Below the pieces are notes generated by a model. That model had not been told where the DNA came from. It made no database searches and was given only the letters and a program-made list of their open reading frames with translations. From assembly GCA_030753015.1 (NCBI GenBank), contig JASMDC010000012.1:1-64000 (forward strand): a DNA stretch of 64,000 nucleotides. Direction: 5' to 3'. The DNA comes from Candidatus Undinarchaeales archaeon. Its GTDB lineage: Archaea > SpSt-1190 > JASMDC01. Shown here in pieces: positions 1 to 64,000 of this stretch; position 1 is the stretch's first letter; the number at the start of each line of letters is the position of its first letter. A program made the position numbers and the translations under genes.

Positions 1-2
1 TC

Positions 3-62
3 AACTGGGTGGTCGACCTGACTGTCGAAGAGGACAAGGGATTGGAGCCGAGAAAAGGTTAG
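3..62 (+). CDS. C-terminal tail of a gene entering from outside the window
   Basis: An open frame runs from the window edge to a TAG at 60-62 and ends in the acidic tail VEEDKGLEPRKG. Only about 19 residues are visible, so no family can be assigned. Codon choice is compatible with the GC-rich coding regions downstream. It could be chance, because any edge frame this short has a fair probability of being open. Confidence 0.35.
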   Translation, partial: NWVVDLTVEEDKGLEPRKG

Positions 63-163
63 TTATGCAACAAAGCATATTGGATGGTTGATTCTTAAAG
101 GTATCGAGCACGGCCCTGCCGACCGAAACCTTTTTGACCGTTGACTCCGGAAGCGACCGACAA

Positions 164-238
164 GGACCAGTGGTGTAGCCTGGATAGCATGGGGGCCTCC
201 GGAGCCTCAGATCGCGGGTTCGAATCCTGCCTGGTCCA
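164..238 (+). tRNA. tRNA-Arg (anticodon CCG)
   Basis: The cloverleaf folds by eye. The acceptor stem GGACCAG/CTGGTCC is perfect. The anticodon stem GGGGC/GCCTC encloses the seven-base loop CTCCGGA, giving anticodon CCG. The T arm is GCGGG-TTCGAAT-CCTGC. The discriminator base is A and CCA is not encoded. There is no intron. It should decode the CGG arginine codon, which is common in this GC-rich sequence. Confidence 0.93.
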
Positions 239-241
239 TTG

Positions 242-270
242 GAGGGCGTGTCCTTGTGGGGCGCGCCCTC
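242..270. terminator. Hairpin downstream of tRNA-Arg
   Basis: A nine-pair stem (GAGGGCGTG with CGCGCCCTC, one G-U pair) and an 11-base loop are followed by a pyrimidine-rich stretch. It lies just past the tRNA, between it and the convergent membrane-protein gene, so it could end transcription on either strand. Archaeal termination usually relies on T-runs, so the functional call is tentative. Confidence 0.35.
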
Positions 271-389
271 TTAGCCTTTCTCAATACCTCTCTTCTGCAG
301 GACAGCAAGCGTGCTCGATCGACGCACTCAAGATTGAACGATGGCAATAGTTGAAGAAAGATTCCTGCGGGAACGGTGTGGAGGGCCTA

Positions 390-707
390 CTACAGCCCCT
401 CGATGTTGTCCTTCCACTCGTCGAGCTTCTCCACGATGGCATCGGAGGTCTGGACGACATGGTCCTGGGTGAGCTCGAACACGTTGATGAGCGAGGACAT
501 GCCCAGGGCGGTGACGGCCAGGAGGGTCATGGCGGCCACGATCCCCATGATCAACTTACTGACGCGTAGGTCCTGGATGAAGGAGTCCACCGTGTACGGC
601 CCGCGGGGGACGTACGCCGAGGCGATGAGCGCGGCTAGAATGATGAAAACCACGGCCGTGATGGAGTAGACCTTGGACATGCTCGTCCGTCGTGCCATGT
701 TCTTCAT
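390..707 (-). CDS. Small two-span membrane protein, function unknown
   Basis: The product is about 100 residues with two hydrophobic segments (VYSITAVVFIILAALIASAY, then KLIMGIVAAMTLLAVTALG) and a charged C-terminus ending VEKLDEWKDNIEGL. The long ORF allows starts at 716, 707 or 698. The AT-rich TATA-like element at about 727-739 lies roughly 25-30 bases upstream of 707 and 698, so a nearly leaderless start at 707 is chosen. I do not recognise a family. It is divergent from the giant secreted-protein operon and shares its short intergenic region. Confidence 0.6.
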   Translation of the reverse strand: MKNMARRTSMSKVYSITAVVFIILAALIASAYVPRGPYTVDSFIQDLRVSKLIMGIVAAMTLLAVTALGMSSLINVFELTQDHVVQTSDAIVEKLDEWKDNIEGL

Positions 708-726
708 GCTGGACATTGCCTTGATT

Positions 727-739
727 ATTTAAAAAATAT
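727..739 (-). promoter_or_regulatory. TATA-like element for the small membrane protein gene
   Basis: The AT-rich run ATATTTTTTAAAT (minus strand) stands out in GC-rich DNA. Its distance to the ATG codons at 707/698 fits an archaeal TATA box serving a leaderless or near-leaderless mRNA. Confidence 0.45.
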
Positions 740-761
740 CCCCTCGCGGCCGCCGGAAAAG

Positions 762-770
762 CGTATATAG
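762..770 (+). promoter_or_regulatory. TATA box for the giant secreted-protein operon
   Basis: CGTATATAG lies about 36-44 bases upstream of the ATG at 806. Transcription would begin near 793. The purine-rich GGTGGTG at 794-800 then provides a ribosome-binding site five bases before the start. Confidence 0.55.
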
Positions 771-805
771 GTGAGCTGCTATATTCTATCCTTGGTGGTG
801 CGGGC

Positions 806-3800
806 ATGAGCGGGGATGGTCTAGTGCGTGCACGAGCAGGCCTTTTACTCGTCGTTCTTCTCGTCCTGCTCACACCAGTCCAGGCAGGATGCCGTCGTGG
901 CCAGGACTTCAGTGGTGTATCCCAGCAGGTCGAGTACCGCGACGGCAGCATGTGGTGCACTAACCTCTGGTACCGCTATAACAACGGTCACTGGGAGGTG
1001 AAGGGCAAGGGCCTCTCGAGCAGCTACAACGACGTGGGCAGCAGCTTCGTCCGGCGCAAGGAGAGCGGGATGTGTGACATCTACAAGCGTATCACCCGCG
1101 CGCTGCGCAACGCAGACCTCGATGCGGGCGCCCGTGTCCTCTGGAGAACGATGCACGGTGAGGATGGCGACGACGACGTCATCATCTACAACGACTACCG
1201 CGGGAAGGAGATGGAGGTCGACGACGACACGAGCCTCACCGAGGGGGGATTCAGGGGTATCATCGGCCGCAGCCTCAGGGCTTGCCCGAAGCCGACGCCC
1301 ATACCGACCCCGACACCCAAGCCGACCCCGACTCCAACGCCCAAACCGACACCTACTCCTACACCGAAGCCGACGCCCACACCGACACCCCGTCCTCCCG
1401 CACGCCACCGCTTGGCGATCCCAGACGGGTACAACCAAGGAATCCCTCACGATCCCCCGGACGGTGCCGGCGGTGTGTCCCCCGACGACATACGTGGGCT
1501 TGATATAGGTTCTATGACAGCGCCCTCGACCCGACCCGTCCCGCTCGGTGCACCAGAGGTACCGTGCACGGGCCAGACGTACGACAACATGGCTGACTAT
1601 CTTGACGCTATGGCGGCCACCTATGAGGCGCTCGCTATCCACTATACCGCCATCGCCGCCGACCTGATCGTCGTGGAGGACGGATTGGGCCAGCAGTGCG
1701 ATATGTGCTCGAAAGCCCTCGGAAGTGTGAAAGGTCTCGGGTTCGGTCCGTGCGATCCGGCCCTCACGGGCGAGGGCCTCACCGCTGCAGCGGTCGCAGC
1801 GAACACGACGCTCGGTCCGTCCCTCTGCCACAAGGCCGCCGAGCGGAGGTGCGAGCCCCGGGCGCTCAAGGAGTGCCTGCCTGAGGGCGCTGGCGTTACT
1901 GAGGGGCCGATCCCGCTCCCCCCGTCGACGGAGCGGGAGGGCGAAAAGCTCCTCCTCCCCATCCCAGGGATGAAGGAGGATCAGGACAAGAGCTATGCAT
2001 CGGACACGGGAATGGACGCCCACGCTCCCGTGGGCACGCCCATCCAGGCGGTTGCGGACGGGGCCCTCATATACAGCGAGGAGGGGCACACGCCCTGGAA
2101 CCGGCCGCCGGACACCCCCAACACCATCCTCATCAGGCTCGACAAGCCGGTCACCTTCAAGCAGAAGACCTACTATTTCGTCTGGTACGCCCACCTCGCG
2201 AGCCTGGCCTTTGAGGTGAAGGACGGTGGCGAGGAACGGCCCGTCCGTCGGGGCGAGCGGCTCGGTACAACGGGCATCGGGAACAAGGTCCCTCACGTCC
2301 ATTTCGGGATCATCGTCCATCGCAGCCAGGGGCCAGGCCTCTTCATGAAGCCTGAGGACATCCACGAGTACTACTGGGGCACGGCGAGTTCGCCCTCTGC
2401 GGATCGGACGGGAGCTGGTGTCGCAGGTGAGGGATATCCCGCGTGCTGCCTCGACCAGACATTTGACAAGGCAACGAACAAGGTCGTCGAGGAACGATGG
2501 AACGTGTATACCGGTACCGGTCAGTTCCTGGACAAGGACTGCGTCCAGGTCCAGGCGGCGTTCGAGCGGGCGGACCGCTACCATCGCTACACTAAGAAGA
2601 CCCTCGATGAATGCAAGGCGCATTGTGGGAACGCTGATGGTGCCCGCTGCTGTGGGCTCCACTGCTTCGATGGGTTCCGGTGTGACACGTCCAAGTCATA
2701 CCCGTACAAATGTACCGCCGTGGCCACGCCCACACCGGTACCGACCGCAACGCCCACGCCTGCCCCCGGTGCTTCCCCGACGCCGCTCCCCGCCCCTGAA
2801 CCGATCATCGATCCGCTACCCGAGCCCGAGCGCGTCCGCTCGAGCGGTCAGGTAGCGGCCGCTGTACGCTGTCCTCTCTGCGTGGCCGTTCCCTGCGCCT
2901 ATGCTGTGGCCTGCGAAGTGGGCTCACCGTCGTCCGACGACCGGTGCGACACCAGTGGTTCCTGCGGTGACATCGTCCGGGCCGGAGCAGCGACAGGGCT
3001 CCGAGGGGGCTACACATGCACCGCCGATCCCGAGAAGGGCGATCCCTGCTGCATCAAGGAAGGAGCGACCTGTCCGTCCTCGTGCAGCGTGTGCAAGACC
3101 GTGCGGACCTCAGTGGTGACGGCCGGCTCCCGTACGGTGGTGACCCTGCCAACGTCCCTGGCCATGTGCCAGCGCGTCTTTGCCGACCTAAAGGACGCGT
3201 GCACCGTGGACGGCTCCGACGTCATCACCGGCAAGACGCTGGACCCGTGTGCCACTCGGGACCGCGTGACCGTTGTCAGGGAACGGCTCGAGGAGCTCGT
3301 CACCAACCTCGGTACAGCTGCCAGGGAGCTGAGAGCAATGGCCCAGGGCGTGCGGGGCTCGCTCCGCAACGGCGTGCCTCCCGACGGGACGGAAGGTCAG
3401 GTAGAGCGTATGATGGACGCGCTCTCGGGCGAGGGCTGGGACGGTGCGTCCGTGACGGCGTTCCAGCACGACCTCACCAGGATCCTCACCTTAGCCGGTG
3501 GCCCCCTTATCCGGGACGTGGGCGGGGCCATGCCCTCCGCGGGTGCTGGTGGAGCAGGTGCTCCGGGCTCGTGGCGTGACGCTTCCGCACCGTACACGCC
3601 CACAGAGGATACCTGGCGCCGGTCCGAGGTTAGTACTGCTGCCGGAGAGGAGATGAAGCGCGCGGTCGTCCGGTACCGCGGCAGCGACGAATGGGCCACG
3701 TTCTGTGGCCGCTACGCCCAGACAGCTGGGAGGTACCCCGTGGACACCTCGGCCATCGAGTCCAAGGCACCCGGTGTGGGATGTGGGGGCCCCATGGGGC

Positions 3801-6800
3801 GGTGCGAGTCCGCGCTCGAGGCCGGTGGCGAGGTGGCGCTGGGCAACAGTGATCGATGGTCGACAACCCATCTCGAGGCCTTACAGGCCCTGGCCGGTCT
3901 GGACACCAAGAAGCTCTTCATCGACGCGCGGGAATGCTTCAGGTACGCAACGACGGATCCTCCGGACGGTCCGGGGGATTCCGACGATGGAGGTGGGGAA
4001 CTGGCGCCTGGCCAGTGCTCTGAGGGCTGTGCGCTCTGCTTCGGCTCACGGGACTCGCACTGCCACCCCCAGCTCAGCCTGTGCGTGTGCCGCACTGCGA
4101 GCGGTCGACATACCATCGACCTCGGCTGCACACCGGGCCCGGGCGAGGACGACCTGGCGCTCGCTCGTGAGTGCTGTGCAGCGGAGCGGTCCGGACCTTC
4201 GCGGGAGGAGAAGGGGGATGAGGGCCTGCTCGTACTGCGCGAGAGCGCTGTCGGTTCGGACGCCGACCATGCCGTGTGCCAGAGCCCGGCAGAGGCCGCG
4301 AAGGCCACCTTCGACGTGTGCGATAGCAAGAGCTCGCCGACGGGACTGTGCTGCCTCGACGGGCTCAAGGAGAGCCCGGTCGGGAAGGATGAATGCAAGG
4401 AGCGGCTGAACCTCACATGCGAGGAGGAGTGCCTCAGGATCCATGCTGACGACACCCGGGCCGCTCGGCGGTGCGTCCGCAACTGCACGCTCCCCGAAGA
4501 CGGCACCGCACCTGAACCCACGCCCGATGTACCAGCGCCCGATGACGCTGACAACGCGACCCTGGAGTGCAAGCAGGCGTGCCTTCGGGACAACGACGAT
4601 GACGCTACGGCGGCCCTCACCTGCATGCGGGGCTGCGGGGGCGACCTCGCCTGTGAGGACACTTGTTCCAAGGAACGGCCGGACCCCGTGCTCCTCCGGC
4701 CCTGTCTCGAGGCATGTGTCGGCTGGGGTGACGGCTCGGCGAACGTCACATGCGAGGAGGGCTGCATCATCAAGTTCGGGGCCGGTTCTTCCAACGCCAA
4801 GATATGCGTCAGCAGGTGCGGTGAGGTGGACGTGACCTGCGAGGAGCGGTGTCTGCGCGAGGGCGACGAGCTCGCAGTAACAGGGGAAGAGCGGACCACA
4901 TGGATCAGCTCCTGTCTCGTCGGATGCGGGAAGAGCCCCGGGTGCATGGATGTGTGTCGCGAGCGGTTCCCCCTCGACGAGACGGCACGTCGGTCGTGCG
5001 AGGTGGCCTGCGAACCGCCCAACAGCACGGTATCCTGCATCCAGAACTGCACAGCCTCGGGCGGCGACGAGCACGAGTGCGTCCGGCTCTGCAAGGCTCT
5101 GGCCCCCGACGTCACCGTTTCCGGTGTGGCGCTCACGCGTGGAACGACGCCCGCCCGGACCTTCCTCGCCAACGAGACCGTCCGGGTCCATGCCCAGGTG
5201 AACAACACGGGCAACTACACGTTCGCTGGCCGTGCCATCGTCCAGATGCGTATAATCGGCGATTGTGACTGCCCGACCTGCCCTGAGGACTATGCCTGCG
5301 GGTGCACGTGCGAAGAGGAGGTCAGGACCCTCCGCGAGCTATCGGTCCCCAGCCTTGCTCCGGGCAAGGGCATCGCCTATCTGTCCGATCCGGTGACGCT
5401 CGAACCGTCGCTGGCCAACAAGACCGTTCAGCTCCGTGTAGAGGTCGTGGGCCCCGACGCCACGACAGTAGCTATTGGCGAGGGTCCACTGGTGCACATC
5501 GTCGAGATGGGTGACGTTTCGGTCACGCACGCATCGTTCATCGAGACGGCCGAGGGCGCCGAGGTGACCGCAGGGCATCCGGGCATGGACATCTCGGGCA
5601 GGGTACGCTTCTCGACCCGCTTGTTCCCCGTGCTGGTGGAAGCCTACACGATCATCGGCGACAACCAGGAACTGATGGGGACAAGGAACGCTCTGATGGT
5701 CGAGCGACCAGGAGCGACATCCCTTCGATGCGATGGCGGCGATCTCTCACGCCTCGAGAAGAGCGGTCTACGTCGATGTGCTCCCTACCGGGAGTTCGTG
5801 GAACGGGAGCTTGAGATTTTCGACCTCCAGGGACGTATCGATCCGCTGATGGTCATGGCCCTCATGATGCAGGAGTCCTCGTGCAATCCCGACGTGAACT
5901 GCGGAGGTATCATGCAGGTCGACCATCCATGCCGGGTGGAGAAGGACTCCCCGCTATACTGCGCATGCAAGGGCGATGCGGAGCTCGGTATCAACCTCGG
6001 AACGAAGCTCCTGCGCGACCGACTGGACCGCGCCGTGCTCCGGGGTGCTGCCGAGGAGGAGGCGCTCACGTTCGTGCTCTTCGGCTATAACCGCGGGATG
6101 GCGGCCATGGACGATGCCATCAAGAACAGAAAGGCGGGTGCCACGGTGTTCGAGGCCATGATGGGTGCGTGCGAGAAGTGGTACGGACCGGGGACGTCGT
6201 GGGACAATATCGACTATTATTGCCGACGCCAAGGGATGGGCCCCCACTATCCCGAGATCGTGTTCGAGCGGTTCCGGAAGGCCTGCGGTGAGATCGGCGG
6301 TACGGTCACAGAGGGCGGGGGCACCGTCACCGACCTCGAGGTGCTCACCCATCCTCTGTCGCTCACGGATGATCATCTGGGATTGGTGCTCCACCTCGGT
6401 GTACGCCTGAGCGACGGTGGCGGGAGGACGCTCGTAGAGACCGTGCTGGACGAGCAGGGGTTCGATCCCGGTCGGTGCGAGGGACGGGCCATGACGACCT
6501 GGTGCGTCCAGGAACGGGCGAGGGTGCGGCTCGGGTACCCTCAGGCCTACCTGGAGGTGCGTCGGCCTACGGTCCGTATAAAGGAGGCGGCCTTCCTCGA
6601 CGCGGATGGTCTGGCGACGGCACGGGCAGGTGCCGGTGAACAGGTCACCTATGAGATGACGCTCGAGAACCGGGAGCTGGTCCCATTCTCCGGCACCATG
6701 ACGGCAGTGGCCCGGTGGCCCGACGGTACGAACATTACCGGTTCTTCGGTCCACCGCATCGTCGATTCACTGGAGCGCGGTGAGCCTGTCACCCTCGGTT

Positions 6801-7132
6801 CGCTGCCCTTCCCGGCCTTCGCGGACCCGGCCGGGGGCGATGCCATGGCCATCCACGTCACCGTCCGGGACGTAGAGGGTCGGATCTGGCTCGACGAGGA
6901 CGTGGACCCCGCGCTATTCCCATTCTCCACGCTCACACAGCGGGAGGACGAAGAGGATGACGTGGCGGACGGACGGCGGCGCGATATCGAGACCACCTTC
7001 ATCGTCGGCAGCTGCCGGCTCGAGGTGCTCTGCGAGGGTTGCCTGCCCACGTGCGAGCTGCACATCGACCGGGCCACCTGCGGTCTGGTGACCCGCCGAT
7101 GCGGGTGCACCTGTGATACCGGGGGGGGATGA
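806..7132 (+). CDS. Giant exported protein with M23-like and SLT lysozyme-like domains and a cysteine repeat array
   Basis: The product has 2108 residues. Seen in order: an N-terminal hydrophobic export segment (about 9-28); a Cys-containing unknown domain; a Pro-Thr linker (about 160-198); an M23/LytM-like domain (about 385-515) with D400, D404, H463 and the HVH pair at 497/499; a second Pro-Thr linker (about 638-675); Cys-rich regions; seven tandem CxxxC-CxxxC units (about 1200-1430); a CARDB-like beta domain; an SLT/lysozyme-like domain (about 1660-1830) with MMQESSCNP (catalytic Glu about 1690), GGIMQVD and GYNRG; and C-terminal beta-rich domains. Such domains cleave peptidoglycan in bacteria, which archaea lack, so the substrate is unknown. 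It is the first gene of a three-gene operon. The canonical first zinc His of the M23 domain is Asp here. Confidence 0.85.
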   Translation: MSGDGLVRARAGLLLVVLLVLLTPVQAGCRRGQDFSGVSQQVEYRDGSMWCTNLWYRYNNGHWEVKGKGLSSSYNDVGSSFVRRKESGMCDIYKRITRALRNADLDAGARVLWRTMHGEDGDDDVIIYNDYRGKEMEVDDDTSLTEGGFRGIIGRSLRACPKPTPIPTPTPKPTPTPTPKPTPTPTPKPTPTPTPRPPARHRLAIPDGYNQGIPHDPPDGAGGVSPDDIRGLDIGSMTAPSTRPVPLGAPEVPCTGQTYDNMADYLDAMAATYEALAIHYTAIAADLIVVEDGLGQQCDMCSKALGSVKGLGFGPCDPALTGEGLTAAAVAANTTLGPSLCHKAAERRCEPRALKECLPEGAGVTEGPIPLPPSTEREGEKLLLPIPGMKEDQDKSYASDTGMDAHAPVGTPIQAVADGALIYSEEGHTPWNRPPDTPNTILIRLDKPVTFKQKTYYFVWYAHLASLAFEVKDGGEERPVRRGERLGTTGIGNKVPHVHFGIIVHRSQGPGLFMKPEDIHEYYWGTASSPSADRTGAGVAGEGYPACCLDQTFDKATNKVVEERWNVYTGTGQFLDKDCVQVQAAFERADRYHRYTKKTLDECKAHCGNADGARCCGLHCFDGFRCDTSKSYPYKCTAVATPTPVPTATPTPAPGASPTPLPAPEPIIDPLPEPERVRSSGQVAAAVRCPLCVAVPCAYAVACEVGSPSSDDRCDTSGSCGDIVRAGAATGLRGGYTCTADPEKGDPCCIKEGATCPSSCSVCKTVRTSVVTAGSRTVVTLPTSLAMCQRVFADLKDACTVDGSDVITGKTLDPCATRDRVTVVRERLEELVTNLGTAARELRAMAQGVRGSLRNGVPPDGTEGQVERMMDALSGEGWDGASVTAFQHDLTRILTLAGGPLIRDVGGAMPSAGAGGAGAPGSWRDASAPYTPTEDTWRRSEVSTAAGEEMKRAVVRYRGSDEWATFCGRYAQTAGRYPVDTSAIESKAPGVGCGGPMGRCESALEAGGEVALGNSDRWSTTHLEALQALAGLDTKKLFIDARECFRYATTDPPDGPGDSDDGGGELAPGQCSEGCALCFGSRDSHCHPQLSLCVCRTASGRHTIDLGCTPGPGEDDLALARECCAAERSGPSREEKGDEGLLVLRESAVGSDADHAVCQSPAEAAKATFDVCDSKSSPTGLCCLDGLKESPVGKDECKERLNLTCEEECLRIHADDTRAARRCVRNCTLPEDGTAPEPTPDVPAPDDADNATLECKQACLRDNDDDATAALTCMRGCGGDLACEDTCSKERPDPVLLRPCLEACVGWGDGSANVTCEEGCIIKFGAGSSNAKICVSRCGEVDVTCEERCLREGDELAVTGEERTTWISSCLVGCGKSPGCMDVCRERFPLDETARRSCEVACEPPNSTVSCIQNCTASGGDEHECVRLCKALAPDVTVSGVALTRGTTPARTFLANETVRVHAQVNNTGNYTFAGRAIVQMRIIGDCDCPTCPEDYACGCTCEEEVRTLRELSVPSLAPGKGIAYLSDPVTLEPSLANKTVQLRVEVVGPDATTVAIGEGPLVHIVEMGDVSVTHASFIETAEGAEVTAGHPGMDISGRVRFSTRLFPVLVEAYTIIGDNQELMGTRNALMVERPGATSLRCDGGDLSRLEKSGLRRCAPYREFVERELEIFDLQGRIDPLMVMALMMQESSCNPDVNCGGIMQVDHPCRVEKDSPLYCACKGDAELGINLGTKLLRDRLDRAVLRGAAEEEALTFVLFGYNRGMAAMDDAIKNRKAGATVFEAMMGACEKWYGPGTSWDNIDYYCRRQGMGPHYPEIVFERFRKACGEIGGTVTEGGGTVTDLEVLTHPLSLTDDHLGLVLHLGVRLSDGGGRTLVETVLDEQGFDPGRCEGRAMTTWCVQERARVRLGYPQAYLEVRRPTVRIKEAAFLDADGLATARAGAGEQVTYEMTLENRELVPFSGTMTAVARWPDGTNITGSSVHRIVDSLERGEPVTLGSLPFPAFADPAGGDAMAIHVTVRDVEGRIWLDEDVDPALFPFSTLTQREDEEDDVADGRRRDIETTFIVGSCRLEVLCEGCLPTCELHIDRATCGLVTRRCGCTCDTGGG

Positions 7133-9967
7133 ATGGTGCGTGAAGGTCTCGGGAGCGGACGGGTGGCAGTAGCACTAGTGGCAATGCTGGTCGCGCTCGT
7201 TCACGCCGGTGCTCCTGTCGCGTCGGTGGTCACGGAAAGTGTGGACATCTCATTGTTGGAAGTTCAGGAGGTGGACGTCGTGTTCTCACTGCCTCCCGAG
7301 GACGCTGCCGCTCTCGACGATGCGGACCTCGCGGCCCGGTGCATCACAGCCGTGCCATCGCTCACATGCCGTCCCGAGAGGGACGAGGCCTCGGGGCGCA
7401 TCACGTTCGACGTGTCCGGCGAGCCGGTCTTCGGGCTCGAGGAGCTCACCTGGCGCGAGGGGACCGACGGTACCGTCCTTCGCCTCAAGCTCTCCTTCGA
7501 GTACCGCCCCGTCCAGTTCGCAATGGCACCCGGGCTTCTGGCGGACCGGCGGGACCTCACCATCCGCTATCCGTCCCACCGGGCGGTCGTGGAGGACCTG
7601 CGGGACATGCCCACCTTCTCTACCTTCATCCTCTCCGGCCCCGAGGGAACGCTCGACCTGCCCGACGATGTGGAGGGATGGGCACGTGAGCTTGTCATCG
7701 GCGATGCTCTCCTTCTCCCGCAGCTCCCGGGTGCGCTGTGCGTCGCTGCCGTCGTTCGCGAGGGCGAGCCCCGGCCCGTACTGAACGCTCTCTCGCCGGG
7801 ATGCACGCCCTTCCCACTCTCCACAACGGGGCTGATCGCTGGCGGTGACGCCGAGCTGGTCGTGGTATCGGTCAGGACAGGTGGAGACGATATAGAGCTC
7901 GTCTCGTCGCGCGTCCCCCTCTCCCTCGAGCAGCCGGACATAGTGGTGGCGGTCCGACCGGACGGTGATGTCGTGACCGGGCCCGCTTTCGATGTGGACG
8001 TTCGTGTCGACGGCCCCGTGGACGCGTGCGAGGTCTCGCTGGTGGACCTTGAAGGGAACAGGATGGAGCATCTCTCGCTCACCACCTGCGGCAGGATCAG
8101 GCTGAGCACAGCGAAGCTCGAGCCGGGACGCTATCTGGTACGCGCCAGGGCAACGCGCGGGGATCTCGAAGGTATCGGTACTGCTGTTGTGACCTTCGTC
8201 GCAACCCGGACCGAAGGTGTCGTGTTCACGACCGACAAGGACGTGTACGCGGCAGGCGAGACCGTGTCGGTGTACCCCGAGCGGGAAGGGGACGTATGTG
8301 AGGTGACGATCTCGGACATGGACGGCGCCACCGTGACGCGGACGAGCGCAGGCGGCTGCGCGCCGGCCCAGCTCGCACTGGACGAGGCGCTCGAGCCCGG
8401 CACTTATGAGGTGCGCACCGAGCTGTTCCAAGGAGGTTCCATCGTGGCGACCGGTGTCAAGACCGTCGAGGTCGTCGACTGGCAACCGCGACGGGGTAGC
8501 GTCCACTCCACCCTGTGCTTCGGCGGTTCGTTGCCCGTGCTCGACACCAGCATCCCATGCATCGGCCCGCGCATGATGTGCCATCCGACCTCCGAGTCCA
8601 TCCCGCTCTGTCTGTGCTTCGATGCGGACGGACGCCCCCGTGACGTGTGCGAGTACCGCGATACGTGTGTCCCGGACCAAGGTGCCGACGCCAGTGTATG
8701 CAAACCCCCCCCGTCGACGATGTCCCCCTTCACCGTGATCCGTTCCCGTGGAAGGTGTGTGGCGAAGCGCGGTCTGGAGACGCTCTCCTGCGTCGAGGTG
8801 GGCGAGCTGTGCACGGGTACGTGCGTGTGCCTGGACCCGTCGGACCGTGCTCTCTCTCCCTGCACTGCGGGGCAGGCGTGCACGCTGACAGGCTGCCGTG
8901 ACCCCGCGTTCGTGTTCGAGGTCAAGGGATTCGATCCCATCCACGTGCGCACCGGTGCGGTGGCGGAGGAGGTACAGCTCACCTGGAAGGGGGTCGTGAA
9001 GGTGGGTGAACGTCTGGATGACAAGCGTGTGCGCGAGCAGCTGACCGCGTCCGCCTTCCTGGGCGGTACCGGAGGTACGGCGCCCGAGACGTCGTTCGAC
9101 GCATCCCGTAACGAGTGGACATTCACCTCGGGCTTCACCCACCACCTCGAGCCAGGGCGGTACGACGCCTTCCTCATGCTGAGCGTGGGGGATGATATGC
9201 TCCTCGTGCGCCGGCCCTTCGAGATGTGGTACCCGCTGGAGAAGAGCGAGCTCGACATGGAGGTGGTGTCCGTGAAACCGCGTCGCCTCTCCATAGCGGA
9301 CGTGGAGCAGGGAGCGACCGTCCAGTTGAACGTGCGCATCTCCGATGGTTCGGGCGCTCCCGTGCCCTTCGTACCCGCTTCGGCCATGACCGCGACCGTG
9401 GGCGACGAGGAGGGTGGGGTGCGCGCGGACGTGACCTCTGCCGGGTACGAACGCCACACCGGCCTCTGGACTGTTGTGGTGTACCTCCGGGGCGTTTCGA
9501 CCATGTCCGATCACCTAACCCTGTCGGTAGGCCACCTCGGCCGGACGGGCCAGGCACGGACCCGGCTCGATATCCTCGAGCGCATCCCCCTCTCACTGGA
9601 CATCATCCGGGTGGAGCCGGGGACGCAGGAGGACCCGTTGTTCCTGCTCCTGGCGGGCCTCGGGTTCGACATGGACGTGCTCATGGACCTGGAGGGCGGC
9701 GACCGGATCTCTGCCGACAGCTTCACCGTCATGGTGGGCGACCACGACGTGAGCGAAGCGATATCCTACATCTACAGGACGAGCGTCGGCGTCCGCCTCC
9801 ATCTATCCAGTGCCCGCCTATGCCCCACACCCGACCGCCCCATGCCCCTTGACGTGGTGGTGACCGTCCGGGACGCGACCACCGGCGAGGAAGCGTCCGC
9901 CACGTCCCGCATCAGGCTCTCGGGGAATCCCGGGAACTGGCGGTCGCTAGAGGGGGTGAGCTGCTGA
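7133..9967 (+). CDS. Large exported beta-rich protein, function unknown
   Basis: The product has 944 residues and a clear signal peptide (hydrophobic run VAVALVAMLVALVHAGAPVA). The body looks like serial beta-sandwich domains. One stretch (FTTDKDVYAAGETVSVYPE) resembles the MG2-type domain of macroglobulin-like proteins. A Cys-rich insert lies at about residues 455-590. There is no obvious C-terminal membrane anchor. Its ATG follows the TGA of the upstream giant gene without a gap, and its own TGA overlaps the next ATG by one base, so the three genes are one transcriptional unit. I do not recognise the whole protein. Partnership with the lysozyme-like protein is inferred from context. Confidence 0.8.
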   Translation: MVREGLGSGRVAVALVAMLVALVHAGAPVASVVTESVDISLLEVQEVDVVFSLPPEDAAALDDADLAARCITAVPSLTCRPERDEASGRITFDVSGEPVFGLEELTWREGTDGTVLRLKLSFEYRPVQFAMAPGLLADRRDLTIRYPSHRAVVEDLRDMPTFSTFILSGPEGTLDLPDDVEGWARELVIGDALLLPQLPGALCVAAVVREGEPRPVLNALSPGCTPFPLSTTGLIAGGDAELVVVSVRTGGDDIELVSSRVPLSLEQPDIVVAVRPDGDVVTGPAFDVDVRVDGPVDACEVSLVDLEGNRMEHLSLTTCGRIRLSTAKLEPGRYLVRARATRGDLEGIGTAVVTFVATRTEGVVFTTDKDVYAAGETVSVYPEREGDVCEVTISDMDGATVTRTSAGGCAPAQLALDEALEPGTYEVRTELFQGGSIVATGVKTVEVVDWQPRRGSVHSTLCFGGSLPVLDTSIPCIGPRMMCHPTSESIPLCLCFDADGRPRDVCEYRDTCVPDQGADASVCKPPPSTMSPFTVIRSRGRCVAKRGLETLSCVEVGELCTGTCVCLDPSDRALSPCTAGQACTLTGCRDPAFVFEVKGFDPIHVRTGAVAEEVQLTWKGVVKVGERLDDKRVREQLTASAFLGGTGGTAPETSFDASRNEWTFTSGFTHHLEPGRYDAFLMLSVGDDMLLVRRPFEMWYPLEKSELDMEVVSVKPRRLSIADVEQGATVQLNVRISDGSGAPVPFVPASAMTATVGDEEGGVRADVTSAGYERHTGLWTVVVYLRGVSTMSDHLTLSVGHLGRTGQARTRLDILERIPLSLDIIRVEPGTQEDPLFLLLAGLGFDMDVLMDLEGGDRISADSFTVMVGDHDVSEAISYIYRTSVGVRLHLSSARLCPTPDRPMPLDVVVTVRDATTGEEASATSRIRLSGNPGNWRSLEGVSC

Positions 9968-11802
9968 TGCGCGCGCGACCGTGGACAGGCATCGGCCGGC
10001 GACGAGGCCAGGTCAGCCATATCGCCCTCCTCGGCATATCCTTGGCCGTGCTGATCATCGTGTTCCTCTTCCTCCGCTGGGGACGAGCGGAGCGCCAAGC
10101 GCGGACCATCGCCAGGGCAGGGACCGCGGCCGTGGACGATGCGCGGGACCTCGCTGAGATCGTGGAGAGCGCCCTGCGCGATGCCGTGGAGGAGGCGACC
10201 TACGAGCTCGGCCGCCATGGCGGCTATACTGCCGCGACCCTCCCGGGACCGACTGTCGGTGAGCGTCCCGTGTTCTTCCTCGGTGGACGGATGATACTCT
10301 TCCCGTCGGTTCGTGTCATGGAACAGCTGTTGGGACAAGAGGCGACCCGACGGTTGGGAGCACGGCTCGATGCTGTGCGCGCGGACGCGAACGGCACAAT
10401 CTCGTTCGGCGCCCCGCTGGTCACTGTCAAACTCAATGAGAACTCGGTGGAAGCGTCGCTGGAGCTGACCTACACATTGAACGCCGAGGGGGGGACCGCA
10501 CGCTCCGTGGAGGATATGAGCGTCGTCCTCGATCTCAGGCTGCGGGCCCTCTGGTCACGGGCGAAGGCCTATCTCGAGGCCTATGCGCGGGAGCGGTACA
10601 TGGAGCGGTCATTGCTGTCCGGTATAATCAACGACGAGCGCATCCCGAGCCCACCGGGGGGGCCGGGCGAGACCATGTCGTGCAGAAAGCGGAAGGTCCT
10701 GGCGACCGGGGGCGGGATGGCAGAACCCTTCTCGGAGAACGCCAGACTGTCCGTGGCCCGGGAGCTCCAACGGATACGCGAGGCCGCCGCCGACGAACGC
10801 GAGATCGAGTGGTCCATGCGCCTGACCTCGGAACGTGTCAACATGACCTTCCTGGCCAATCCTGGCACGCCCCTGAAGAGCAACGATACGATCGAGTACA
10901 TAGCAGTTCCCATCCCCTTCATCGACCGGCGTGGCGACGTAGATCCCATGTGCCTCAGCCGCTACAACGTGAGCTACACCGTCCGGTACCCCGTGATGAT
11001 GACCGTACGTGACCTCCGACCGGCGGCACGGGGCGCCCGGACCGGTGGGAGGCCGCTGGAGTTCGTGTTCGTGCTTGAGCCGTTCATGGCGGGCATCGAT
11101 CCCTTCGCCCGGCTCGGCGAGCTCTTCCCGCCCTCGGTGGATGACCTGTGCGCACCGTCCGGCCAATGCGAGATGGAACTGGCGGTCACCGGGCCGAACG
11201 ACATGCCCGTGGACGGCCGGGCGTGGCTGGACACGTGCGTGTACGGTTTCGAGAAGGGCAAGCTCGAACGGACACCGGTCCCCTGCGGTGAGCGGACCCT
11301 CATCGTCGAGGCATTGCTCCCACCAGGGCTCGGCCGATATGTGGAGCGTGTGGAGGTTGACGGGCTCCTCTCCCGTCGCATCCAGCTAGGCGCGCGTGGA
11401 AGGGTTCACGGCAGGGTGTACGTCAACGACCGGGTATGGTGCGCAGAGACGAAACGGGTGAAGGCCGAGAGCGAGCGAGCGCTCGGTTTCGTGGAGGGCG
11501 TCCCGCCGCGCGCCGTCCGCCTCCATCTCGTCCCCCTGGACGGAACCCTGGCGCTCGAGCTGTCCGCGGTCGCTGACGAGGAAGCACTGTACACCTTCCC
11601 CGAGGTGGACGCAGGTACGTACATGTTGCTGGCCCTCCCATCGACCGATGCCGCTAACCGGCCGGCATACAAGGTACGCTCCCGTGGCCTGGTCGTGACC
11701 GTGGGAATCGGGGACCTCGAGGTGCCCGTGGAGATGTACCCCCTCATCCCGGTCCACACGAGCAGGGGTTACGAGTACGTGACCCGGGTCGAGGACTGCT
11801 GA
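9967..11802 (+). CDS. Pilin-like or membrane-anchored exported protein
   Basis: The product has 611 residues. Near the N-terminus a basic GRRRGQV motif precedes a single hydrophobic helix (IALLGISLAVLIIVFLFLRWG). This matches the type III/IV-pilin-like anchors (KGQ-type) frequent in small archaeal genomes. The ectodomain has several Cys. It ends in a carboxypeptidase-regulatory-like beta domain (about 455-600; GRVHGRVYV, then LYTFPEVDAGTYML). TGATG overlap with the upstream gene indicates translational coupling. Probable role: surface-anchored component working with the two preceding secreted proteins. No catalytic motif was found. Confidence 0.75.
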   Translation: MRARPWTGIGRRRGQVSHIALLGISLAVLIIVFLFLRWGRAERQARTIARAGTAAVDDARDLAEIVESALRDAVEEATYELGRHGGYTAATLPGPTVGERPVFFLGGRMILFPSVRVMEQLLGQEATRRLGARLDAVRADANGTISFGAPLVTVKLNENSVEASLELTYTLNAEGGTARSVEDMSVVLDLRLRALWSRAKAYLEAYARERYMERSLLSGIINDERIPSPPGGPGETMSCRKRKVLATGGGMAEPFSENARLSVARELQRIREAAADEREIEWSMRLTSERVNMTFLANPGTPLKSNDTIEYIAVPIPFIDRRGDVDPMCLSRYNVSYTVRYPVMMTVRDLRPAARGARTGGRPLEFVFVLEPFMAGIDPFARLGELFPPSVDDLCAPSGQCEMELAVTGPNDMPVDGRAWLDTCVYGFEKGKLERTPVPCGERTLIVEALLPPGLGRYVERVEVDGLLSRRIQLGARGRVHGRVYVNDRVWCAETKRVKAESERALGFVEGVPPRAVRLHLVPLDGTLALELSAVADEEALYTFPEVDAGTYMLLALPSTDAANRPAYKVRSRGLVVTVGIGDLEVPVEMYPLIPVHTSRGYEYVTRVEDC

Positions 11803-11845
11803 ACCCGGCGACGCACTCTTAATCCTTTGTGCTCTTTACGGGTGT

Positions 11846-12064
11846 ATGGACCTGCGCACTCTGCTCCTCACCGAGAACGTCGGCGGATGGGACCTGTTCC
11901 TGCGTGCGCTCTTCGGGAGCGTTGCAGTGGTCGCTCTGGCCATGGACCTCGTACCAGAGGGTACCGTACGTGGGGTTGTGGGGTTCATCGCCGCCGCCTG
12001 CCTGTTCACCTCGATAATGCGCCACTGCACACCCTACGTGCTCCTTGACTACAGTACTAAGTGA
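11846..12064 (+). CDS. DUF2892-like small membrane protein
   Basis: The product has 72 residues and two hydrophobic helices. The C-terminal signature HCTPYVLLDYST resembles the C-P-x-Y-x-L-L-G pattern of the DUF2892/YgaP-tail family, membrane domains often fused or linked to rhodanese sulfur carriers. No rhodanese is adjacent. It is separated from the upstream operon by 43 bases and faces the ferric-reductase-like gene convergently. Sulfur or thiol handling is a family-level guess only. Confidence 0.6.
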   Translation: MDLRTLLLTENVGGWDLFLRALFGSVAVVALAMDLVPEGTVRGVVGFIAAACLFTSIMRHCTPYVLLDYSTK

Positions 12065-12070
12065 ACCCGC

Positions 12071-13378
12071 TCACAGCGCGAACCGTTCTGTGACCACCTG
12101 ATCGTCAGGTACGCCGAGCTCGGCCAGTGTCGTCCTGAGCGCGTCCATCATGGGCGGCGGGCCGCAGATGAAATAAGTGGGGGCTGTAAGCTCCTCGATC
12201 TCGTCGCTCAGGACGAGACCGTCGACAAAACCGTGACGCATTCCCTCGACGGTCTCTTTGGAGAGAACGTGGACCACACGCAGCCAGTCGGACCCACGCT
12301 CAATGGCGGCCAGTTCCCCGAGGAAGGCGATGTCGCCCTGGGTCCGGTTGGCATATAGCAGCAGTGTCTGCGGTTGTGTATCCCCTTCCTTATGCATGGC
12401 ACGCAGCATGCTCATCAGGGGGGTGATGCCGATACCACCGGCGATGAGGACGAAGGGACCGGGCATGCTCCTGTTGGAGAACACACCGTACGGACCTTCT
12501 ACATGGGCCATGTCTCTTCGTTCGACCTTGCCGAGAAGGGCGGTGAAGTCGCCCGACTCCTTGATCGAGAACGAGATGGTGTCCCCACCCGGGGCCGAGG
12601 CGATGGTGAAGGGATGCTCCTCCACAGGGAGATCCTCGGATGTGAACGTGAGGAAGGCGAACTGTCCCGACTCGTGGCCAAGGACGGTACCGTCCGTCGG
12701 CCGGAGGGTGATCGTGTGAACGTCGTGTGTCTCGAGCTTGTTGGCGACGACCTCGTACTCGCTGCCCGCGAACGTAATGCGCCGGACCACGTACCGGTAC
12801 ACGACCGCCGCCACGGACACCGCGGCTAATAGCAGCCACCAGGTGTAGAGGGGGCGTCCGCTCTTGATGTCGGAACCGAGGAGGAGACTGTGAGAGAGAC
12901 CGATGGCTACCAGGAGATAGGTGAGGAGATGGACGAGCCGCCAGCGCTCGTACAGGAGCCCGAGCTGCTTGCGTTTGAGCACGCTGATCCAGATTATGCC
13001 GATGATCACGGCGCCGATGACGCCGCCCAGGATGTCAGTGCCGTACATGGTATAGGGGGCCATGATGTCCCCCTTCAGGAGCTGCCTGAGGAAGAGGAGC
13101 AAGGGGTGCAGGAGCACGAACAGCGCGATGAACTTGGCGTTCGCAGAATGCCAGCGCATGATGCGGTCGAGGCCGACACCGCGTTCGAGGATGCGCCAAC
13201 GGGAGGCCAGTACGAGCTGGACCGCGATGGCCGTGAGGGCAAGGGTGCCCGCTGCTTGCCCGAGGCTGTAGATGGACGGAGGGGCTGGCTGGGGCTGTAC
13301 GGTGATGACAAGCCCTGCTCCCATGAGACACACATAGAGCAGCTTGAGCGTGGCTGCCTTGTGGTCGTCCCGGAGCAT
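12071..13378 (-). CDS. Ferric-reductase-like transmembrane flavocytochrome (FAD/NAD(P)H)
   Basis: The product has about 435 residues. The N-terminal half is a multi-span ferric-reductase-like domain with paired histidines (RWHSANAKF...LLHPLLL and RLVHLLTYL...GLSHS) placed to bind two b-type hemes. The C-terminal half is a ferredoxin-reductase module with HPFTIAS for FAD, GGIGITPLMSM for NAD(P) and CGPPPMM near the end. It should move electrons from NAD(P)H across the membrane to an external acceptor. The ORF opens at 13420, but an AT-rich CAGATATTTGAG upstream favours ATG at 13378, leaving a divergent promoter space before the GNAT gene. Acceptor unknown. Confidence 0.85.
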   Translation of the reverse strand: MLRDDHKAATLKLLYVCLMGAGLVITVQPQPAPPSIYSLGQAAGTLALTAIAVQLVLASRWRILERGVGLDRIMRWHSANAKFIALFVLLHPLLLFLRQLLKGDIMAPYTMYGTDILGGVIGAVIIGIIWISVLKRKQLGLLYERWRLVHLLTYLLVAIGLSHSLLLGSDIKSGRPLYTWWLLLAAVSVAAVVYRYVVRRITFAGSEYEVVANKLETHDVHTITLRPTDGTVLGHESGQFAFLTFTSEDLPVEEHPFTIASAPGGDTISFSIKESGDFTALLGKVERRDMAHVEGPYGVFSNRSMPGPFVLIAGGIGITPLMSMLRAMHKEGDTQPQTLLLYANRTQGDIAFLGELAAIERGSDWLRVVHVLSKETVEGMRHGFVDGLVLSDEIEELTAPTYFICGPPPMMDALRTTLAELGVPDDQVVTERFAL

Positions 13379-13431
13379 GCATCGGTCAAGGACATGAAAG
13401 CTCAAATATCTGAGCAGCATGGCCTGGGTCC

Positions 13432-13845
13432 ATGCAGCCTGTCGTACGCCCTTTCAGAGAAGAGGACATCCCCGCTCTCATAGAGATGCTCACTCTCAAC
13501 GGCCAGTACGATTACCCCGAGATCGAGGGGCCAGAGGCCATGCGACGTGTGGCCGCGTGCGATGCGGCCGTGTTCCTCGTGGCAGAGGTGGAAGGCAGGT
13601 CCGTCGGGCTCGTCCGGGCGGTGTACGACGGATCCCGGGCACTTGTCCACTTGCTCTCGGTCCATCCGGACCAGCAGGGCCGGGGCGTGGGCACGACCCT
13701 CCTCCAGGCCTGTGTCGACGAGCTGGTCCGCCGCGGAGCACCCACGGTGAGCGTAACCGTGTCCGAGGCCAGTGCGGCCTTCTGGGAGAAGGTCGGGTTC
13801 GCACGGCTCCCGGTGTTCGTCATGCTCAAGGAGGTCGAGCGATGA
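13432..13845 (+). CDS. GNAT-family N-acetyltransferase
   Basis: The product has 137 residues, normal for a single GNAT domain. The acetyl-CoA pyrophosphate loop reads QGRGVGTTLLQ at about residue 83. The beta4 strand (VHLLSVHPD) and the C-terminal SAAFWEKVGF segment are present. It is first in a tight operon with the PNPOx-like and CrtC-like genes: its TGA overlaps the next ATG (ATGA), indicating coupled translation. The substrate is not predictable. Confidence 0.88.
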   Translation: MQPVVRPFREEDIPALIEMLTLNGQYDYPEIEGPEAMRRVAACDAAVFLVAEVEGRSVGLVRAVYDGSRALVHLLSVHPDQQGRGVGTTLLQACVDELVRRGAPTVSVTVSEASAAFWEKVGFARLPVFVMLKEVER

Positions 13846-14309
13846 GACGCGCTGACCGAGAGGTCACGGACCGGGAAGAGATCGATTCAATCCTGGAACG
13901 GGCGACGGTTTGCCGGCTCGGGATGTGCGCTGATGGTAAACCGTACGTGGTACCGCTGAACTTCGGTCACAAGGACGGCCGTCTCTACTTCCATTCCGCG
14001 ACCGAGGGGAAGAAGCTCGATATCCTTCGTAGGAACGAGAAGGTCTGCTTCGAGGTGGACGTGGACACCGAGGTGATCCCCGCCCAGAGCCCGTGCGGGT
14101 GGGGGATGCGATATGCGAGCGTCATCGGGTCCGGGACCGCTTCCCTCGTAGAAAACCTTGACGAGAAACGCTCGGCGCTCGACATCATCATGGCGCATTA
14201 CGACGGTCAAGGGGCTGACTACCCCGAACCCATGCTCCGCAAGGTCACTATCATCAGGGTGGACATCGAGCACATGACTGGCAAACGTTCGAGACCAGAG
14301 GAACGCTAG
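13842..14309 (+). CDS. Pyridoxamine 5'-phosphate oxidase-like (NimA-type) FMN-binding protein
   Basis: The product has 155 residues. The N-terminal EEIDSILERATVCRLGMC and PYVVPLNFG, then LYFHSATEGKKLDILRRN, are hallmarks of split-barrel flavin reductase/NimA-like members of the PNPOx superfamily. The ORF track shows a longer frame from 13419, but that part is a shadow of the GNAT gene. The ATGA overlap at 13842 fixes the start. Likely a flavin-dependent reductase or oxidase of unknown substrate. Its stop touches the next ATG directly. Confidence 0.85.
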   Translation: MRRADREVTDREEIDSILERATVCRLGMCADGKPYVVPLNFGHKDGRLYFHSATEGKKLDILRRNEKVCFEVDVDTEVIPAQSPCGWGMRYASVIGSGTASLVENLDEKRSALDIIMAHYDGQGADYPEPMLRKVTIIRVDIEHMTGKRSRPEER

Positions 14310-15407
14310 ATGGACGATTATGCCCGTCTCTGGACGGTCCCGGACATCGATCCGAAGTGGTCGATGCGCTGGTACTGGTGGTTCTGGGTAGTGTTCCTGG
14401 ACGATCCCGCTGAGACGGCCCGTCCCCGCCAGCTCATGGTGCTGTGGACGTACAAGGAGGCGGCGACCTTGTTCAACGACATGCTCGTCCTGCCGGAGGA
14501 CGGCATCAAGAATGGGTCGGGGCGCGAGTCCTTCCCCGGCGTGGTGGCCGCCTGGTACTTCGACGGGGAGCGCATGGACCCCGAGCTGGCCTTCGAGCGG
14601 GGGACCCTTACAGCAGAGCACAATGCTGATGATCCCTGCAATGGACGCCTCTCCTTCGAGTCCGCGGTAGGTAACGAGTGTGCATTCTCAGGACAACCGA
14701 GGGACTGGCGGCTGCGCCTGCGCAATGAGAAGGTCGACGTGGACGTGTCCCTCCGCCTCGACGAGCCTGCGTCGTTTACCCGCCCGTCCCACATCCGGAA
14801 CCGCATCGTGGCAAAGAGGTTCATGTACAGCGCCCTGGAGCTCAACCGATGCACTGCGGCAGGTACCATCGACGGCGAGCAGGTGAAGGGCACAGCATAC
14901 TTCCAGCGCATCGGGCTCAACAGTCCCATGGGTCCCTGGTACTGGGGCGTGTTCCACTTCGCCGACGGATCGGTGCTCAAGTACTTCTTCCCCCACGTGT
15001 CCACCAGTGCCTTCCGCCACGATCCCGCCGAGAGGCTGCCGTGGCACGAGCGGTGGTTGCTGCCCGCGAGGCGGCAGGCGGAGTTCTACCACGCACCAAC
15101 GGACACCACCCACACCTTCTCCCGTGGTACTGTGGAGAAGGAGCTGGACGCTGATGGTCTCCCCACCTGGAGGCTGCGCGTCCATGACGACACCACGCAC
15201 CTGGACGCCACCCTGGATTCCTATGCTCGGGTTGTCTGGCGCTTCCGTCCCCATCGACCGCGACTCCCGCTCAACGACATGTACTACAACGAGTACCCCA
15301 CGCAGATTACTGCTTTCACGCTCGACGGTCCCGATGGCCGGCTGACCCTGGACGACCTCGGCCCCGGGGTGGGCAACACTGAGCATACCTGGGGCGGATT
15401 AGTGTGA
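14310..15407 (+). CDS. CrtC/tocopherol-cyclase-like lipocalin protein
   Basis: The product has 365 residues and no signal peptide or membrane span. The regular beta-strand pattern, aromatic-rich N-terminus (MRWYWWFWVVFLDDP), MGPWYWGVFHFADGS and ITAFTLDG are typical of the double-lipocalin fold of hydroxyneurosporene synthase (CrtC) and related hydrophobic-ligand enzymes. Assignment rests on fold-like patterning, not on a diagnostic motif. It is third in the GNAT/PNPOx operon and converges, five bases apart, on a CruF-like gene. A second lipocalin-like gene lies within 1 kb. Isoprenoid hydration or binding is inferred. Confidence 0.55.
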   Translation: MDDYARLWTVPDIDPKWSMRWYWWFWVVFLDDPAETARPRQLMVLWTYKEAATLFNDMLVLPEDGIKNGSGRESFPGVVAAWYFDGERMDPELAFERGTLTAEHNADDPCNGRLSFESAVGNECAFSGQPRDWRLRLRNEKVDVDVSLRLDEPASFTRPSHIRNRIVAKRFMYSALELNRCTAAGTIDGEQVKGTAYFQRIGLNSPMGPWYWGVFHFADGSVLKYFFPHVSTSAFRHDPAERLPWHERWLLPARRQAEFYHAPTDTTHTFSRGTVEKELDADGLPTWRLRVHDDTTHLDATLDSYARVVWRFRPHRPRLPLNDMYYNEYPTQITAFTLDGPDGRLTLDDLGPGVGNTEHTWGGLV

Positions 15408-15412
15408 TCCCC

Positions 15413-16297
15413 TCATGTAGCGGATGATACAGGCCCGGCCTGCCCTCGCTGTACGAGTGGCGTCAGATACGGTGTGGCAGCGGCGATGTAGAGGACGGAC
15501 CACGCCATGAGGTCGTGCTCGGCAGCGGCTGCCGCACCGGCCAGGAAGGCGAGGTGGATGAGGAGGAATAATATGCAGGGGAGCGTCACGTCCACATCCG
15601 CGCACTGCTGTCGGGCGTGGGCGTACCACACACCTGCAATGAACGTGCCGCAGGAGAGGAGCCCGACGACGGCCTTGGCGTTCACGGGACCGATCACGTT
15701 CTCTACGTCGAGGTGGAGCCAGGCCACGCCAACGGGGAGGATGAGGAGCACCGGCATGATGGCCAGGAACAGGGAGCGCATGATGACGTTCGGGAAGACG
15801 CGCTTGACGGCCCTCGACGCAGACAGGTGATTGAACAGGAAAACGATGAGGAACCATCCCAGGAAGTTGCCAAGGGGGACACCGTAGAAGCTGTTGGCGA
15901 TATTCCAGTGCCAGAGGCCCACGGCCTCCGCCAGCGGATCGAGCATGAGATCGATGTTCACCGCAAGCGCCCCCATCATGAGGAATCCGACGGTGGAACG
16001 CGGTATCTGCATGGCTTGTACGATCTCGTGGGAGATGAAGATGATGACCACCCACCCGAGCACGATGACCAGCGGCACGTCCCCGATGGGGACCGGGAAG
16101 ATCCCGTTGTAGGTGTGGGACGCAAAGAGTCTCATGGTCAGGCCCTCCATGAGGAGGCCGGCCACCGCCATGGTAAGGAAGGTGCGGATGGTGGCGTTCC
16201 TGCCGTAGGTCCTGAGGCTGCTGAGAACGGCAAGCAGGAATACCAGCGGGATCAGCCCGTAGATGAACAGAGAGTGCAACGTGGCCTCGGCGATCAT
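15413..16297 (-). CDS. CruF-like carotenoid biosynthesis membrane protein
   Basis: The product has 294 residues and about seven to eight hydrophobic segments. The central block NIDLMLDPLAEAVGLWHW followed by FYGVPLGNFLGWFL matches the conserved core of the CruF/DUF422 family, which includes bisanhydrobacterioruberin hydratase of haloarchaea. It overlaps the upstream lipocalin-like gene by four bases (ATGA), so it is co-translated with it. Predicted role: water addition to a polyisoprenoid end group in the membrane. No phytoene synthase or desaturase is in the window, so the substrate is uncertain. Confidence 0.8.
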   Translation of the reverse strand: MIAEATLHSLFIYGLIPLVFLLAVLSSLRTYGRNATIRTFLTMAVAGLLMEGLTMRLFASHTYNGIFPVPIGDVPLVIVLGWVVIIFISHEIVQAMQIPRSTVGFLMMGALAVNIDLMLDPLAEAVGLWHWNIANSFYGVPLGNFLGWFLIVFLFNHLSASRAVKRVFPNVIMRSLFLAIMPVLLILPVGVAWLHLDVENVIGPVNAKAVVGLLSCGTFIAGVWYAHARQQCADVDVTLPCILFLLIHLAFLAGAAAAAEHDLMAWSVLYIAAATPYLTPLVQRGQAGPVSSAT

Positions 16298-17322
16298 CGT
16301 CGTGCGGACCTCCGCGGATCGGGGACCACGTTGCAGTACTCGGCAAGGCCGTAGCCGGTCCGGTCCCCGCAGGTGAACACCGTGTAGCCATCGTGCAGCA
16401 CCAGGGGATACGGCTTGAATAGGAGCTTGAGCGGATTGTGCTCTCGCAAGGGGGGGATCCTGGAGATGCGCTTGACGTCCCCCTGGACCTTCAGTGTATG
16501 CGAGCCATAGCCAATGTCAAGGTCAACCTGCTTGTGAAGGCCCCGATGATCGTAGGTCGTTTCGACGTTGACATGCGTGACCGGATGGTTCACACCGTCC
16601 TTGTAGACGAATCCGGTGTAGATGTTCGTGGACCCCTTCTCCAGGCGCGAGCATTGGATGGTGAAGTCCTTGGAGAAGAACATTGTGAACAGTCGGTACC
16701 GGTCGACGAAGAGGAAGTCACGGACACCCCACGAGTGGTCCCGCTCGCCGAACCCTTCGATCTTCCGGGCGTCGCCATCGAGGGTGATCTCGCCTGTGAC
16801 CACACCGGACTGCTCGATATGGTCCAGGCCGATATCACCCCAGAAGTCCGGATCGACCTCCGATAGGAGCTGTCCGCCGTCAGTGTAGAGGTGATGGCCG
16901 AAGTGGAAGCATGGATTGATACCATCGAACGCCAGCTCGAAGGACACCGGGACCATCTTCTTCCTGGAGAGGAGCAGTCGGAGGGGGTGGGGTGGGAAGT
17001 CCTCGTTCTTGAACGCCATGAGCTCCCCTGTGTAAGAGAGTCGCCATCGCTTGAGGGGGACCTCTGCGTTCAGCTGCAGGCCTTTCAGGGAAAGGGGTCT
17101 CGGAAAACCATCAAGCGGTTCCCGCTTGATATCGACGAGGATTGTCTCCTCGTCGGGATGGAGCACCGTGGCATACTCGATCCGCTTCTGGTTGGGCCAG
17201 AGGGCCATGGTCACCAGCCCCTTGATGTTCGATGCGGGATCGAAGAAGGGGAAGAAGTGGCTCTCACGCCACAGGTGGTGGCTGTCAGGAGTGTGTAACG
17301 CCTCGTCCTTCTCGTTGATTAT
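16294..17322 (-). CDS. DUF7064-like lipocalin protein with probable ATA start codon
   Basis: The ORF track begins at ATG 17214, but the same frame continues upstream with IINEKDEALHTPDSHHLWRE and then FFPFFDPASNIKG, which looks like the normal N-terminus of this family. No ATG, GTG or TTG exists in that extension. The extension opens at ATA (17320-17322), which overlaps the upstream TAA as ATAA, preceded by the purine run GGGAGGGGG. The product would have 342 residues. Conserved features are FGERDHSWGVRDF and the terminal GYGLAEY, seen in CrtC-like double-lipocalin proteins. It is sandwiched between the PEP-synthase-like and CruF-like genes. Start-codon call is inference from frame and overlap. 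Confidence 0.7.
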   Translation of the reverse strand: MINEKDEALHTPDSHHLWRESHFFPFFDPASNIKGLVTMALWPNQKRIEYATVLHPDEETILVDIKREPLDGFPRPLSLKGLQLNAEVPLKRWRLSYTGELMAFKNEDFPPHPLRLLLSRKKMVPVSFELAFDGINPCFHFGHHLYTDGGQLLSEVDPDFWGDIGLDHIEQSGVVTGEITLDGDARKIEGFGERDHSWGVRDFLFVDRYRLFTMFFSKDFTIQCSRLEKGSTNIYTGFVYKDGVNHPVTHVNVETTYDHRGLHKQVDLDIGYGSHTLKVQGDVKRISRIPPLREHNPLKLLFKPYPLVLHDGYTVFTCGDRTGYGLAEYCNVVPDPRRSARR

Positions 17323-19796
17323 GCCCGTCCCCCTCCCGGTCCTTTTATAGAGACGGTTCCCGTGTTCGCATCCACGATGACGAGGTCCCCGTCCTGTATC
17401 GAATGGGTCGCTCCCTGGACATCGACGATGGTGGGGACCTTCAGCTCCCGGGCGATGATGGCGCCGTGGGAGAGCAGCCCACCCTTGTCAGCAACGATGG
17501 CCGAGGCCAGGGCGAACAACGGCGACCACCCGGCGTCGATCACCGGCGCCACAAGGACCTCCCCACGACGGAGACCCGATGAGGTGGGGTCCAGAACTAC
17601 CCTCGCGCGCCCCGAGATCCGTCCCGGGTAGCAGGGTATCCCCGCAAGCCCCCCGGTGGATGCTGCGTCCTCACACTCGGTGAGCACGACACGTGAGTCG
17701 ATGATGGAAGGGAACGAGGCGAGGGCGCTGTTCGCCTCGAACTCCCGTCTTCGTGTCGCGATGCGGTCACCAAGGTCTTCTTTCTTCTCATCGAGGGCGA
17801 GGATCTCTTGGAGCGTGAGGAAGTAGATATCGTCCTCTGAGTCGAGCTGCCCCTCATGAGCGGCGTTTGAGGCGAGGGCACGCAGGTTCTTGCGGCAGAA
17901 ATTTGCGAGTCGGATGAGGTTGCTCTTCTGGCGTTCACGGTACTTGGAGAACAAAAGCTCCAGTCTCAATAGCGCTGTGAGTCGTACCTTGGAAAGAAGT
18001 GGCAACACGGGAACGCTGACCTCGGGGGAGGGCCCGTGCTGGGACGGCGGGTCCCGGAGGTACAGCTTGAGGATGTCCACCACAAGGGAGGGATCCGTCT
18101 CCCAGGAGTCGGCACGCATCTCTGCCTCCTTCGGCCCCCTGTAGCCGTATCGGTGTAAGAACTCCCGGAAGAAGGACAGGTCCTGAACGATGGTGATGAT
18201 GTCACGGGTGTCCCGCTCGAACAGGTCCGAGAGCAGGGAATCCCCGGCGATGGTGCCCGCGAGCCGCTCCAGCTCAATGATCGGCTTCAGGCTCTCGAGC
18301 TCGTCGTGGCCGGAGGTCAGCGATGTGGCGATGGCATGGTGGTCGTCATCGAACACGGTCTTGCAGAACTGGAAGAAGTTGCCGGTGATCTTGGAGCTGA
18401 ACTGGGAGATGAGGAAGTGTAGACGCGCTGTCTCTATGCCGGTATGGATGAAGCGTCTGAGGTTCTCGCGACATCCGACAGGGTTCGCTCGAGCGGGGCG
18501 TCGATCCAGCAGCAGTTCGATATCCCGCTCGTTCTGCTCCACGAGACGCGCCATGGAGAGGAAGAATGCCTGCGACTGCGCCAAGAAGGTAGCTGAGGAC
18601 CGGAGGGAGAGCCTATTGCCGGCGGATACCAGCGGCTCGAACGCGTACGTGTCGTTCTCGCCGAGGATCGTCCGCTTCAGGTCCTCCACCGAGGTACCGG
18701 GGATCCTGATGGTCTGAGCACAGAGGTAGGCGAGGTTGAGAAAGACACGATTTGAGAAGTAGCCCAGGAACACCTGATCGCTGGTGGCCTCATCGTGGAT
18801 GCCGTAGTACCGCTCGGCCTCGACGAACCCCTTCTGGAGGACCTCGCCGAGGGTGGACCAGGTCACGGGTGTGATGGCCCCGGGCAACACCTCCCCGATA
18901 TTCGCAGACGTGTAGATGGGATAGTCCGGATCGATGGGCGTATCCATCGAGTTCCCGGGAACCGGCTCCTCGATGGTGGTGATGTCCCGGGCCTGGAGGA
19001 GGTAGAGACGGTCGTCCTCGAACGCCCACTCGATGTCCTGGGGGGTGCCGAAGGAGTCCTGAACTGCCAGGGACCGGTCCGCGATGGCGAGGAGTTGTCG
19101 GGTGTCAAGAACTTCATTGCCATGAACGTTCTTGGAGATCAGGAGCCTGTCCCGGACCTGGATGACGAAGGTGTCCACCCGCCGTGTCCCGGAGACCACG
19201 GCAGTGCCGAGTCCCGCGGAGGCCTCGATGACCGCGTAGTTCATGCCCGTCGTGGGCTCGCGGGTGAAGCACACACCAGCCACCGACGGGGTAAGCATCC
19301 GCTGGACGATGACGGCGAATCCGAATCCCTGCTCGCGAAGGTCCTTCGTGTACTCCTCGGGTGGCCGGTTGAACGCAGAGGCCAAGCACTCCTTGACAGC
19401 ATCCAGGAGGGCATCCTTTTCCACGTCCAGAAGGCTCTCGTACTGACCGGCGAACGAGCGGGCCGCCAAGTCTTCAGAGATGCCTGATGAGCGGACGGCG
19501 CTCCTGTCTGATCCCAAAGCGTCGAACGCATCCAGTATCCGTTCCTCGAGCTCGTCCGTGAACACTGCGAGCTGGACCTGCTCCTTCATCCCTTCAAGTC
19601 TGCCCTCCCGAGCGCGGTCCAGAAGGCCGTTGTGGGCAAGGAGCTGCTCGATGGCCGCAGTGGTGATGACGAAACCGTCGGGAACCTCGAATCCTTCCCG
19701 ATGGAGCCGGATGAGGTTGTGGCCTTTGGAGCCGACATCACCGACATCCACCTCTCCCTGGGAGCGGAGGGCTATGACGAGATCGGGCCGGGGCAC
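17319..19796 (-). CDS. PEP synthase/rifampin-phosphotransferase-like enzyme
   Basis: The product has 825 residues. The N-terminus (about 1-320) is the ATP-grasp PPDK-N domain: VGSKGHNLIRLHREGFEVPDG, then SDRSAVRSSGISED. The C-terminus carries the swivelling phosphohistidine domain with GGLLSHGAIIARE, the His being the phosphate carrier. The PEP-binding TIM barrel of true PEP synthase is absent, so the architecture is that of rifampin phosphotransferases and related enzymes, which phosphorylate an acceptor using ATP. The middle region (about 330-680) would bind the acceptor. The start is GTG at 19796, with TATA-like CTTTAAAATAG upstream. It is first in the lipocalin/CruF operon, so a lipid or polyprenyl acceptor is a reasonable guess. 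Confidence 0.83.
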   Translation of the reverse strand: MPRPDLVIALRSQGEVDVGDVGSKGHNLIRLHREGFEVPDGFVITTAAIEQLLAHNGLLDRAREGRLEGMKEQVQLAVFTDELEERILDAFDALGSDRSAVRSSGISEDLAARSFAGQYESLLDVEKDALLDAVKECLASAFNRPPEEYTKDLREQGFGFAVIVQRMLTPSVAGVCFTREPTTGMNYAVIEASAGLGTAVVSGTRRVDTFVIQVRDRLLISKNVHGNEVLDTRQLLAIADRSLAVQDSFGTPQDIEWAFEDDRLYLLQARDITTIEEPVPGNSMDTPIDPDYPIYTSANIGEVLPGAITPVTWSTLGEVLQKGFVEAERYYGIHDEATSDQVFLGYFSNRVFLNLAYLCAQTIRIPGTSVEDLKRTILGENDTYAFEPLVSAGNRLSLRSSATFLAQSQAFFLSMARLVEQNERDIELLLDRRPARANPVGCRENLRRFIHTGIETARLHFLISQFSSKITGNFFQFCKTVFDDDHHAIATSLTSGHDELESLKPIIELERLAGTIAGDSLLSDLFERDTRDIITIVQDLSFFREFLHRYGYRGPKEAEMRADSWETDPSLVVDILKLYLRDPPSQHGPSPEVSVPVLPLLSKVRLTALLRLELLFSKYRERQKSNLIRLANFCRKNLRALASNAAHEGQLDSEDDIYFLTLQEILALDEKKEDLGDRIATRRREFEANSALASFPSIIDSRVVLTECEDAASTGGLAGIPCYPGRISGRARVVLDPTSSGLRRGEVLVAPVIDAGWSPLFALASAIVADKGGLLSHGAIIARELKVPTIVDVQGATHSIQDGDLVIVDANTGTVSIKGPGGGRA

Positions 19797-19898
19797 ATGG
19801 TGCGCTCGGTTCCTCTATTTTAAAGCTGTTTCGCCGGGCCGTGGCCCGGTAGGGAAAACCTATTTCAATACAGTATCCTTGTGGTGACTTGGAGCCGA

Positions 19899-20759
19899 AT
19901 GATACTCGATGTCATTGAATACACGGACCCGTACTGTACCTGGTGCTGGGGTTCCGAACCCATCCTACGAAAGATCCAAGAGGTCTACGGGGAACAGGTC
20001 CGGATCGGTTTCAGGATGGGGGGGCTCGTAAAGGACATAGGGCAGTTCTTCGACCCGGCCAATCGCATCGGTGGGAAGGACTGGTACAAGCAGGTCGCCG
20101 AGCACTGGCTGGAGGCATCCTCACGCCACGGGATGCCGGTCGATCCTGAGATATTCTTCGACATCAAGGATGAGGTGTTCTCCACTTATCCGGCGAACAT
20201 CGCCTACAAGTCCGCCGAGATGCAGGACGAGAGGTTGGCGAAGAGGTTCCTGAGGCGGATGCGTGAAGCTGCCTCCGCCGAGCGACGGGCGATCCATCGT
20301 TTGGATATGCAGGCGGACCTGGCGGAGGAGGTCGGACTCGACCGCGACCGGTTCCTGGAGGACATCAACAACGGCCAAGCGGAAGGTGCGTTCAAAAAAG
20401 ACCTTGCGGAATGCAGGTCGATGGGTGTCAGTGGTTTCCCCACCTTTCTCATTAGGAACCAGAAGGGCGAACGGATACTCCTTCATGGATACGTGTCGTT
20501 CGGGTCCTTCGAGGCGGCTTTCACCAAGCTTGCAGACGACACCCTGAAGCCACGAACGATAGTGCTGACTGAGCAGACCGTTCTCGACCTCGTTCGCAGG
20601 TACGGGAAGGTGGCCCCGAGGGAGGTAGGCGAGGTCTTCGACATCACGATGGAGGCCGCGACTGGACGGCTCGAGCTGTTGAGGGAACGAGGGCTGCTGG
20701 CAGAACAAAAGGCAGGGAACGGCGTCTTCTATTCGGTGCCAGAGGATCTGGAAGAATAA
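19899..20759 (+). CDS. DsbA/FrnE-family thiol oxidoreductase with C-terminal extension
   Basis: The product has 286 residues from ATG 19899, chosen because GGAG sits four bases upstream; the ORF track's GTG at 19881 is less likely. The active site is YCTWCWG near residue 12, a FrnE-like CxxC. The thioredoxin cis-Pro loop is GVSGFPTFLI at about residue 180. The last about 70 residues (TVLDLVRRYGKV...ELLRERGLL) look like a winged helix added to the thioredoxin fold. No signal peptide, so cytoplasmic. Probable role in thiol-disulfide exchange, possibly redox sensing. Confidence 0.8.
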   Translation: MILDVIEYTDPYCTWCWGSEPILRKIQEVYGEQVRIGFRMGGLVKDIGQFFDPANRIGGKDWYKQVAEHWLEASSRHGMPVDPEIFFDIKDEVFSTYPANIAYKSAEMQDERLAKRFLRRMREAASAERRAIHRLDMQADLAEEVGLDRDRFLEDINNGQAEGAFKKDLAECRSMGVSGFPTFLIRNQKGERILLHGYVSFGSFEAAFTKLADDTLKPRTIVLTEQTVLDLVRRYGKVAPREVGEVFDITMEAATGRLELLRERGLLAEQKAGNGVFYSVPEDLEE

Positions 20760-20802
20760 CGATCGATCCGCTCGAACACCGGATGATAGCGGTTAAAGAT
20801 GT

Positions 20803-20818
20803 CGAGCGAGGGCGCTCG
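20803..20818. terminator. Palindromic hairpin between convergent genes
   Basis: CGAGCG-AGGG-CGCTCG forms a perfect six-pair stem with a four-base loop. It lies between the convergent stops of the DsbA-like gene and the PadR gene. It is a candidate two-way transcript end. Confidence 0.35.
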
Positions 20819-20819
20819 T

Positions 20820-21128
20820 TCACGAGGAGTCAGGTATGCAACAAGCGAACATATCGTTCACGTCATAGAAGATATTGGAGAATTCCTTGCTCGCCTCTTT
20901 CAGCTCATCCTCCCCCTTCTTTGTCAGCGTGTAGGCCTTCTTCTTGTTTGCCTCGATGAGGCCCTTCTCCCTCAGCGTCTTCAGGGCAGGATAGAGGGTT
21001 CCGGGGCTCGGCTTGATCCCCCGCCGATTCTCCAGGTCCCGGGCGATCTCGGCACCTGTCATGCTCTCCTTGCTGAGGTTCCAGAGGATGAGGTAGGACA
21101 GGAAGCCCTTCATGTTGCAGCATTCCAT
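20820..21128 (-). CDS. PadR-family transcriptional regulator
   Basis: The product is 102 residues from ATG 21128. The longer track ORF runs through the promoter region. The winged-helix signature is ESMTGAEIARDLENRRG, then KPSPGTLYPALKTLREKGLI and AYTLTKKGEDEL, diagnostic of PadR. Cys residues flank the domain (MECCNM at the start, FACCIPDSS at the end), which could sense metal or redox state. The gene faces a small Cys-rich protein gene, and the space between holds a perfect 16-bp palindrome, so it probably represses both. Confidence 0.9.
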   Translation of the reverse strand: MECCNMKGFLSYLILWNLSKESMTGAEIARDLENRRGIKPSPGTLYPALKTLREKGLIEANKKKAYTLTKKGEDELKEASKEFSNIFYDVNDMFACCIPDSS

Positions 21129-21136
21129 ACCAATAT

Positions 21137-21154
21137 TATCAGACAACCGAGATA
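21137..21154. promoter_or_regulatory. Degenerate copy of the PadR-type operator
   Basis: TATCAGACAACCGAGATA keeps the TATC and ACCGA elements of the perfect palindrome downstream, with mismatches. It overlaps the predicted promoter of the PadR gene, consistent with autoregulation. Confidence 0.35.
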
Positions 21155-21184
21155 AAAACATTCCCGTTCCCGAGGACGAGTAGA

Positions 21185-21200
21185 TATCGGTTAACCGATA
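21185..21200. promoter_or_regulatory. Perfect 16-bp palindrome, probable PadR operator
   Basis: TATCGGTTAACCGATA is a perfect inverted repeat in the divergent intergenic region. It lies immediately upstream of the TATA-like ACTATTTATG (21201-21210) of the small Cys-rich gene. Half-sites recur at 21215-21220 and 21237-21244. Confidence 0.7.
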
Positions 21201-21229
21201 ACTATTTATGGAAGTATCGGGTATAAGAT

Positions 21230-21245
21230 ATTGGATAACCGATAA
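21230..21245. promoter_or_regulatory. Second, imperfect PadR-type operator
   Basis: ATTGGATAACCGATAA repeats the right half (AACCGATA) of the perfect palindrome exactly. It sits between the TATA-like element and the start codon of the small Cys-rich gene, where a bound repressor would block transcription. Confidence 0.5.
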
Positions 21246-21255
21246 AGTGGTGAAC

Positions 21256-21387
21256 ATGATGACCTGCAAGATATTGTGCGACGACAAGGAGATCGCGACC
21301 TTCGACTGTACCGCTGACGGGTGCAACATCCAGTTTACGGATGAGGGAAAGGACCTGTGCAAGGACGGCTCCAAGGGATGTTGCTGA
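21256..21387 (+). CDS. 43-residue cysteine-rich small protein (metal-binding candidate)
   Basis: This frame is below the ORF-track cutoff. ATG 21256 (or ATG 21259) to TGA 21385-21387 encodes 43 residues with seven Cys, including MMTCKILCDD, DCTADGCN and a terminal GCC. It has TATA and palindromic operators upstream, is divergent from a PadR regulator and is followed by a pyrimidine tract (CCCTTCCTTTCTT) suitable for archaeal termination. The composition suggests a soluble metal- or thiol-binding peptide. No family was recognised; function is inferred from Cys density and regulation. Confidence 0.65.
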   Translation: MMTCKILCDDKEIATFDCTADGCNIQFTDEGKDLCKDGSKGCC

Positions 21388-21669
21388 GCAGCGTCCCTTC
21401 CTTTCTTCCGACAACATAGGGGGTGATGGGAACAGGGTGATCAACGAATGATGAGACGTCAGTCGAAGAGACTGAGAGGAGGGGGGGGGTTCACGGGATG
21501 GGCTCCATCCTATTCCTCCCCTCGCCGTTGTGAAGAGTTTTTTTCAAGTTACGTAAAACCATCGATATTGACGGGAGCTGAGATGCACATAGCCGTCCGT
21601 GCCAACGTCCAACCTACAGACCCGGGTGATCCTGAACGCGATCGGGAGGATTGACCCGATATCTGGCGC
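21388..21669. other. Intergenic stretch without a supported gene
   Basis: No convincing coding frame was found. The ORF-track entry at 21448 has unusual composition and no start context. The stretch contains a pyrimidine tract right after the small Cys-rich gene, a G-run (GGAGGGGGGGG near 21480) and a T-run (near 21537-21545), any of which could end transcription. Confidence 0.4.
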
Positions 21670-22308
21670 TCAACCTTCCACGAGATGGACCAGCACGCCC
21701 AGGGCGATCAGCACGATCCCTGTGATGAGGCGCTCGTGCTCCTCCAGGAAATGCCATTCTATCCTCTCCATCCCGCTCAAGGCCAGGTTCACCATCAGGA
21801 CCAATCCCAGGACCGTAACGATCAGATAGATCACTGAGACCATGACGATGCCTGGCCAGCCACCGGTACTGGCCAGAAAGAAGTAGGAGACCATGGCGAT
21901 GCACGGGGAGAAGAACAGCGCTGTGGCCAGGGGGATCGCGATGGCGAACCGTGATCGTTCTGAATATGCATCGGTGTCGACGGGTCCCTCGTGGCCGTGG
22001 TGATCGTGGCCTCTGAAGTCCAGGGCCACGTAGACAAGTCCCACGGCGATCAGGACGAGTGGGGCGGCGACGCCCATGATGAACTCGTGGGTCGAGGAGA
22101 GAGTATGGCCGACGACCCCGATGAGGACACCGACCAGGATCGTACTCACAGTGTGCGGGATGGCGATGAGGGCTGCGATCCAGGAGCTTTCTGCGCGGGT
22201 CCATCCCTCGGCCCTGCTGATCATGACCAGGGGGATCCAGTGATCGGGCATCAATGCATGGTTCACGCTCAGGGCAAGGGCCCCGATCGCAAGTTGGATC
22301 ATGTCCAT
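21670..22308 (-). CDS. UreH/NiCoT-like metal transporter membrane protein
   Basis: The product is 212 residues from ATG 22308, chosen because GAGGAGAG lies just upstream; the track's 22398 start is longer. There are about six hydrophobic segments. The first contains NHALMPDHWIPL, resembling the HAxxxDH metal-recognition motif of Ni/Co transporters and UreH-type proteins. A His-rich loop (GHDHHGHEG) separates the two halves. Predicted to move a transition metal across the membrane. Its closeness to the PadR/Cys-rich peptide pair may mark a metal-response region, but direction and metal are unknown. Confidence 0.65.
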   Translation of the reverse strand: MDMIQLAIGALALSVNHALMPDHWIPLVMISRAEGWTRAESSWIAALIAIPHTVSTILVGVLIGVVGHTLSSTHEFIMGVAAPLVLIAVGLVYVALDFRGHDHHGHEGPVDTDAYSERSRFAIAIPLATALFFSPCIAMVSYFFLASTGGWPGIVMVSVIYLIVTVLGLVLMVNLALSGMERIEWHFLEEHERLITGIVLIALGVLVHLVEG

Positions 22309-22420
22309 CCTTCGCTCTCCTCTCTGAAGCCTGGTTTCATTGGTAGGTTGTGACCGGAAAATCTTCAGGGCATAAGAGATTAATAGACAGTGCACCACTC
22401 CCGGCCCAGAGGTGCATCAC

Positions 22421-22618
22421 ATGCCGATCGTGACAATCGAGACGTGGCCCATGGAGAAAGAGATGAAGACCGACGTGATCCGAAATATCACCGAGGTGTT
22501 CGTGGGACTGGGCATCCCTGCCCAGGCGGTGACCGTGGTCATCCACGAGAACGAGATGGAGAACTGGGGGAGCGAGGGGATCCAGCACTCAGTGAAGTTC
22601 GCGGACATGAGGAAGTGA
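22421..22618 (+). CDS. 4-oxalocrotonate tautomerase-family protein
   Basis: The product is 65 residues beginning MPIVTIETWP, so Met removal exposes the catalytic Pro1 of the tautomerase superfamily. The track's earlier ATG at 22412 would bury that proline; GAGGTG at 22409-22414 supports the 22421 start. Length and the AVTVVIHENEMENWG segment fit 4-OT-like monomers. It acts as a small cytosolic enzyme, usually a hexamer. The substrate is not predictable. Confidence 0.85.
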   Translation: MPIVTIETWPMEKEMKTDVIRNITEVFVGLGIPAQAVTVVIHENEMENWGSEGIQHSVKFADMRK

Positions 22619-22628
22619 CGGGACCGAC

Positions 22629-23084
22629 TCAGTCGGGATCGTTGCCGGCGCTCGGCACCCCGAGGACCATCCTCACGTGTTCTATGCCTGCATCCATGAA
22701 GATGGGCCCGTGAGCTGTGAACCCCAGTTCTTCGTAAAAACCGCGGACGGCGCACTGGGAGTGCAGGACGACCTTCTCCATGCCATGCTTCTGACAGTGA
22801 TCAACAAGGAACACTACAAGCCGCTGGCCGAATCCCTTGCCCCGCCATCCCTTGAGGACGGCGATGCGCTCAAGCCTTGCCGTCCTTCCTGTGGTCCTGA
22901 CGCGGGCGCACCCGATGGGCTCGCTCCCGAGCAGAACGAGGATATGCTCGGCTCCGTCATCCAGCCCGTCCAGCTCCCTGTCGAGCGGGACGCTCTGGCC
23001 TTCAACGAACACCTCCCGACGGATGGCAAGTACCGTCTCGAACTCCTCCCGGCCACATGTGAGGCGAATCTCAAGATCCTCCAC
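22629..23084 (-). CDS. GNAT-family acetyltransferase (ElaA-like)
   Basis: The product has 151 residues. REVFVEGQSVPLDRELDGLD at the N-terminus, RTTGRTARLERIAVLKGWRG and a C-terminal FYEELGFTAHGPIFMDAGI match the ElaA-like GNAT subgroup, which often has this VF-x-x-E-Q-x-V pattern. The acetyl-CoA loop is RGKGFGQRLV. It converges with the tautomerase gene ten bases away. Substrate unknown. Confidence 0.87.
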   Translation of the reverse strand: MEDLEIRLTCGREEFETVLAIRREVFVEGQSVPLDRELDGLDDGAEHILVLLGSEPIGCARVRTTGRTARLERIAVLKGWRGKGFGQRLVVFLVDHCQKHGMEKVVLHSQCAVRGFYEELGFTAHGPIFMDAGIEHVRMVLGVPSAGNDPD

Positions 23085-23191
23085 AGAAGCACTGGTAGCG
23101 GCCGCCCCTTATAATGATGAGCCCCCTTCCACTGCAGGCCGGCCCCATGAAAGGTAATATTTAAGATGCCATAGCAGTTCTCACGTCACGG

Positions 23192-23620
23192 ATGGTGTCA
23201 CGTATGCCCGCTTGGTTCACCTTTGCCCTGATTACACTGCTGCTCTGGGGGTTGTGGGGGATCTTCCCCAAGCTCGCTACCAACCATATCGATCCGAGGA
23301 GTGTCCTGGTCTTCGAGGGCATTGGCCGGTTCGTTGTGACCCTTGTGGTCCTTGCCATGATCGGCTTCCGACCGGAAATGAAAGTTGAAGGTGTGTCGTA
23401 CGCTGTGCTCGGTGGACTGATAGGGAGCATCGGTGCCGTGTTCTTCTTCTATGCTGTCAGCCAGGGCAAGGCGTCCGTCGTCGTGACGACAACGGCGCTC
23501 TATCCGCTAATCACCATCCTGGTCTCGTACCCGCTCCTGGGCGAGGAGCCGTCAGCACGACAGGGTCTCGGGATGGTGTTCGCGATGATCGCCCTCGTGC
23601 TGTTCTCGGTGGAGGCATAG
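23192..23620 (+). CDS. Half-size EamA/DMT-type transporter
   Basis: The product has 142 residues (138 if ATG 23204 is used) with about four to five hydrophobic helices, one EamA unit instead of the usual two. LLLWGLWGIFPKLA at the N-terminus and the closing segment LYPLITILVSYPLLGEEPSARQ are typical of EamA domains in archaeal single-unit proteins, which probably act as dimers. TATA-like TAATATTTAAG at about 23156 would give a very short leader. Substrate unknown. Confidence 0.8.
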   Translation: MVSRMPAWFTFALITLLLWGLWGIFPKLATNHIDPRSVLVFEGIGRFVVTLVVLAMIGFRPEMKVEGVSYAVLGGLIGSIGAVFFFYAVSQGKASVVVTTTALYPLITILVSYPLLGEEPSARQGLGMVFAMIALVLFSVEA

Positions 23621-23629
23621 GCGTCCAGA

Positions 23630-24383
23630 TCACCAGACACCGGGGACGAGCCGGTGTGGCACCTTCCTCGTGTACTCCTTGTACCCGTCGAGGTTCTCTT
23701 GGAGGAACGCGTCCTCTTTGGCCGTGCGGAGGGTGATGACGGCGATGGCGAGCACGCCCGGAATAAACGCTATCGGAGAGCCAAAGAACAGGGGGACGCC
23801 GATGAGGGCGGGGATGCTCCCTGCATAGCCCGGATGGCGGACGTAGGCATAGGGGCCCGTGTCGACGACCCGATGGTCCCGTTCCTTCTGGATACGGACA
23901 AAGGCCTCGAAGAACCGGTTCTCGCCCATGGCCCAGGTCCCGACGGCGAACCCGAAGGTGTAGAGGACGAAGCCGAGCGATGAGAGGTAGGGGTCGAGCA
24001 GCGCCCATTGTGGCACCCAGGCGCCGGTCCACCCGTAGCGTCCGATGTCCAGCCCGACGACCAGAGGTTGGAGACGGGCACCAAGGAGCATGAATAGGGG
24101 CATGAGCCAGCGGTCCCAGGGCTCGGACTCCTGTCGGTTCCCGAACCGGTGGGTTACCATGGCCGGATTATGACGGTAAAAAATACGCCATTGTGGCGAA
24201 CGTGTACACGAACATGATGCCCAAGAACTGCCACGCCCGGAAAATGTTCGTGTGGCCAGCACCGACGAACAGGAGGATCCCCGTCAGGCCCACAGAGAAG
24301 ACGCTGATGGCAAGCATCTTCACCGTGGCATGGAGAAGCCCTTCTTCCTTCGGTCCCGTCGCTGCCTTCTTCTCTTTGGCCAT
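23630..24383 (-). pseudogene. Isoprenylcysteine carboxyl methyltransferase-like gene split by a one-base frameshift
   Basis: Two minus-strand frames make one protein. The upstream part (from ATG 24383, good site GGAGGTGAT) has two membrane helices and runs to ATMAYFLPS* at 24168. The downstream part continues in another frame with FYRHNPAMVTHRFGN and ends with the ICMT/PEMT core GPYAYVRHPGYAG. Joining them at the six-T run near 24176-24181 (five T would restore the frame) gives about 250 residues, normal for the family. The enzyme would methylate a membrane-embedded substrate. It is the last gene of the MacB-type operon. It could be a true pseudogene, a slippage-dependent gene or a sequencing error. 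Confidence 0.75.
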
Positions 24384-24402
24384 GTGCATCACCTCCGTTC
24401 AG

Positions 24403-25590
24403 CTATTTTCGCAGGCTCTCTACCGGGTGGAGCTGGGCCGCCTGGTAGGCGGGCAACACCCCCGACATGCTGCCGGTGAGGAACGAGAACCCAAGTGCCG
24501 TGCCGATGAGCCCTGGTGTGATGTAGAGGTGCAGTGAGAAGCCTCCGGCCTGGGCCGCCGCTTGGGCGACGAGGGCGAACGAAAGCCCCACACCCACTCC
24601 CAAAAGCCCTCCCACGAGCCCCAGCAGCCCCGACTCGATGAGGAAGATGGCGAGGATGTCGCCGTTGCGGGCGCCCACGGCCTTGAGGATACCGATCTCC
24701 CGCTGACGCTCCATCACCGAGGTGTACATGGTGTTCATGATGCCGATGCACCCCACTACCAGGGCGATGGAGGCCACCCCGATGAACAGCACCTGGACGG
24801 CGAGCATGATCCCCGATACCAGGTTTATCATCTGGGTGGCAGTCTGGACCGAGAAGTCGGCCTGGCCCCGGTGGTCCTCCAGCTCCTCCTTGATGTCCTC
24901 GGCGACTTTGGTTGGATCGAGACCTGGGCGGACGATGGCCACCATCATGGACACCTCCTCGGGCTTGTCCATAAGCTCCCGCACCATGTCCTTGTTCACG
25001 AAGATCTGGGCGTCGTCATTGGAGTTCCCCTTGCTCTTGAGCGCTCCCACGACCTTGAACCTGTGGCCCTCCAACACCAGGCTCCCCCGCACGGGAACGG
25101 GCTTGGCGAAGATCTTCTCGGCGATGCGGTAGCCGATGACGATGTTGGAGCGGTCGGTAGGCTTGAGCGTGCGCCCCCCGGCCAGCTCGGACCCCTGGCC
25201 TTCGAAGAAGAAGTCCATGTCCTTCGCGTCGATGCCCATGAGGTAGCCGATGTACTTCTCCTGGCCGTACTCGATGGTGACCGTGCCCGAGAGCATGGCC
25301 ATCACCCGGTCAACTCCGCGGACCCGCTCCACCACCTTGGCGTCGCGCTCGGTGAGGGTTCCCGCGGAAACCCCGAAGCTCCCCATCCCCCCCTCGCCAG
25401 TGAGGATCATGATGAAGCCGGTCCCCATGCGCTCGAACTCGTCGTTAAAGTAGCCCTCCAGCCCCTTGGTGATGGAGATGAGGCTCACCACCGCAGCCAC
25501 GGCGATGAAAACCCCCAGGATGGTCAGCCAGGAGCGCAGCCCCCGTCTGGCCAGGTTCCGTACCGCGATGATGAAGTATTCGCCGATCAT
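24403..25590 (-). CDS. MacB-type ABC transporter permease (copy 1)
   Basis: The product has 395 residues. The layout is that of MacB/FtsX permeases: one N-terminal helix (SWLTILGVFIAVAAVVSLIS), a large extracellular domain (about 45-270), then three C-terminal helices including YTSVMERQREIGILKAVGA. It is a close paralog of the 26176-27363 gene and more distant from the two 399-residue copies. It lies directly downstream of a tiny membrane-protein gene. It works with the MacB-type ATPase at 31800. The exported substrate or signal is unknown. Confidence 0.92.
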   Translation of the reverse strand: MIGEYFIIAVRNLARRGLRSWLTILGVFIAVAAVVSLISITKGLEGYFNDEFERMGTGFIMILTGEGGMGSFGVSAGTLTERDAKVVERVRGVDRVMAMLSGTVTIEYGQEKYIGYLMGIDAKDMDFFFEGQGSELAGGRTLKPTDRSNIVIGYRIAEKIFAKPVPVRGSLVLEGHRFKVVGALKSKGNSNDDAQIFVNKDMVRELMDKPEEVSMMVAIVRPGLDPTKVAEDIKEELEDHRGQADFSVQTATQMINLVSGIMLAVQVLFIGVASIALVVGCIGIMNTMYTSVMERQREIGILKAVGARNGDILAIFLIESGLLGLVGGLLGVGVGLSFALVAQAAAQAGGFSLHLYITPGLIGTALGFSFLTGSMSGVLPAYQAAQLHPVESLRK

Positions 25591-25611
25591 TGAAGTCCTC
25601 TGTCGAGGGTA

Positions 25612-25872
25612 CTAATCCTCACCGAACATGTGCTTCAGCGGCCGGATGTAGAGTACCAGCGCCAGAACGATGAACGCCCACCAGTAGGGCAGGACCCAGT
25701 CGGCGAAGTAAGCACCAACAGGCACCCCGATAAAGAACCCGCCCTTCCCGATGAACCGGATGTCGATGAAGTCCAGCTTACTTGCTTTATAGTCCAACCA
25801 CTCGTGCCAGCCCATGTCCTTGGGCTTCTTCTTCGTGGGTTCGCTCGATTCGTTGGTTTCTTCTTCTGCCAT
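25612..25872 (-). CDS. Tiny two-span membrane protein (copy A), ABC-cluster accessory
   Basis: The product has 86 residues. It begins with a charged, Lys-rich tail (EPTKKKPKDMGWHEWLDYKA), then two hydrophobic segments, then the ending IRPLKHMFGED. It is a clear paralog of the next gene upstream (25902-26156): DMGWHEWLD and IRPLKHMFG are shared almost exactly. I know no family for it. Its position between two MacB-type permeases suggests a dedicated accessory subunit. The conserved WHEWLD and RPLKHMFG ends probably face the cytoplasm. Confidence 0.8.
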   Translation of the reverse strand: MAEEETNESSEPTKKKPKDMGWHEWLDYKASKLDFIDIRFIGKGGFFIGVPVGAYFADWVLPYWWAFIVLALVLYIRPLKHMFGED

Positions 25873-25901
25873 GGAGTATCACCTTTACGGGCGGAGTGTC
25901 C

Positions 25902-26156
25902 TTACCCGAACATATGCTTGAGCGGCCTGATGTAGCAGAGCAGCGCCAGGACGACGATGGGTATCCAGTAGGGCGTGATGTAGCCGGGGAAGTGCGCCCC
26001 TATCACGAGCCCGAACAGCAACCCGATATTCCCGATGAGCTTCACGTCCACGTAGTCGAGTTTCGTCACCTTGAAGTCCAGCCACTCATGCCAGCCCATG
26101 TCCTTGGGATCCTTTCCCTTGGGTGTGCTTTCATCTTTCGTATCTTCTTCAGCCAT
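25902..26156 (-). CDS. Tiny two-span membrane protein (copy B), ABC-cluster accessory
   Basis: The product has 84 residues, paralogous to 25612-25872, with the same DMGWHEWLD and IRPLKHMFG boxes and a more divergent hydrophobic core. It sits 20 bases downstream of a MacB-type permease and 30 bases upstream of copy A. The permease, small, small, permease arrangement suggests each permease pairs with one small protein. No known domain was recognised. Confidence 0.8.
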   Translation of the reverse strand: MAEEDTKDESTPKGKDPKDMGWHEWLDFKVTKLDYVDVKLIGNIGLLFGLVIGAHFPGYITPYWIPIVVLALLCYIRPLKHMFG

Positions 26157-26175
26157 GATGGATCATCTCCTTTCG

Positions 26176-27363
26176 CTACTTTCTGAGGCTCTCCACGGGG
26201 TGGAGCTGGGCTGCCTGCCACGCGGGCATTACCCCCGACAGGCTGCCGGTGAGGAACGAGAACCCAAGTGCTGTGCCGATGAGACCGGGTGTGATGTAGA
26301 GGTGGAGGATGAAGCCGGCGGCCCCGGCCCCCGCCTGGGCGAGGAGGGCGAACGAAAGCCCCACGCCCACTCCTAAAAGCCCCCCCACGAGGCCCAGAAG
26401 GCCCGACTCGATGAGGAAGATGGCGAGGATGTCGCCGTTGCGGGCGCCCACCGCCTTGAGTATGCCGATCTCCCGCTGGCGCTCCATCACCGAAGTGTAC
26501 ATGGTGTTCATGATGCCGATGCCGCCGACTACCAGTGCGATGGAGGCAACGCCAACGAACAACACCTGGATGGCGAGCATGATCCCCCCCATCAGGTCCA
26601 TCATCTGGTTGGCGGTCTGGACCGAGAAGTCCGCCTGGCCCCGGAAGTCCTCCAGCTCCTCCTTGATGTCCTCGGCCACCTTGGCCGGATCGAGCCCCGG
26701 ACGGACAATGGCTATCATATTGGACACCTCCTCGGGCTTGTCCATAAGCTCCCGCGCCATGTCCTTGGTGATGTAGAGTTGGGAGTCGTCCTGGGAGTTG
26801 CCCATGCTCTCGAGGATCCCGACGACCTTGAAACGGTGGCCATCCACGACCAGGTTCCCTCGCAGGGGCACGGGCTTGTCGAAGTAGCCATTGGCTATCC
26901 TGGAGCCGATGACTATGTTGGAGCGGTCGGCGGGATTGAGCATCCGTCCCGCCGACACATCAATACCCATTCGGTGGAAGAAGAACCCTATGTCCTTTGG
27001 GGAGACGCCGATGATGAAGGTGACGTACTTCTCCTGGCCGTACTCGATGGTGGTGGCGCCCGAGAGCATGCTCATAGTCCGGTCCACGCCCCGAACCCGG
27101 TCCACCACCTTGGCGTCCCGCTCGGTGAGGGCTCCAGCAGAGACCCCGAAGCTCCCCATCCCCCCCTCGCCGGTGAGGATCATGACCATGTCGGTGCCCA
27201 TGCGCTCGAACTGCTCGTTCATGTAGCCCTCCAGCCCCTTGGTGATGGAGATGAGGCTCACAACAGCCGCCACGGCGATGAACACCCCCAGGACGGTCAG
27301 CCAGGAGCGAAGCCCCCGCCGGGTCAGGTTCCGTACCGCGATTATGAAGTATTCGCCGATCAT
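26176..27363 (-). CDS. MacB-type ABC transporter permease (copy 2)
   Basis: The product has 395 residues and is almost superimposable on copy 1: same length, same N-terminus (MIGEYFIIAVRNL) and the identical block SVMERQREIGILKAVGARNG. One N-terminal helix, a periplasmic-type domain and three C-terminal helices. The strong similarity suggests a recent duplication together with the mini membrane gene. Same operon and ATPase as the other permeases. Confidence 0.92.
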   Translation of the reverse strand: MIGEYFIIAVRNLTRRGLRSWLTVLGVFIAVAAVVSLISITKGLEGYMNEQFERMGTDMVMILTGEGGMGSFGVSAGALTERDAKVVDRVRGVDRTMSMLSGATTIEYGQEKYVTFIIGVSPKDIGFFFHRMGIDVSAGRMLNPADRSNIVIGSRIANGYFDKPVPLRGNLVVDGHRFKVVGILESMGNSQDDSQLYITKDMARELMDKPEEVSNMIAIVRPGLDPAKVAEDIKEELEDFRGQADFSVQTANQMMDLMGGIMLAIQVLFVGVASIALVVGGIGIMNTMYTSVMERQREIGILKAVGARNGDILAIFLIESGLLGLVGGLLGVGVGLSFALLAQAGAGAAGFILHLYITPGLIGTALGFSFLTGSLSGVMPAWQAAQLHPVESLRK

Positions 27364-27372
27364 GGTATCACC

Positions 27373-28572
27373 TCACTCGTACCTCAACGCCTCCACGGGA
27401 TGGAGGTTGGCCGCCTGCAGAGCCGGGAGCACCCCCGAGATGCTCCCCACCAGGAAGGAGAATCCGATGGCCCCCACCCACAGGTGGATCCCCAGGTCGG
27501 GCTGCATGGCCGGGATGCCCGCTGCGGTGGCCCCTATACCCATGAGCAGCCCCAGACCGGCGCCCACTATGCATCCCAGGATGCCGCCCACGGTGCCCAG
27601 CATCCCCGACTCGATGAGAAAGATCGCGAGGATGTCCCCGTTGCGCGCCCCCACGGCCTTGAGTATACCGATCTCCGGGGTGCGCTCCAGAACGGATGTG
27701 TACATGGTGTTCATGATACCGATGCCGCCCACCACCAGGGAGATGGCGGCCATCCCCACGATCAGGCCCTGGATGGCCAGCATGGCAGCACCCGCCATCT
27801 CCGCCATGCCGGCCATGGTGTTGACCGCAAAATCCTCCTTGCCCCTGGAGTCCTCCAGCTCCTCCTTGACCTCGTCGGCCACCTTCTGCGGGTCGAATCC
27901 CTTCTTGGGCCTCACGTAGAACATGGACACCTCGTCCCCCACGCCCAGGACCTCCTTGCCCTTCTTCCAGGGGACGAAGAAGTTGGAGTTGTCCTGCTCG
28001 TTCCCGAAGTCCTCCATGACCCCCACCACGGTGAAGGTGTGGCCGCGGACGTCGACCTTGCTGCGCAGGCGGACGGGCTTGTCGAACTTGTCCCGGGTGT
28101 ACGCAACACCCACGACGGCCGCGTCGCGGTCCGATCTCAGAAAGTCCCTGCCCTGCTCCACCTCGAACCCGAACATCCTCTCGATGACGCCGTCCATGAG
28201 ATGGTTGGGGGTGATCACGAGGTAGCCCCGGGTTTCCTGCCCGCTGCGCTCGAAGGTCACCACGGTGAAGATGAAGGGCGCCACCGAGTCCACCCCGCGC
28301 ACACGCTCGATGACCTTCTGATCCTTTGAGGTCATGGGCTCGATGGCCATGCCCCCCGCGCCCATGGTGCCGCCCACACCGGGCAGGACCATGATCAGGT
28401 CGTACCCGACCTTCGAGTACATCTCGTCCATGTATTTCTGGAGCCCGGCGCCCATGGACATGAGCGCCACCACGGAGGCGATGCCGATGAAGATTCCCAG
28501 CACGGTGAGGAAGGACCGGGTCCCGCGACTGCGCAGGTTCCGGAACGCGATGCGGAAGTAATCTGCGATCAT
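27373..28572 (-). CDS. MacB-type ABC transporter permease (copy 3)
   Basis: The product has 399 residues. The N-terminal RNLRSRGTRSFLTVLGIFIG helix, extracellular domain and C-terminal helices follow the MacB pattern, with GGIGIMNTMYTSVLER before the third-last helix. It is most similar to copy 4 (28582-29781). The cluster therefore holds two pairs of permease paralogs. The gene follows copy 4 after nine bases. Confidence 0.92.
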   Translation of the reverse strand: MIADYFRIAFRNLRSRGTRSFLTVLGIFIGIASVVALMSMGAGLQKYMDEMYSKVGYDLIMVLPGVGGTMGAGGMAIEPMTSKDQKVIERVRGVDSVAPFIFTVVTFERSGQETRGYLVITPNHLMDGVIERMFGFEVEQGRDFLRSDRDAAVVGVAYTRDKFDKPVRLRSKVDVRGHTFTVVGVMEDFGNEQDNSNFFVPWKKGKEVLGVGDEVSMFYVRPKKGFDPQKVADEVKEELEDSRGKEDFAVNTMAGMAEMAGAAMLAIQGLIVGMAAISLVVGGIGIMNTMYTSVLERTPEIGILKAVGARNGDILAIFLIESGMLGTVGGILGCIVGAGLGLLMGIGATAAGIPAMQPDLGIHLWVGAIGFSFLVGSISGVLPALQAANLHPVEALRYE

Positions 28573-28581
28573 CTCTTTCCC

Positions 28582-29781
28582 TCACTCATAGCGCAACGCC
28601 TCTACGGGATGCAGGTTCGCCGCCTGCATGGCCGGGAGCAGCCCCGACGCGCTACCCACGATGAAGGAGAACGCGATGGAGCCGATCCACAGGTGGATCC
28701 CCAGGTCGGGCTGCATGGCCGAGATGCCCGCGGACCTGGCGCCGACGCCCATGAGCAGCCCCAGGCCAACGCCCACCAGGCATCCCAGGATGCCCCCCAC
28801 GGTGCCCAGCATCCCAGACTCGATGAGAAAGATCATCATGATGTCCCCGTTGCGGGCGCCCACGGCCTTGAGTATGCCGATCTCCTGGGTGCGCTCCAGC
28901 ACGGACGTATACATGGTGTTCATGATGCCGATGCCGCCCACCACCAGTGATATGGCGGCCATGCCGATGATCAGGCCTTGGACGGCAAGCATGCCGGCCA
29001 TGACCATCGCGCTCATGGTGGCTAGGGTATTGACCGCAAAATCCTCCTTGCCCCGATGGTCCTCTAGCTCCTCGCGGATGTCCGCGGCCACCTTCTCCAC
29101 GTCGAACCCGTTCTTTGCGGTCGCGTAGATCATGGACACCTCGTCCCCGACGCCCAGGACCTCCTTGCCCTTGTCCCAGGGGACGTAGATGGTGGAGTCC
29201 TTCTGCACGGCCCCAATGGCCTCCAGGAGGCCCACGACCTTGAACTCGTGGCCACGGACGGTGAGCTTGCTGTGCATGGTAACGGGTTTGTCGTACATAT
29301 CGCCCACGAACTCGGTCCCCACGACGATCGCGTCCCGGTCACTGGTCCGCAGGGGCCGGCCCTGGGTCACGTAGTACCCGAACATCTTGCCCACCACGTC
29401 GTCCGTGATGTGGTTGGGGATGACGCCGATGAATCCCTTCCTCTCCTGGCCCGCGTGCTCAATGGTCACCAAGGACATTATCATCGGCATGACCAGGTCC
29501 ACTCCGCGCACCCGCTCGATGATTTTGACGTCCTTGCTGGTGAACGGTTCGATGGACAGCCCCCCGGCACCCATGGTGCCTCCCACACCGGGCATGATCA
29601 TGATCTTGTCATACCCCACCTTCGAATAGGCATCGTCCATGAAGTTCTTTAGCCCGGTCCCCATGGAGACCAGGGACACCACGGCAGCGATGCCGATGAA
29701 GATGCCGAGCACGGTGAGGAACGAGCGGGTTCCGCGACTGCGCAGGTTCCGGAACGCGATCCTGAAGTACTCGGTGAACAC
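28582..29781 (-). CDS. MacB-type ABC transporter permease (copy 4)
   Basis: The product has 399 residues, a close paralog of copy 3, with the same RNLRSRGTRSFLTVLGIFIG start and matching C-terminus (LHPVEALRYE). The extracellular domain differs more than the membrane parts, as expected if each copy recognises a different partner. It is the first permease after the NEW3-like surface gene in transcription order. Confidence 0.92.
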   Translation of the reverse strand: MFTEYFRIAFRNLRSRGTRSFLTVLGIFIGIAAVVSLVSMGTGLKNFMDDAYSKVGYDKIMIMPGVGGTMGAGGLSIEPFTSKDVKIIERVRGVDLVMPMIMSLVTIEHAGQERKGFIGVIPNHITDDVVGKMFGYYVTQGRPLRTSDRDAIVVGTEFVGDMYDKPVTMHSKLTVRGHEFKVVGLLEAIGAVQKDSTIYVPWDKGKEVLGVGDEVSMIYATAKNGFDVEKVAADIREELEDHRGKEDFAVNTLATMSAMVMAGMLAVQGLIIGMAAISLVVGGIGIMNTMYTSVLERTQEIGILKAVGARNGDIMMIFLIESGMLGTVGGILGCLVGVGLGLLMGVGARSAGISAMQPDLGIHLWIGSIAFSFIVGSASGLLPAMQAANLHPVEALRYE

Positions 29782-29826
29782 GGTATCACTTCCCTATCAT
29801 GGTCCTGTGCCCTCCCGGGCAGGGGC

Positions 29827-31803
29827 TCACTTGGAGCCCCTGCGCCAGAAGAAGCGGTACGCGCCGTACAGGCCGCCGACGAATACCAAGAGACCCGTCA
29901 CTATACCGATGACAGCTCCGGTCCCCATGGTGAACTCGAGCCCTAGGCGCTTGATGTCCTCTGCCCCGTAGATGGTCAGTTCGATATTCTCCGTCTTGGT
30001 GTAGATCTTCCGACTGGAGTCCTGATATTCTACGGTCACGGGGAACTCCAGGTTCCCGGGTGCGGCATCGGCATTGACCTTGAGCTCGAACTCCGCCGTC
30101 TCGAAGTCGTCGGAGTCCATCTTGCCCACGTAGATTCGGTCCGAGGACAGGACCTCCAGAGCGTCGGTGGGGGCCACCGAGACCGTCAGGAACTTGATGT
30201 TCTCTGTGCCCTTGTTCACGAAGTTCAGGGTCACGGTCCCCTTCTGTCCCGCCTTGTAAAGGGGCGACTTCTCAAGTCCGATCTGGAGGCGCGGGACCTC
30301 GCCCGTGAGCTCGCCTATGGGATCGCCAGCCAAGTAGAGCCGGAGCAGTGTGTGCTTCTCCTCGGTATACTCGTGGTTCTGGGTGTCGCTGAATCTCAGC
30401 TGGAGTTCGAGGTCAGAGGTTGCCGCAGCGAACACCTCGGGCACGTGGATTGTGTAGGTGAGGGTGGCCTTTGCGTTGGCCGCAAGGCTCTCCACGAACG
30501 TCGTGGGCGAGGAGAGCACCTTCACTCTCTTGGGTACCAGTAGCTGGGCCACCACGGACCGGGCCTCCTCGGCGCCCACGTTGAGCAGCTCGATGGACAC
30601 GTCCTGGGTGGTCCCCTTCTTGAACAGGTCGGGGGCAGCCACCCGCAGGTCCAGGTCGGGCTTCGAACCCACCACGAGGGTGAGGATGCTCATGCGGGTG
30701 AAGCGTTCGCCCAAGCTGTCCAGGTAGGAGATGCCTACTGGGACCTTGTAGATACCAGGAGCGGCGGTTCCTGCCGCCGACAGGTCGAACTGCACGGTGC
30801 CCTCGGTACCTGGAGCAAGGCTGTCCAGTACCCGTTCTGCCGACGACTGGCTTGTTGCGAAGGGGAGGGTCTCTGACGAGAGGACCAGGCCAACGGTGAT
30901 GCTCCGCAGGGGCACGTCCGAGGCGCTCTTCAAGGTGAGGTAGACGCTGGCGTCCCCGCCGGGCGGGATGCGCACGGGATCGGTTGTCGTACCTGCAACG
31001 AGCAGGTCGCGTCCGACCGCCTTGCGCACGTTCAACGCGAGCTCGAGGCTCTTTGTAGCCGTTGCGCCTTTGCTCTTGTAGGTGAGGGTGAGCGGAAGGA
31101 TATAGATACCGTCCGCACCGTCACCGATCCCCAGGGAGATGTACACCTTCTTCGCGGATCGGGGGCCCATATCCCCCAGCCATCGGCTGTTACCGGTACT
31201 TAGGAGATAGAAGAGGCTGGAGTCCGTGGATCCCTTGGGCGTGGTGCTGATGTCCAGCTGAACGTCCTGGGCCTTCCCAAGGCCCGAGTTCTCGAGGGTA
31301 AGGGCTGCAGTGACGGTCCCGCCCGGTACGAGGTGCTCGGGTTCAAGGACAATCTCTTTGAGCGTGAAGTCCGCTCCGGACTCCACGTCGATGCTCACCT
31401 TATTGACTGTCACTTCCTCGCCCTCGGCGCACGTGTCGGGGCAAGCGGCTATCTCAAGCTCATATGTGTCCTCCGGCGCGTCCTCGGCCACGATGACATA
31501 GAACTTGCGGTACACTTCCGTCTTGGGTGCGAGACTGCCGATATGGAACGATTCGCTCTCACCCGGTTTCAGGCTGAACGGGTACTTGGGCCGCACCTCA
31601 AGCACAAGATCGGACGCTGTGTTCTGTGCGTAGTTGTCCACCTTGATGCTCACCTCCACCTGGCGCCCGGGCTCGGCAGGGGCCGGGTCATAGCTCAATC
31701 CGAGCACGCGGATGTTCGGCTCCGTCGGGAGGAAGTCGGCCCCGGCCGAAAGGGCTAGAATCAGGGCGCATACGATACCGGCTACGATCTTCTTGTCAGT
31801 CAT
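29827..31803 (-). CDS. NEW3/COG1361-type S-layer-like exported protein
   Basis: The product has 658 residues. It has an N-terminal signal peptide (IVAGIVCALILALSAGADF), then several repeated immunoglobulin-like units marked by NYAQNTASDLVLEV, ENSGLGKAQDVQLD, VGAEEARSVVAQL and NKGTENIKFLTVS, and a C-terminal membrane anchor (MGTGAVIGIVTGLLVFVGGL) with a basic tail. This is the architecture of archaeal NEW3/COG1361 proteins found beside MacB-type exporters. It overlaps the ATPase gene by four bases. Likely an extracellular partner that captures or presents the substrate handled by the permeases. Confidence 0.85.
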   Translation of the reverse strand: MTDKKIVAGIVCALILALSAGADFLPTEPNIRVLGLSYDPAPAEPGRQVEVSIKVDNYAQNTASDLVLEVRPKYPFSLKPGESESFHIGSLAPKTEVYRKFYVIVAEDAPEDTYELEIAACPDTCAEGEEVTVNKVSIDVESGADFTLKEIVLEPEHLVPGGTVTAALTLENSGLGKAQDVQLDISTTPKGSTDSSLFYLLSTGNSRWLGDMGPRSAKKVYISLGIGDGADGIYILPLTLTYKSKGATATKSLELALNVRKAVGRDLLVAGTTTDPVRIPPGGDASVYLTLKSASDVPLRSITVGLVLSSETLPFATSQSSAERVLDSLAPGTEGTVQFDLSAAGTAAPGIYKVPVGISYLDSLGERFTRMSILTLVVGSKPDLDLRVAAPDLFKKGTTQDVSIELLNVGAEEARSVVAQLLVPKRVKVLSSPTTFVESLAANAKATLTYTIHVPEVFAAATSDLELQLRFSDTQNHEYTEEKHTLLRLYLAGDPIGELTGEVPRLQIGLEKSPLYKAGQKGTVTLNFVNKGTENIKFLTVSVAPTDALEVLSSDRIYVGKMDSDDFETAEFELKVNADAAPGNLEFPVTVEYQDSSRKIYTKTENIELTIYGAEDIKRLGLEFTMGTGAVIGIVTGLLVFVGGLYGAYRFFWRRGSK

Positions 31804-32582
31804 GATTTCTCACCTTTCTTTGTATCCTTCTTCTTCTCTTTCTTTGCTTCCAAAGCATGGTTCTCTTTGTACTTCAAACGGTCGACGACAGCGCCGTCCA
31901 GGAGATAGACGGTCCGCTTCGCATACGTGGCGAGGTGGTCGTCGTGGGTCACCATGATGATGGTCTTGCCCTCCTTGTGGAGCTTGGAAAGCATGGTCAT
32001 GATGTCCCGCCCCATCTTCGAGTCCACGTTCCCGGTGGGCTCATCAGCGAGTATGATATCGGGATCGTTGCACAGCGCACGAGCGATGGCCACGCGCTGC
32101 TGCTGGCCCCCTGACAGTTCAGAGGGCAGATGGTCCATGCGGTTGCCCAGCTCCATCTTCTCCAAAAGCTCAGTGGCCCGTTCAAACCGTTCGTCCGAGC
32201 TGTATCCCTGGAATACCATGGGCAGCATGACGTTCTCGAGAGCGGTGAGCCCCGGGATGAGGTTGAACTGCTGGAAGATGAACCCGATATTCTGCCCACG
32301 GATCTGGGCCAGATCGCTCTCCTCCAGTTCGGCGATGTCCTGGCCCTCCAGGAGGATGGTCCCGTCCGTAGGCACGTCCAAGCATCCCACCATGTTCATG
32401 GCGGTGCTCTTCCCCGAGCCCGAGGGTCCCATGATGGCCACGAACTCCCCCTGGTGAATGGTAAGATCGATACCGCGAAGGGCATGGACGGCAGCGTCAC
32501 CCTCGCCGTAGATCTTCGTGACCCCCTTGAGGATAAGCAGGGTGGTCCCCCCGTCACCGCTGGTTTTCTCGTCCTTGGCCAT
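31800..32582 (-). CDS. MacB/LolD-type ABC transporter ATPase
   Basis: The product has 260 residues. Walker A is GPSGSGKST, the Q-loop lies in GFIFQQFNL, the signature is LSGGQQQR, Walker B is DIILADEPTG and the switch His is VTHDDH. This is the MacB/LolD subtype. A Lys-rich C-terminal tail (KKEKKKDTKKGEKS) is added. It is the only ATPase for four permeases in the cluster, so it is presumably shared. Upstream lies a GbsR-like regulator gene. Confidence 0.95.
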   Translation of the reverse strand: MAKDEKTSGDGGTTLLILKGVTKIYGEGDAAVHALRGIDLTIHQGEFVAIMGPSGSGKSTAMNMVGCLDVPTDGTILLEGQDIAELEESDLAQIRGQNIGFIFQQFNLIPGLTALENVMLPMVFQGYSSDERFERATELLEKMELGNRMDHLPSELSGGQQQRVAIARALCNDPDIILADEPTGNVDSKMGRDIMTMLSKLHKEGKTIIMVTHDDHLATYAKRTVYLLDGAVVDRLKYKENHALEAKKEKKKDTKKGEKS

Positions 32583-32606
32583 GGTCTCACCTTCTGTTCT
32601 TGTCTC

Positions 32607-33173
32607 CTATCTCTTCAGAGCCTCGAAGCTATTCTCCAAGGGAATGCCGTGCTTCTCCTCGAGGAAATTGAAGATGTCCTCGTAGATCTCTATGACCTGT
32701 GTGTACTCGTTCTCGAGCTTGCGGAGGGTCTTGATCCGGTACTCCAGGTCAGCCCGCTCCTCGGGCGATGCCTTGGAGCTCTTCTGCAATCCCTCGAAGT
32801 CCGCAAGAGCAGTGCGCACCGCATCACGGAGCGTGCGGGACATGACGGGAATCTGGGTCATGAGGATGAGCAAGGCCTTCCCCAGTTCGAGGGTCATCAC
32901 CGAGAAGTACAGCTTCTTGCTCCCCGGCCGGGTCTCATGCCGGACCTTCTTGAGCCCCACTAGCAGTTTGAGGTTGGTGGAGAGGGAGGAGAGGCTGTAG
33001 CCCGTGCGCGCAGAGAGCTCCTGCATGGTGACGGGCTCGGGAGAGAACATGAGCGTGAACATGATCCTGCCAAAGATGGGGGACATGCCCATGGGCGCCA
33101 TGACCGGGATGACGTTCGTCAGCAGATCATCCTCGATGCCCTTTATCTCCGATGCGAGCGTTTTCATAGCCAT
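32607..33173 (-). CDS. GbsR/MarR-type transcriptional regulator (copy 1)
   Basis: The product has 188 residues. The winged helix is PVTMQELSARTGYSLSSLST with the wing RHETRPGSKKLYF, followed by a long helical C-terminal half probably used for dimerisation. It matches the GbsR-like subgroup of the MarR superfamily. Paralogous to 33269-33826. It is the promoter-proximal gene of the MacB-type operon, so it likely controls that operon. Upstream DNA is very AT-rich with inverted repeats. Confidence 0.85.
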   Translation of the reverse strand: MAMKTLASEIKGIEDDLLTNVIPVMAPMGMSPIFGRIMFTLMFSPEPVTMQELSARTGYSLSSLSTNLKLLVGLKKVRHETRPGSKKLYFSVMTLELGKALLILMTQIPVMSRTLRDAVRTALADFEGLQKSSKASPEERADLEYRIKTLRKLENEYTQVIEIYEDIFNFLEEKHGIPLENSFEALKR

Positions 33174-33184
33174 GTCATCCCCTG

Positions 33185-33270
33185 GATATTCGAATTTTAT
33201 ATTATTTACTGTATTTTTAGAACATTCCGAATTTAAATAATTTTAGTATATACTGAAAATACCGAATATC
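33185..33270. promoter_or_regulatory. AT-rich promoter/operator of the MacB-type operon
   Basis: The AT content rises sharply. GATATTCG (33185-33192) and CGAATATC (33263-33270) form a spaced inverted repeat. TTTTAGTATATACTGAAAA (33241-33259) is a near-perfect palindrome around AGTATATACT. These are plausible TATA and regulator sites for the downstream regulator/ATPase operon. Confidence 0.5.
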
Positions 33271-33826
33271 ATCCGACACTCTCCTCTCCTTCGATGATGA
33301 ACCTGCCTATGAGCATCATGAACCGCTCCATTAGCTGATAGTCCTTTTCCATCCCATCGACTATCTCGAGCCGCTTCCGGAGTGCCTCACGTTCCTCTGC
33401 GGTCGCGCCCTCCTCATCCAAGCGCTCCTCCACGGCCAAGTACCCCTTGCGGATGCGCGGGAGGTCCCTGAGCATCACCTTGACCTCTCGTTCGTACCCG
33501 ATGCGCATGATGTTCATCATGATCTCAAGGAGCTTCTTGGATCTGATCGATATGTACGACTTCTTGCTCCCAGGTCGTTTATCACGTCGCACAATACCCA
33601 TACCGTCGAGGGCACGGACGTTCCTGCTGAGGGTCGGAAGGCTGTAGCCCGTCTTTTCCGAGAGCTCCTGCATGGTGACTGGCCCCTCTACCAGGAAGAG
33701 CTCGGCCATGATTCTTCCCGGAGCGGCGGGGAGCCCGAAGCTGGTCGTGACATCAACGAAGAGCTGATGGAACTCTTCATCGGCGGTCTTGATGAGAGCG
33801 TCATGTGGCGATGTGTGCGAGGTCAT
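33269..33826 (-). CDS. GbsR/MarR-type transcriptional regulator (copy 2)
   Basis: The product has 185 residues and the same plan as copy 1: PVTMQELSEKTGYSLPTLSR helix-turn-helix, RRDKRPGSKKSYI wing and a long helical tail. The RPGSKK wing is shared with copy 1, so both may bind related DNA. It lies directly upstream of copy 1 and has its own AT-rich promoter with TTGTTAC-type repeats. It may regulate itself, copy 1 or the divergent coiled-coil gene at 34019. Confidence 0.85.
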   Translation of the reverse strand: MTSHTSPHDALIKTADEEFHQLFVDVTTSFGLPAAPGRIMAELFLVEGPVTMQELSEKTGYSLPTLSRNVRALDGMGIVRRDKRPGSKKSYISIRSKKLLEIMMNIMRIGYEREVKVMLRDLPRIRKGYLAVEERLDEEGATAEEREALRKRLEIVDGMEKDYQLMERFMMLIGRFIIEGEESVG

Positions 33827-33847
33827 AGGTGGACAAGTATATGGCGT

Positions 33848-33927
33848 TTGTTACTTTTATATTTTTCTTAATTATGAAAAATAAGCAACAAGTGAAATCT
33901 TCTATGCTACATATCCGTTTTTGTTAC
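33848..33927. promoter_or_regulatory. TTGTTAC repeats upstream of regulator copy 2
   Basis: TTGTTACTT (33848-33856) and AAGCAACAA (33883-33891) form an inverted pair around an AT-rich TATA-like core. A third copy, TTGTTACAA, follows at 33921. These are candidate operators for the GbsR-like proteins in the divergent intergenic region that ends at 34018. Confidence 0.5.
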
Positions 33928-34018
33928 AATTTAGAAACGCTAGGCGGCGGATACGTCCGGCCGGTTTCGTAAGGTTTTTAAGCCCCGCCGGGTAATATAA
34001 CTACGGAGTGGTAACTAG

Positions 34019-37000
34019 GTGTTGCCCCGGAGTGTGTTCATCTTGGTAGGGCGAACTTCGTTGGTCGTGCTCATCGCATTAACATTGCTCATGCTCCCCG
34101 TTGTTGGGAACGGTGAGGGCACGGGGACAGGCACCGGTTCCGGCACGGGTGCACCCCAGAACACCGCGGACAATGCAATAGACTTCTCCCAGTTTTTCAG
34201 CGAGAGCGAACAAGAGATGCTCGAGACAAACGAGGAACTGGAAGCCGTAAGAGCGAACCTCCAGATAGCCATCCAGGAATGCTCGGCCAAGGAGGAAGAA
34301 CGCCTCCAGAAGTGGCAGACGCTTGAGCAGAAACGTGTGGTCATGGAGCAGCGTCAGGAGGTCCTTGACCAGCGGACGGAAGAGCGTGTCCAGAAGGAGA
34401 CAGTGCGCGACGAGAAACAGGTGAACAAGAACAACGCTGATGCGGCATTATCAGATTGCCAGGACTGCTCGTGCCCCGAGGGTGAGGAGAACTGCGGCTG
34501 CGACTGCGGCGACGAGGAGGCCGCCGTAGCGACCGCTCAGGCGGAGCTCACTGCCGCCCAGACCGAGCACACGACGGCCGAGACCGAGTTCAACGATGCT
34601 GATGAGTATGCCGCCGCCGCTTGTCTAGTCCAGGGCGACCTTGACGGTGTTGACCTCCGGGAGGGCGGATGTAGTGGCGGCGCTTGTGTGACCTTTTCGA
34701 CCGATGAAGAAACGATCACGCAGGACGTCGAATCACTGACAGAAGAGGACCCCTTGGCTATTGAGACATCCACGAACGCCGAAGCAGACGATGTTTTTTC
34801 AGATATGGATACACCAGAAGCGACGACCACCGACTTCGATGCAGCGGCTGGCGACTTCCTGATAAACGGCGTGGACCGGCTCGAGGACCTCATAACCTAC
34901 ACCGAGACTATGGCGGAGGCCTATGATAGACTGGAGACAGCTATGGAGGAGGACAACGAGGAGCTTACGGCCTATCTCGAGGGAAAGGACCCCATGGGTC
35001 TCACACCTGCTGAGCTCGAGGACCTCTTCACGTTCGTGATGGAGACAAAGGATGAGCTACCTGTGGACGACAACCACTTTTTCGACGCCATGCACTACCT
35101 CTCGAGCGAGGAGGGCGAGCTCTTCCTGGCGGATGTAGAGGAGAAATCACTGGCCGGCACGATCAGTGGCCTGAACATGGACAAGGAGAACATCGAGAAC
35201 GTCATCGACGCGCTCCAATCGGAGAAGGAGTTCTATACGATGCTCCTGTTCTGGGCCGCGGATCCCGAGGACATCGCCTGGGTCTTGGAGGAGATCGCCC
35301 TCATCGAGGAATTCCAGGACGCTCTCAAGGACGAGGTCACTCGGATCGACACTGAGATGGTTAAGCTCAACGAACAGCGAGAGAAGGCAGAGGAGGCGAA
35401 GACGGCCATCGTGGAGAGCTTAACGGCGGCCGAGGCGAAGGTGACGACGGCCACGAACGCCCTCAACGAGTGTAGTGGGGATACGGTCGAGTGCGACGAG
35501 GACACGGTGACACAACTCCAGCTAGATCTGCAGACGGCGGAAGAGGAAAGGAACCTGTTGCAGACCCAGCTCGATGAGACGAACACGCTGCTCGAAGAAC
35601 TGGACGCGAAGGGGGGTGCGCTCGAGGAGGAGAAGGAAAATATCGAGACCACTGTGGACACCTTCGACGATATCATCGGTGGCGAGGAAGTGGACCCTGA
35701 CGCGCTCAACACCCTGGTGGGCATCACAACAAACAGGGCGACGGAAACGGTCGACACCATCGATGAGCAGATAGATCTGAAGAAGGACGAGCAGGGTCAG
35801 ATCACCATCACGATCGACCAGAGCCAGAACGACCTGGAGGACAAGCAGGCCCAGACCGAGAAGGAGCGGCAGGAGCTGGCGCAGAGACAGCTCGAGGAGG
35901 CCCAGAAGAAGGAGCTGGAGCTTCAGCAGACCAAGACCGAACTCTCCACGGACCTCACAGCAGCAGAGGAAAAGCTCGCCTATATCGAGGAACAGCTCAA
36001 GGCAGCGACCGAGGAGGGGGACAAGAATACGCTCGAGGATCTCAAGCAGCAGATCCTCAAGGAACGTGAGGAGCTGGAGACCAAGCTCGGGGAGATAACG
36101 AACCAGATCGATGACGCGCGGGACCGTCGCCATGAGATCGAGGATAAGTACGGTGTAGGCAATCCCGAACAGCGGACCGCTGAGAACCAGATCGACGAGG
36201 CGAAGGCCCAGGAGACGCAGCTCAAGGAGAACCGTGAGCAGCTCACCACCGACATCAAGGAGAAGGACCAAGTGCTCGCGACCATCGAGGAGCAGCTCAA
36301 GGGGGTTTCCAATGACGAGGAACGGAAGCAGCTCGAGGAGCAGAAGGCGATCGTGCTCAACGAGCGCGAGCAGCTATCCACACAGCTCGAGGACGTGACA
36401 CAGGACATCGAAGAGGCCGCTACCAAGCGTCAGGAGCTCGAGACGAAGTACGAGGAGCAGTACGGGGCAGCTCCGCCGGAGGCCGAGCCCAAGGCCACCG
36501 ATACAAAGGAGGACAAGCCCGGGACGGTGGAGGAGGCGACCAATGCTTTCGAGTCGGTCATCGAGAACATCGAGCAGGCCGGCGTGGGGATCGAGGGCGA
36601 GGAAGCCGTGACCGAGGCCCCACCCAACACCAATCCGAATGTTGAGTTCCTCAACGCCGTGACGGAGACACTGGAACGGGTGGGCCAGTCAACTGCCAAG
36701 GAAGAACCTGACGAGGGGACGCCCGAGCCGTCGGAACCCGAGCCCCCGAAGAAGGAGAGAAGACGGCTCGAACCGGTGATCATCCCTCCGCCAGTGGCGT
36801 CGTACATCGATCCGTTCCCCACCCAGTACAGCCCTATAGGGATCATGACGATTATCGAGGAGCCGCTCGTTGCTGTGAAGGCCGCACCGCCCCCGTCACC
36901 ACCCTCGACATCGTCGCCCGTCACCCCTGCAGGCCCGGTCCAACCGTTGCAACCCGGAGAGATCGTAACAGCACCGCCCCAGCTCGATCCGGTGGATGCG

Positions 37001-37633
37001 GCAAATCTAGCGGCCGTGTTCGTGGACGGGGAACAGCTCGAAACGCCGGACGGCGCTACCATCCTCGTGGACTCGACGACCAACGAGGTGTACAAGGTGA
37101 CCCAGGAGGGAGTGGAGACCACAGGGACCGACCAGCTCCACATCCAGGAACGGGTGGACCCCCTCACAGGGGATACCGACTACTATGCCGTTGTGGGCAA
37201 CGTGACCGATGAGAACTCCACTCTCAACGATATCGCAGCAGGGAACGTGACAGACATAACCGAGGGAGCCATCATCGAGATCCGCTACCTGGACGATGCC
37301 AAGAACGTCCTTTTCATCGGCCCACGATGCCAGATGACAAACCTCACGGACGTGGATGTGCGCGTCGTGACCCTCAACGATACGGTCATCAACGCCACCA
37401 AGAACGAGACCAACGCCACCGTGATGCTGTTGGACATCTCGTGCGTCCCAGCCGTGATCGTGGACAAGGACGATCCCGAGGCCAACGTCGTCACATTCCT
37501 TGAGGAGATGGAATGCTTCGGTGCCGATGTGGGCCGGTGCTTGGACATCGAACTGTACATGGTGGTCATAGGTAAGGACGAGAACCTCTGGGAGGTCCAG
37601 TGCATCGAGAAGCTCTATTCAGGGATCGAATGA
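34019..37633 (+). CDS. Large exported coiled-coil protein with Cys cluster
   Basis: The product has 1204 residues from GTG 34019; GGAGTGG eight bases upstream supports that start. It has an N-terminal signal segment (VVLIALTLLMLPVVGNG), a Gly-Thr stretch, long heptad-rich coiled coils (about 60-145, then about 440-830) and a Cys cluster CQDCSCPEGEENCGCDCGD at about 145. A Pro-rich linker follows (about 900-985). The C-terminal globular domain contains several NxT/S sites. There is no membrane anchor. It likely forms a fibrous surface or secreted structure. The next gene, translationally coupled, encodes an anchored partner. Confidence 0.8.
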   Translation: MLPRSVFILVGRTSLVVLIALTLLMLPVVGNGEGTGTGTGSGTGAPQNTADNAIDFSQFFSESEQEMLETNEELEAVRANLQIAIQECSAKEEERLQKWQTLEQKRVVMEQRQEVLDQRTEERVQKETVRDEKQVNKNNADAALSDCQDCSCPEGEENCGCDCGDEEAAVATAQAELTAAQTEHTTAETEFNDADEYAAAACLVQGDLDGVDLREGGCSGGACVTFSTDEETITQDVESLTEEDPLAIETSTNAEADDVFSDMDTPEATTTDFDAAAGDFLINGVDRLEDLITYTETMAEAYDRLETAMEEDNEELTAYLEGKDPMGLTPAELEDLFTFVMETKDELPVDDNHFFDAMHYLSSEEGELFLADVEEKSLAGTISGLNMDKENIENVIDALQSEKEFYTMLLFWAADPEDIAWVLEEIALIEEFQDALKDEVTRIDTEMVKLNEQREKAEEAKTAIVESLTAAEAKVTTATNALNECSGDTVECDEDTVTQLQLDLQTAEEERNLLQTQLDETNTLLEELDAKGGALEEEKENIETTVDTFDDIIGGEEVDPDALNTLVGITTNRATETVDTIDEQIDLKKDEQGQITITIDQSQNDLEDKQAQTEKERQELAQRQLEEAQKKELELQQTKTELSTDLTAAEEKLAYIEEQLKAATEEGDKNTLEDLKQQILKEREELETKLGEITNQIDDARDRRHEIEDKYGVGNPEQRTAENQIDEAKAQETQLKENREQLTTDIKEKDQVLATIEEQLKGVSNDEERKQLEEQKAIVLNEREQLSTQLEDVTQDIEEAATKRQELETKYEEQYGAAPPEAEPKATDTKEDKPGTVEEATNAFESVIENIEQAGVGIEGEEAVTEAPPNTNPNVEFLNAVTETLERVGQSTAKEEPDEGTPEPSEPEPPKKERRRLEPVIIPPPVASYIDPFPTQYSPIGIMTIIEEPLVAVKAAPPPSPPSTSSPVTPAGPVQPLQPGEIVTAPPQLDPVDAANLAAVFVDGEQLETPDGATILVDSTTNEVYKVTQEGVETTGTDQLHIQERVDPLTGDTDYYAVVGNVTDENSTLNDIAAGNVTDITEGAIIEIRYLDDAKNVLFIGPRCQMTNLTDVDVRVVTLNDTVINATKNETNATVMLLDISCVPAVIVDKDDPEANVVTFLEEMECFGADVGRCLDIELYMVVIGKDENLWEVQCIEKLYSGIE

Positions 37634-38214
37634 TGGTGCGGCCGACCACGGTCATGAAAGTCCTGATAATCCTCACCACTTCACTGGCGCTCGCCGAGCC
37701 GGGATTCGCACGCGTCAACCTTAGCCATACCACGGGAAAGGTCTGTCCCGGACAAAGGATATCCATGGCCGTGGACATAACGAACGAGCTCAACACGGCA
37801 GCATTGTTCACCGTGGACGTCAGGTTCTCACTGCCGGGCCGTTCGCTGCGCGTGAACGAGGTTGTGAACATCGGGACGGGCGAGAGCTACAGCTACCCGG
37901 TGACCGCCAAGCTCCACGCGGTGGATCCAGATACTTATCCCTTCACGGTGACCGTGTCCACGGACATCACCAGGGGGGCCGAGGTCGTCGAGGGTACGTT
38001 GGACGTGGTCGCCTGCACGGACGAACCACCCGTGTCCGAACAACCTGCTGCCCCGGGCGGTAATAGCGGGGCCATCTCGGCCAGCCTTGTCGGACTTATC
38101 ATGCTCCTACTGCTGGGCGTCGTTGTGCGCATGCGCCGGAACGTGAACCGGGCCGCCCAGACCCCTGTCTACCAGGGCTACTACAACCAGCCGGTCTATC
38201 GGCGGCCCTACTGA
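37630..38214 (+). CDS. Exported membrane-anchored protein with one beta domain
   Basis: The product has 194 residues from ATG 37630, which overlaps the upstream stop (ATGA). It has a signal peptide (MKVLIILTTSLALAEPGFA), one NEW3/CARDB-like beta domain (VCPGQRISMAVDITNELN), a short linker, a C-terminal membrane helix (ASLVGLIMLLLLGVVVRMRR) and a Tyr/Pro tail (GYYNQPVYRRPY). Probably anchors or assembles the large coiled-coil protein encoded just upstream. Confidence 0.8.
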   Translation: MMVRPTTVMKVLIILTTSLALAEPGFARVNLSHTTGKVCPGQRISMAVDITNELNTAALFTVDVRFSLPGRSLRVNEVVNIGTGESYSYPVTAKLHAVDPDTYPFTVTVSTDITRGAEVVEGTLDVVACTDEPPVSEQPAAPGGNSGAISASLVGLIMLLLLGVVVRMRRNVNRAAQTPVYQGYYNQPVYRRPY

Positions 38215-39213
38215 TCATGACAAGGACGATGCATCGCTTCCTTCCAGCGATTCAACGGTCTCCTCGAGTGCCTCTAGCGGATCCTTGCCCTTGATGCGCG
38301 CGACCCTATCCCTGAGACCCGCGATCTTCTTCTCGAACCGCCCCCGTTCCTCGATGTCGAAGGGGAAGAGGTCCTCCTCCGCCTCGTCAAGGCGCGCAAG
38401 AAGGCTGGGCTTGAGGGCAGGATCATGTTCCTTGATGTCCTTCTCGATGGCCTCGAGGAGCTTGGTCATGATGCGCGAGTTGGGCGTCTCGATATAGGTG
38501 CGCTTCTCGTGCTTGCGCTTGCGTGGCTGGTGCGGGCGGTGGGTCCGTGGCGGCATGTACACCATCCTGAGGTCGAACGTGCTAGAGAGCCGGGACATGA
38601 GGCCGATGATACGTCCCAGTCGCCGGTCCACCTCCTCAACGATATGGAAGCGCTTCCGGTTCACGGTAAGGGTGTCGGCGATGGACCGCAGGTCGTCCAC
38701 GAGGCTCTCGGCGCGTGGGGGGTCCTGGCAGGTGCGGACCTGACGGTCGAACTTCGCGAGGTCGCGATCGACCCGCGCGAGGACCAATTCCTGAGTGGAA
38801 AGTTCGAGCGGGAGGTCGGCGGTATCGACCCCCACCGAGGCCAACATGTTCAGGAGTCCTGTATGGACCTGCATGACCTCTTTCCGTGCTTCGGCGTTCT
38901 CCTCGCCGGTGAGCGAGCGCTCGATGTCATACAGGTCGCGAAGGAGCTCCCGGGCGAGGTCGACCTTCGGGATATAGCGCGCCGTGTCGATGCAACGCTC
39001 AAGGCGCTGCCTGATCTCTGGCGTTAGCACCGATGCATTGAGCCGTACATCGGACCTGTCCTTCCTCTCAGTGGCGTGTTCCTTATCCGATCCGCTCTCG
39101 AGCGCATCGACACGTGAGAGGATGGCGTCCTGCTGCGAACCCATCCGCTCGAGCTGTAAGAACATCTCCTTCTGCTGGGCGAGCAGCTTCCGGAGTAGTT
39201 CGGTCTCCTCCAT
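38215..39213 (-). CDS. Intracellular coiled-coil protein, function unknown
   Basis: The product has 332 residues from ATG 39213, which sits about 25 bases from the TATA-like TTTAAAAAAT (39235-39244), giving a leaderless mRNA. There is no signal peptide. It begins with a helical N-terminus (ELLRKLLAQQKEMFLQLERM), has mixed helices, then a very basic stretch (HRPHQPRKRKHEKRTYIET) at about 230-250 that could contact nucleic acid, then further charged helices. No known family was recognised. It lies head to head with tRNA-Trp. Confidence 0.7.
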   Translation of the reverse strand: MEETELLRKLLAQQKEMFLQLERMGSQQDAILSRVDALESGSDKEHATERKDRSDVRLNASVLTPEIRQRLERCIDTARYIPKVDLARELLRDLYDIERSLTGEENAEARKEVMQVHTGLLNMLASVGVDTADLPLELSTQELVLARVDRDLAKFDRQVRTCQDPPRAESLVDDLRSIADTLTVNRKRFHIVEEVDRRLGRIIGLMSRLSSTFDLRMVYMPPRTHRPHQPRKRKHEKRTYIETPNSRIMTKLLEAIEKDIKEHDPALKPSLLARLDEAEEDLFPFDIEERGRFEKKIAGLRDRVARIKGKDPLEALEETVESLEGSDASSLS

Positions 39214-39277
39214 CGCATCGAGCCTTGAAGGGTAATTTTTTAAATACCTCCCGCCAATCCAGAAAACACACTCTTGT

Positions 39278-39371
39278 GGGGACATAGTGTAGCTAGGCAG
39301 CACGGTGGGCTCCAGAATCCATTCACGGCTGTGGAAACCCGCAAACTAGGGTTCAAATCCCTATGTCCCCA
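39278..39371 (+). tRNA. tRNA-Trp (CCA) with a 21-nt intron
   Basis: The acceptor stem GGGGACA/TGTCCCC is perfect. The anticodon stem is GTGGG (39305-39309) with CCCGC (39338-39342). The mature loop is CTCCAG-A, anticodon CCA. A 21-base insert (39316-39336) between positions 37 and 38 contains TGGA, which can pair with TCCA of the anticodon region to form a bulge-helix-bulge type splicing substrate. T arm is TAGGG-TTCAAAT-CCCTA. CCA is not encoded. Confidence 0.93.
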
Positions 39372-39430
39372 CTCCTTCACCCTTCCCTGTCCGAACACTT
39401 TTTAACGCTTCAGGCTTTCGTCCAGCGCCC

Positions 39431-40015
39431 ATGTCCATCGAGGAGGAGTTCGGTGTCAAGATCGTCGCCGAGAGCGCGATGTGCCCCATCTGCGGCAAGG
39501 ATACCGTTGTGGTCTCCAAGCGCGAGCACATGGGCGGGGATCTCGAGGGCGTGACGGAGATCTTCAACCAGTGCCGCTCGTGCTCGTATTGCGCCTCCGA
39601 TGTGTTCCCTTCAGCAGGAGGTGAGCCAAAACGCTATACTTTCCGCGTGCGTTCCAGCAAGGACCTGGATGTACGGATCGTGAAGTCCTCCACCGCGACC
39701 GTGCACATCCCCGAGCTCGGCGTTGATATCGAGCCCGGACCCGCGTCCAAGGGATATATCACAAACGTGCAGGGCGTGCTCGAGCGAGTGAAGGACGCGA
39801 TACACATGGCCCGGTCCTGGGAGACGACGGACGAGGGAAAGGCGCGCTGTGACGAGAAGCTCGCCTCCATCGATGCCATAATCGATGGGAACTCCTTTAC
39901 ACCCTTTCGTCTAATTCTCGAGGACATATTCGGTAACTGCATCATCATCGCGAAGCAGGCCAAGGCCGCGGCCCTCTCACCTGAAGAGGTCGATCGGATA
40001 GTCACACGGGGATAG
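39431..40015 (+). CDS. ZPR1-type zinc-finger protein
   Basis: The product has 194 residues. A four-Cys zinc finger CPICG...CRSCSYC opens the protein. The beta-rich ZPR1 domain continues with ASDVFPSAG, KGYITNVQGVLERV and a C-terminal DIFGNCIIIA. Length matches archaeal single-domain ZPR1. Eukaryotic homologs interact with translation elongation factor 1A; the archaeal role is less defined. TATA-like CTTTTTAA lies about 30 bases upstream. Confidence 0.9.
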   Translation: MSIEEEFGVKIVAESAMCPICGKDTVVVSKREHMGGDLEGVTEIFNQCRSCSYCASDVFPSAGGEPKRYTFRVRSSKDLDVRIVKSSTATVHIPELGVDIEPGPASKGYITNVQGVLERVKDAIHMARSWETTDEGKARCDEKLASIDAIIDGNSFTPFRLILEDIFGNCIIIAKQAKAAALSPEEVDRIVTRG

Positions 40016-40026
40016 AGAAAGGGTGG

Positions 40027-40053
40027 GCGCCCGGCCTCTTGTGGACCGGGCGC
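40027..40053. terminator. Hairpin between convergent ZPR1 and rubrerythrin genes
   Basis: GCGCCCGG and CCGGGCGC form a perfect eight-pair stem with an 11-base loop in the 53-bp gap between two convergent stops. Candidate bidirectional transcript end. Confidence 0.4.
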
Positions 40054-40068
40054 ACACAGAAGGGCGTC

Positions 40069-40650
40069 TCACCAGTTCTCGGCAAGGAGCTGGAAGTGTT
40101 CCTGACCATGGGCGCAGGCGGGGCATTCCGCGGGGGCCTCGGGCCCCTCGTGGACGTATCCGCAGTTGTCGCACTTCCACTTCACCGACCGGTCCTTCTT
40201 GAACACGGTGCCGTTCTCGATGTTCGCAAGGAGGCCGAGGTAGCGCTTCTCATGCTGCTTCTCGGCGACGGCGATGGACCGCATGACCGCAGCGATCTCT
40301 GGGAAGCCCTCCTCGTCAGCGATGTCGGCGAACCCCGGGTACATGGTGGTGTGCTCGAAATTCTCGCCGGCAGCGGAGGCCTTGAGGTTCTCGGCGGTCG
40401 AGCCGATGATACCTGCAGGGAAAGCCCCGGTGATCTCGACCTCGCCTCCCTTGAGGAACTCGAAGAGCTTCTTCGCATGCTCCCTCTCATTGTCGGCCGT
40501 CTCCAGGAAGACGTTCTGGATCTGGACGAAGCCGTCCTTCTTGGCCTTGGAGGCAAAGAAACCGTAGCGGTTCCGTGCCTGGGACTCTCCAGCGAACGCT
40601 GTGAGTATGTTCTTTTCGGTCTTTGTTCCTTTCAGTTCAGGCATTTTCAA
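40069..40650 (-). CDS. rbr: Rubrerythrin
   Basis: The product has 193 residues. The four-helix diiron domain carries [11 protein letters not shown] and [12 protein letters not shown] and, later, AEKQHEKRY. The C-terminal rubredoxin-like domain has [10 protein letters not shown] and [11 protein letters not shown]. This is a normal full-length rubrerythrin, a peroxide reductase of anaerobes. Last gene of the minus-strand operon after superoxide reductase, consistent with reducing the hydrogen peroxide produced by that enzyme. Gene symbol by family. Confidence 0.96.
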
Positions 40651-40683
40651 TTCACCTTCTCAGACAGAGTTATGGTCATCACT

Positions 40684-41073
40684 TCAGACCTTCGCCGACC
40701 ATAGGCCGTGGACAGTACAGTACTCCCTGACCAGAAAGACCTTCTCGGCGGTACAGTTGCAGAAAAGGGCCTCAGGTGCCTGCCCCGGTTTCAGGAACGC
40801 TTTGTGCGTACCCGTGTCCGTGACTAGCTCGATCATTTCGATGTAGTGCTCAGCCTCCATCGGATGTGCCACAGAGCCCACGGTCACCTTGAGTCCGGTA
40901 TCTGTATCCTGCACTACGGGCACATGCTTCTCCTTGCCCTGGTCTTCGTTCTTTCCGGGAAGCAGTGTCATCCGCTGGCCGCAGCACACAAGCTCGGCGC
41001 CACCTCCGTGGATCAGCTCAACGATGTTCCCGCAAAACTCGCACTCATACACTTCCAATCGGTTCGTCGTCAT
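40684..41073 (-). CDS. dfx: Desulfoferrodoxin (two-iron superoxide reductase)
   Basis: The product has 129 residues. The N-terminal desulforedoxin-like center I has CEFCG and LVCCGQRM. The catalytic center II has EKHVPVV, GSVAHPMEAEHYI and CTVHGLW, matching the four His and one Cys ligands of superoxide reductase. It reduces superoxide to peroxide without oxygen release. Lies between the NifU and rubrerythrin genes in the oxidative-stress operon, with short gaps. Confidence 0.96.
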   Translation of the reverse strand: MTTNRLEVYECEFCGNIVELIHGGGAELVCCGQRMTLLPGKNEDQGKEKHVPVVQDTDTGLKVTVGSVAHPMEAEHYIEMIELVTDTGTHKAFLKPGQAPEALFCNCTAEKVFLVREYCTVHGLWSAKV

Positions 41074-41094
41074 AGAAAATCACCTTTTTCATCT

Positions 41095-41559
41095 TCAAGC
41101 TTTATTATCAGTACCCGCCGGAGGGTGGGGCGTATCACAGCTATCACAATCATGGTCGCAGCTAGCGTGCACGGTGTGTTCTCCATTCCGTGCCCTGTAG
41201 TCCTTGATGGCCGCGTGCAGGGCATCGGCGGCGAGGTTCGAGCAGTGCATCTTCTTGGGCGGGAGCCCGTCCAGTTCGTCCGCCACGTCCTGACGCGTGA
41301 TCTTCATGGCCTCGTCCACGTGCATGCCCATGGCCAGCTCGGTGACCATGCTGCTCGTGGCGATGGCAGAACCGCACCCGAATGTCCGGAACTTGATCTC
41401 GGAAATGATGTCTTCCTTGACGTTGATGAAGATCTCCATGAGGTCGCCGCAGACAGGATTACCTACCTTCCCGTAGCCGTCAGCTTCCTCGATGACGCCG
41501 ACGTTGCGGGGATTCATGAAGTGCTCCATCACCTTCTTGCTGTAGCCGATTTGTGTCAT
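41095..41559 (-). CDS. NifU/IscU-type Fe-S scaffold protein
   Basis: The product has 154 residues. The three scaffold Cys are visible in NPVCGDLM, FGCGSAIATSS and KKMHCSNLAADAL, and the conserved Asp follows the first Cys. A non-standard Cys/His tail (HASCDHDCDSC) follows the fold and may bind a metal or hold a cluster. Directly downstream of the NifS-like gene in transcription order, so together they would assemble Fe-S clusters. Confidence 0.93.
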   Translation of the reverse strand: MTQIGYSKKVMEHFMNPRNVGVIEEADGYGKVGNPVCGDLMEIFINVKEDIISEIKFRTFGCGSAIATSSMVTELAMGMHVDEAMKITRQDVADELDGLPPKKMHCSNLAADALHAAIKDYRARNGEHTVHASCDHDCDSCDTPHPPAGTDNKA

Positions 41560-41571
41560 GTGACCACCTTC

Positions 41572-42723
41572 TCATAATGGGGATAGGTTTCTTAACCTTT
41601 CGACTGTGCCCCGGGCGGCGTCGACCACCGCGGGCACCTGGGCCATTGTGTTTGACCGTCCGAGGGTGAGCACCATGGACCCATGTGCCTGCTCATGCTT
41701 GAGCCCTATAGCGAGGAGTACATGGGACGCCTCCAGCGTGCGCGAGGTGCAGGCCGAGCCGGTGGCCATGGCGATACCGTACATGTCCATGCTCAGCAGG
41801 ATGCTCTCGCCTTCGATCCGGCCGAACCGGAAACTGGCGTGATGGGGTAATCGTCGCTCGGGATGACCGGTAAGATGGGAGTCCTCGATAGCGAGGATGC
41901 CTTTGACAAGCGCGTCCCTGACACCCTGCAACCGATTGCTCTCTTTGGCCATCTCGTCCCGGGCCAGACGGGCCGCTTCTCCCATCCCCGCGATGGCGAA
42001 CACGTTCTCGGTACCCGAGCGAAGACCCTGCTCCTGGCCGCCGCCGGGGAGCACCGTCTGGAGCTTCACACCGGGAGCAACATAGAGGGCGCCGGCACCG
42101 GGCGGCCCCCCCATTGCATTCCCGGAGAGGGTGAGCAGGTCGATACCGTCCCGCTGGACATCGATGGGGATGCGCCCCGCCGTTGCGGTGGCGTCCACAT
42201 GAAGGTATCTGCCCTTCTCATGGACTATCGTGGACACTTCCTTGATGGGTTCGATGGTGCCGATCTCGTTGTTGGCGTACATGACCGAGGTCACAACGGT
42301 GGCATCGGTCAACAGCCCCTCCAGCGCCCCGAGGTCGATGAGCCCCCTCCCGTCCACCGGAGCGAGGGCCAACTCGAAACCATGCTTAGCGAGGTCCTTC
42401 ATTGGATTGAGCACGGAGATGTGCTCGATGGCGCTGGCCACCACGGCCTTTCCCTTGCCCATATTCCGGATAGCGGTACCCCTTACGGCGAGATTGTTCG
42501 CCTCAGTGGCGCCGCTCGTGAAGATGAGCTTGCCCTTCTCATCGGCATTGATAAGAGCGGCAAGCCGTTCCCGAGCGTCCTCCACCGCTTGCTTGGTACC
42601 GAGACCGTCCGAGTGCAGAGATGATGGATTCCCGACGTCCTCTACGAGGTACCTCTGGGCAAAGGCGAGGACCCGCGGGTCCACTGGTGTCGCCGAGCCA
42701 TGGTCCAAGTAGATTCGGTCCAT
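41572..42723 (-). CDS. NifS/IscS-like protein lacking the PLP lysine
   Basis: The product has 383 residues from ATG 42723, chosen for the GGAGAG placement; ATG 42729 is also possible. Family motifs are present: IYLDHGSATPVD at the start, SGATEANNLAVRG, ASAIEHISVL and the catalytic Cys loop ATGSACTSR. The usual SGHKxxGPKG segment reads SGNAMGGPPG, so His, the Schiff-base Lys and the following Lys are replaced. A normal PLP desulfurase mechanism seems impossible without another lysine. It may be a scaffold partner or an altered enzyme, and I recall a lysine-less archaeal IscS being described. Coupled to the NifU gene. Confidence 0.85.
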   Translation of the reverse strand: MDRIYLDHGSATPVDPRVLAFAQRYLVEDVGNPSSLHSDGLGTKQAVEDARERLAALINADEKGKLIFTSGATEANNLAVRGTAIRNMGKGKAVVASAIEHISVLNPMKDLAKHGFELALAPVDGRGLIDLGALEGLLTDATVVTSVMYANNEIGTIEPIKEVSTIVHEKGRYLHVDATATAGRIPIDVQRDGIDLLTLSGNAMGGPPGAGALYVAPGVKLQTVLPGGGQEQGLRSGTENVFAIAGMGEAARLARDEMAKESNRLQGVRDALVKGILAIEDSHLTGHPERRLPHHASFRFGRIEGESILLSMDMYGIAMATGSACTSRTLEASHVLLAIGLKHEQAHGSMVLTLGRSNTMAQVPAVVDAARGTVERLRNLSPL

Positions 42724-42737
42724 CTCCATCTCTCCGA

Positions 42738-43100
42738 TCAGAACCACATGGCCGCGTTAGCGTCCAGGGCGAGGTCATTGAGGGTGGCGGCTCCGACGAT
42801 CTTGACGCCGTCCCGCAGCTCAACCTTCTCCCAGCCGAGCATCCGCTTTGAGGCTTCGCACACGTAAACGGGGATTCCCATCTCGACGGTCTTCTGGAGC
42901 ATCTCGCCCACGCTGGGGAAGTCGCCGAGCTTGATCTTCTCGGCCTCTCCCGGCCGCAACACCTTTAACGCCATCCCGAGGTAGTACACAATAGGTTCAA
43001 GGTCCATGGCCTTTGCCGTCTGTGCAAGGACCAGGGGTGAGTACTGCCGCTCGGGCGCATCGCTCGTCTGGACATAGAGGATCGATTTTTCGTTCTTCAT
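42738..43100 (-). CDS. DsrE-family sulfur-relay-like protein
   Basis: The product has 120 residues. The small alpha/beta fold with YVQTSDAPERQYSPLVLAQTA at the N-terminus, VYVCEASKRMLGW and a terminal LDANAAMWF fits DsrE/DsrF-like proteins, which carry or handle sulfur. A Cys is present in VYVCEAS. First gene of the operon that continues with NifS-like, NifU, superoxide reductase and rubrerythrin. The upstream intergenic region contains a Fur/PerR-type palindrome. Confidence 0.75.
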   Translation of the reverse strand: MKNEKSILYVQTSDAPERQYSPLVLAQTAKAMDLEPIVYYLGMALKVLRPGEAEKIKLGDFPSVGEMLQKTVEMGIPVYVCEASKRMLGWEKVELRDGVKIVGAATLNDLALDANAAMWF

Positions 43101-43166
43101 CGTTCCGATCTCCTTGGAGGTCTAATCCGCCAATAGTATTATGTACGGGATAACTATAAATACTTT

Positions 43167-43183
43167 ATTGTACTAATTACAAT
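43167..43183. promoter_or_regulatory. Fur/PerR-type palindrome in a divergent promoter
   Basis: ATTGTA-CTAAT-TACAAT is a perfect inverted repeat (6-5-6) in AT-rich DNA between the DsrE-led minus operon and the Fur-family regulator gene. Its position suits repression of both divergent units, and the pattern resembles the AT-rich palindromes bound by PerR/Fur proteins. Confidence 0.65.
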
Positions 43184-43225
43184 GTAGTAATCATAACAAA
43201 TCATGTTATTGGAGTGCACGAAATC

Positions 43226-43657
43226 ATGGCCGATGATGCGATCGAACGCGGAGTGAAGCTTCTCAGGGACCATGGATTGAAGGTGACGCCCCAGAGGCTC
43301 GTGATCCTTCGATACCTTGAGAAATATCGTAATCACCCTAATGCGGACGAGATCTACAATGCCCTGAAGTCACGGAATCCCTCGCTCTCGAAGACGACCG
43401 TCTACAATACACTTGAGACTATGCATAAGCAAAGGCTCGTCGATGTACTGACTATATCTGAGTCCGAACGCAGGTACGACCTTAGACGAGAGTCCCACCA
43501 TCACTTCATGTGTCAGGAATGCGGGCGGATCCTCGACATAGAGATCGCATGCCCGAACTGTCACCGGATCATAAACGGAGAGCACCGGGTCGACGAGGTC
43601 CACGGTTACTTCAAAGGAATCTGCAGCGAGTGCCTGACCAAGGAAGATAAACTATGA
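43226..43657 (+). CDS. Fur-family regulator, PerR-like
   Basis: The product has 143 residues from ATG 43226 (GGAGTG lies upstream; the track's GTG at 43214 is less likely). The winged helix has VTPQRLVILRYLEKYRNHPN and TTVYNTLETM. The metal site region is YDLRRESHHHFMCQECG, and two more Cys pairs appear (CPNC, CSEC) for structural zinc. The HHHF block and the preceding Asp resemble PerR, the peroxide sensor; Fur itself is not excluded. It lies beside the oxidative-stress genes and the palindromic site. Confidence 0.88.
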   Translation: MADDAIERGVKLLRDHGLKVTPQRLVILRYLEKYRNHPNADEIYNALKSRNPSLSKTTVYNTLETMHKQRLVDVLTISESERRYDLRRESHHHFMCQECGRILDIEIACPNCHRIINGEHRVDEVHGYFKGICSECLTKEDKL

Positions 43658-44850
43658 GTGAGAGATGGACCATGGAGACCACCGAGATCAAACCGGGCGT
43701 GTACTGGGTCGGTGCCATCGACTGGGACGTCAGGAACTTCCACGGGTACCTGACCCAACGGGGGACCACATACAACGCCTACCTCATCATTGATGAGAAG
43801 GTCGTGCTGGTTGACACGGTCAAGGCACACCTGGCCGATGAGATGCTCGCGCGTATCCGTGCGATCATCGATCCCGCAAAGATCGACTACATAGTCTCTA
43901 ATCACGTAGAGATGGATCACTCCGGCTCCATCTCTGCAGTCCTCGAGCACGCTCCGAGCGCGAAGGTCATCACCTCTACCATGGGCGCCAAAGGTCTCAA
44001 GCGCCACTACAAGGCGGACTGGGACCTCCAGGTGGTCAAGAGCGGCGACACCCTGTCCATCGGCAAGCGGACACTGGCATTCGTCCACGTCCCCATGGTC
44101 CACTGGCCCGACTCCATGGTCACCTACATCCACGAGGACCGTCTCCTGCTCCCCAACGACGGGTTCGGCCAGCATATAGCTTCCTCTGAGCGGTTCGACG
44201 ACGAGCTCGACTGGGGCATCCTGCGGGAGGAGGCCGCCAAGTACTACGCGAACATAATCCTCCCCTTCGGCGCGAACGTCCAGAAGGCCATGGAGTCTCT
44301 TGGCGGCCTCGATATCGACATGATCGCTCCAAGTCATGGCATCATCTGGCGCTCGCATATCCCTGACATCCTGGCAGAGTATCAGAAATGGTCGACCTAT
44401 GCCACCGAGACATGCGCGGTCATCGTCTACGACTCCATGTGGGGCTCGACCCAGAAGATGGCGCACGCTCTCGGGGACGGGCTGCGCGAGACCGGCGTAC
44501 ATGTCCACCACCACAATCTCAAGCACACCCACATCTCCGATGTGATGACCGACGTCCTCACGGCCCGACTGGTCTGCATCGGCTCACCCACGTTGAACAA
44601 TGGTATACTCCCGACGGTGGGGGCGTTCCTCACCTATGTAAAGGGCCTCCGCCCTGAGAAACGGTTCGGGTTCGCCTTCGGCTCCTATGGCTGGGGCGGA
44701 CAGGCCGTCAAGGAGATCGAGACCGTCATGGACGGGCTCAAATGGGAGCGGCCCGAGGACGGGGTTCGTATCACGTACATCCCGGACGAGGATGAGCTCG
44801 ACGCGGTGCGGGAGACCGGCCGGGCCCTCGGGAAACAAATAAGAGACTGA
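43654..44850 (+). CDS. fprA: Flavodiiron protein (A-type flavoprotein, FprA)
   Basis: The product has 398 residues. The metallo-beta-lactamase-like domain has the diiron ligands SNHVEMDHSG, VHWPDSM, NDGFGQH and SHGIIW, in the usual order. The C-terminal flavodoxin domain starts at about 250 with YDSMWGSTQKMA. This is an oxygen or nitric-oxide reductase that makes water using reduced rubredoxin or F420H2. It overlaps the Fur-family gene by four bases (ATGA). Confidence 0.95.
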   Translation: MSERWTMETTEIKPGVYWVGAIDWDVRNFHGYLTQRGTTYNAYLIIDEKVVLVDTVKAHLADEMLARIRAIIDPAKIDYIVSNHVEMDHSGSISAVLEHAPSAKVITSTMGAKGLKRHYKADWDLQVVKSGDTLSIGKRTLAFVHVPMVHWPDSMVTYIHEDRLLLPNDGFGQHIASSERFDDELDWGILREEAAKYYANIILPFGANVQKAMESLGGLDIDMIAPSHGIIWRSHIPDILAEYQKWSTYATETCAVIVYDSMWGSTQKMAHALGDGLRETGVHVHHHNLKHTHISDVMTDVLTARLVCIGSPTLNNGILPTVGAFLTYVKGLRPEKRFGFAFGSYGWGGQAVKEIETVMDGLKWERPEDGVRITYIPDEDELDAVRETGRALGKQIRD

Positions 44851-44878
44851 TGTAAGATAATGAAAAGGAGGAATCGAC

Positions 44879-45115
44879 ATGGCAGACATAACCGTATACT
44901 CAACGCCAACCTGCCCCTATTGCAAGATGGTCAAGGCGTTCCTGAACGAGAAAGGGGTCGAGTTCAAGGACATTGACGTATCGACCGATCGCGATGCGGG
45001 CAAGACGATGATCGAGAAGTCCGGCCAGATGGGTGTACCCCAGATCGAGATCAACGACAAGATCATCGTGGGGTTCAACAAGGAAGCGCTAGAGAGGGAA
45101 CTTGAGAGTGTATGA
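44879..45115 (+). CDS. Glutaredoxin-like (NrdH-type) small redox protein
   Basis: The product has 78 residues: YSTPTCPYCKMVKAFL carries the CPYC active site, and MGVPQIEINDKIIVGFN the cis-Pro and binding loop. Size matches NrdH/glutaredoxin-like proteins that take electrons from thioredoxin reductase. GGAGG in GAAAAGGAGGAATC lies just upstream. The following reductase gene overlaps its end. Confidence 0.93.
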   Translation: MADITVYSTPTCPYCKMVKAFLNEKGVEFKDIDVSTDRDAGKTMIEKSGQMGVPQIEINDKIIVGFNKEALERELESV

Positions 45116-46028
45116 TGTCATCATCGTGGGCGCGGGCCCCGCCGGAATAACCGCGGCTGTGTACGCCGCGCGGAAGAAGATGAGGACGCTGGTCCTCACC
45201 AAGAACATCGGCGGGCAGGCGGCCCTCTCGGGAGATGTCGAAAACTACACAGGCTTCCAGTTCATCACCGGAATCGAGCTGGCCCAGAAGTTCGAGGAAC
45301 ATCTCAAGGGCTTCGACATCGAGGTCCGGATCGACGTGGAGGCGTCGTGCATCAATAAGGAGGGCGACCATCTTCTGGTCAATACGCCATCGGGTGATAT
45401 CTCCGCTCGGAGCGTGATCCTCGCCACAGGAAGACGTCCTCGGAACCTGAACGTACCGGGCGAGCAGGAATACCGCAACCGGGGTGTGACCTGGTGCGCC
45501 ACATGCGACGCGCCCCTGTTCAGTGGTATGGACGTGGCGGTCATCGGCGGGGGGAACTCCGCCATGGATGCTGCGCTCCAGCTGGACACTATCGCGAACA
45601 AGGTCTACCTGGTCAACAGGAACGACGATCTAGCAGGTGACGAGATAATGAAGGAGAAGCTACTGGCCTCCGAGAAGGTCGAGGTTCTCAATCTAGCAGA
45701 GACGAACGAGATCATCGGTGATGACTTCGTGACCAATCTCAGAGTGCTCGTGGACGGTGAGGAGCGCCTACTGGTGGTCGGGGGCGTGTTCATCGAGATC
45801 GGCTCCGTGCCCGTTAACGCTCCAGCTTGCGAGGCCGAGAAGAACGAGTGGGGCGAGGTCATCGTCAACGAGCGGTGCGAGACGAACGTCCCCGGACTGT
45901 TCGCAGCGGGTGATGTCACGGACATACCGGAGAAACAGATAATCGCTGCGGCTGGTCAGGGATGTATCGCACTCCTCTCGGCGTTCAAGTACTTATCAAC
46001 CCACAAGTTCGAAAATGAAACGAAATGA
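45102..46028 (+). CDS. trxB: Thioredoxin reductase-family flavoprotein
   Basis: The product has 308 residues. FAD site IIVGAGPAGITAAVYA, redox-active pair TWCATCDAP, NAD(P) site IGGGNSAMDAALQLD and C-terminal FAAGDVTD are all present. The start is TTG at 45102, inside the end of the glutaredoxin gene, or GTG six bases on. The overlap indicates that the small redoxin is its likely protein substrate. Confidence 0.94.
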   Translation: MRVYDVIIVGAGPAGITAAVYAARKKMRTLVLTKNIGGQAALSGDVENYTGFQFITGIELAQKFEEHLKGFDIEVRIDVEASCINKEGDHLLVNTPSGDISARSVILATGRRPRNLNVPGEQEYRNRGVTWCATCDAPLFSGMDVAVIGGGNSAMDAALQLDTIANKVYLVNRNDDLAGDEIMKEKLLASEKVEVLNLAETNEIIGDDFVTNLRVLVDGEERLLVVGGVFIEIGSVPVNAPACEAEKNEWGEVIVNERCETNVPGLFAAGDVTDIPEKQIIAAAGQGCIALLSAFKYLSTHKFENETK

Positions 46029-46070
46029 GACGTGACTGACGATAGAACAGTAACTATTGGAGTGATCAAA

Positions 46071-46583
46071 ATGTTATCGGAAAGGATGCAAGAGGCCTTG
46101 AACAAGCAGGTCAACGCGGAGCTCTACTCCTCGTACCTTTACCTCTCCATGGCGGCCTACTTCTCCGCCAAGAACCTGCCAGGATTCGCCAGCTGGATGA
46201 CCTGTCAGGTACAGGAGGAGATCGTGCATGCTATGAAGATACATCAGCATGTGCTCGGGCGTGGTGGGGGAGCGACCCTTCTACCTATCGAGGGCCCACC
46301 CCTCGACTGGGAGTCACCTCGGGCCGTGTTCGAGGCTACCTATGCCCACGAGCAGAAGGTCACGGGGCTCATCAACGGCCTCGTCGACCTTGCACAGGAG
46401 GAAAAGGATCATGCAACAGTGAACTTCCTCCAGTGGTTCGTCGCGGAGCAGGTAGAGGAGGAGGAATCCGCTAGTGGGGCGCTCGAGAAGGTAAAGCTCG
46501 CAGGGGACGGCGCAGGTCTGTTCATGCTTGATCAGGAGCTCGCTCAGCGGATCTTTACAATCCCCCCCGTCCCTAGTGAATGA
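46071..46583 (+). CDS. Ferritin
   Basis: The product is 170 residues from ATG 46071 (GGAGTGA five to ten bases upstream; the track start is earlier). The four-helix diiron fold carries [31 protein letters not shown] and [19 protein letters not shown]. Length is normal for bacterial/archaeal ferritin. Stores iron and removes free Fe(II) that would react with peroxide, consistent with its neighbours. Confidence 0.95.
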
Positions 46584-46603
46584 ATATGATGGAGGAACTG
46601 ACT

Positions 46604-47038
46604 ATGGCTAACGATGTTGAGATTTGGGATCACATGACAAAGGACCATGCACGGATCATAGGATTCCTTGAGGGGCTGCGCGTGAGCTTCGGCAAGGAGC
46701 CCTCGGTGATCAGACAGGCTTTCGAGCGGTTCCGTTGGACACTGGAGAAGCACTTCTTCACAGAGGAACGTGCCATCTTCACCTTCCTCAAGCAGGAGGA
46801 TGAGACCGGTGGGATGATCAATGACATCCTCCGCGAGCACAGTGAGATCCTGGGGATGCTGGATGCGCTCGGTAAGGACATAGATGACGAGCGACACATC
46901 GACATCACGGGATTGAGCGACCTGCTGGTCCGACATAGCCAGTTCGAGGAGAAGGTGCTCTATCCCCGACTTGATCGGGAGCTGTCCGCCGAGCATAAGC
47001 GGTTCATCCTTGGGCGCATAACCTCGATCGTGGAGTAA
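46604..47038 (+). CDS. Hemerythrin HHE-domain protein
   Basis: The product has 144 residues from ATG 46604, eight bases after GGAGGA. Helical bundle with HMTKDHARIIGFL, EKHFFTEERAIF, REHSEILGML and RHSQFEEKVLYPRLD provides the His/Glu ligands of an HHE cation-binding domain. Probably binds a diiron center for oxygen, nitric oxide or iron sensing or repair. It follows the ferritin gene within a few bases. Confidence 0.9.
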   Translation: MANDVEIWDHMTKDHARIIGFLEGLRVSFGKEPSVIRQAFERFRWTLEKHFFTEERAIFTFLKQEDETGGMINDILREHSEILGMLDALGKDIDDERHIDITGLSDLLVRHSQFEEKVLYPRLDRELSAEHKRFILGRITSIVE

Positions 47039-47062
47039 GGTTCTTCTGTGGAGGGTCCTACC

Positions 47063-47374
47063 ATGTCGAGTTCTGATGTGAACAAGGGGGATGAAGCAGC
47101 AAGTGGCCCAACGGTAGTGCTATCGGACGATGCTCCGAGCTGCACTTCCCCGAGCTGTCCCCTCTGTCGGTGGGAAACCTTGGCCTTCATCATCCTTGGT
47201 TTCTCCCTCGTGATGACCGGCCGGCGGGACTTTATGCTCTCAGGCTATCTCATCATATTGGTTGCTTACTCCCTGGCATTCCTCGGCATTCCCCTTCCCG
47301 ATCCATTCAGGATACAGTCGCGGACCGCTCCCGCGGCGGGATCGATCGGAGAGGGACCGGAGGCGGATGAATGA
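47063..47374 (+). CDS. Small membrane protein with CxxxxCPLC motif
   Basis: The product is 103 residues from ATG 47063, after GGAGGG. A Ser/Asp-rich N-terminus leads to CTSPSCPLCRW, then two hydrophobic segments (LAFIILGFSLVMTG and GYLIILVAYSLAFLG) and a C-terminal polar tail. I do not recognise it. Its stop overlaps the start of the 2-oxoacid oxidoreductase gene (ATGA), so it may assist that complex or simply share the transcript. Confidence 0.65.
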   Translation: MSSSDVNKGDEAASGPTVVLSDDAPSCTSPSCPLCRWETLAFIILGFSLVMTGRRDFMLSGYLIILVAYSLAFLGIPLPDPFRIQSRTAPAAGSIGEGPEADE

Positions 47375-49026
47375 CCAAGGACGTGTTCACGTTCCTCGTC
47401 GGCGGTAAGGCCGGTGAGGGCACGAAGAAGGCAGGGCTCACGGCAGGTCGCCTGTTCACAGGACGAGGGCTCCATGTGTTCTTGATGGACGATTACATGA
47501 GCCTCATCAGAGGAGGCCATAACTTCTCTGTCATCAGCACGACCTCCAGCCCTATCTCCAGCCATTACATGGCCGCCGATCTCGTAGTAGCGCTCGACCA
47601 ACGAAGTTACGACAACCATAGAGGACATCTGGCAAAGGACGGTGTGATGGTCTATAACGCCGATGTTGTCAAGGACGCGGAGGGGATCGGACTCCCGCTC
47701 ACATCCCTGGCCAAGACCTTCCCCAACCCATCCTTGCGTATCGGTGTGGGTACCATCGCCGTGCTGGCAGCGGCAATCGGGATTACCGGCGACGGGCTGG
47801 AGGCATTGGTCAGGGCCGAGTATCCCCGGGATATTGAGAACAACATAGCCTATGCTCGGGCCGTGCACGACGCGGTCCCTCAAGAGCTTCATGGCAGGTT
47901 CACACTTCCAGAAGGTGACGAGGCGCGGGCCTTTCTGACCGGGAACGAGGCCATAGCCCTGGGCGCGGTCGCTGGCGGGCTGGACCTTTATGTGGCCTAT
48001 CCAATGACCCCTGCATCCTCCATCCTCCACTACCTAGCGGCTCATGAGGAGGAACTGGGGATCACGACGATGCACGCCGAGAGCGAGCTTGCCGTCATCA
48101 ACCTGGCCGTTGGTGCTGCCTCTGTAGGGGCCCGGACGATGGTAGGGACCAGCGGGGGAGGTTTCGCCCTCATGGAGGAGGGGCTCTCTTTGGCAGGGAT
48201 GGCAGAGGTCCCCATGCTGACGGTACTCTCACAACGACCGGGGCCCGCAACGGGCGTCCCCACCTATACATTACAGGGCGACCTCCTCTTCGCCCTCCAC
48301 TATGGGCATGGTGAGTTCCCCCGCATTGTCGCTTCCCCGGCGACCGTGGGCGAAGCGTTCTCGGTTACAGCCGAGCTCCTCGACCTCTCGTGGCGGTTCC
48401 AGACGCCTGCAGTGCTGCTCACCGAAAAACACCTATCAGAGTCACGTATGACCACTGAGCTTGCCCTCGACGCAGCCCCCGAGGCCACAGGCATTATGCA
48501 CGCCGAGGGGGAGTACGCGCGTTACCGGCTCACTGAGGACGGCATCTCGCCATTGCTATTCCCCCCGACGACAGAGCTCGTCAAGTGGTCGAGCTACGAG
48601 CATGATGAACGGGGCGTCACCACTGAGGCCCCCAATGCTATCATGTCGATGCAGGAGAAACGCGTACGCAAGAACAAGGCCCTGGTCGCTCATATGCAGC
48701 GCATGCGGACTGTCAACGTGTACGGTGACAAGGGACCTATCATCCTCACCTATGGGTCCACCACCATGAGCGTCCTTGAAGCGCTCAGAGCGGGCGGGCT
48801 CGAGGCGATTGTGGTACAGCCCCTGTACCTCGAACCGTTCCCATGGTGGGAGCTCAAACGGTTCGCCGATGAACGTATCGTGGTCGTGGAGCAGAGCGCA
48901 ACAGGCCAGTTCGCGCGCCTCGTCAGTGAGCGCGGTGGGCTGGTCCCGCGGGCCGTCGTCACCCTCTTCGATGGAAGGCCCTTCGATCCACACGAGCTCG
49001 CTGATGAGCTGAGGGGGTGCTTGTGA
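47371..49026 (+). CDS. korA: 2-oxoacid:acceptor oxidoreductase, fused gamma-alpha subunit
   Basis: The product has 551 residues. Gamma-type domain comes first (FLVGGKAGEGTKKAG...MSLIRGGHNF, about 1-170), followed by the alpha/pyrimidine-binding domain (GNEAIALGAVAGGLDLYVAYPMTPASS, TMVGTSGGGFALM), ending in a transketolase C-like domain. This gamma-alpha fusion is typical of the two-subunit KorAB/OorAB enzymes that convert 2-oxoacids and CoA to acyl-CoA with ferredoxin. Its stop overlaps the beta-subunit ATG. No separate delta ferredoxin subunit is visible. The exact substrate is not assigned. Confidence 0.93.
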   Translation: MTKDVFTFLVGGKAGEGTKKAGLTAGRLFTGRGLHVFLMDDYMSLIRGGHNFSVISTTSSPISSHYMAADLVVALDQRSYDNHRGHLAKDGVMVYNADVVKDAEGIGLPLTSLAKTFPNPSLRIGVGTIAVLAAAIGITGDGLEALVRAEYPRDIENNIAYARAVHDAVPQELHGRFTLPEGDEARAFLTGNEAIALGAVAGGLDLYVAYPMTPASSILHYLAAHEEELGITTMHAESELAVINLAVGAASVGARTMVGTSGGGFALMEEGLSLAGMAEVPMLTVLSQRPGPATGVPTYTLQGDLLFALHYGHGEFPRIVASPATVGEAFSVTAELLDLSWRFQTPAVLLTEKHLSESRMTTELALDAAPEATGIMHAEGEYARYRLTEDGISPLLFPPTTELVKWSSYEHDERGVTTEAPNAIMSMQEKRVRKNKALVAHMQRMRTVNVYGDKGPIILTYGSTTMSVLEALRAGGLEAIVVQPLYLEPFPWWELKRFADERIVVVEQSATGQFARLVSERGGLVPRAVVTLFDGRPFDPHELADELRGCL

Positions 49027-49874
49027 TGGATGATCTCGGTACTGGGGCGGAGAACACATGGTGCCCCGGATGTGCCAATTTCGGCATCCTCAACGCTACC
49101 AAGAAGGCCGTCAAGAAGCTCGAAGAGCGCGGGGTTGGACGTGACCGACTCCTCATGTCCGCAGGCATCGGCTGCCACGCCAAGATGTTCGACTACTTGG
49201 CGCTCTCGGGCCTCTATTCCCTCCATGGTCGCTCCATCGCCACCGCGCAGGGCATGAAGCTGGCGAATCCCGACCTGAAGGTCATCACGTTCGTCGGGGA
49301 CGGCGACTCCCTCGGAGAGGGGCTGGCCCACCTGATGTTCGCCGCGAAGAGGAACGCGGACATCACCGTCATCCTGCATGACAATGGTGTGTACGCATTG
49401 ACCACCGGGCAGTTCAGTCCCTTGGCATGCAAGGGCTTCAAAGGGCCCTCAACCCCACGCGGGAGCATCGAGGAGCCCTTCAATCCACTGACCCTCATGT
49501 TGGAGGCCGGTGCCACCTTCGTGGCCCGGGGATTCCCTGGGCGACAGGACCATCTGGTCGACCTCATGGTGGCGGCAGTGGAGCACGAGGGCTTCGCGGT
49601 CATCGATGTGCTCCAGTCGAGCATCACTTTCCATGACACCTTCAAGGAGCACAACGGCCTCGTCGATGAGCTCGACCATATCCCTGATACGATCGATGAT
49701 GCCCGGGTGCTCGCGGTCCGACGAGACCGACTTCCCATAGGGATCATCTACAAGGTTCAGCGGCCTGTGTACCACACGGAATTGTATGGCGATGCGAATC
49801 CCGTGGCACGGCGAAAGCCAAGGGGAGAACGTCTTGCGGCGATCAGGACGCTGATCACCCCACGAAAGAAATAA
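49026..49874 (+). CDS. korB: 2-oxoacid:acceptor oxidoreductase, beta subunit
   Basis: The product is 282 residues from ATG 49026, one base into the upstream TGA. It binds thiamine diphosphate: [20 protein letters not shown] and the TPP fold [20 protein letters not shown] with [13 protein letters not shown]. The usual G-G-N-H after GDGD is replaced by GEGLAH. Forms the catalytic heterodimer with the upstream gene. The next gene encodes rubredoxin. Confidence 0.93.
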
Positions 49875-49899
49875 AGAACTCAAAGGAGATGAAAGGGCA

Positions 49900-50058
49900 A
49901 TGCAGAAGTTCCAATGTACAGTGTGCAACTATGTCTACGACCCCGAGCAGGGCGATCTGGAGAACGACGTGGAACCGGGAACGGTCTTCGAGGACCTTCC
50001 CAACGACTGGGTTTGCCCCGTGTGCGGTGTGGATAAGGACCAGTTCGAGCCGGTATAG
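49900..50058 (+). CDS. Rubredoxin
   Basis: The frame is below the track cutoff. ATG 49900 to TAG 50056-50058 encodes 52 residues: [19 protein letters not shown], then [19 protein letters not shown]. The two CxxCxxx knuckles give the standard Fe(Cys)4 site. Ribosome-binding AAAGGAGATG is just upstream. It is the natural electron donor to the flavodiiron protein, superoxide reductase and rubrerythrin encoded nearby. Confidence 0.97.
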
Positions 50059-50081
50059 GCTACGATCGAAGGTGCGTTTCC

Positions 50082-50327
50082 ATGACCCACGATGAAATAA
50101 CTCCTGCCAAGGAGCTGGATTGTGTGGGCCTCTACTGCCCCATACCAATCGCCCAGACCAAGGAGGCCATAGAGACCGTCAAGGTGGGCGAGGTGCTGAT
50201 GGTGGAGGCCGACGATCCCGCCGCCGAGGAGGACATCAAGGCCTGGGCGAAGCATACCGGGCACGAGCTGATGAAAATCGAGCGTGCAGGTTCGATCATG
50301 ACCTTCTACATCAAGCGTACGAAGTGA
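50082..50327 (+). CDS. TusA/SirA-like sulfur-carrier protein
   Basis: The product has 81 residues. The CVGLYCPIPIAQTKEAI segment holds the CPxP motif that carries sulfur in TusA-like proteins, then GEVLMVEADDPAAEEDI. It fits sulfur transfer with the DsrE-like and NifS-like proteins encoded nearby. It is probably last in the plus-strand series. Confidence 0.92.
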   Translation: MTHDEITPAKELDCVGLYCPIPIAQTKEAIETVKVGEVLMVEADDPAAEEDIKAWAKHTGHELMKIERAGSIMTFYIKRTK

Positions 50328-50382
50328 TCAGAGGACACTGCTCACGCTAGGACCGTAGGATGCGCCGGGAGGGGTGTCTTGC

Positions 50383-50853
50383 CTACTCCCCGTCCCATGT
50401 CATAACGCGCTCGTAGTGGTTGTAGTACCCGTTGTGGGTATCCTCGATCTCTATGAGCTCTGCCTTGACCTTGTGCTCCTTGATGACGCCCCTTGTGGCG
50501 AAGAACGCCTTTGTGGACTCGATGGGGTGGAGGATGGAGCCGAAGTGCGTCTTGTCCGGAGTACCGTAACCCATGTCCTTGATGGCCACGATGCACTCCT
50601 CCAGAGCGTCCTTGTCTCCGCTGAACTGAACGCGAGCACCCTCGGTGAAGGTACGGAGGTTGTAGACGCCGCCGTGGTCGCCATAGTGCTCCAGTGATGC
50701 GTTCCACTCGGGGTGGTCCGAGAAGAGCCCCGCAACGTCGGCCTCGAAGGTGTCCTCGGGCCGCTTGTCGTACACGGTGTTGTAGTCGTACAGACCGACC
50801 ATGGTGTACCCGCGGTCATGCTCCCTCTCGATGTAGTCGAACTCGATATCCAT
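50383..50853 (-). CDS. Conserved-looking small protein, unknown
   Basis: The product is 156 residues from ATG 50853 (the track's longer start overlaps an AT-rich promoter with CTATTTATAC). No signal peptide or membrane span. The C-terminal half alternates strands and helices (GARVQFSGDKDALEECIVAIK, then KAFFATRGVIKEHKVKAELIE), a ferredoxin-like alpha/beta pattern. No family was recognised. It is convergent with TusA and divergent from the winged-helix gene. Confidence 0.7.
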   Translation of the reverse strand: MDIEFDYIEREHDRGYTMVGLYDYNTVYDKRPEDTFEADVAGLFSDHPEWNASLEHYGDHGGVYNLRTFTEGARVQFSGDKDALEECIVAIKDMGYGTPDKTHFGSILHPIESTKAFFATRGVIKEHKVKAELIEIEDTHNGYYNHYERVMTWDGE

Positions 50854-51030
50854 GATTATTACCGAGCGGGCTTGCCTGTTACGGAGTATAAATAGGTTTC
50901 GTATATATTTTCTAGAGACGGCCAATATCCCGGGTGACAGGGCGCGGACCTCCATGGATGGATTTTTCGTGCTAAGATCATTGAATCATCCGAAGAATCC
51001 TTGGTGAGCGGCATGATTAGGTTTATAATT

Positions 51031-51040
51031 CTTGTACAAG
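51031..51040. promoter_or_regulatory. Palindrome just downstream of a TATA-like element
   Basis: CTTGTACAAG is a perfect ten-base palindrome placed directly after TTTATAATT (51022-51030). A bound regulator here would block the transcription start of the winged-helix gene at 51056, possibly its own product. Confidence 0.4.
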
Positions 51041-51055
51041 GGATGACTGACAGAG

Positions 51056-51298
51056 GTGGGATCCATCGACGAGTACGAGCTCCTCAAGCGGATGCATAAC
51101 TACGGAGTGGTCAGCAGGCACAATGCCAAGACGGTGCAGGAGCTCGTCGGCATGATGAACATCGACGAGGGGGAGATCAAGGGACACCTCGAACGCCTTA
51201 TCGAATTCAGCTATGTCCATACAATCACCTCTGATGACGTGGCCCGGTATTACGTGACGGGTCCGGGCATCATCACGGTGTGTTCATTCTTTACCTGA
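51056..51298 (+). CDS. Small winged-helix DNA-binding protein
   Basis: The product has 80 residues from GTG 51056. A single helix-turn-helix unit: EYELLKRMHNYGVVSR, TVQELVGMMNIDEGEIKGHLERL, then a wing (YVHTITSDDVARYYVTGPG). No sensor domain. It precedes two glycosyltransferase genes by 13 bases, so it may regulate them or itself through the palindrome upstream. Confidence 0.7.
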   Translation: MGSIDEYELLKRMHNYGVVSRHNAKTVQELVGMMNIDEGEIKGHLERLIEFSYVHTITSDDVARYYVTGPGIITVCSFFT

Positions 51299-51311
51299 GG
51301 GCGGAGAGACC

Positions 51312-51947
51312 ATGCAGACGAACATCGAACGTGCGCTCGTGCTCACCTGGGAGTACCCTCCCCGAGTCGTCGGTTCCATCGCCCCACATTGCGAATCGCT
51401 GGCCCGGGGCCTGGCCAGGAAGAAGGTGGCCGTTGACGTGGTGACCTTCGATCACTGGGCAGAGGGTATCACCAAGGGAACGGGTAAGGACCGGGGTATC
51501 ACAGTCCATCGCGCAGCCAATCCCATCTCACCATGTACAAGTACGCTCACATGGGCGCTCACCGCGGGCGTCGAGCTCGAACGGCTCGCAGCCGACGTGA
51601 TCCACGCCGCCAAAGGCAAGGCGGACGTGATCCACGCACATGACTGGGCGGCCATCCCCGCTGCCGTGGCTCTACGCCACGAGTTCGAGATTCCGATGGT
51701 GCTCACGCTTCATTCCACAGAGACTCACCGCAGCGGGAAGGTGTTCACCCCCTACCTCGACGCGATCCGTAAGATCGAGTGGCAGGGGACCTTCGAGGCC
51801 GAGGCGGTCATCGTCGACACCGAGCAGATGCGCGAGGACGTGGTCGAGGAGTACCAGATACCCGAGCGGAAAGTGCACGTCGTCGAACCGGGGAAGCGCG
51901 GTTGGATCAATGCCCTACTGAAGCAGTACCGGGAGGCCATGCCATGA
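51312..51947 (+). CDS. GT-B glycosyltransferase N-terminal domain only
   Basis: The product has 211 residues. It starts like glycogen-synthase-type GT4/GT5 proteins (ERALVLTWEYPPRVVGSIAPH, VIHAHDWAAIPAAVAL, MVLTLHSTETHR) but ends before the C-terminal sugar-nucleotide-binding half, at GWINALLKQYREAMP. The gene overlaps the next, full-length glycosyltransferase by four bases, and their N-termini are paralogous (LTWEYPPR versus LCWEYPPR). Either a shortened duplicate or a subunit that pairs with the complete enzyme. It has no donor-binding motif. Confidence 0.8.
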   Translation: MQTNIERALVLTWEYPPRVVGSIAPHCESLARGLARKKVAVDVVTFDHWAEGITKGTGKDRGITVHRAANPISPCTSTLTWALTAGVELERLAADVIHAAKGKADVIHAHDWAAIPAAVALRHEFEIPMVLTLHSTETHRSGKVFTPYLDAIRKIEWQGTFEAEAVIVDTEQMREDVVEEYQIPERKVHVVEPGKRGWINALLKQYREAMP

Positions 51948-53224
51948 GCCCCGCGAAGAAGGCCGCGCCCAAGCAGCGGAAGACGGCGAAGAAGCGGGAC
52001 CGGCCTCTTACCGTGCTCCATCTCTGCTGGGAGTACCCTCCCCGGAGCGTTGGCGGGCTCGCTGCCCACGTGCACGACCTTTCGCGCGCGCTGGTGAAGA
52101 AGGATATCGAGGTCCACGTGGTGACCTGCGGATTCCCCGGGACCAAGGACTACGAGCACTACGAGAACGTCCATGTCCACAGGTTCGATGCTTACACCAT
52201 CCCGTCCGAGGACTTCCTCGGATGGGCGCTACAGATGAACCTATACAAGCGCATGAAGGCCGCTGACGTCATCCAGAACCTCGACGGTGAAGTGGACATC
52301 ATCCACGCACATGACTGGCTCTCCGGACCGGCGGCCATCGCGCTGAAGAACGCCTTCCGCATCCCGCTCGTCTCGACTATCCACGCCACCGAACATGGCC
52401 GGCGGCAGGGCATCCACGATCCCTTCCAGCAGATGATCCATGATATCGAAGGCTGGCTCTCCTATAACTCCTGGCGCGTCATCGTATGCTCGAAGTACAT
52501 GGAGACCGAGGTGTCAAACGTCTTCGGTCAGCCACGTGATAAGCTTGACATAATCCCCAACGGCGTGGACTACAAGAAGTTCGATCTTGAGTTCGACGCC
52601 AACGCGATCAAGTCCCAGTTCGCCATGCCCCATGAGCGTATCGTGCTCTATGTAGGACGCATGGTGCACGAGAAGGGCCTTGGCGTGCTCGTCGGGTCAA
52701 TCCCCCGTGTCCTTGAATCCTGCCCGGATGCGAAATTCGTGCTGGTGGGCAGCGGTTACATGAAGAGCAAGGTCAAACAGCTCGCCTGGGACATCGGTGT
52801 GGGCGATAAGACCCTCATCCCCGGGTATCTGGACGAGGAGGTCCTTCTGGGCCTGTACAACGTAGCTGACGTGGCGGTGTTCCCGTCACTGTACGAACCA
52901 TTCGGCATCGTGGCCCTGGAGGGGATGGCGGCCCGGACCCCTACCGTGGTCACCGACACTGGCGGGCTCGGAGAGATAGTCGATCATGACGAGACGGGTG
53001 TGAAGGTCTGGGTTAACAACTCGGAGTCTCTGGCCTGGGGCATCTCTCACGTGCTCAAAGATCCAGCACTCTCCAAGAAGCTTGGCAAGCAAGGGCGTCA
53101 CAAGGTGGAGAAGGTCTACAACTGGGAGGTCATCGCCGACCAGACCATCGACGTGTACCGCCGGGTGTTGGCGGAATACAAGAAGGGTGACTGGCAGCCC
53201 GGGTTCAAACCGGGCATACGGTGA
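51944..53224 (+). CDS. GT4-family glycosyltransferase (glycogen-synthase-like)
   Basis: The product has 426 residues from ATG 51944, which overlaps the upstream stop (ATGA); the track's longer frame (51779) is a shadow of the preceding gene. Lys-rich N-terminal tail, then the GT-B acceptor half (LCWEYPPRSVGGLAAHVHDL, HAHDWLSGPAA) and the donor half (LYVGRMVHEKGLGVLV, PSLYEPFGIVALEGMA), with the EPFGIVALE retaining motif. A cytosolic or membrane-associated sugar transferase. Product is unknown; surface glycan or storage polysaccharide are both possible. Confidence 0.92.
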   Translation: MSPAKKAAPKQRKTAKKRDRPLTVLHLCWEYPPRSVGGLAAHVHDLSRALVKKDIEVHVVTCGFPGTKDYEHYENVHVHRFDAYTIPSEDFLGWALQMNLYKRMKAADVIQNLDGEVDIIHAHDWLSGPAAIALKNAFRIPLVSTIHATEHGRRQGIHDPFQQMIHDIEGWLSYNSWRVIVCSKYMETEVSNVFGQPRDKLDIIPNGVDYKKFDLEFDANAIKSQFAMPHERIVLYVGRMVHEKGLGVLVGSIPRVLESCPDAKFVLVGSGYMKSKVKQLAWDIGVGDKTLIPGYLDEEVLLGLYNVADVAVFPSLYEPFGIVALEGMAARTPTVVTDTGGLGEIVDHDETGVKVWVNNSESLAWGISHVLKDPALSKKLGKQGRHKVEKVYNWEVIADQTIDVYRRVLAEYKKGDWQPGFKPGIR

Positions 53225-53307
53225 AGGCTCTCACTCGAGCCTAACTCATATCCGTGTCCAGTAGTAATGACACTGACAGCCTATGAGCTGCATAATGGAA
53301 AGAAGTG

Positions 53308-53329
53308 GGGGCGTCCGAAGACGCCCCCG
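53308..53329. terminator. Strong hairpin between convergent genes
   Basis: GGGGGCGTC-CGAA-GACGCCCCC is a perfect nine-pair stem with a four-base loop, located between the convergent stops of the glycosyltransferase and the 1859-residue protein. It has no long T-run; a bacterial-type intrinsic terminator form would be unusual in archaea. Confidence 0.5.
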
Positions 53330-53346
53330 ATATTCTCTCAACTACC

Positions 53347-56300
53347 CTAGACCTTGCCACCGGAGCCGCACGTGTAGTCGTCGGGGAAACAACTGTGAGG
53401 GGCAGAGTCGCCCTCGCACCATTGGCATTCGGCCAGCTCCCCGCACGTGGCATCCGTGATGGCATCGTAGCAATCGGGGTGGTCGTCGCCACCCGTCGGA
53501 TCTCCACCCGAGGTCATATCGCACCAGGGCGGATCGGTCATACCGGGTCCGGGGCTGATGCAGTTGGCGGGTGCGTTGGGGTCCACCCACTCGTCCGGAA
53601 GGTCTTGGTACTTGTCCGGGCACGGCTGGTCGAGGTCGACGCGGCATGCGTCCATATCATCTGGGGACTGGCAGCACTTGTAGCCGCTCGGGCCGCCGTC
53701 AGTACTACCGCCGTCAGTACCATCGTCCTCGGGCTTGCAGATGTTCGACTCATACTCACAGTACTCGCCGCCGGTGCATCCGCAGTCCTTGCAGCAGTTG
53801 CCGGAATTCTCCTCACCGTTGCACTCATTGTCACCGCAGAAGCCACCCTGGCTCCCACCGTCCTCGGGCTTGCAGATGTTCGATCCAGTATCGCAGAACT
53901 CACCGCCGGTGCATCCGCAGTCCTTGCAGCAGTTGCCTGTACTCTCCTCACCGTTGCACATACCATCACCGCAGTATGCTTCGATCCCGCCGCTGCTACC
54001 GCCGCTGCTACCGTCGCTGTTGGACTGCCAGTAGTTCTCAGACATCTCGTTGAACCGCTGTTCGAGGTCCCGCTGGAGCCTGTCCCAACCGCGGCCGTCG
54101 GACTCGAGCGCCTTCACGCGCATCTCCTCGTAGTACAGCTCGAGCTGCTTGAGTTGGGCCTGGTCGTGGTACTGTACGTCCTCGCGCATCTGGCGGAGGT
54201 CCCGGGACTTCCACAGGAGCCACTGCATCCGCCAGAATTGGAACCGGTAGCCCTCCCAATCGCGCTCGAAGCGTTCCATCACGCGACCGGCGTCGTAGGT
54301 GCCGTCGAGCTCGCCGCGGAACTCCTCGGCGCGAGCCTTCATATCGAGAAGGATGCGGTTAAGCTCCTCGGTACCGGGTACGTTCTCGTACTCCATACGA
54401 TCGACCTCGTCCTCGAAACCCTGGAGCTCGTTCGTGAGACCGCTGAGGCGCTCGAGCATCCACAGGCTCTGTTGGAACTGCTCTAACTCACGCTGGAACG
54501 GCTCGAAGTGGCGCCAGATGTCCCTGACACCGGCCAAATCGCTCCCCATGGAGGCCAGCTTGTTCTGAAGTTCGCGGAACTGGGACTTTGCTCTGCTCAC
54601 GTCCACACCGTCGTACTCCATGCGCTCGATCTGATCCTCGATTTCCTCGAAGCGGCGCTGGAACTCTTGTGTGATCCGCTGGCCCTCGAGCTGCTGGAAC
54701 ACGGAGTTCTGGAACTCATCGACGCGGCGGTTGAACGTTTCCTGCTCACGCCAGATGCGGTCCATCTGCTCAGTGGTCCTCAGCTTCTCCTTGAACTCGT
54801 CCAGCTCGTACCAGAGGCTCTTGAGCCCACGGCGAGCATCGGCCGTATCGATACCATCGTACTCCATGTCCTCGAGGCGCTGTTCCATTTCCCTGAACCT
54901 GCGCTCGAACTCGCGGGGGATGGTGGCGATGGCGCGGCGCTGTTCGAGGGCGTTGATCTTGCGCTCGAACTCGTGGATGATCCTGTCCCACCTGCCGCCC
55001 TCCATCTCTTGGATCTCGCGCACCACGCGCCGCAGCTCGGCCCGAAGGTCGGCGAGCTCCTCGTAGAGGTCGTCGACGCGGATGCCGTTGTACTCATCGT
55101 CACGGAGCTGGTCCTCCATCTGACGCAGGCGATCCTCGAGGCCGCCCAGCCATCGGCGGGACTCGAACTCGCGCTCGATTCGCTCGATGTCACGGTGGAA
55201 CCGCTCGAGAGCGCGGCCGAGCCGGTGGCTCTGTATGCCCGAGCTGCGCATCTCTTCTATGCCCTCGCGGATGTCGTTGATGGCGGAGCGGTACGGCTTG
55301 GTGTCGACACCGTCATACTCGGCCTCATCGAGGCGCTGTTCGATATTGCTGAGCCTGTTCTCGATATCGATGAAAGCACCGCTCATCTCGATCTGTTCCC
55401 GTAGGTGCCAGAGCTTCTCGAACATCCGCTCAGCACGCCGGAAGTCGCCCTGCTTGGCCAGACCCTCGATAGTGCGGAGCACCTCTTCGTATTCCCTTCT
55501 GAGGTCCTCTACGAAGTCGGGGACCTTGAAACCACTGTAGCTGGCGTCCTCGATGCGCCTGTCGATATCCTCAAGGAACCGATAGGCGTCCTCGATCTGA
55601 TCGTTGAAGTGGCGCCATTGCATGAACGACTCGAACTCGCGGTGGAGCCGTTCCATCCTGTGATGGCACTTGCCCATGATGCGCTGGAACTCGTGCGGAT
55701 TACGCACATTGCGCATCTCGTCCATCGCGTTGTCGAAGCAGAGGGCGACGTCCTTGAGCTTGGTCTCCATCTCGGAGACGTCGAAGCCCTCGTAGGCCAT
55801 CTTGTCGAGCTCCTCGAACATGCGGTACAGGTTCTCATCGATCATGGTACGCTCGTAGAAGAAGTGCACAAGGGGCATCTTCTCCATAGCGTTGCGGAAG
55901 ATCTTCTCGGCCGCCCTGGTTTGACCATTCATGGCTAGCTTGATGGCCTTGTCGATACCTTCTTCGATCTCGTCCAGAAGGGCGTTCAGGCGCGCACCGA
56001 CATCGCCCGGAAGCTCTTCAGCGCGGAAGCGCATCTCCTCGATCTCATACAGGATGTGCTCCTGCTCACGCAGGAAGTCGAAGTACATCCGCGTCTCGTC
56101 AAGAGCACGGTGGAGGCCGCCGAAGCGCTTCTCGATCTTGCCCAGGAGCTTACCGGCCGACTTGAACTTGCCGGCCTCGATGTCGTCCTGTACCTCCACG
56201 ATCAAGTCCTCGATCTCGTTGAAGATGGACAGAGCGGGGCCTATGTCGACACCGTTGGCCACCATCTCCTCGACCTCCCAGGAGACGTCCTGATAGTGAC

Positions 56301-58926
56301 GGAGGATGCCCTCCAGATGGCCGCGGATATGGATCTCCTCAATAACGGTCCAGGCATTACCTATCTCCTTCCAGGCATTGTCCATGTCACCGCTCGCCGC
56401 AGCACTGTACGACTGGTAGAGATAGTCCTCTGCCACGCTTATGAGGTAGAGCATCTCCTCGATGTCGGCACCCATCATCTCCATCTCGAAAAGACGTTCC
56501 TGTGCTTCCTCGAGCTGGTTGTAGGCGTTCTCGAGCTCGTCCTCGAACGCGAAGCCTTCAGGCTCTCTGGCTCGCTGGAACGCGCGATTTATGAACTTGT
56601 GCACCCTGCGAGCGAAACCCTCGAAGCGGTGCTGGACATCGATGATGTATCCGATATCGCCGGAGCCCTCCGCTTCCGTGAGCTCGTTCTGGATGTTTTG
56701 GAGCTCCTCGAGGAGCCGGGAGAGCTCGATGCGGAACCTGCCCACGTCGGTGCCCTGTTCCTCAAGCTCGTTGAGCGACTCGTCAAAGGCAGTGATTTCA
56801 AGATCGAGATCCATGATGCCGATCGAGGTCTCCAGACGAGCTACGAGCATGTTCGCATTCTCGGCAAGGAAGTCGACCTCTTCGAGCTTGCCCTCGAGGA
56901 TGAGCTGCTGGGCCTCATCGATAAGGAGGCGCAGCTCCTCGATGATCTCCTCTTCGACGGAGAGATCGTAGCCGGCACCCTTGAGCTCCTCGACCTTCTC
57001 AGCGAGACCTTCGATGTATTGCTTACCATCGTCTAGGTCGTGTTGGTAGCGTCGGTGGTCCTTCTTCCGGTCAAGCTGCTCACGGATATCCAGCACTTGA
57101 TCCCAATTGTCTGAGCTGCTACCAGCATCCTTGAGCGCACCGAGCAGGTCCTGCAGGTCACCGAGGTCGACATTCTCGTCCTCGGCCTCTTCGAACTCGT
57201 ACTGAAGGCTCTTGAGGGCGGAATCGAACTGCCGGCTCTCCACCTCGGAAGAAACATCCTCCTCATCGCTACCGAGTTGGGCTCTACCTATGAGTTTCCC
57301 GATCTCACCCACCTTGTGCTTGATCTCCTTACCCGCGTGCTTGAAGGCGTCGATGTCCTTCGCGTCGAGGGCGTAGAACTCAGCGTCCCTTCCTAGCCGC
57401 TGGACAGCCTTGAGGAGGTAGCGCATCTTCTTGTCCTCCCCGAACTCCTTCTCGAAGGACTCGACTTTCTCCTCAAGGGCGAGGATGATGTCCTTGATGT
57501 CCTTGAGCTCCTTGCGAACGTCGTTCTTCTCGGAATCTACCATTTCTTCGATTCGTTCGGCCCGGCGATCCTTGTCAAGGCTGGAGACAATCGCCCACTC
57601 GCTCTGTGAGGCGAGGTCCTGGGCCAGACGTGCCTGACGGAAGCCCTCTACGTACTTCTCTCCCGCCAGTGATTCCTGGGCTCTGGCGAGAGCGGCCTCT
57701 GCCTTGTCGATGAACTCGAGGGCCTTCTTTAGCACACCCTCTTCGATGGTGATGTCGTCCTTGAAATTGGCGACGAGCACGCGCATTTCGCCAATGACAA
57801 CCTCAGCGCGTCCAGCCTCGTCGACGGCCTTCTTGGCGAGCTGGAGCCGCGCGAGCTCCTTCTCAAGAGCACTGATCTTGGAAGCGAGGTCCTTGGCCTT
57901 CTTAGCATACTTCTCCTTGGCATCGCGGACCTGTTTCGCCACCGCGGCCACAGGGTCCTCTCCCTCCACCTTCTGGATGGCGTCCTCGGTAACGTTCTGC
58001 TCCTTGAAGCGCTCCACGAGCTCTTCCGAGAGACCGCTGTCACCAACGACGATGATATTGGTGATGTTGTAGTTACGGACGAAGTCGGCCAGTTCCTTGG
58101 TCTTGCTGGTGTCAGAGATGACGAACACGACCGTGTCCTCGGCGTCCGCGGGCATCTTGAGGATGTCCTCGTAGTTATCCTCGGTGACGATGATACGTGC
58201 GGTGGTGATGCCCTCGATCTCGGTGAGCTTGCTCTTGATATGGCCGAGTATACGGTCGAGGGTCTTGTCGATGGAGGATCCGGCCACCTTTGTCAGTGTG
58301 GGTCCGATGGACTCTATCGCCGATGTAAGGTTCTCGGAGGGGTTGGTTCCCACGAGCACCACATTCGAGACATTGAGGCCGGTGAGGAGCGATGCCGCAT
58401 CGACTGAGAGCGCGTCACAAGGAGTGAGCAGGATAGGGGATTCATACATCCGTGCAAGGGACAACGATGCAGCCAGCTGCTTGTACTCCTCACCCACGGA
58501 GTATATGTTGTCGCATACTAGAACGGCGTTGTCAGTCCCCGTTGAGAACCAGAAGTACATACCGATGCTGGCGGCCGTACCATAGCGCGTCATGTCCCAA
58601 ATGCGCTCGGTCGTGAAGCCAATCTCATTGATTTTTTTCTCGACGTCCTCACTGATGACGGCAGGCCCACCAATTATATAGACCGTCTTGGGATTAAGGT
58701 CCCGCAACGTGGCCTCCACCGCCTCGGAGAGCTCGTTCTCGTCCGTTACGATGACCGGTGCACCGATATGGTTCGCAGCGGCCGCCGCAACGACGGAATC
58801 AGGGTAGTTCACCGTGGTGGTGAGGAACACCGCGTCCACGGTCTCTTCTGCCATGGCCAAGGTGGCCATGAACACGGTTAATATGAGTAAAATGCGCAAT
58901 CCTCTATACATAGCCTTCGCCTCCAA
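53347..58926 (-). CDS. 1859-residue exported protein: CWB2-like head, about twelve helical repeats, Cys-rich tail
   Basis: A signal peptide (ILLILTVFMATLAMAEE) leads to a cell-wall-binding-repeat-2-like region (about 30-330; AVFLTTTVNYPDSVVAAAAA, TVYIIGGPAVIS). Long coiled coil follows (about 330-640). About twelve tandem helical hairpin units, 73-92 residues each, then run from about 650 to 1515, each marked by a YDGVD-like turn. The tail has two near-identical Cys modules (CNGEESTGNCCKDCGCTGG) and further Cys. TATA-like CTATAAATG at about 58965-58973. Glycosyltransferase genes lie downstream. Possible surface fibre or S-layer-associated protein; no enzyme motif was found. ATG 58911 is an alternative start. 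Confidence 0.85.
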   Translation of the reverse strand: MEAKAMYRGLRILLILTVFMATLAMAEETVDAVFLTTTVNYPDSVVAAAAANHIGAPVIVTDENELSEAVEATLRDLNPKTVYIIGGPAVISEDVEKKINEIGFTTERIWDMTRYGTAASIGMYFWFSTGTDNAVLVCDNIYSVGEEYKQLAASLSLARMYESPILLTPCDALSVDAASLLTGLNVSNVVLVGTNPSENLTSAIESIGPTLTKVAGSSIDKTLDRILGHIKSKLTEIEGITTARIIVTEDNYEDILKMPADAEDTVVFVISDTSKTKELADFVRNYNITNIIVVGDSGLSEELVERFKEQNVTEDAIQKVEGEDPVAAVAKQVRDAKEKYAKKAKDLASKISALEKELARLQLAKKAVDEAGRAEVVIGEMRVLVANFKDDITIEEGVLKKALEFIDKAEAALARAQESLAGEKYVEGFRQARLAQDLASQSEWAIVSSLDKDRRAERIEEMVDSEKNDVRKELKDIKDIILALEEKVESFEKEFGEDKKMRYLLKAVQRLGRDAEFYALDAKDIDAFKHAGKEIKHKVGEIGKLIGRAQLGSDEEDVSSEVESRQFDSALKSLQYEFEEAEDENVDLGDLQDLLGALKDAGSSSDNWDQVLDIREQLDRKKDHRRYQHDLDDGKQYIEGLAEKVEELKGAGYDLSVEEEIIEELRLLIDEAQQLILEGKLEEVDFLAENANMLVARLETSIGIMDLDLEITAFDESLNELEEQGTDVGRFRIELSRLLEELQNIQNELTEAEGSGDIGYIIDVQHRFEGFARRVHKFINRAFQRAREPEGFAFEDELENAYNQLEEAQERLFEMEMMGADIEEMLYLISVAEDYLYQSYSAAASGDMDNAWKEIGNAWTVIEEIHIRGHLEGILRHYQDVSWEVEEMVANGVDIGPALSIFNEIEDLIVEVQDDIEAGKFKSAGKLLGKIEKRFGGLHRALDETRMYFDFLREQEHILYEIEEMRFRAEELPGDVGARLNALLDEIEEGIDKAIKLAMNGQTRAAEKIFRNAMEKMPLVHFFYERTMIDENLYRMFEELDKMAYEGFDVSEMETKLKDVALCFDNAMDEMRNVRNPHEFQRIMGKCHHRMERLHREFESFMQWRHFNDQIEDAYRFLEDIDRRIEDASYSGFKVPDFVEDLRREYEEVLRTIEGLAKQGDFRRAERMFEKLWHLREQIEMSGAFIDIENRLSNIEQRLDEAEYDGVDTKPYRSAINDIREGIEEMRSSGIQSHRLGRALERFHRDIERIEREFESRRWLGGLEDRLRQMEDQLRDDEYNGIRVDDLYEELADLRAELRRVVREIQEMEGGRWDRIIHEFERKINALEQRRAIATIPREFERRFREMEQRLEDMEYDGIDTADARRGLKSLWYELDEFKEKLRTTEQMDRIWREQETFNRRVDEFQNSVFQQLEGQRITQEFQRRFEEIEDQIERMEYDGVDVSRAKSQFRELQNKLASMGSDLAGVRDIWRHFEPFQRELEQFQQSLWMLERLSGLTNELQGFEDEVDRMEYENVPGTEELNRILLDMKARAEEFRGELDGTYDAGRVMERFERDWEGYRFQFWRMQWLLWKSRDLRQMREDVQYHDQAQLKQLELYYEEMRVKALESDGRGWDRLQRDLEQRFNEMSENYWQSNSDGSSGGSSGGIEAYCGDGMCNGEESTGNCCKDCGCTGGEFCDTGSNICKPEDGGSQGGFCGDNECNGEENSGNCCKDCGCTGGEYCEYESNICKPEDDGTDGGSTDGGPSGYKCCQSPDDMDACRVDLDQPCPDKYQDLPDEWVDPNAPANCISPGPGMTDPPWCDMTSGGDPTGGDDHPDCYDAITDATCGELAECQWCEGDSAPHSCFPDDYTCGSGGKV

Positions 58927-58964
58927 GTAACTTGACTTCCTAGTCTAGAACTCATTCGGTATGA

Positions 58965-58973
58965 CATTTATAG
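58965..58973 (-). promoter_or_regulatory. TATA box of the 1859-residue protein gene
   Basis: CTATAAATG on the minus strand lies about 40 bases before ATG 58926, with an expected transcript start near 58940. It is one of the cleaner TATA matches of the window. Confidence 0.5.
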
Positions 58974-59058
58974 GTTTCGTTCTGCTTATGAAGGATATAG
59001 ACAATCTATACACGTCATTATATTTTCAGGAACGAGGTAAGGGGACGAGGTTATCTGT

Positions 59059-60195
59059 ATGGACAAAACGGGACCAAGTGTGGAAGATGTGGTTTCCCAG
59101 CTGAAGGAATACGAGTTCTCCACCTTTCAACTCGGCACGACCTGCTTCCATGACAAGGACAATTTTATCCGGGCGATTACCGAGAGGTTCGGCGCCACCT
59201 TCGCAGAGAAACACCCCGACCTCACAATAGTGCTTGGACCGGGTACAATGGAGATCGTGACCCGCCCACTGTTCGTGTACGGGCGATACCTCAAGACCTC
59301 ACGAGAGATACCACAGACAAGATGGCCCTGTCGCGTATGCAAGGGTGGCGGCTGTCCACGCTGCGATGGTACGGGGAAAATGTATCAGGAGAGCGTCGAG
59401 GAGATCTTGGGCGCTCCCCTTCTGGCAGATACCGGTGGGACGGGGACCCGGCTCCACGGCTGCGGTCGTGAGGACATCGACGCGCGGATGCTCGGTTCTG
59501 GACGGCCATTCGTGATCGAGGTAATCAATCCGCGCTGCCGCACCATCGACCTGCCAGAAATAACGCACGGGAAGGCCGACTACCTGTTCCTCAGGTTCTG
59601 CGAAAAGGGCATATCCAGGATGTTGAAGTCTTGTGCTGCGTTCAAACGTTATAGGGCGCAGGTCACCCTTGAGAACGAGGTCGACGATCTGCATCTCAAG
59701 AGGGTACACGATCTCTGTGGCGTCCGGATCGACCAGCAGACACCTACCCGCGTCCTCCACCGTCGAAAGGACTTGAAGCGCGGCCGAGCGATAGCTAGTA
59801 TAGTCTGTCGTCGCCGTGGGCCTACGGAGCTGGAGCTCGAGCTGGTCGTAGCCTCGGGCTTCTATGTCAAGGAGTTCGTCTCCGGTGACGGAGGGAGGAG
59901 CATACCGTCCCTTGCTGAGACCTTGGACGTCGGGTGTACGTGCTCACGCCTCGATGTATCGGCCGTGTTCGATCCCACGTTACTCGACCTCATCAGAGAG
60001 ACCGGAGAGTCGGGCAGCGATCCTCATGAAGGAGCGCAAAGGATTGGTATGACGCTTTCCTGCGGCTGCAATCCTGAGACCCAGCTGGAGCGCATGTTCC
60101 CTGGTGATGAGCTGCCACCAGTGTTGGATGCGCTCTCATGTGCCGCCACCGCGGACGCATCGCTAGCGCTCACAAGACCTGACGATGACTTTTAA
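59059..60195 (+). CDS. pus10: tRNA pseudouridine synthase Pus10
   Basis: The product has 378 residues. The zinc-binding N-terminal part has CRVCKGGGCPRCDGTG. The catalytic block is HGCGREDIDARMLGSGRPF, whose Asp attacks uridine. The C-terminal core is SGFYVKEFVSGDGGRSIPS, then LDVGCTCSRLDV. Archaeal Pus10 makes pseudouridine 54 and 55 of tRNA. After the usual C-terminus a further about 60-residue tail with Cys (LSCGCNPETQLERMF) is present, which may be a lineage addition. ATG follows GAGG by nine bases. Confidence 0.94.
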   Translation: MDKTGPSVEDVVSQLKEYEFSTFQLGTTCFHDKDNFIRAITERFGATFAEKHPDLTIVLGPGTMEIVTRPLFVYGRYLKTSREIPQTRWPCRVCKGGGCPRCDGTGKMYQESVEEILGAPLLADTGGTGTRLHGCGREDIDARMLGSGRPFVIEVINPRCRTIDLPEITHGKADYLFLRFCEKGISRMLKSCAAFKRYRAQVTLENEVDDLHLKRVHDLCGVRIDQQTPTRVLHRRKDLKRGRAIASIVCRRRGPTELELELVVASGFYVKEFVSGDGGRSIPSLAETLDVGCTCSRLDVSAVFDPTLLDLIRETGESGSDPHEGAQRIGMTLSCGCNPETQLERMFPGDELPPVLDALSCAATADASLALTRPDDDF

Positions 60196-60199
60196 TTAG

Positions 60200-61264
60200 A
60201 TGAGAGCTACTGCTCAGTCCATGGATGAGGCTCACGAGTCACTCGAGGACATCCTCAATAAGCGTCGCAAGATGGCAAATCGTCTCCAGGACGCCATAGC
60301 AGGCAGGGAGGACCCAGGGCTCCATCCAGGTGGTACAGCGCCTGATGAGGGGGAAGAACCAGCCCCTCTGGCCACGAGCGACCTTCATCCCCCCTCAGCA
60401 GATCTGTTCTCATCACCATCTCGTACTGCTGGCCCTGCTCCCTTTGACGAGGGCCTTCCGAGCATGAAGCGGGCCCCGAAGGGCGACGACTCCTTCCCTG
60501 AACCGGCAAGCCCTACCAAGGGGGACGATATGTTCCCTGAAGGCTCCGGTCCAGTAAAGGGTGACGATAGTTTCCCGGACGCTCCCGGTCCGACAAAGGG
60601 TGACGACCTTTTCCCCGAGCCTGTCTCGTTACCCGTTGATGACGGATTCCTACCTGAGGCAGAGCCTGATTCGTCAGCTACTGACGACGGATTCCTACCC
60701 GAGGCGAAGGAAGAGCCCGAGCCCATTGAGGACGAATCCGAACCTGAATCCGAGGAGAAAGAACCAGAGCCCCTCCCTGTCCGGGAACCTGAGCTTATAG
60801 AAGATGAGCCCGAGCCCATAGAGGAAGAACCTGGACCTCTTCCAGTCCTCGAGCCCGAGCCCTTGGAGGAAGAACCTGAACGTCTCCCTGTCCTCGAGCC
60901 CGAGCCCGCAGAGGAAGAGCCTGAGCCCATCACTCTACCCTTCCATGACGAGGAAGAGGAACTCGTTGTACCTTCACGTGAGCCTGTTGGACCACCTTCC
61001 GATGAGGAACCGGTTCCCGAGCCAAGTGAGGCACCCCCGCGTGCAGTCCCTCTTGAGGAACCTCCAACTCGCTTCGAGCCTGAGACTATCCCCGAACCTG
61101 TGCACACGGGAGTCTCAGATATGGAGAAGGAGGTCCGTTCATTGAGCGAACAGCTTGACGGTCTCCTACGCGATCGCCAGCGGTTCCCCAACAGCGAGGT
61201 CTTCTACAACGTCCTTAACGAGGCCTCCAACGGACTGAAGGACTCACTTGAGCTGCTACGGTGA
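60200..61264 (+). CDS. Acidic low-complexity repeat protein
   Basis: The product has 354 residues. A helical N-terminus (SLEDILNKRRKMANRLQDAI) is followed by five KGDD-FPE type repeats (about 95-140), then a long Glu-Pro tract (EPEPIEDESEPESEEKEPEP). The C-terminal helix pair (MEKEVRSLSEQLDGLLRDRQ and NVLNEASNGLKDSLELL) is a likely coiled coil. No signal peptide. It starts five bases after Pus10. No family recognised; the disordered spacer with helical ends suggests a flexible linker or tether. Confidence 0.7.
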   Translation: MRATAQSMDEAHESLEDILNKRRKMANRLQDAIAGREDPGLHPGGTAPDEGEEPAPLATSDLHPPSADLFSSPSRTAGPAPFDEGLPSMKRAPKGDDSFPEPASPTKGDDMFPEGSGPVKGDDSFPDAPGPTKGDDLFPEPVSLPVDDGFLPEAEPDSSATDDGFLPEAKEEPEPIEDESEPESEEKEPEPLPVREPELIEDEPEPIEEEPGPLPVLEPEPLEEEPERLPVLEPEPAEEEPEPITLPFHDEEEELVVPSREPVGPPSDEEPVPEPSEAPPRAVPLEEPPTRFEPETIPEPVHTGVSDMEKEVRSLSEQLDGLLRDRQRFPNSEVFYNVLNEASNGLKDSLELLR

Positions 61265-61280
61265 TTACGAGAGCCCCCGG

Positions 61281-61874
61281 TCACGACTCGCTGAGAACCT
61301 CGTAGAGCTCTCGGTTCAGAACGACACGGTTGACCTTGCCGAGCCGCTCCTTCGCGATGATGCCCTTATTCTCGAGGTTCTTGAGGATACGGTGGGTCTT
61401 GACCTTGTTGAGGTTGGGAAGATGCGATAGCTCATACTGTTGGACCTTTCCTCCGTTCTCAAGGATCGTGTCCACAACCTTCCGCTCGAGAGGATTGAGG
61501 AATTTGAGGATGATACGCGTGTTCTTCTGAAGGACCGTCTCCTGATGGACGATTCGGTCGGCCATGATGTAGTAGACCACCGTCCCGACGAACAACCCGA
61601 TGAACGCGAAGAAGGGAAAGAAGTAGTAGGGGCGGAGTGTGGGCATCGACGCGTACTGTGCCTCCAGCTTGCTCTTGATTTCCTCCTTGGTCATCTGGTC
61701 GATAGCGTCAGGTGTGAGCCGGCCGGCGGCACGCTCCTCGTGCAGGAGGTTGTAGAAGAGACTCACCGATATGACTAGGAGGGCAAAGGAGACGATGAGG
61801 CCGATGCCAAGTACCTTGTTCTTGTTCCCCTCAGTATCCACTCCCTTTAGAAAGGGCGACATGTTTTTAACCAT
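61281..61874 (-). CDS. Membrane-anchored winged-helix regulator
   Basis: The product has 197 residues. Two membrane helices (LGIGLIVSFALLVISVSLF and YYFFPFFAFIGLFVGTVVYY) flank a charged segment, and the C-terminus is a winged helix (FLNPLERKVVDTILENGGK, NKVKTHRILKNLENKGII, GKVNRVVLNREL) of the type seen in archaeal membrane-linked transcription factors. It could sense an external signal or membrane state. ATG 61862 is an alternative start. It converges with the acidic repeat gene. Confidence 0.82.
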   Translation of the reverse strand: MVKNMSPFLKGVDTEGNKNKVLGIGLIVSFALLVISVSLFYNLLHEERAAGRLTPDAIDQMTKEEIKSKLEAQYASMPTLRPYYFFPFFAFIGLFVGTVVYYIMADRIVHQETVLQKNTRIILKFLNPLERKVVDTILENGGKVQQYELSHLPNLNKVKTHRILKNLENKGIIAKERLGKVNRVVLNRELYEVLSES

Positions 61875-61907
61875 TTCTTGGAGGCGGATGCGCCGGCCAA
61901 CGGTTAC

Positions 61908-62168
61908 ATGATTTTGAAACCGTCATCGTTCACGAATCTGATAGTTTCAATAGGTTGTGCACTCGCTCAGTAGGGTTCACCTGAAGCGGCCGCACCAGAG
62001 GTCAAGTATGGTGGTTGTCCGATAGGGAGGGTCAACGACCTGTACGCCGGTGACTGCGAACAGTACGTGGATTCAGACCGGAACGGGTATTGTGATTTAA
62101 GCGAATACGTCATATTGGATATAGGGACGACCGTCGTCCCTTCCTCTGTACAGGTGTGTACTCCATGA
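61908..62168 (+). pseudogene. Small Cys/Asp-rich exported protein gene interrupted by an in-frame TAG
   Basis: ATG 61908 opens a frame with a short hydrophobic export-like segment (NLIVSIGCALAQ), meets TAG at 61971-61973 (codon 22) and continues open to TGA at 62166-62168. The distal part has GGCPIGRVNDLYAGDCEQYV and DSDRNGYCDLSE, the Cys/Asp pattern of small proteins encoded beside DUF4405-type membrane genes in several archaea. Its stop overlaps the ATG of that gene (ATGA), so translation should be coupled. No start codon lies after the TAG before the conserved part. Readthrough, a nonsense mutation or a sequencing error are the options; TAG ends other genes here. Confidence 0.65.
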
Positions 62169-62452
62169 AACGGACAGACATCAACTACATCGTCGACCTT
62201 GCCATGGCTGTATTCTTTCTCCTGAGCTTCATCACCGGCCTCATCAAGTTCCCCGCCGTCCTCGTGTACGTACTACAGGTGTACAGTTCCCTTCCCATGT
62301 ACAAAATCAACTGGGTGCACGACTACAGCGGGCTCGCTTTCGGCAGCCTTGGCGTGATCCACATAGTACTGCATTGGGATTGGCTCGTAGCGATGACACG
62401 AGGGAAGCTGGGTACAACGAAGCGCGAGACCAAAGAGCACAGTGATCAATGA
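62165..62452 (+). CDS. DUF4405-like membrane protein
   Basis: The product is 95 residues from ATG 62165; the track's GTG at 62156 is less likely. Two hydrophobic helices (YIVDLAMAVFFLLSFITGLI and LAFGSLGVIHIVLHWDWLV) with histidines in NWVHDYSG and HIVLHW, which could bind heme as in the DUF4405/cytochrome-b561-like fold. It overlaps the interrupted Cys/Asp-rich gene. The pair would form a small membrane redox unit. Confidence 0.75.
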   Translation: MKRTDINYIVDLAMAVFFLLSFITGLIKFPAVLVYVLQVYSSLPMYKINWVHDYSGLAFGSLGVIHIVLHWDWLVAMTRGKLGTTKRETKEHSDQ

Positions 62453-62509
62453 ACAGGGCAGGGCGCATCACGAGAAACCTTTTAATATCCGCTGAACCTC
62501 TCAGGCGCC

Positions 62510-63337
62510 ATGGCCCATTGTGCCGAGTGCGGCAAGGACGTCACCATGCCCTACAGGTGCAAGTTCTGCAGCCAGCATTTCTGCGATGACCACCGACTGC
62601 CCGAGAACCACAGCTGCTCGGGATTGGAGGAGTACAAACGCAAACGTCGTGAGGGCCGCACAGATCCTGTAAAGGCCCGAAAAACGAGAGAGGAGCACGA
62701 GTCGCATATCATCTACACACCTTCACGGGTGCGGCATGAGGTCGTGATCGGGCCACCGGATGCCTTCCGTGTGACGAACCGGGCCCTCGTCCCTAAGATC
62801 GTTGGGTTGTGCGTGGCAGTGTACATACTTCAGTTCTATATTCTGGGTCCAGGGTTCACCAAAGCCTTCATGCTCTATCCCATTTATGCGTTCTCGCGAC
62901 CTTGGACACTGGTCACGCACATGCTACTTCACGCGAATATAAGTCATTTATTCTTCAACATGTGGATCCTGTACCTCTTCGGCAACCGCCTGGAACAGGA
63001 CATAGGGAGCGAGACCTTCATCACCATCTTCCTTCTTGCGGGTCTCTCTGGTGGACTGGCCTATGTGGTATTGAACCCGGGTTCACCCATGCCCGCCCTA
63101 GGGGCGAGCGGTGCGATCTATGGTGTGTTCGGCTGTCTTGCGATCCTGCGGCCGAACCTCACGGTGCTCATCCAGTTCCTCATACCCATGCGGCTCATCC
63201 ACGCGGCCTTTCTTTACGCAGCCATCGACCTGATGCAGTTCGGAGCCGCGGACAACGTGGGCCACGCAGCCCATCTGGCAGGTATCTTGGTGGGCTTTGC
63301 GGCAGGTAAGTACCTGCATGACCATGGTGTGCACTGA
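62510..63337 (+). CDS. Rhomboid protease with N-terminal AN1 zinc finger
   Basis: The product has 275 residues. Residues 1-45 are an AN1-type zinc finger (CAECGKDVTMPYRCKFC, FCDDHRLPENHSC). A charged linker follows. The membrane part (about 105-270) is a rhomboid intramembrane serine protease: HANISHLFFNMWILYLFG, catalytic Ser in GASGAIYG and His in GHAAHLAG. It cuts transmembrane proteins within the lipid bilayer. The AN1 finger on the cytosolic side may recruit a substrate or ubiquitin-like partner. TATA-like CTTTTAATA is about 30 bases upstream. Confidence 0.93.
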   Translation: MAHCAECGKDVTMPYRCKFCSQHFCDDHRLPENHSCSGLEEYKRKRREGRTDPVKARKTREEHESHIIYTPSRVRHEVVIGPPDAFRVTNRALVPKIVGLCVAVYILQFYILGPGFTKAFMLYPIYAFSRPWTLVTHMLLHANISHLFFNMWILYLFGNRLEQDIGSETFITIFLLAGLSGGLAYVVLNPGSPMPALGASGAIYGVFGCLAILRPNLTVLIQFLIPMRLIHAAFLYAAIDLMQFGAADNVGHAAHLAGILVGFAAGKYLHDHGVH

Positions 63338-63386
63338 ACTGACCGCCCACTGCGTCGTTGGGCGTGGACCCTAAGAAAATCCTACT

Positions 63387-63394
63387 CTATATAA
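63387..63394 (+). promoter_or_regulatory. TATA box of the last gene
   Basis: CTATATAA lies 22-29 bases before ATG 63416, an ideal archaeal TATA distance for a leaderless transcript. Confidence 0.6.
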
Positions 63395-63415
63395 AGCGAG
63401 AAAACAAAGAGTGTA

Positions 63416-64000
63416 ATGGGCACGATGGCCAAGGACGATGTGGGGAAGGAAACGTCATCTGAAGGGCCAAAGGACGATGCGGCCCGTAAGGATGAGGCTC
63501 CACCTAAGGCAACTGGTAAGAAGAAGAGCTCATCCAAAGACGAGACCCCCCCCTCCAAGAAAGATGGTAGTGAACCCGCGGATGAAGCCCTCGATACGGA
63601 GGGTAAGGGAACAGCTCCGCCACCGGTGACCTGGGGGCAGTGGTTCCATGCCGAGCTCCTCGACTTGGAAAAGACCGTTGCTGCGCTCCTGGTGACCGCC
63701 CTCGTGGTCGTCGCGTTCAATAGCCTCGGCGGTATATCAAAGTCATCTTCCGAAGTGATGATGACGGACCATGTGACGTCTGATTATGTCGCCGAACCGC
63801 CCCCGCCTCCCGAACCGACGGCCGATCTTAGTGTTAAGGGTCGTATGGGACCTGCTCCGACGATGGCTACACAGCGCGAGGGAGGAGGCACGGAGGGCAC
63901 AGCTGACACGGGCTCCGAGACGGCAGGACCCGATCCTATCCTCGACTTGGCCATTGAAGGACGCGAAACAGACCCGGCGCCGGTCAAGGACGAGGACACC
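63416..64000 (+). CDS. Single-span membrane protein, 3' end outside the window
   Basis: The frame is open to the window edge and therefore absent from the track. At least 195 residues. Charged Lys/Asp/Ser-rich N-terminus (about 1-80), one membrane helix (EKTVAALLVTALVVVAFNSL), then a Pro/Gly/Thr-rich extracellular part (EPPPPPEPTADLSVKGRMGP). The start is ATG 63416 or ATG 63425. No family recognised from this part. TonB-like topology is visible, but without a C-terminus nothing more can be said. Confidence 0.7.
   Translation, partial: MGTMAKDDVGKETSSEGPKDDAARKDEAPPKATGKKKSSSKDETPPSKKDGSEPADEALDTEGKGTAPPPVTWGQWFHAELLDLEKTVAALLVTALVVVAFNSLGGISKSSSEVMMTDHVTSDYVAEPPPPPEPTADLSVKGRMGPAPTMATQREGGGTEGTADTGSETAGPDPILDLAIEGRETDPAPVKDEDT

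What the first reader, a model, noticed from the sequence alone, without database searches (positions are those of the whole stretch)
20820..21387. PadR regulator facing a 43-residue seven-cysteine peptide across a perfect palindrome
The intergenic region holds TATCGGTTAACCGATA plus further half-sites around a TATA box, and the small gene lies below normal ORF cutoffs. PadR itself ends and begins with CC pairs. A predicted metal transporter is encoded downstream. Together this looks like a metal- or thiol-responsive switch with a metallothionein-like effector.
Basis: partly seen in the sequence, partly recalled or inferred. Interest (0 to 1): 0.68.

Follow-up and report, generated by a model that had tools for sequence, protein, structure and literature searches.

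The report
Archaeal PadR switch for cysteine-rich miniprotein
A small repressor gene and a 43-residue cysteine-rich protein gene face each other across a conserved four-site DNA switch that recurs in many archaea, where close relatives of the repressor instead control an arsenic-methylating enzyme, so this is probably a little-known archaeal defence switch against arsenic or other chemicals that attack thiols.

Summary
PadR (20820-21128, -) and a 43-aa, seven-cysteine gene (21256-21387, +) are divergent across four operator copies of TATCGGTTATCCGATA; in the 3.85-Mb genome the only cluster of such sites is here. The peptide is real: homologues (24-57% identity) lie divergent to orthologous PadRs in 18 of 80 archaeal loci, under purifying selection. 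Searching with the peptide alone found three more copies, all beside the PadR. The operator occurs upstream of 70 of 80 related PadRs, with a shared 14/30/44-nt spacing. This PadR branch is cysteine-rich (mean 4.4 versus 0.5 in other archaeal PadRs). Its divergent partner comes in three kinds: this peptide, another small Cys-rich protein (often followed by nitroreductase or flavin-reductase genes), or arsenite methyltransferase ArsM (16 of 80, plus 4 in a second sample). Best explanation: an autorepressing thiol-sensing PadR, released by a thiol-reactive soft metal(loid), As(III) favoured, inducing a thiol-rich binding/buffer miniprotein. The switch is well supported; inducer and peptide chemistry are inferred. 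The 'metal transporter' is convergent, not part of the unit; 'metallothionein' is not shown. No description of this system was found in the papers searched.

The parts
20820..21128 (-). PadR-family repressor, 102 aa, Cys-rich branch (CC at residues 3-4 and 96-97)
   Evidence: Pfam PF03551 53.4 bits; predicted structure pLDDT 85.7 matching PadR-family crystal structures; orthologues L049-L128; tree
21256..21387 (+). 43-aa seven-cysteine miniprotein gene (unnamed family)
   Evidence: homologues at 18 of 80 related loci, three more found by the peptide alone; dN/dS about 0.07-0.4 in close pairs; predicted beta-beta-beta-alpha fold, pLDDT 81
21185..21200 (.). O1, perfect palindrome TATCGGTTAACCGATA, between the two promoters
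   Evidence: conserved motif
21229..21244 (.). O2, TATTGGATAACCGATA, at the expected transcription start of the peptide gene
   Evidence: start position inferred from the TATA-like box
21215..21230 (.). O2', weaker copy TATCGGGTATAAGATA, 14 nt from O2; the 14-nt spacing is conserved
21137..21152 (.). O3, degenerate copy TCTCGGTTGTCTGATA (minus strand), next to the PadR start
   Evidence: position -24 from the PadR start, as in many relatives
21202..21211 (+). TATA-like box CTATTTATGG of the peptide gene, directly beside O1
   Evidence: sequence; consensus reading only
21373..21402 (+). hairpin overlapping the peptide's stop codon, followed by a T-rich stretch: probable terminator
   Evidence: RNA fold z = -3.75; the same layout in most relatives

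Best explanation
A local, autoregulated stress switch. A PadR dimer sits on four 16-bp sites that overlap the promoters of both genes and represses itself and the divergent gene. Its cysteine clusters (N-terminal CC, C-terminal CC and, in most relatives, a Cys in the last long helix) sense a thiol-reactive soft metal or metalloid, most likely As(III). Binding releases DNA and induces a small, folded, thiol-rich protein that binds or buffers the agent. Other archaea use the same repressor and operator to drive ArsM or a second type of Cys-rich small protein. Shown by computation: the pair, the operator, its architecture, coding selection, Cys enrichment and the ArsM association. Inferred: repression, the inducer, and what the peptide binds.
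For: Operator upstream of 70 of 80 related PadRs: 153 sites at <=3 mismatches in 81 upstream regions against 0.15 in shuffled ones, and only 6 sites in the other ~440 kb. Four-site 14/30/44-48-nt layout shared by the window and loci from other phyla. Operator cluster unique in its genome, so PadR acts only here. Peptide conserved and divergent to PadR; the association holds when searched from the peptide. dN/dS 0.07-0.4. PadR branch has mean 4.4 Cys against 0.52 in 25 other archaeal PadRs. ArsM, over the NCBIfam cut-off in all four members tested, is the divergent gene at 17 loci of this branch, 16 of 17 with the 88/50-spaced Cys triad, and again in 3 further genomes. One arsM locus (L051, PadR 62% identical by alignment, 66% by tblastn) lies inside the window's own well-supported 39-row branch. 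A thioredoxin-like gene adjoins arsM in L006. Precedent: CgArsR binds As(III) with Cys15-Cys16 of one subunit and Cys55 of the other (PMC11868830).
Against: No arsenic gene lies beside the window's own pair; the genome's ArsM and Acr3 are on other contigs and the operator scan found no site there. No locus was found with both peptide and arsM. Class B loci are followed by nitroreductase or flavin-reductase genes, which points to electrophile or redox stress. Neither PadR CC pair is universal. Peptide Cys positions vary, and its CC codons lie in a terminator hairpin, so their conservation is partly confounded.
Confidence: 0.5

Rival explanations
1. Redox/electrophile switch: the PadR cysteines form disulfides or are alkylated (oxidant, quinone, nitro-compound), and the peptide is a thiol antioxidant or disulfide sink. 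No metal is involved.
For: At class B loci the Cys-rich gene is followed by nitroreductase (about a dozen loci), flavin reductase, pirin-like or rhodanese-like genes; nitroreductase and flavin reductase also follow the peptide in L064 and L061. RosR, a PadR-type archaeal regulator of the same fold, is an oxidative-stress regulator (PMC9426492).
Against: ArsM as recurrent partner is not explained by oxidants alone. Adjacent CC pairs and His replacing Cys at the N-terminus in L059 (FKHHMKG) fit metal ligation better than disulfide switching.
Confidence: 0.25
2. Switch for a different soft metal (Cu(I), Cd(II), Hg(II), Zn(II)), with the peptide as a true metal-storage miniprotein.
For: Rv3488, a PadR with solved structures, is a fold match and a weak profile match, and is reported as cadmium-binding (own knowledge). 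One class A locus (L059) lies beside a copper-type P-type ATPase with a GMHCASC domain.
Against: That ATPase is convergent and occurs in one class A locus only. Score against the Rv3488 family model is 33 bits, cut-off 140. ArsM is the only recurrent metal(loid) enzyme among the clusters examined.
Confidence: 0.12
3. The peptide is not an effector but a co-regulator: a small thiol protein that binds PadR and tunes or resets repression (negative feedback).
For: In this genome the peptide is the only gene besides PadR under the operator; it is small, folded and always tied to PadR; it usually ends in its own terminator.
Against: Where arsM replaces it the divergent gene is an enzyme, so the divergent slot is an output slot. 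Class B partners often head an operon with enzymes.
Confidence: 0.1
4. Ordinary PadR autoregulation with a chance open reading frame beside it.
For: Short ORF below gene-calling limits; no family match.
Against: Homologues at many loci with purifying selection and a predicted fold.
Confidence: 0.01

Closest known systems
PadR family, LmrR/Rv3488-type small PadRs (PF03551)
   Same: winged-helix fold plus C-terminal helix (Foldseek to 4esf, 6abt, 3elk, LmrR, Rv3488); small divergent repressor overlapping its own promoter
   Different: Cys-rich with CC motifs; palindrome TATCGGTTATCCGATA in a four-site array; partners are a Cys-rich miniprotein or ArsM, not a drug exporter or phenolic acid decarboxylase
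ArsR/SmtB As(III) repressors (for example CgArsR)
   Same: small winged-helix repressor with a CC pair; partner can be ArsM; a composite three-Cys site is plausible
   Different: not homologous as a family: PadR profile and PadR helix layout; inducer untested
RosR (Halobacterium; PadR-type)
   Same: archaeal PadR-type regulator of a stress response; structural match
   Different: haloarchaeal oxidative-stress factor whose sensing residues are reported as not identifiable (PMC9426492); no divergent Cys-rich partner known to me
Thiol-based archaeal regulators OxsR, SurR, MsvR
   Same: archaeal repressors or activators working through cysteines (PMC9426492)
   Different: TrmB and ArsR families, not PadR
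Metallothioneins and small thiol buffers
   Same: short, Cys-rich, predicted stress-induced
   Different: predicted secondary structure without metal, fewer and mobile cysteines, no sequence family match
DUF5320-like Cys-rich small proteins (class B partners)
   Same: occupy the same divergent slot under the same operator
   Different: unrelated sequence: Cys-rich N-terminus plus FLTKEEKIEMLKEYKxxLExExKG helix

Membership tests
PadR (PF03551) | profile match over the curated cut-off | tested here: met
   53.4 bits against 27
PadR (PF03551) | winged-helix plus C-terminal dimerisation helix fold | tested here: met
   pLDDT 85.7; Foldseek prob 1.00 to many PadR structures
PadR (PF03551) | binds an inverted-repeat operator at its own promoter | tested here: inconclusive
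   conserved palindromic array at the right place; binding itself not testable here
Rv3488-type PadR (NF053635) | score over the equivalog cut-off | tested here: not met
   33.3 bits against 140
ArsR/SmtB | ArsR-type HTH profile | tested here: not met
   best matches are PadR; no ArsR-family profile among the hits of the 102-aa protein apart from NF033789 (SdpR) at 14.7 bits, cut-off 100
ArsR/SmtB (works like) | three-Cys As(III) site and derepression by As(III) | not testable with these tools
   Cys pairs present; needs biochemistry
Metallothionein | match to a known metallothionein family | tested here: not met
   no Pfam or NCBIfam match at E 0.1
Metallothionein | metal-thiolate clusters, no stable fold without metal | tested here: inconclusive
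   predicted beta-beta-beta-alpha fold, pLDDT 81; metal binding not testable
ArsM (partner in relatives) | NF008823 over the cut-off and conserved Cys triad | tested here: met
   four tested at 317-345 bits against 263; 88/50-spaced Cys triad in 16 of 17

The most novel reading that the evidence does not exclude
A pan-archaeal arsenic (thiol-poison) response in which a cysteine-rich PadR takes the place of ArsR, with one operator code driving interchangeable outputs: ArsM, or two unrelated families of Cys-rich miniproteins, the 43-aa beta-beta-beta-alpha peptide being a new class of metalloid-binding protein.
Probability: 0.35. Interest if true: 0.75.

Novelty: new variant of a known kind. Interest (0 to 1): 0.62.

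Why it matters
If true, many archaea (DPANN lineages, methanogens, Methanoperedens, Bathyarchaeota, Asgard archaea) share an undescribed stress regulon with a readable 16-bp operator. The operator makes the regulon searchable in any archaeal genome and gives functions to several tiny, usually unannotated genes. It would also be a thiol-sensing PadR in archaea, where the source read here lists thiol switches only in the ArsR and TrmB families.

Tried and rejected
Single-peptide search of 120 relatives gave only chance-level hits; the profile search later succeeded. Viral contigs could not be searched with the peptide or its alignment (too short or not conserved enough). Foldseek with the peptide model found no match at E<=0.001. 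RiPP precursor considered and rejected: no modifying-enzyme family recurs beside the peptide. Metal transporter as part of the unit rejected (convergent; its motif found beside no other locus of the branch). Wider regulon in this genome rejected. Paper searches for PadR with arsenite, arsM, cadmium, Cys-rich proteins and DUF5320 found no description; the library is open-access only. I first thought the L050 stop codon had a compensated terminator hairpin; the fold does not support it.

Full report
What is there. On the minus strand at 20820-21128 lies a 102-aa PadR-family regulator, MECCNMKGFLSYLILW...FYDVNDMFACCIPDSS (Pfam PF03551, 53.4 bits against a cut-off of 27). On the plus strand at 21256-21387 lies a 43-codon gene with seven cysteines (positions 4, 8, 18, 23, 35, 42, 43). 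The 127-bp intergenic region is AT-rich (39% GC in a 60.5% GC window). It carries one perfect palindrome, TATCGGTTAACCGATA (21185-21200), and three weaker copies at 21137, 21215 and 21229. The exception is the transporter: it is convergent on the other strand (21670-22398), and the peptide ends in a probable terminator.

Is it more than chance? One perfect 16-nt palindrome is expected about once in 64 kb, and the window has exactly one. The multiplicity and the relatives decide. At <=3 mismatches the window has 6 strand-hits against 0.29 in shuffles. The complete 3.85-Mb bin has no second cluster; its remaining hits are five singletons, close to the four hits of the reversed control pattern. 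This PadR therefore appears to control only itself and the peptide in this genome.

Relatives of the PadR. A scan of 84,980 species genomes with a five-sequence PadR alignment returned 365 relatives; the best 80, all archaeal, were kept. Six-frame profile search of these loci found a homologue of the 43-aa peptide at 18 of them, divergent to PadR. Hosts are Micrarchaeota, Ca. Iainarchaeum, Woesearchaeota, other DPANN archaea, Methanobacteriaceae, Methanoperedenaceae and Methanomicrobiales. The majority consensus is MKxKECKIVCDGKEVATxxCTxxGxxIKCTEEGKKxCKxxxKGCC. Searching 394 archaeal genomes with the peptide profile alone, blind to PadR, gave three further true hits (L146, L147, L148). Each has the PadR divergent and the operator between; in L147 the PadR is cut by the contig end. 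Close pairs show dN/dS of roughly 0.07-0.4, so it is a real protein gene.

The operator. In 230 bp upstream of the 80 PadRs, 70 have at least one site at <=3 mismatches; the remaining ~440 kb of the same loci have six, which I take to belong to loci where the two genes have moved apart (L058 is an example). Counting the window, 153 sites are seen against 0.15 in shuffled sequence. Spacings are quantised: 14, 30 and 42-44 nt dominate. The window's layout (14, 30, 48; PadR-proximal site at -24) matches, for example, L061 and L063 (14, 30, 44), L072 and L074 (14, 31, 42) and L079 (14, 28, 44), which carry different partner genes and come from different phyla. O1 abuts the TATA-like box of the peptide, O2 falls at its expected start and O3 at the start of PadR. 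That is the layout of a repressor blocking TBP/TFB or polymerase (inference from archaeal promoter structure).

Partner classes. Among the 80 loci the divergent gene is the peptide (class A, 18), a Cys-rich N-terminus fused to a DUF5320-like helical segment (class B, 34), or arsenite methyltransferase (class C, 16); 12 are unassigned. L006 from another search is also class C. Four ArsM representatives score 317-345 bits against the NCBIfam cut-off of 263, and 16 of 17 carry the 88/50-spaced cysteine triad, which I recognise from the ArsM literature. A second sample of 30 PadR loci from genomes without names gave class B 13, class C 4 (three in new genomes), class A 3 including the window, and 10 unassigned, mostly low-scoring. 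In the PadR tree 16 of the 17 class C rows fall in one supported branch. L051 (Theionarchaea) falls in the well-supported 39-row branch that holds all class A rows (97/90), so arsM was paired with this kind of PadR at least twice, or class A descends from arsM-paired ancestors. Downstream of class B genes, and twice of class A genes (L061, L064), sit flavin reductases or nitroreductases.

Cysteines of the PadR. The branch averages 4.4 Cys per protein against 0.52 in 25 other archaeal PadR homologues found by the same query. Three elements recur: an N-terminal CC before M[KR]G, a Cys in the long last helix (FC), and a C-terminal CC. In class A each element can be lost, but every sequence keeps at least two of the three or a remnant of them; sequences are related, so this is suggestive only. 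In L059 the N-terminal pair is replaced by His (FKHHMKG). CgArsR offers a precedent for an As(III) site made of an adjacent CC pair of one subunit and a Cys of the other (PMC11868830). That these elements meet in the PadR dimer is inference; the N-terminal residues have low model confidence.

The peptide. AlphaFold2 with 18 homologues gives beta-beta-beta-alpha, mean pLDDT 81, with a disordered CC tail. No solved structure matches, and no Pfam or NCBIfam family. Cys42, Cys43 and Cys35 are the most conserved (16, 15 and 14 of 18), Cys4 and Cys8 are in 10, and Cys23 is peculiar to the window. The terminal CC codons form the 5' arm of a hairpin over the stop codon (z = -3.75 in the window, -3.99 in L062, -3.39 in L053; not in L050). 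Their conservation may therefore partly reflect a terminator.

Mechanism. Best: thiol-sensing autorepressor, induced by a soft metal(loid) with As(III) favoured, driving a thiol-rich binding or buffer protein. Local regulation, operator and pairing are well supported (I would put about 0.9 on 'PadR binds these sites and controls the peptide'). A thiol-reactive inducer is likely (about 0.75); As(III) specifically about 0.45. The genome does encode ArsM (239.6 bits, just under the cut-off, Cys motifs intact by eye) and Acr3 (395.8 bits), but the operator scan found no site at either, so arsenic is plausible in its biology without being tied to this pair.

Comparison and novelty. By profile and fold it is a PadR. 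It is not an Rv3488 equivalog (33 of 140 bits) and not an ArsR family member, though it may work like one. PMC9426492 says RosR's oxidant-sensing residues are not identifiable and lists archaeal thiol-switch regulators in the ArsR and TrmB families only. No paper in the library links PadR to arsenite, arsM, DUF5320 or a Cys-rich miniprotein in archaea. I therefore rate it a new variant of a known kind. The pair as such is ordinary in layout; the unusual part is the three interchangeable outputs behind one operator and the unnamed miniprotein family.

Noticed in passing
window 19881-20759 (+): DsbA/FrnE-like thioredoxin-fold protein (PF13743, PF01323) with a C-terminal winged-helix segment (weak ArsR-type match at residues 234-287), convergent with PadR; a possible redox-linked regulator fusion.
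   Followed up: partly
window 21670-22398 (-): Polytopic membrane protein with an HALMPDH motif (NicO/UreH-like) and a His-rich loop; no Pfam or NCBIfam match at E 0.1. Convergent with the peptide gene.
   Followed up: partly
L049-L068, stop codon of the peptide gene: The hairpin overlaps the stop codon, with the CC codons in the 5' arm and a T-run after it: coding and termination signals superimposed in most class A loci.
   Followed up: partly
L069-L126 (class B): Unnamed small proteins with a CC/CGC-rich N-terminus plus FLTKEEKIEMLKEYKxxLExExKGVxERI (DUF5320-like C-terminus) behind the same operator, often heading an operon with nitroreductase, pirin-like or flavin-reductase genes.
   Followed up: partly
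L051, L100, L104, L108-L110, L113, L114, L116, L117, L119-L121, L124, L125, L127, L164, L167, L170: Archaeal arsM genes divergent to a Cys-rich PadR (extra CCPE motif before CCDMRG in several), suggesting PadR-controlled arsenic methylation in Asgard archaea, Bathyarchaeota and Methanomethylicota.
   Followed up: partly
L160: Two operator pairs about 700 bp apart, with the class B gene displaced from PadR: an insertion between repressor and target with operators kept at both sides. L058 shows a displaced peptide with its own operators.
   Followed up: no
window 24403-28572 (-): Three consecutive MacB-like ABC permease paralogues (395, 395 and 399 aa) interspersed with two 84-86 aa membrane proteins.
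   Followed up: no
window 39278-39372 (+): ARAGORN calls a tRNA with a four-base anticodon (ccag); undetermined type, perhaps an intron-containing or false call.
   Followed up: no
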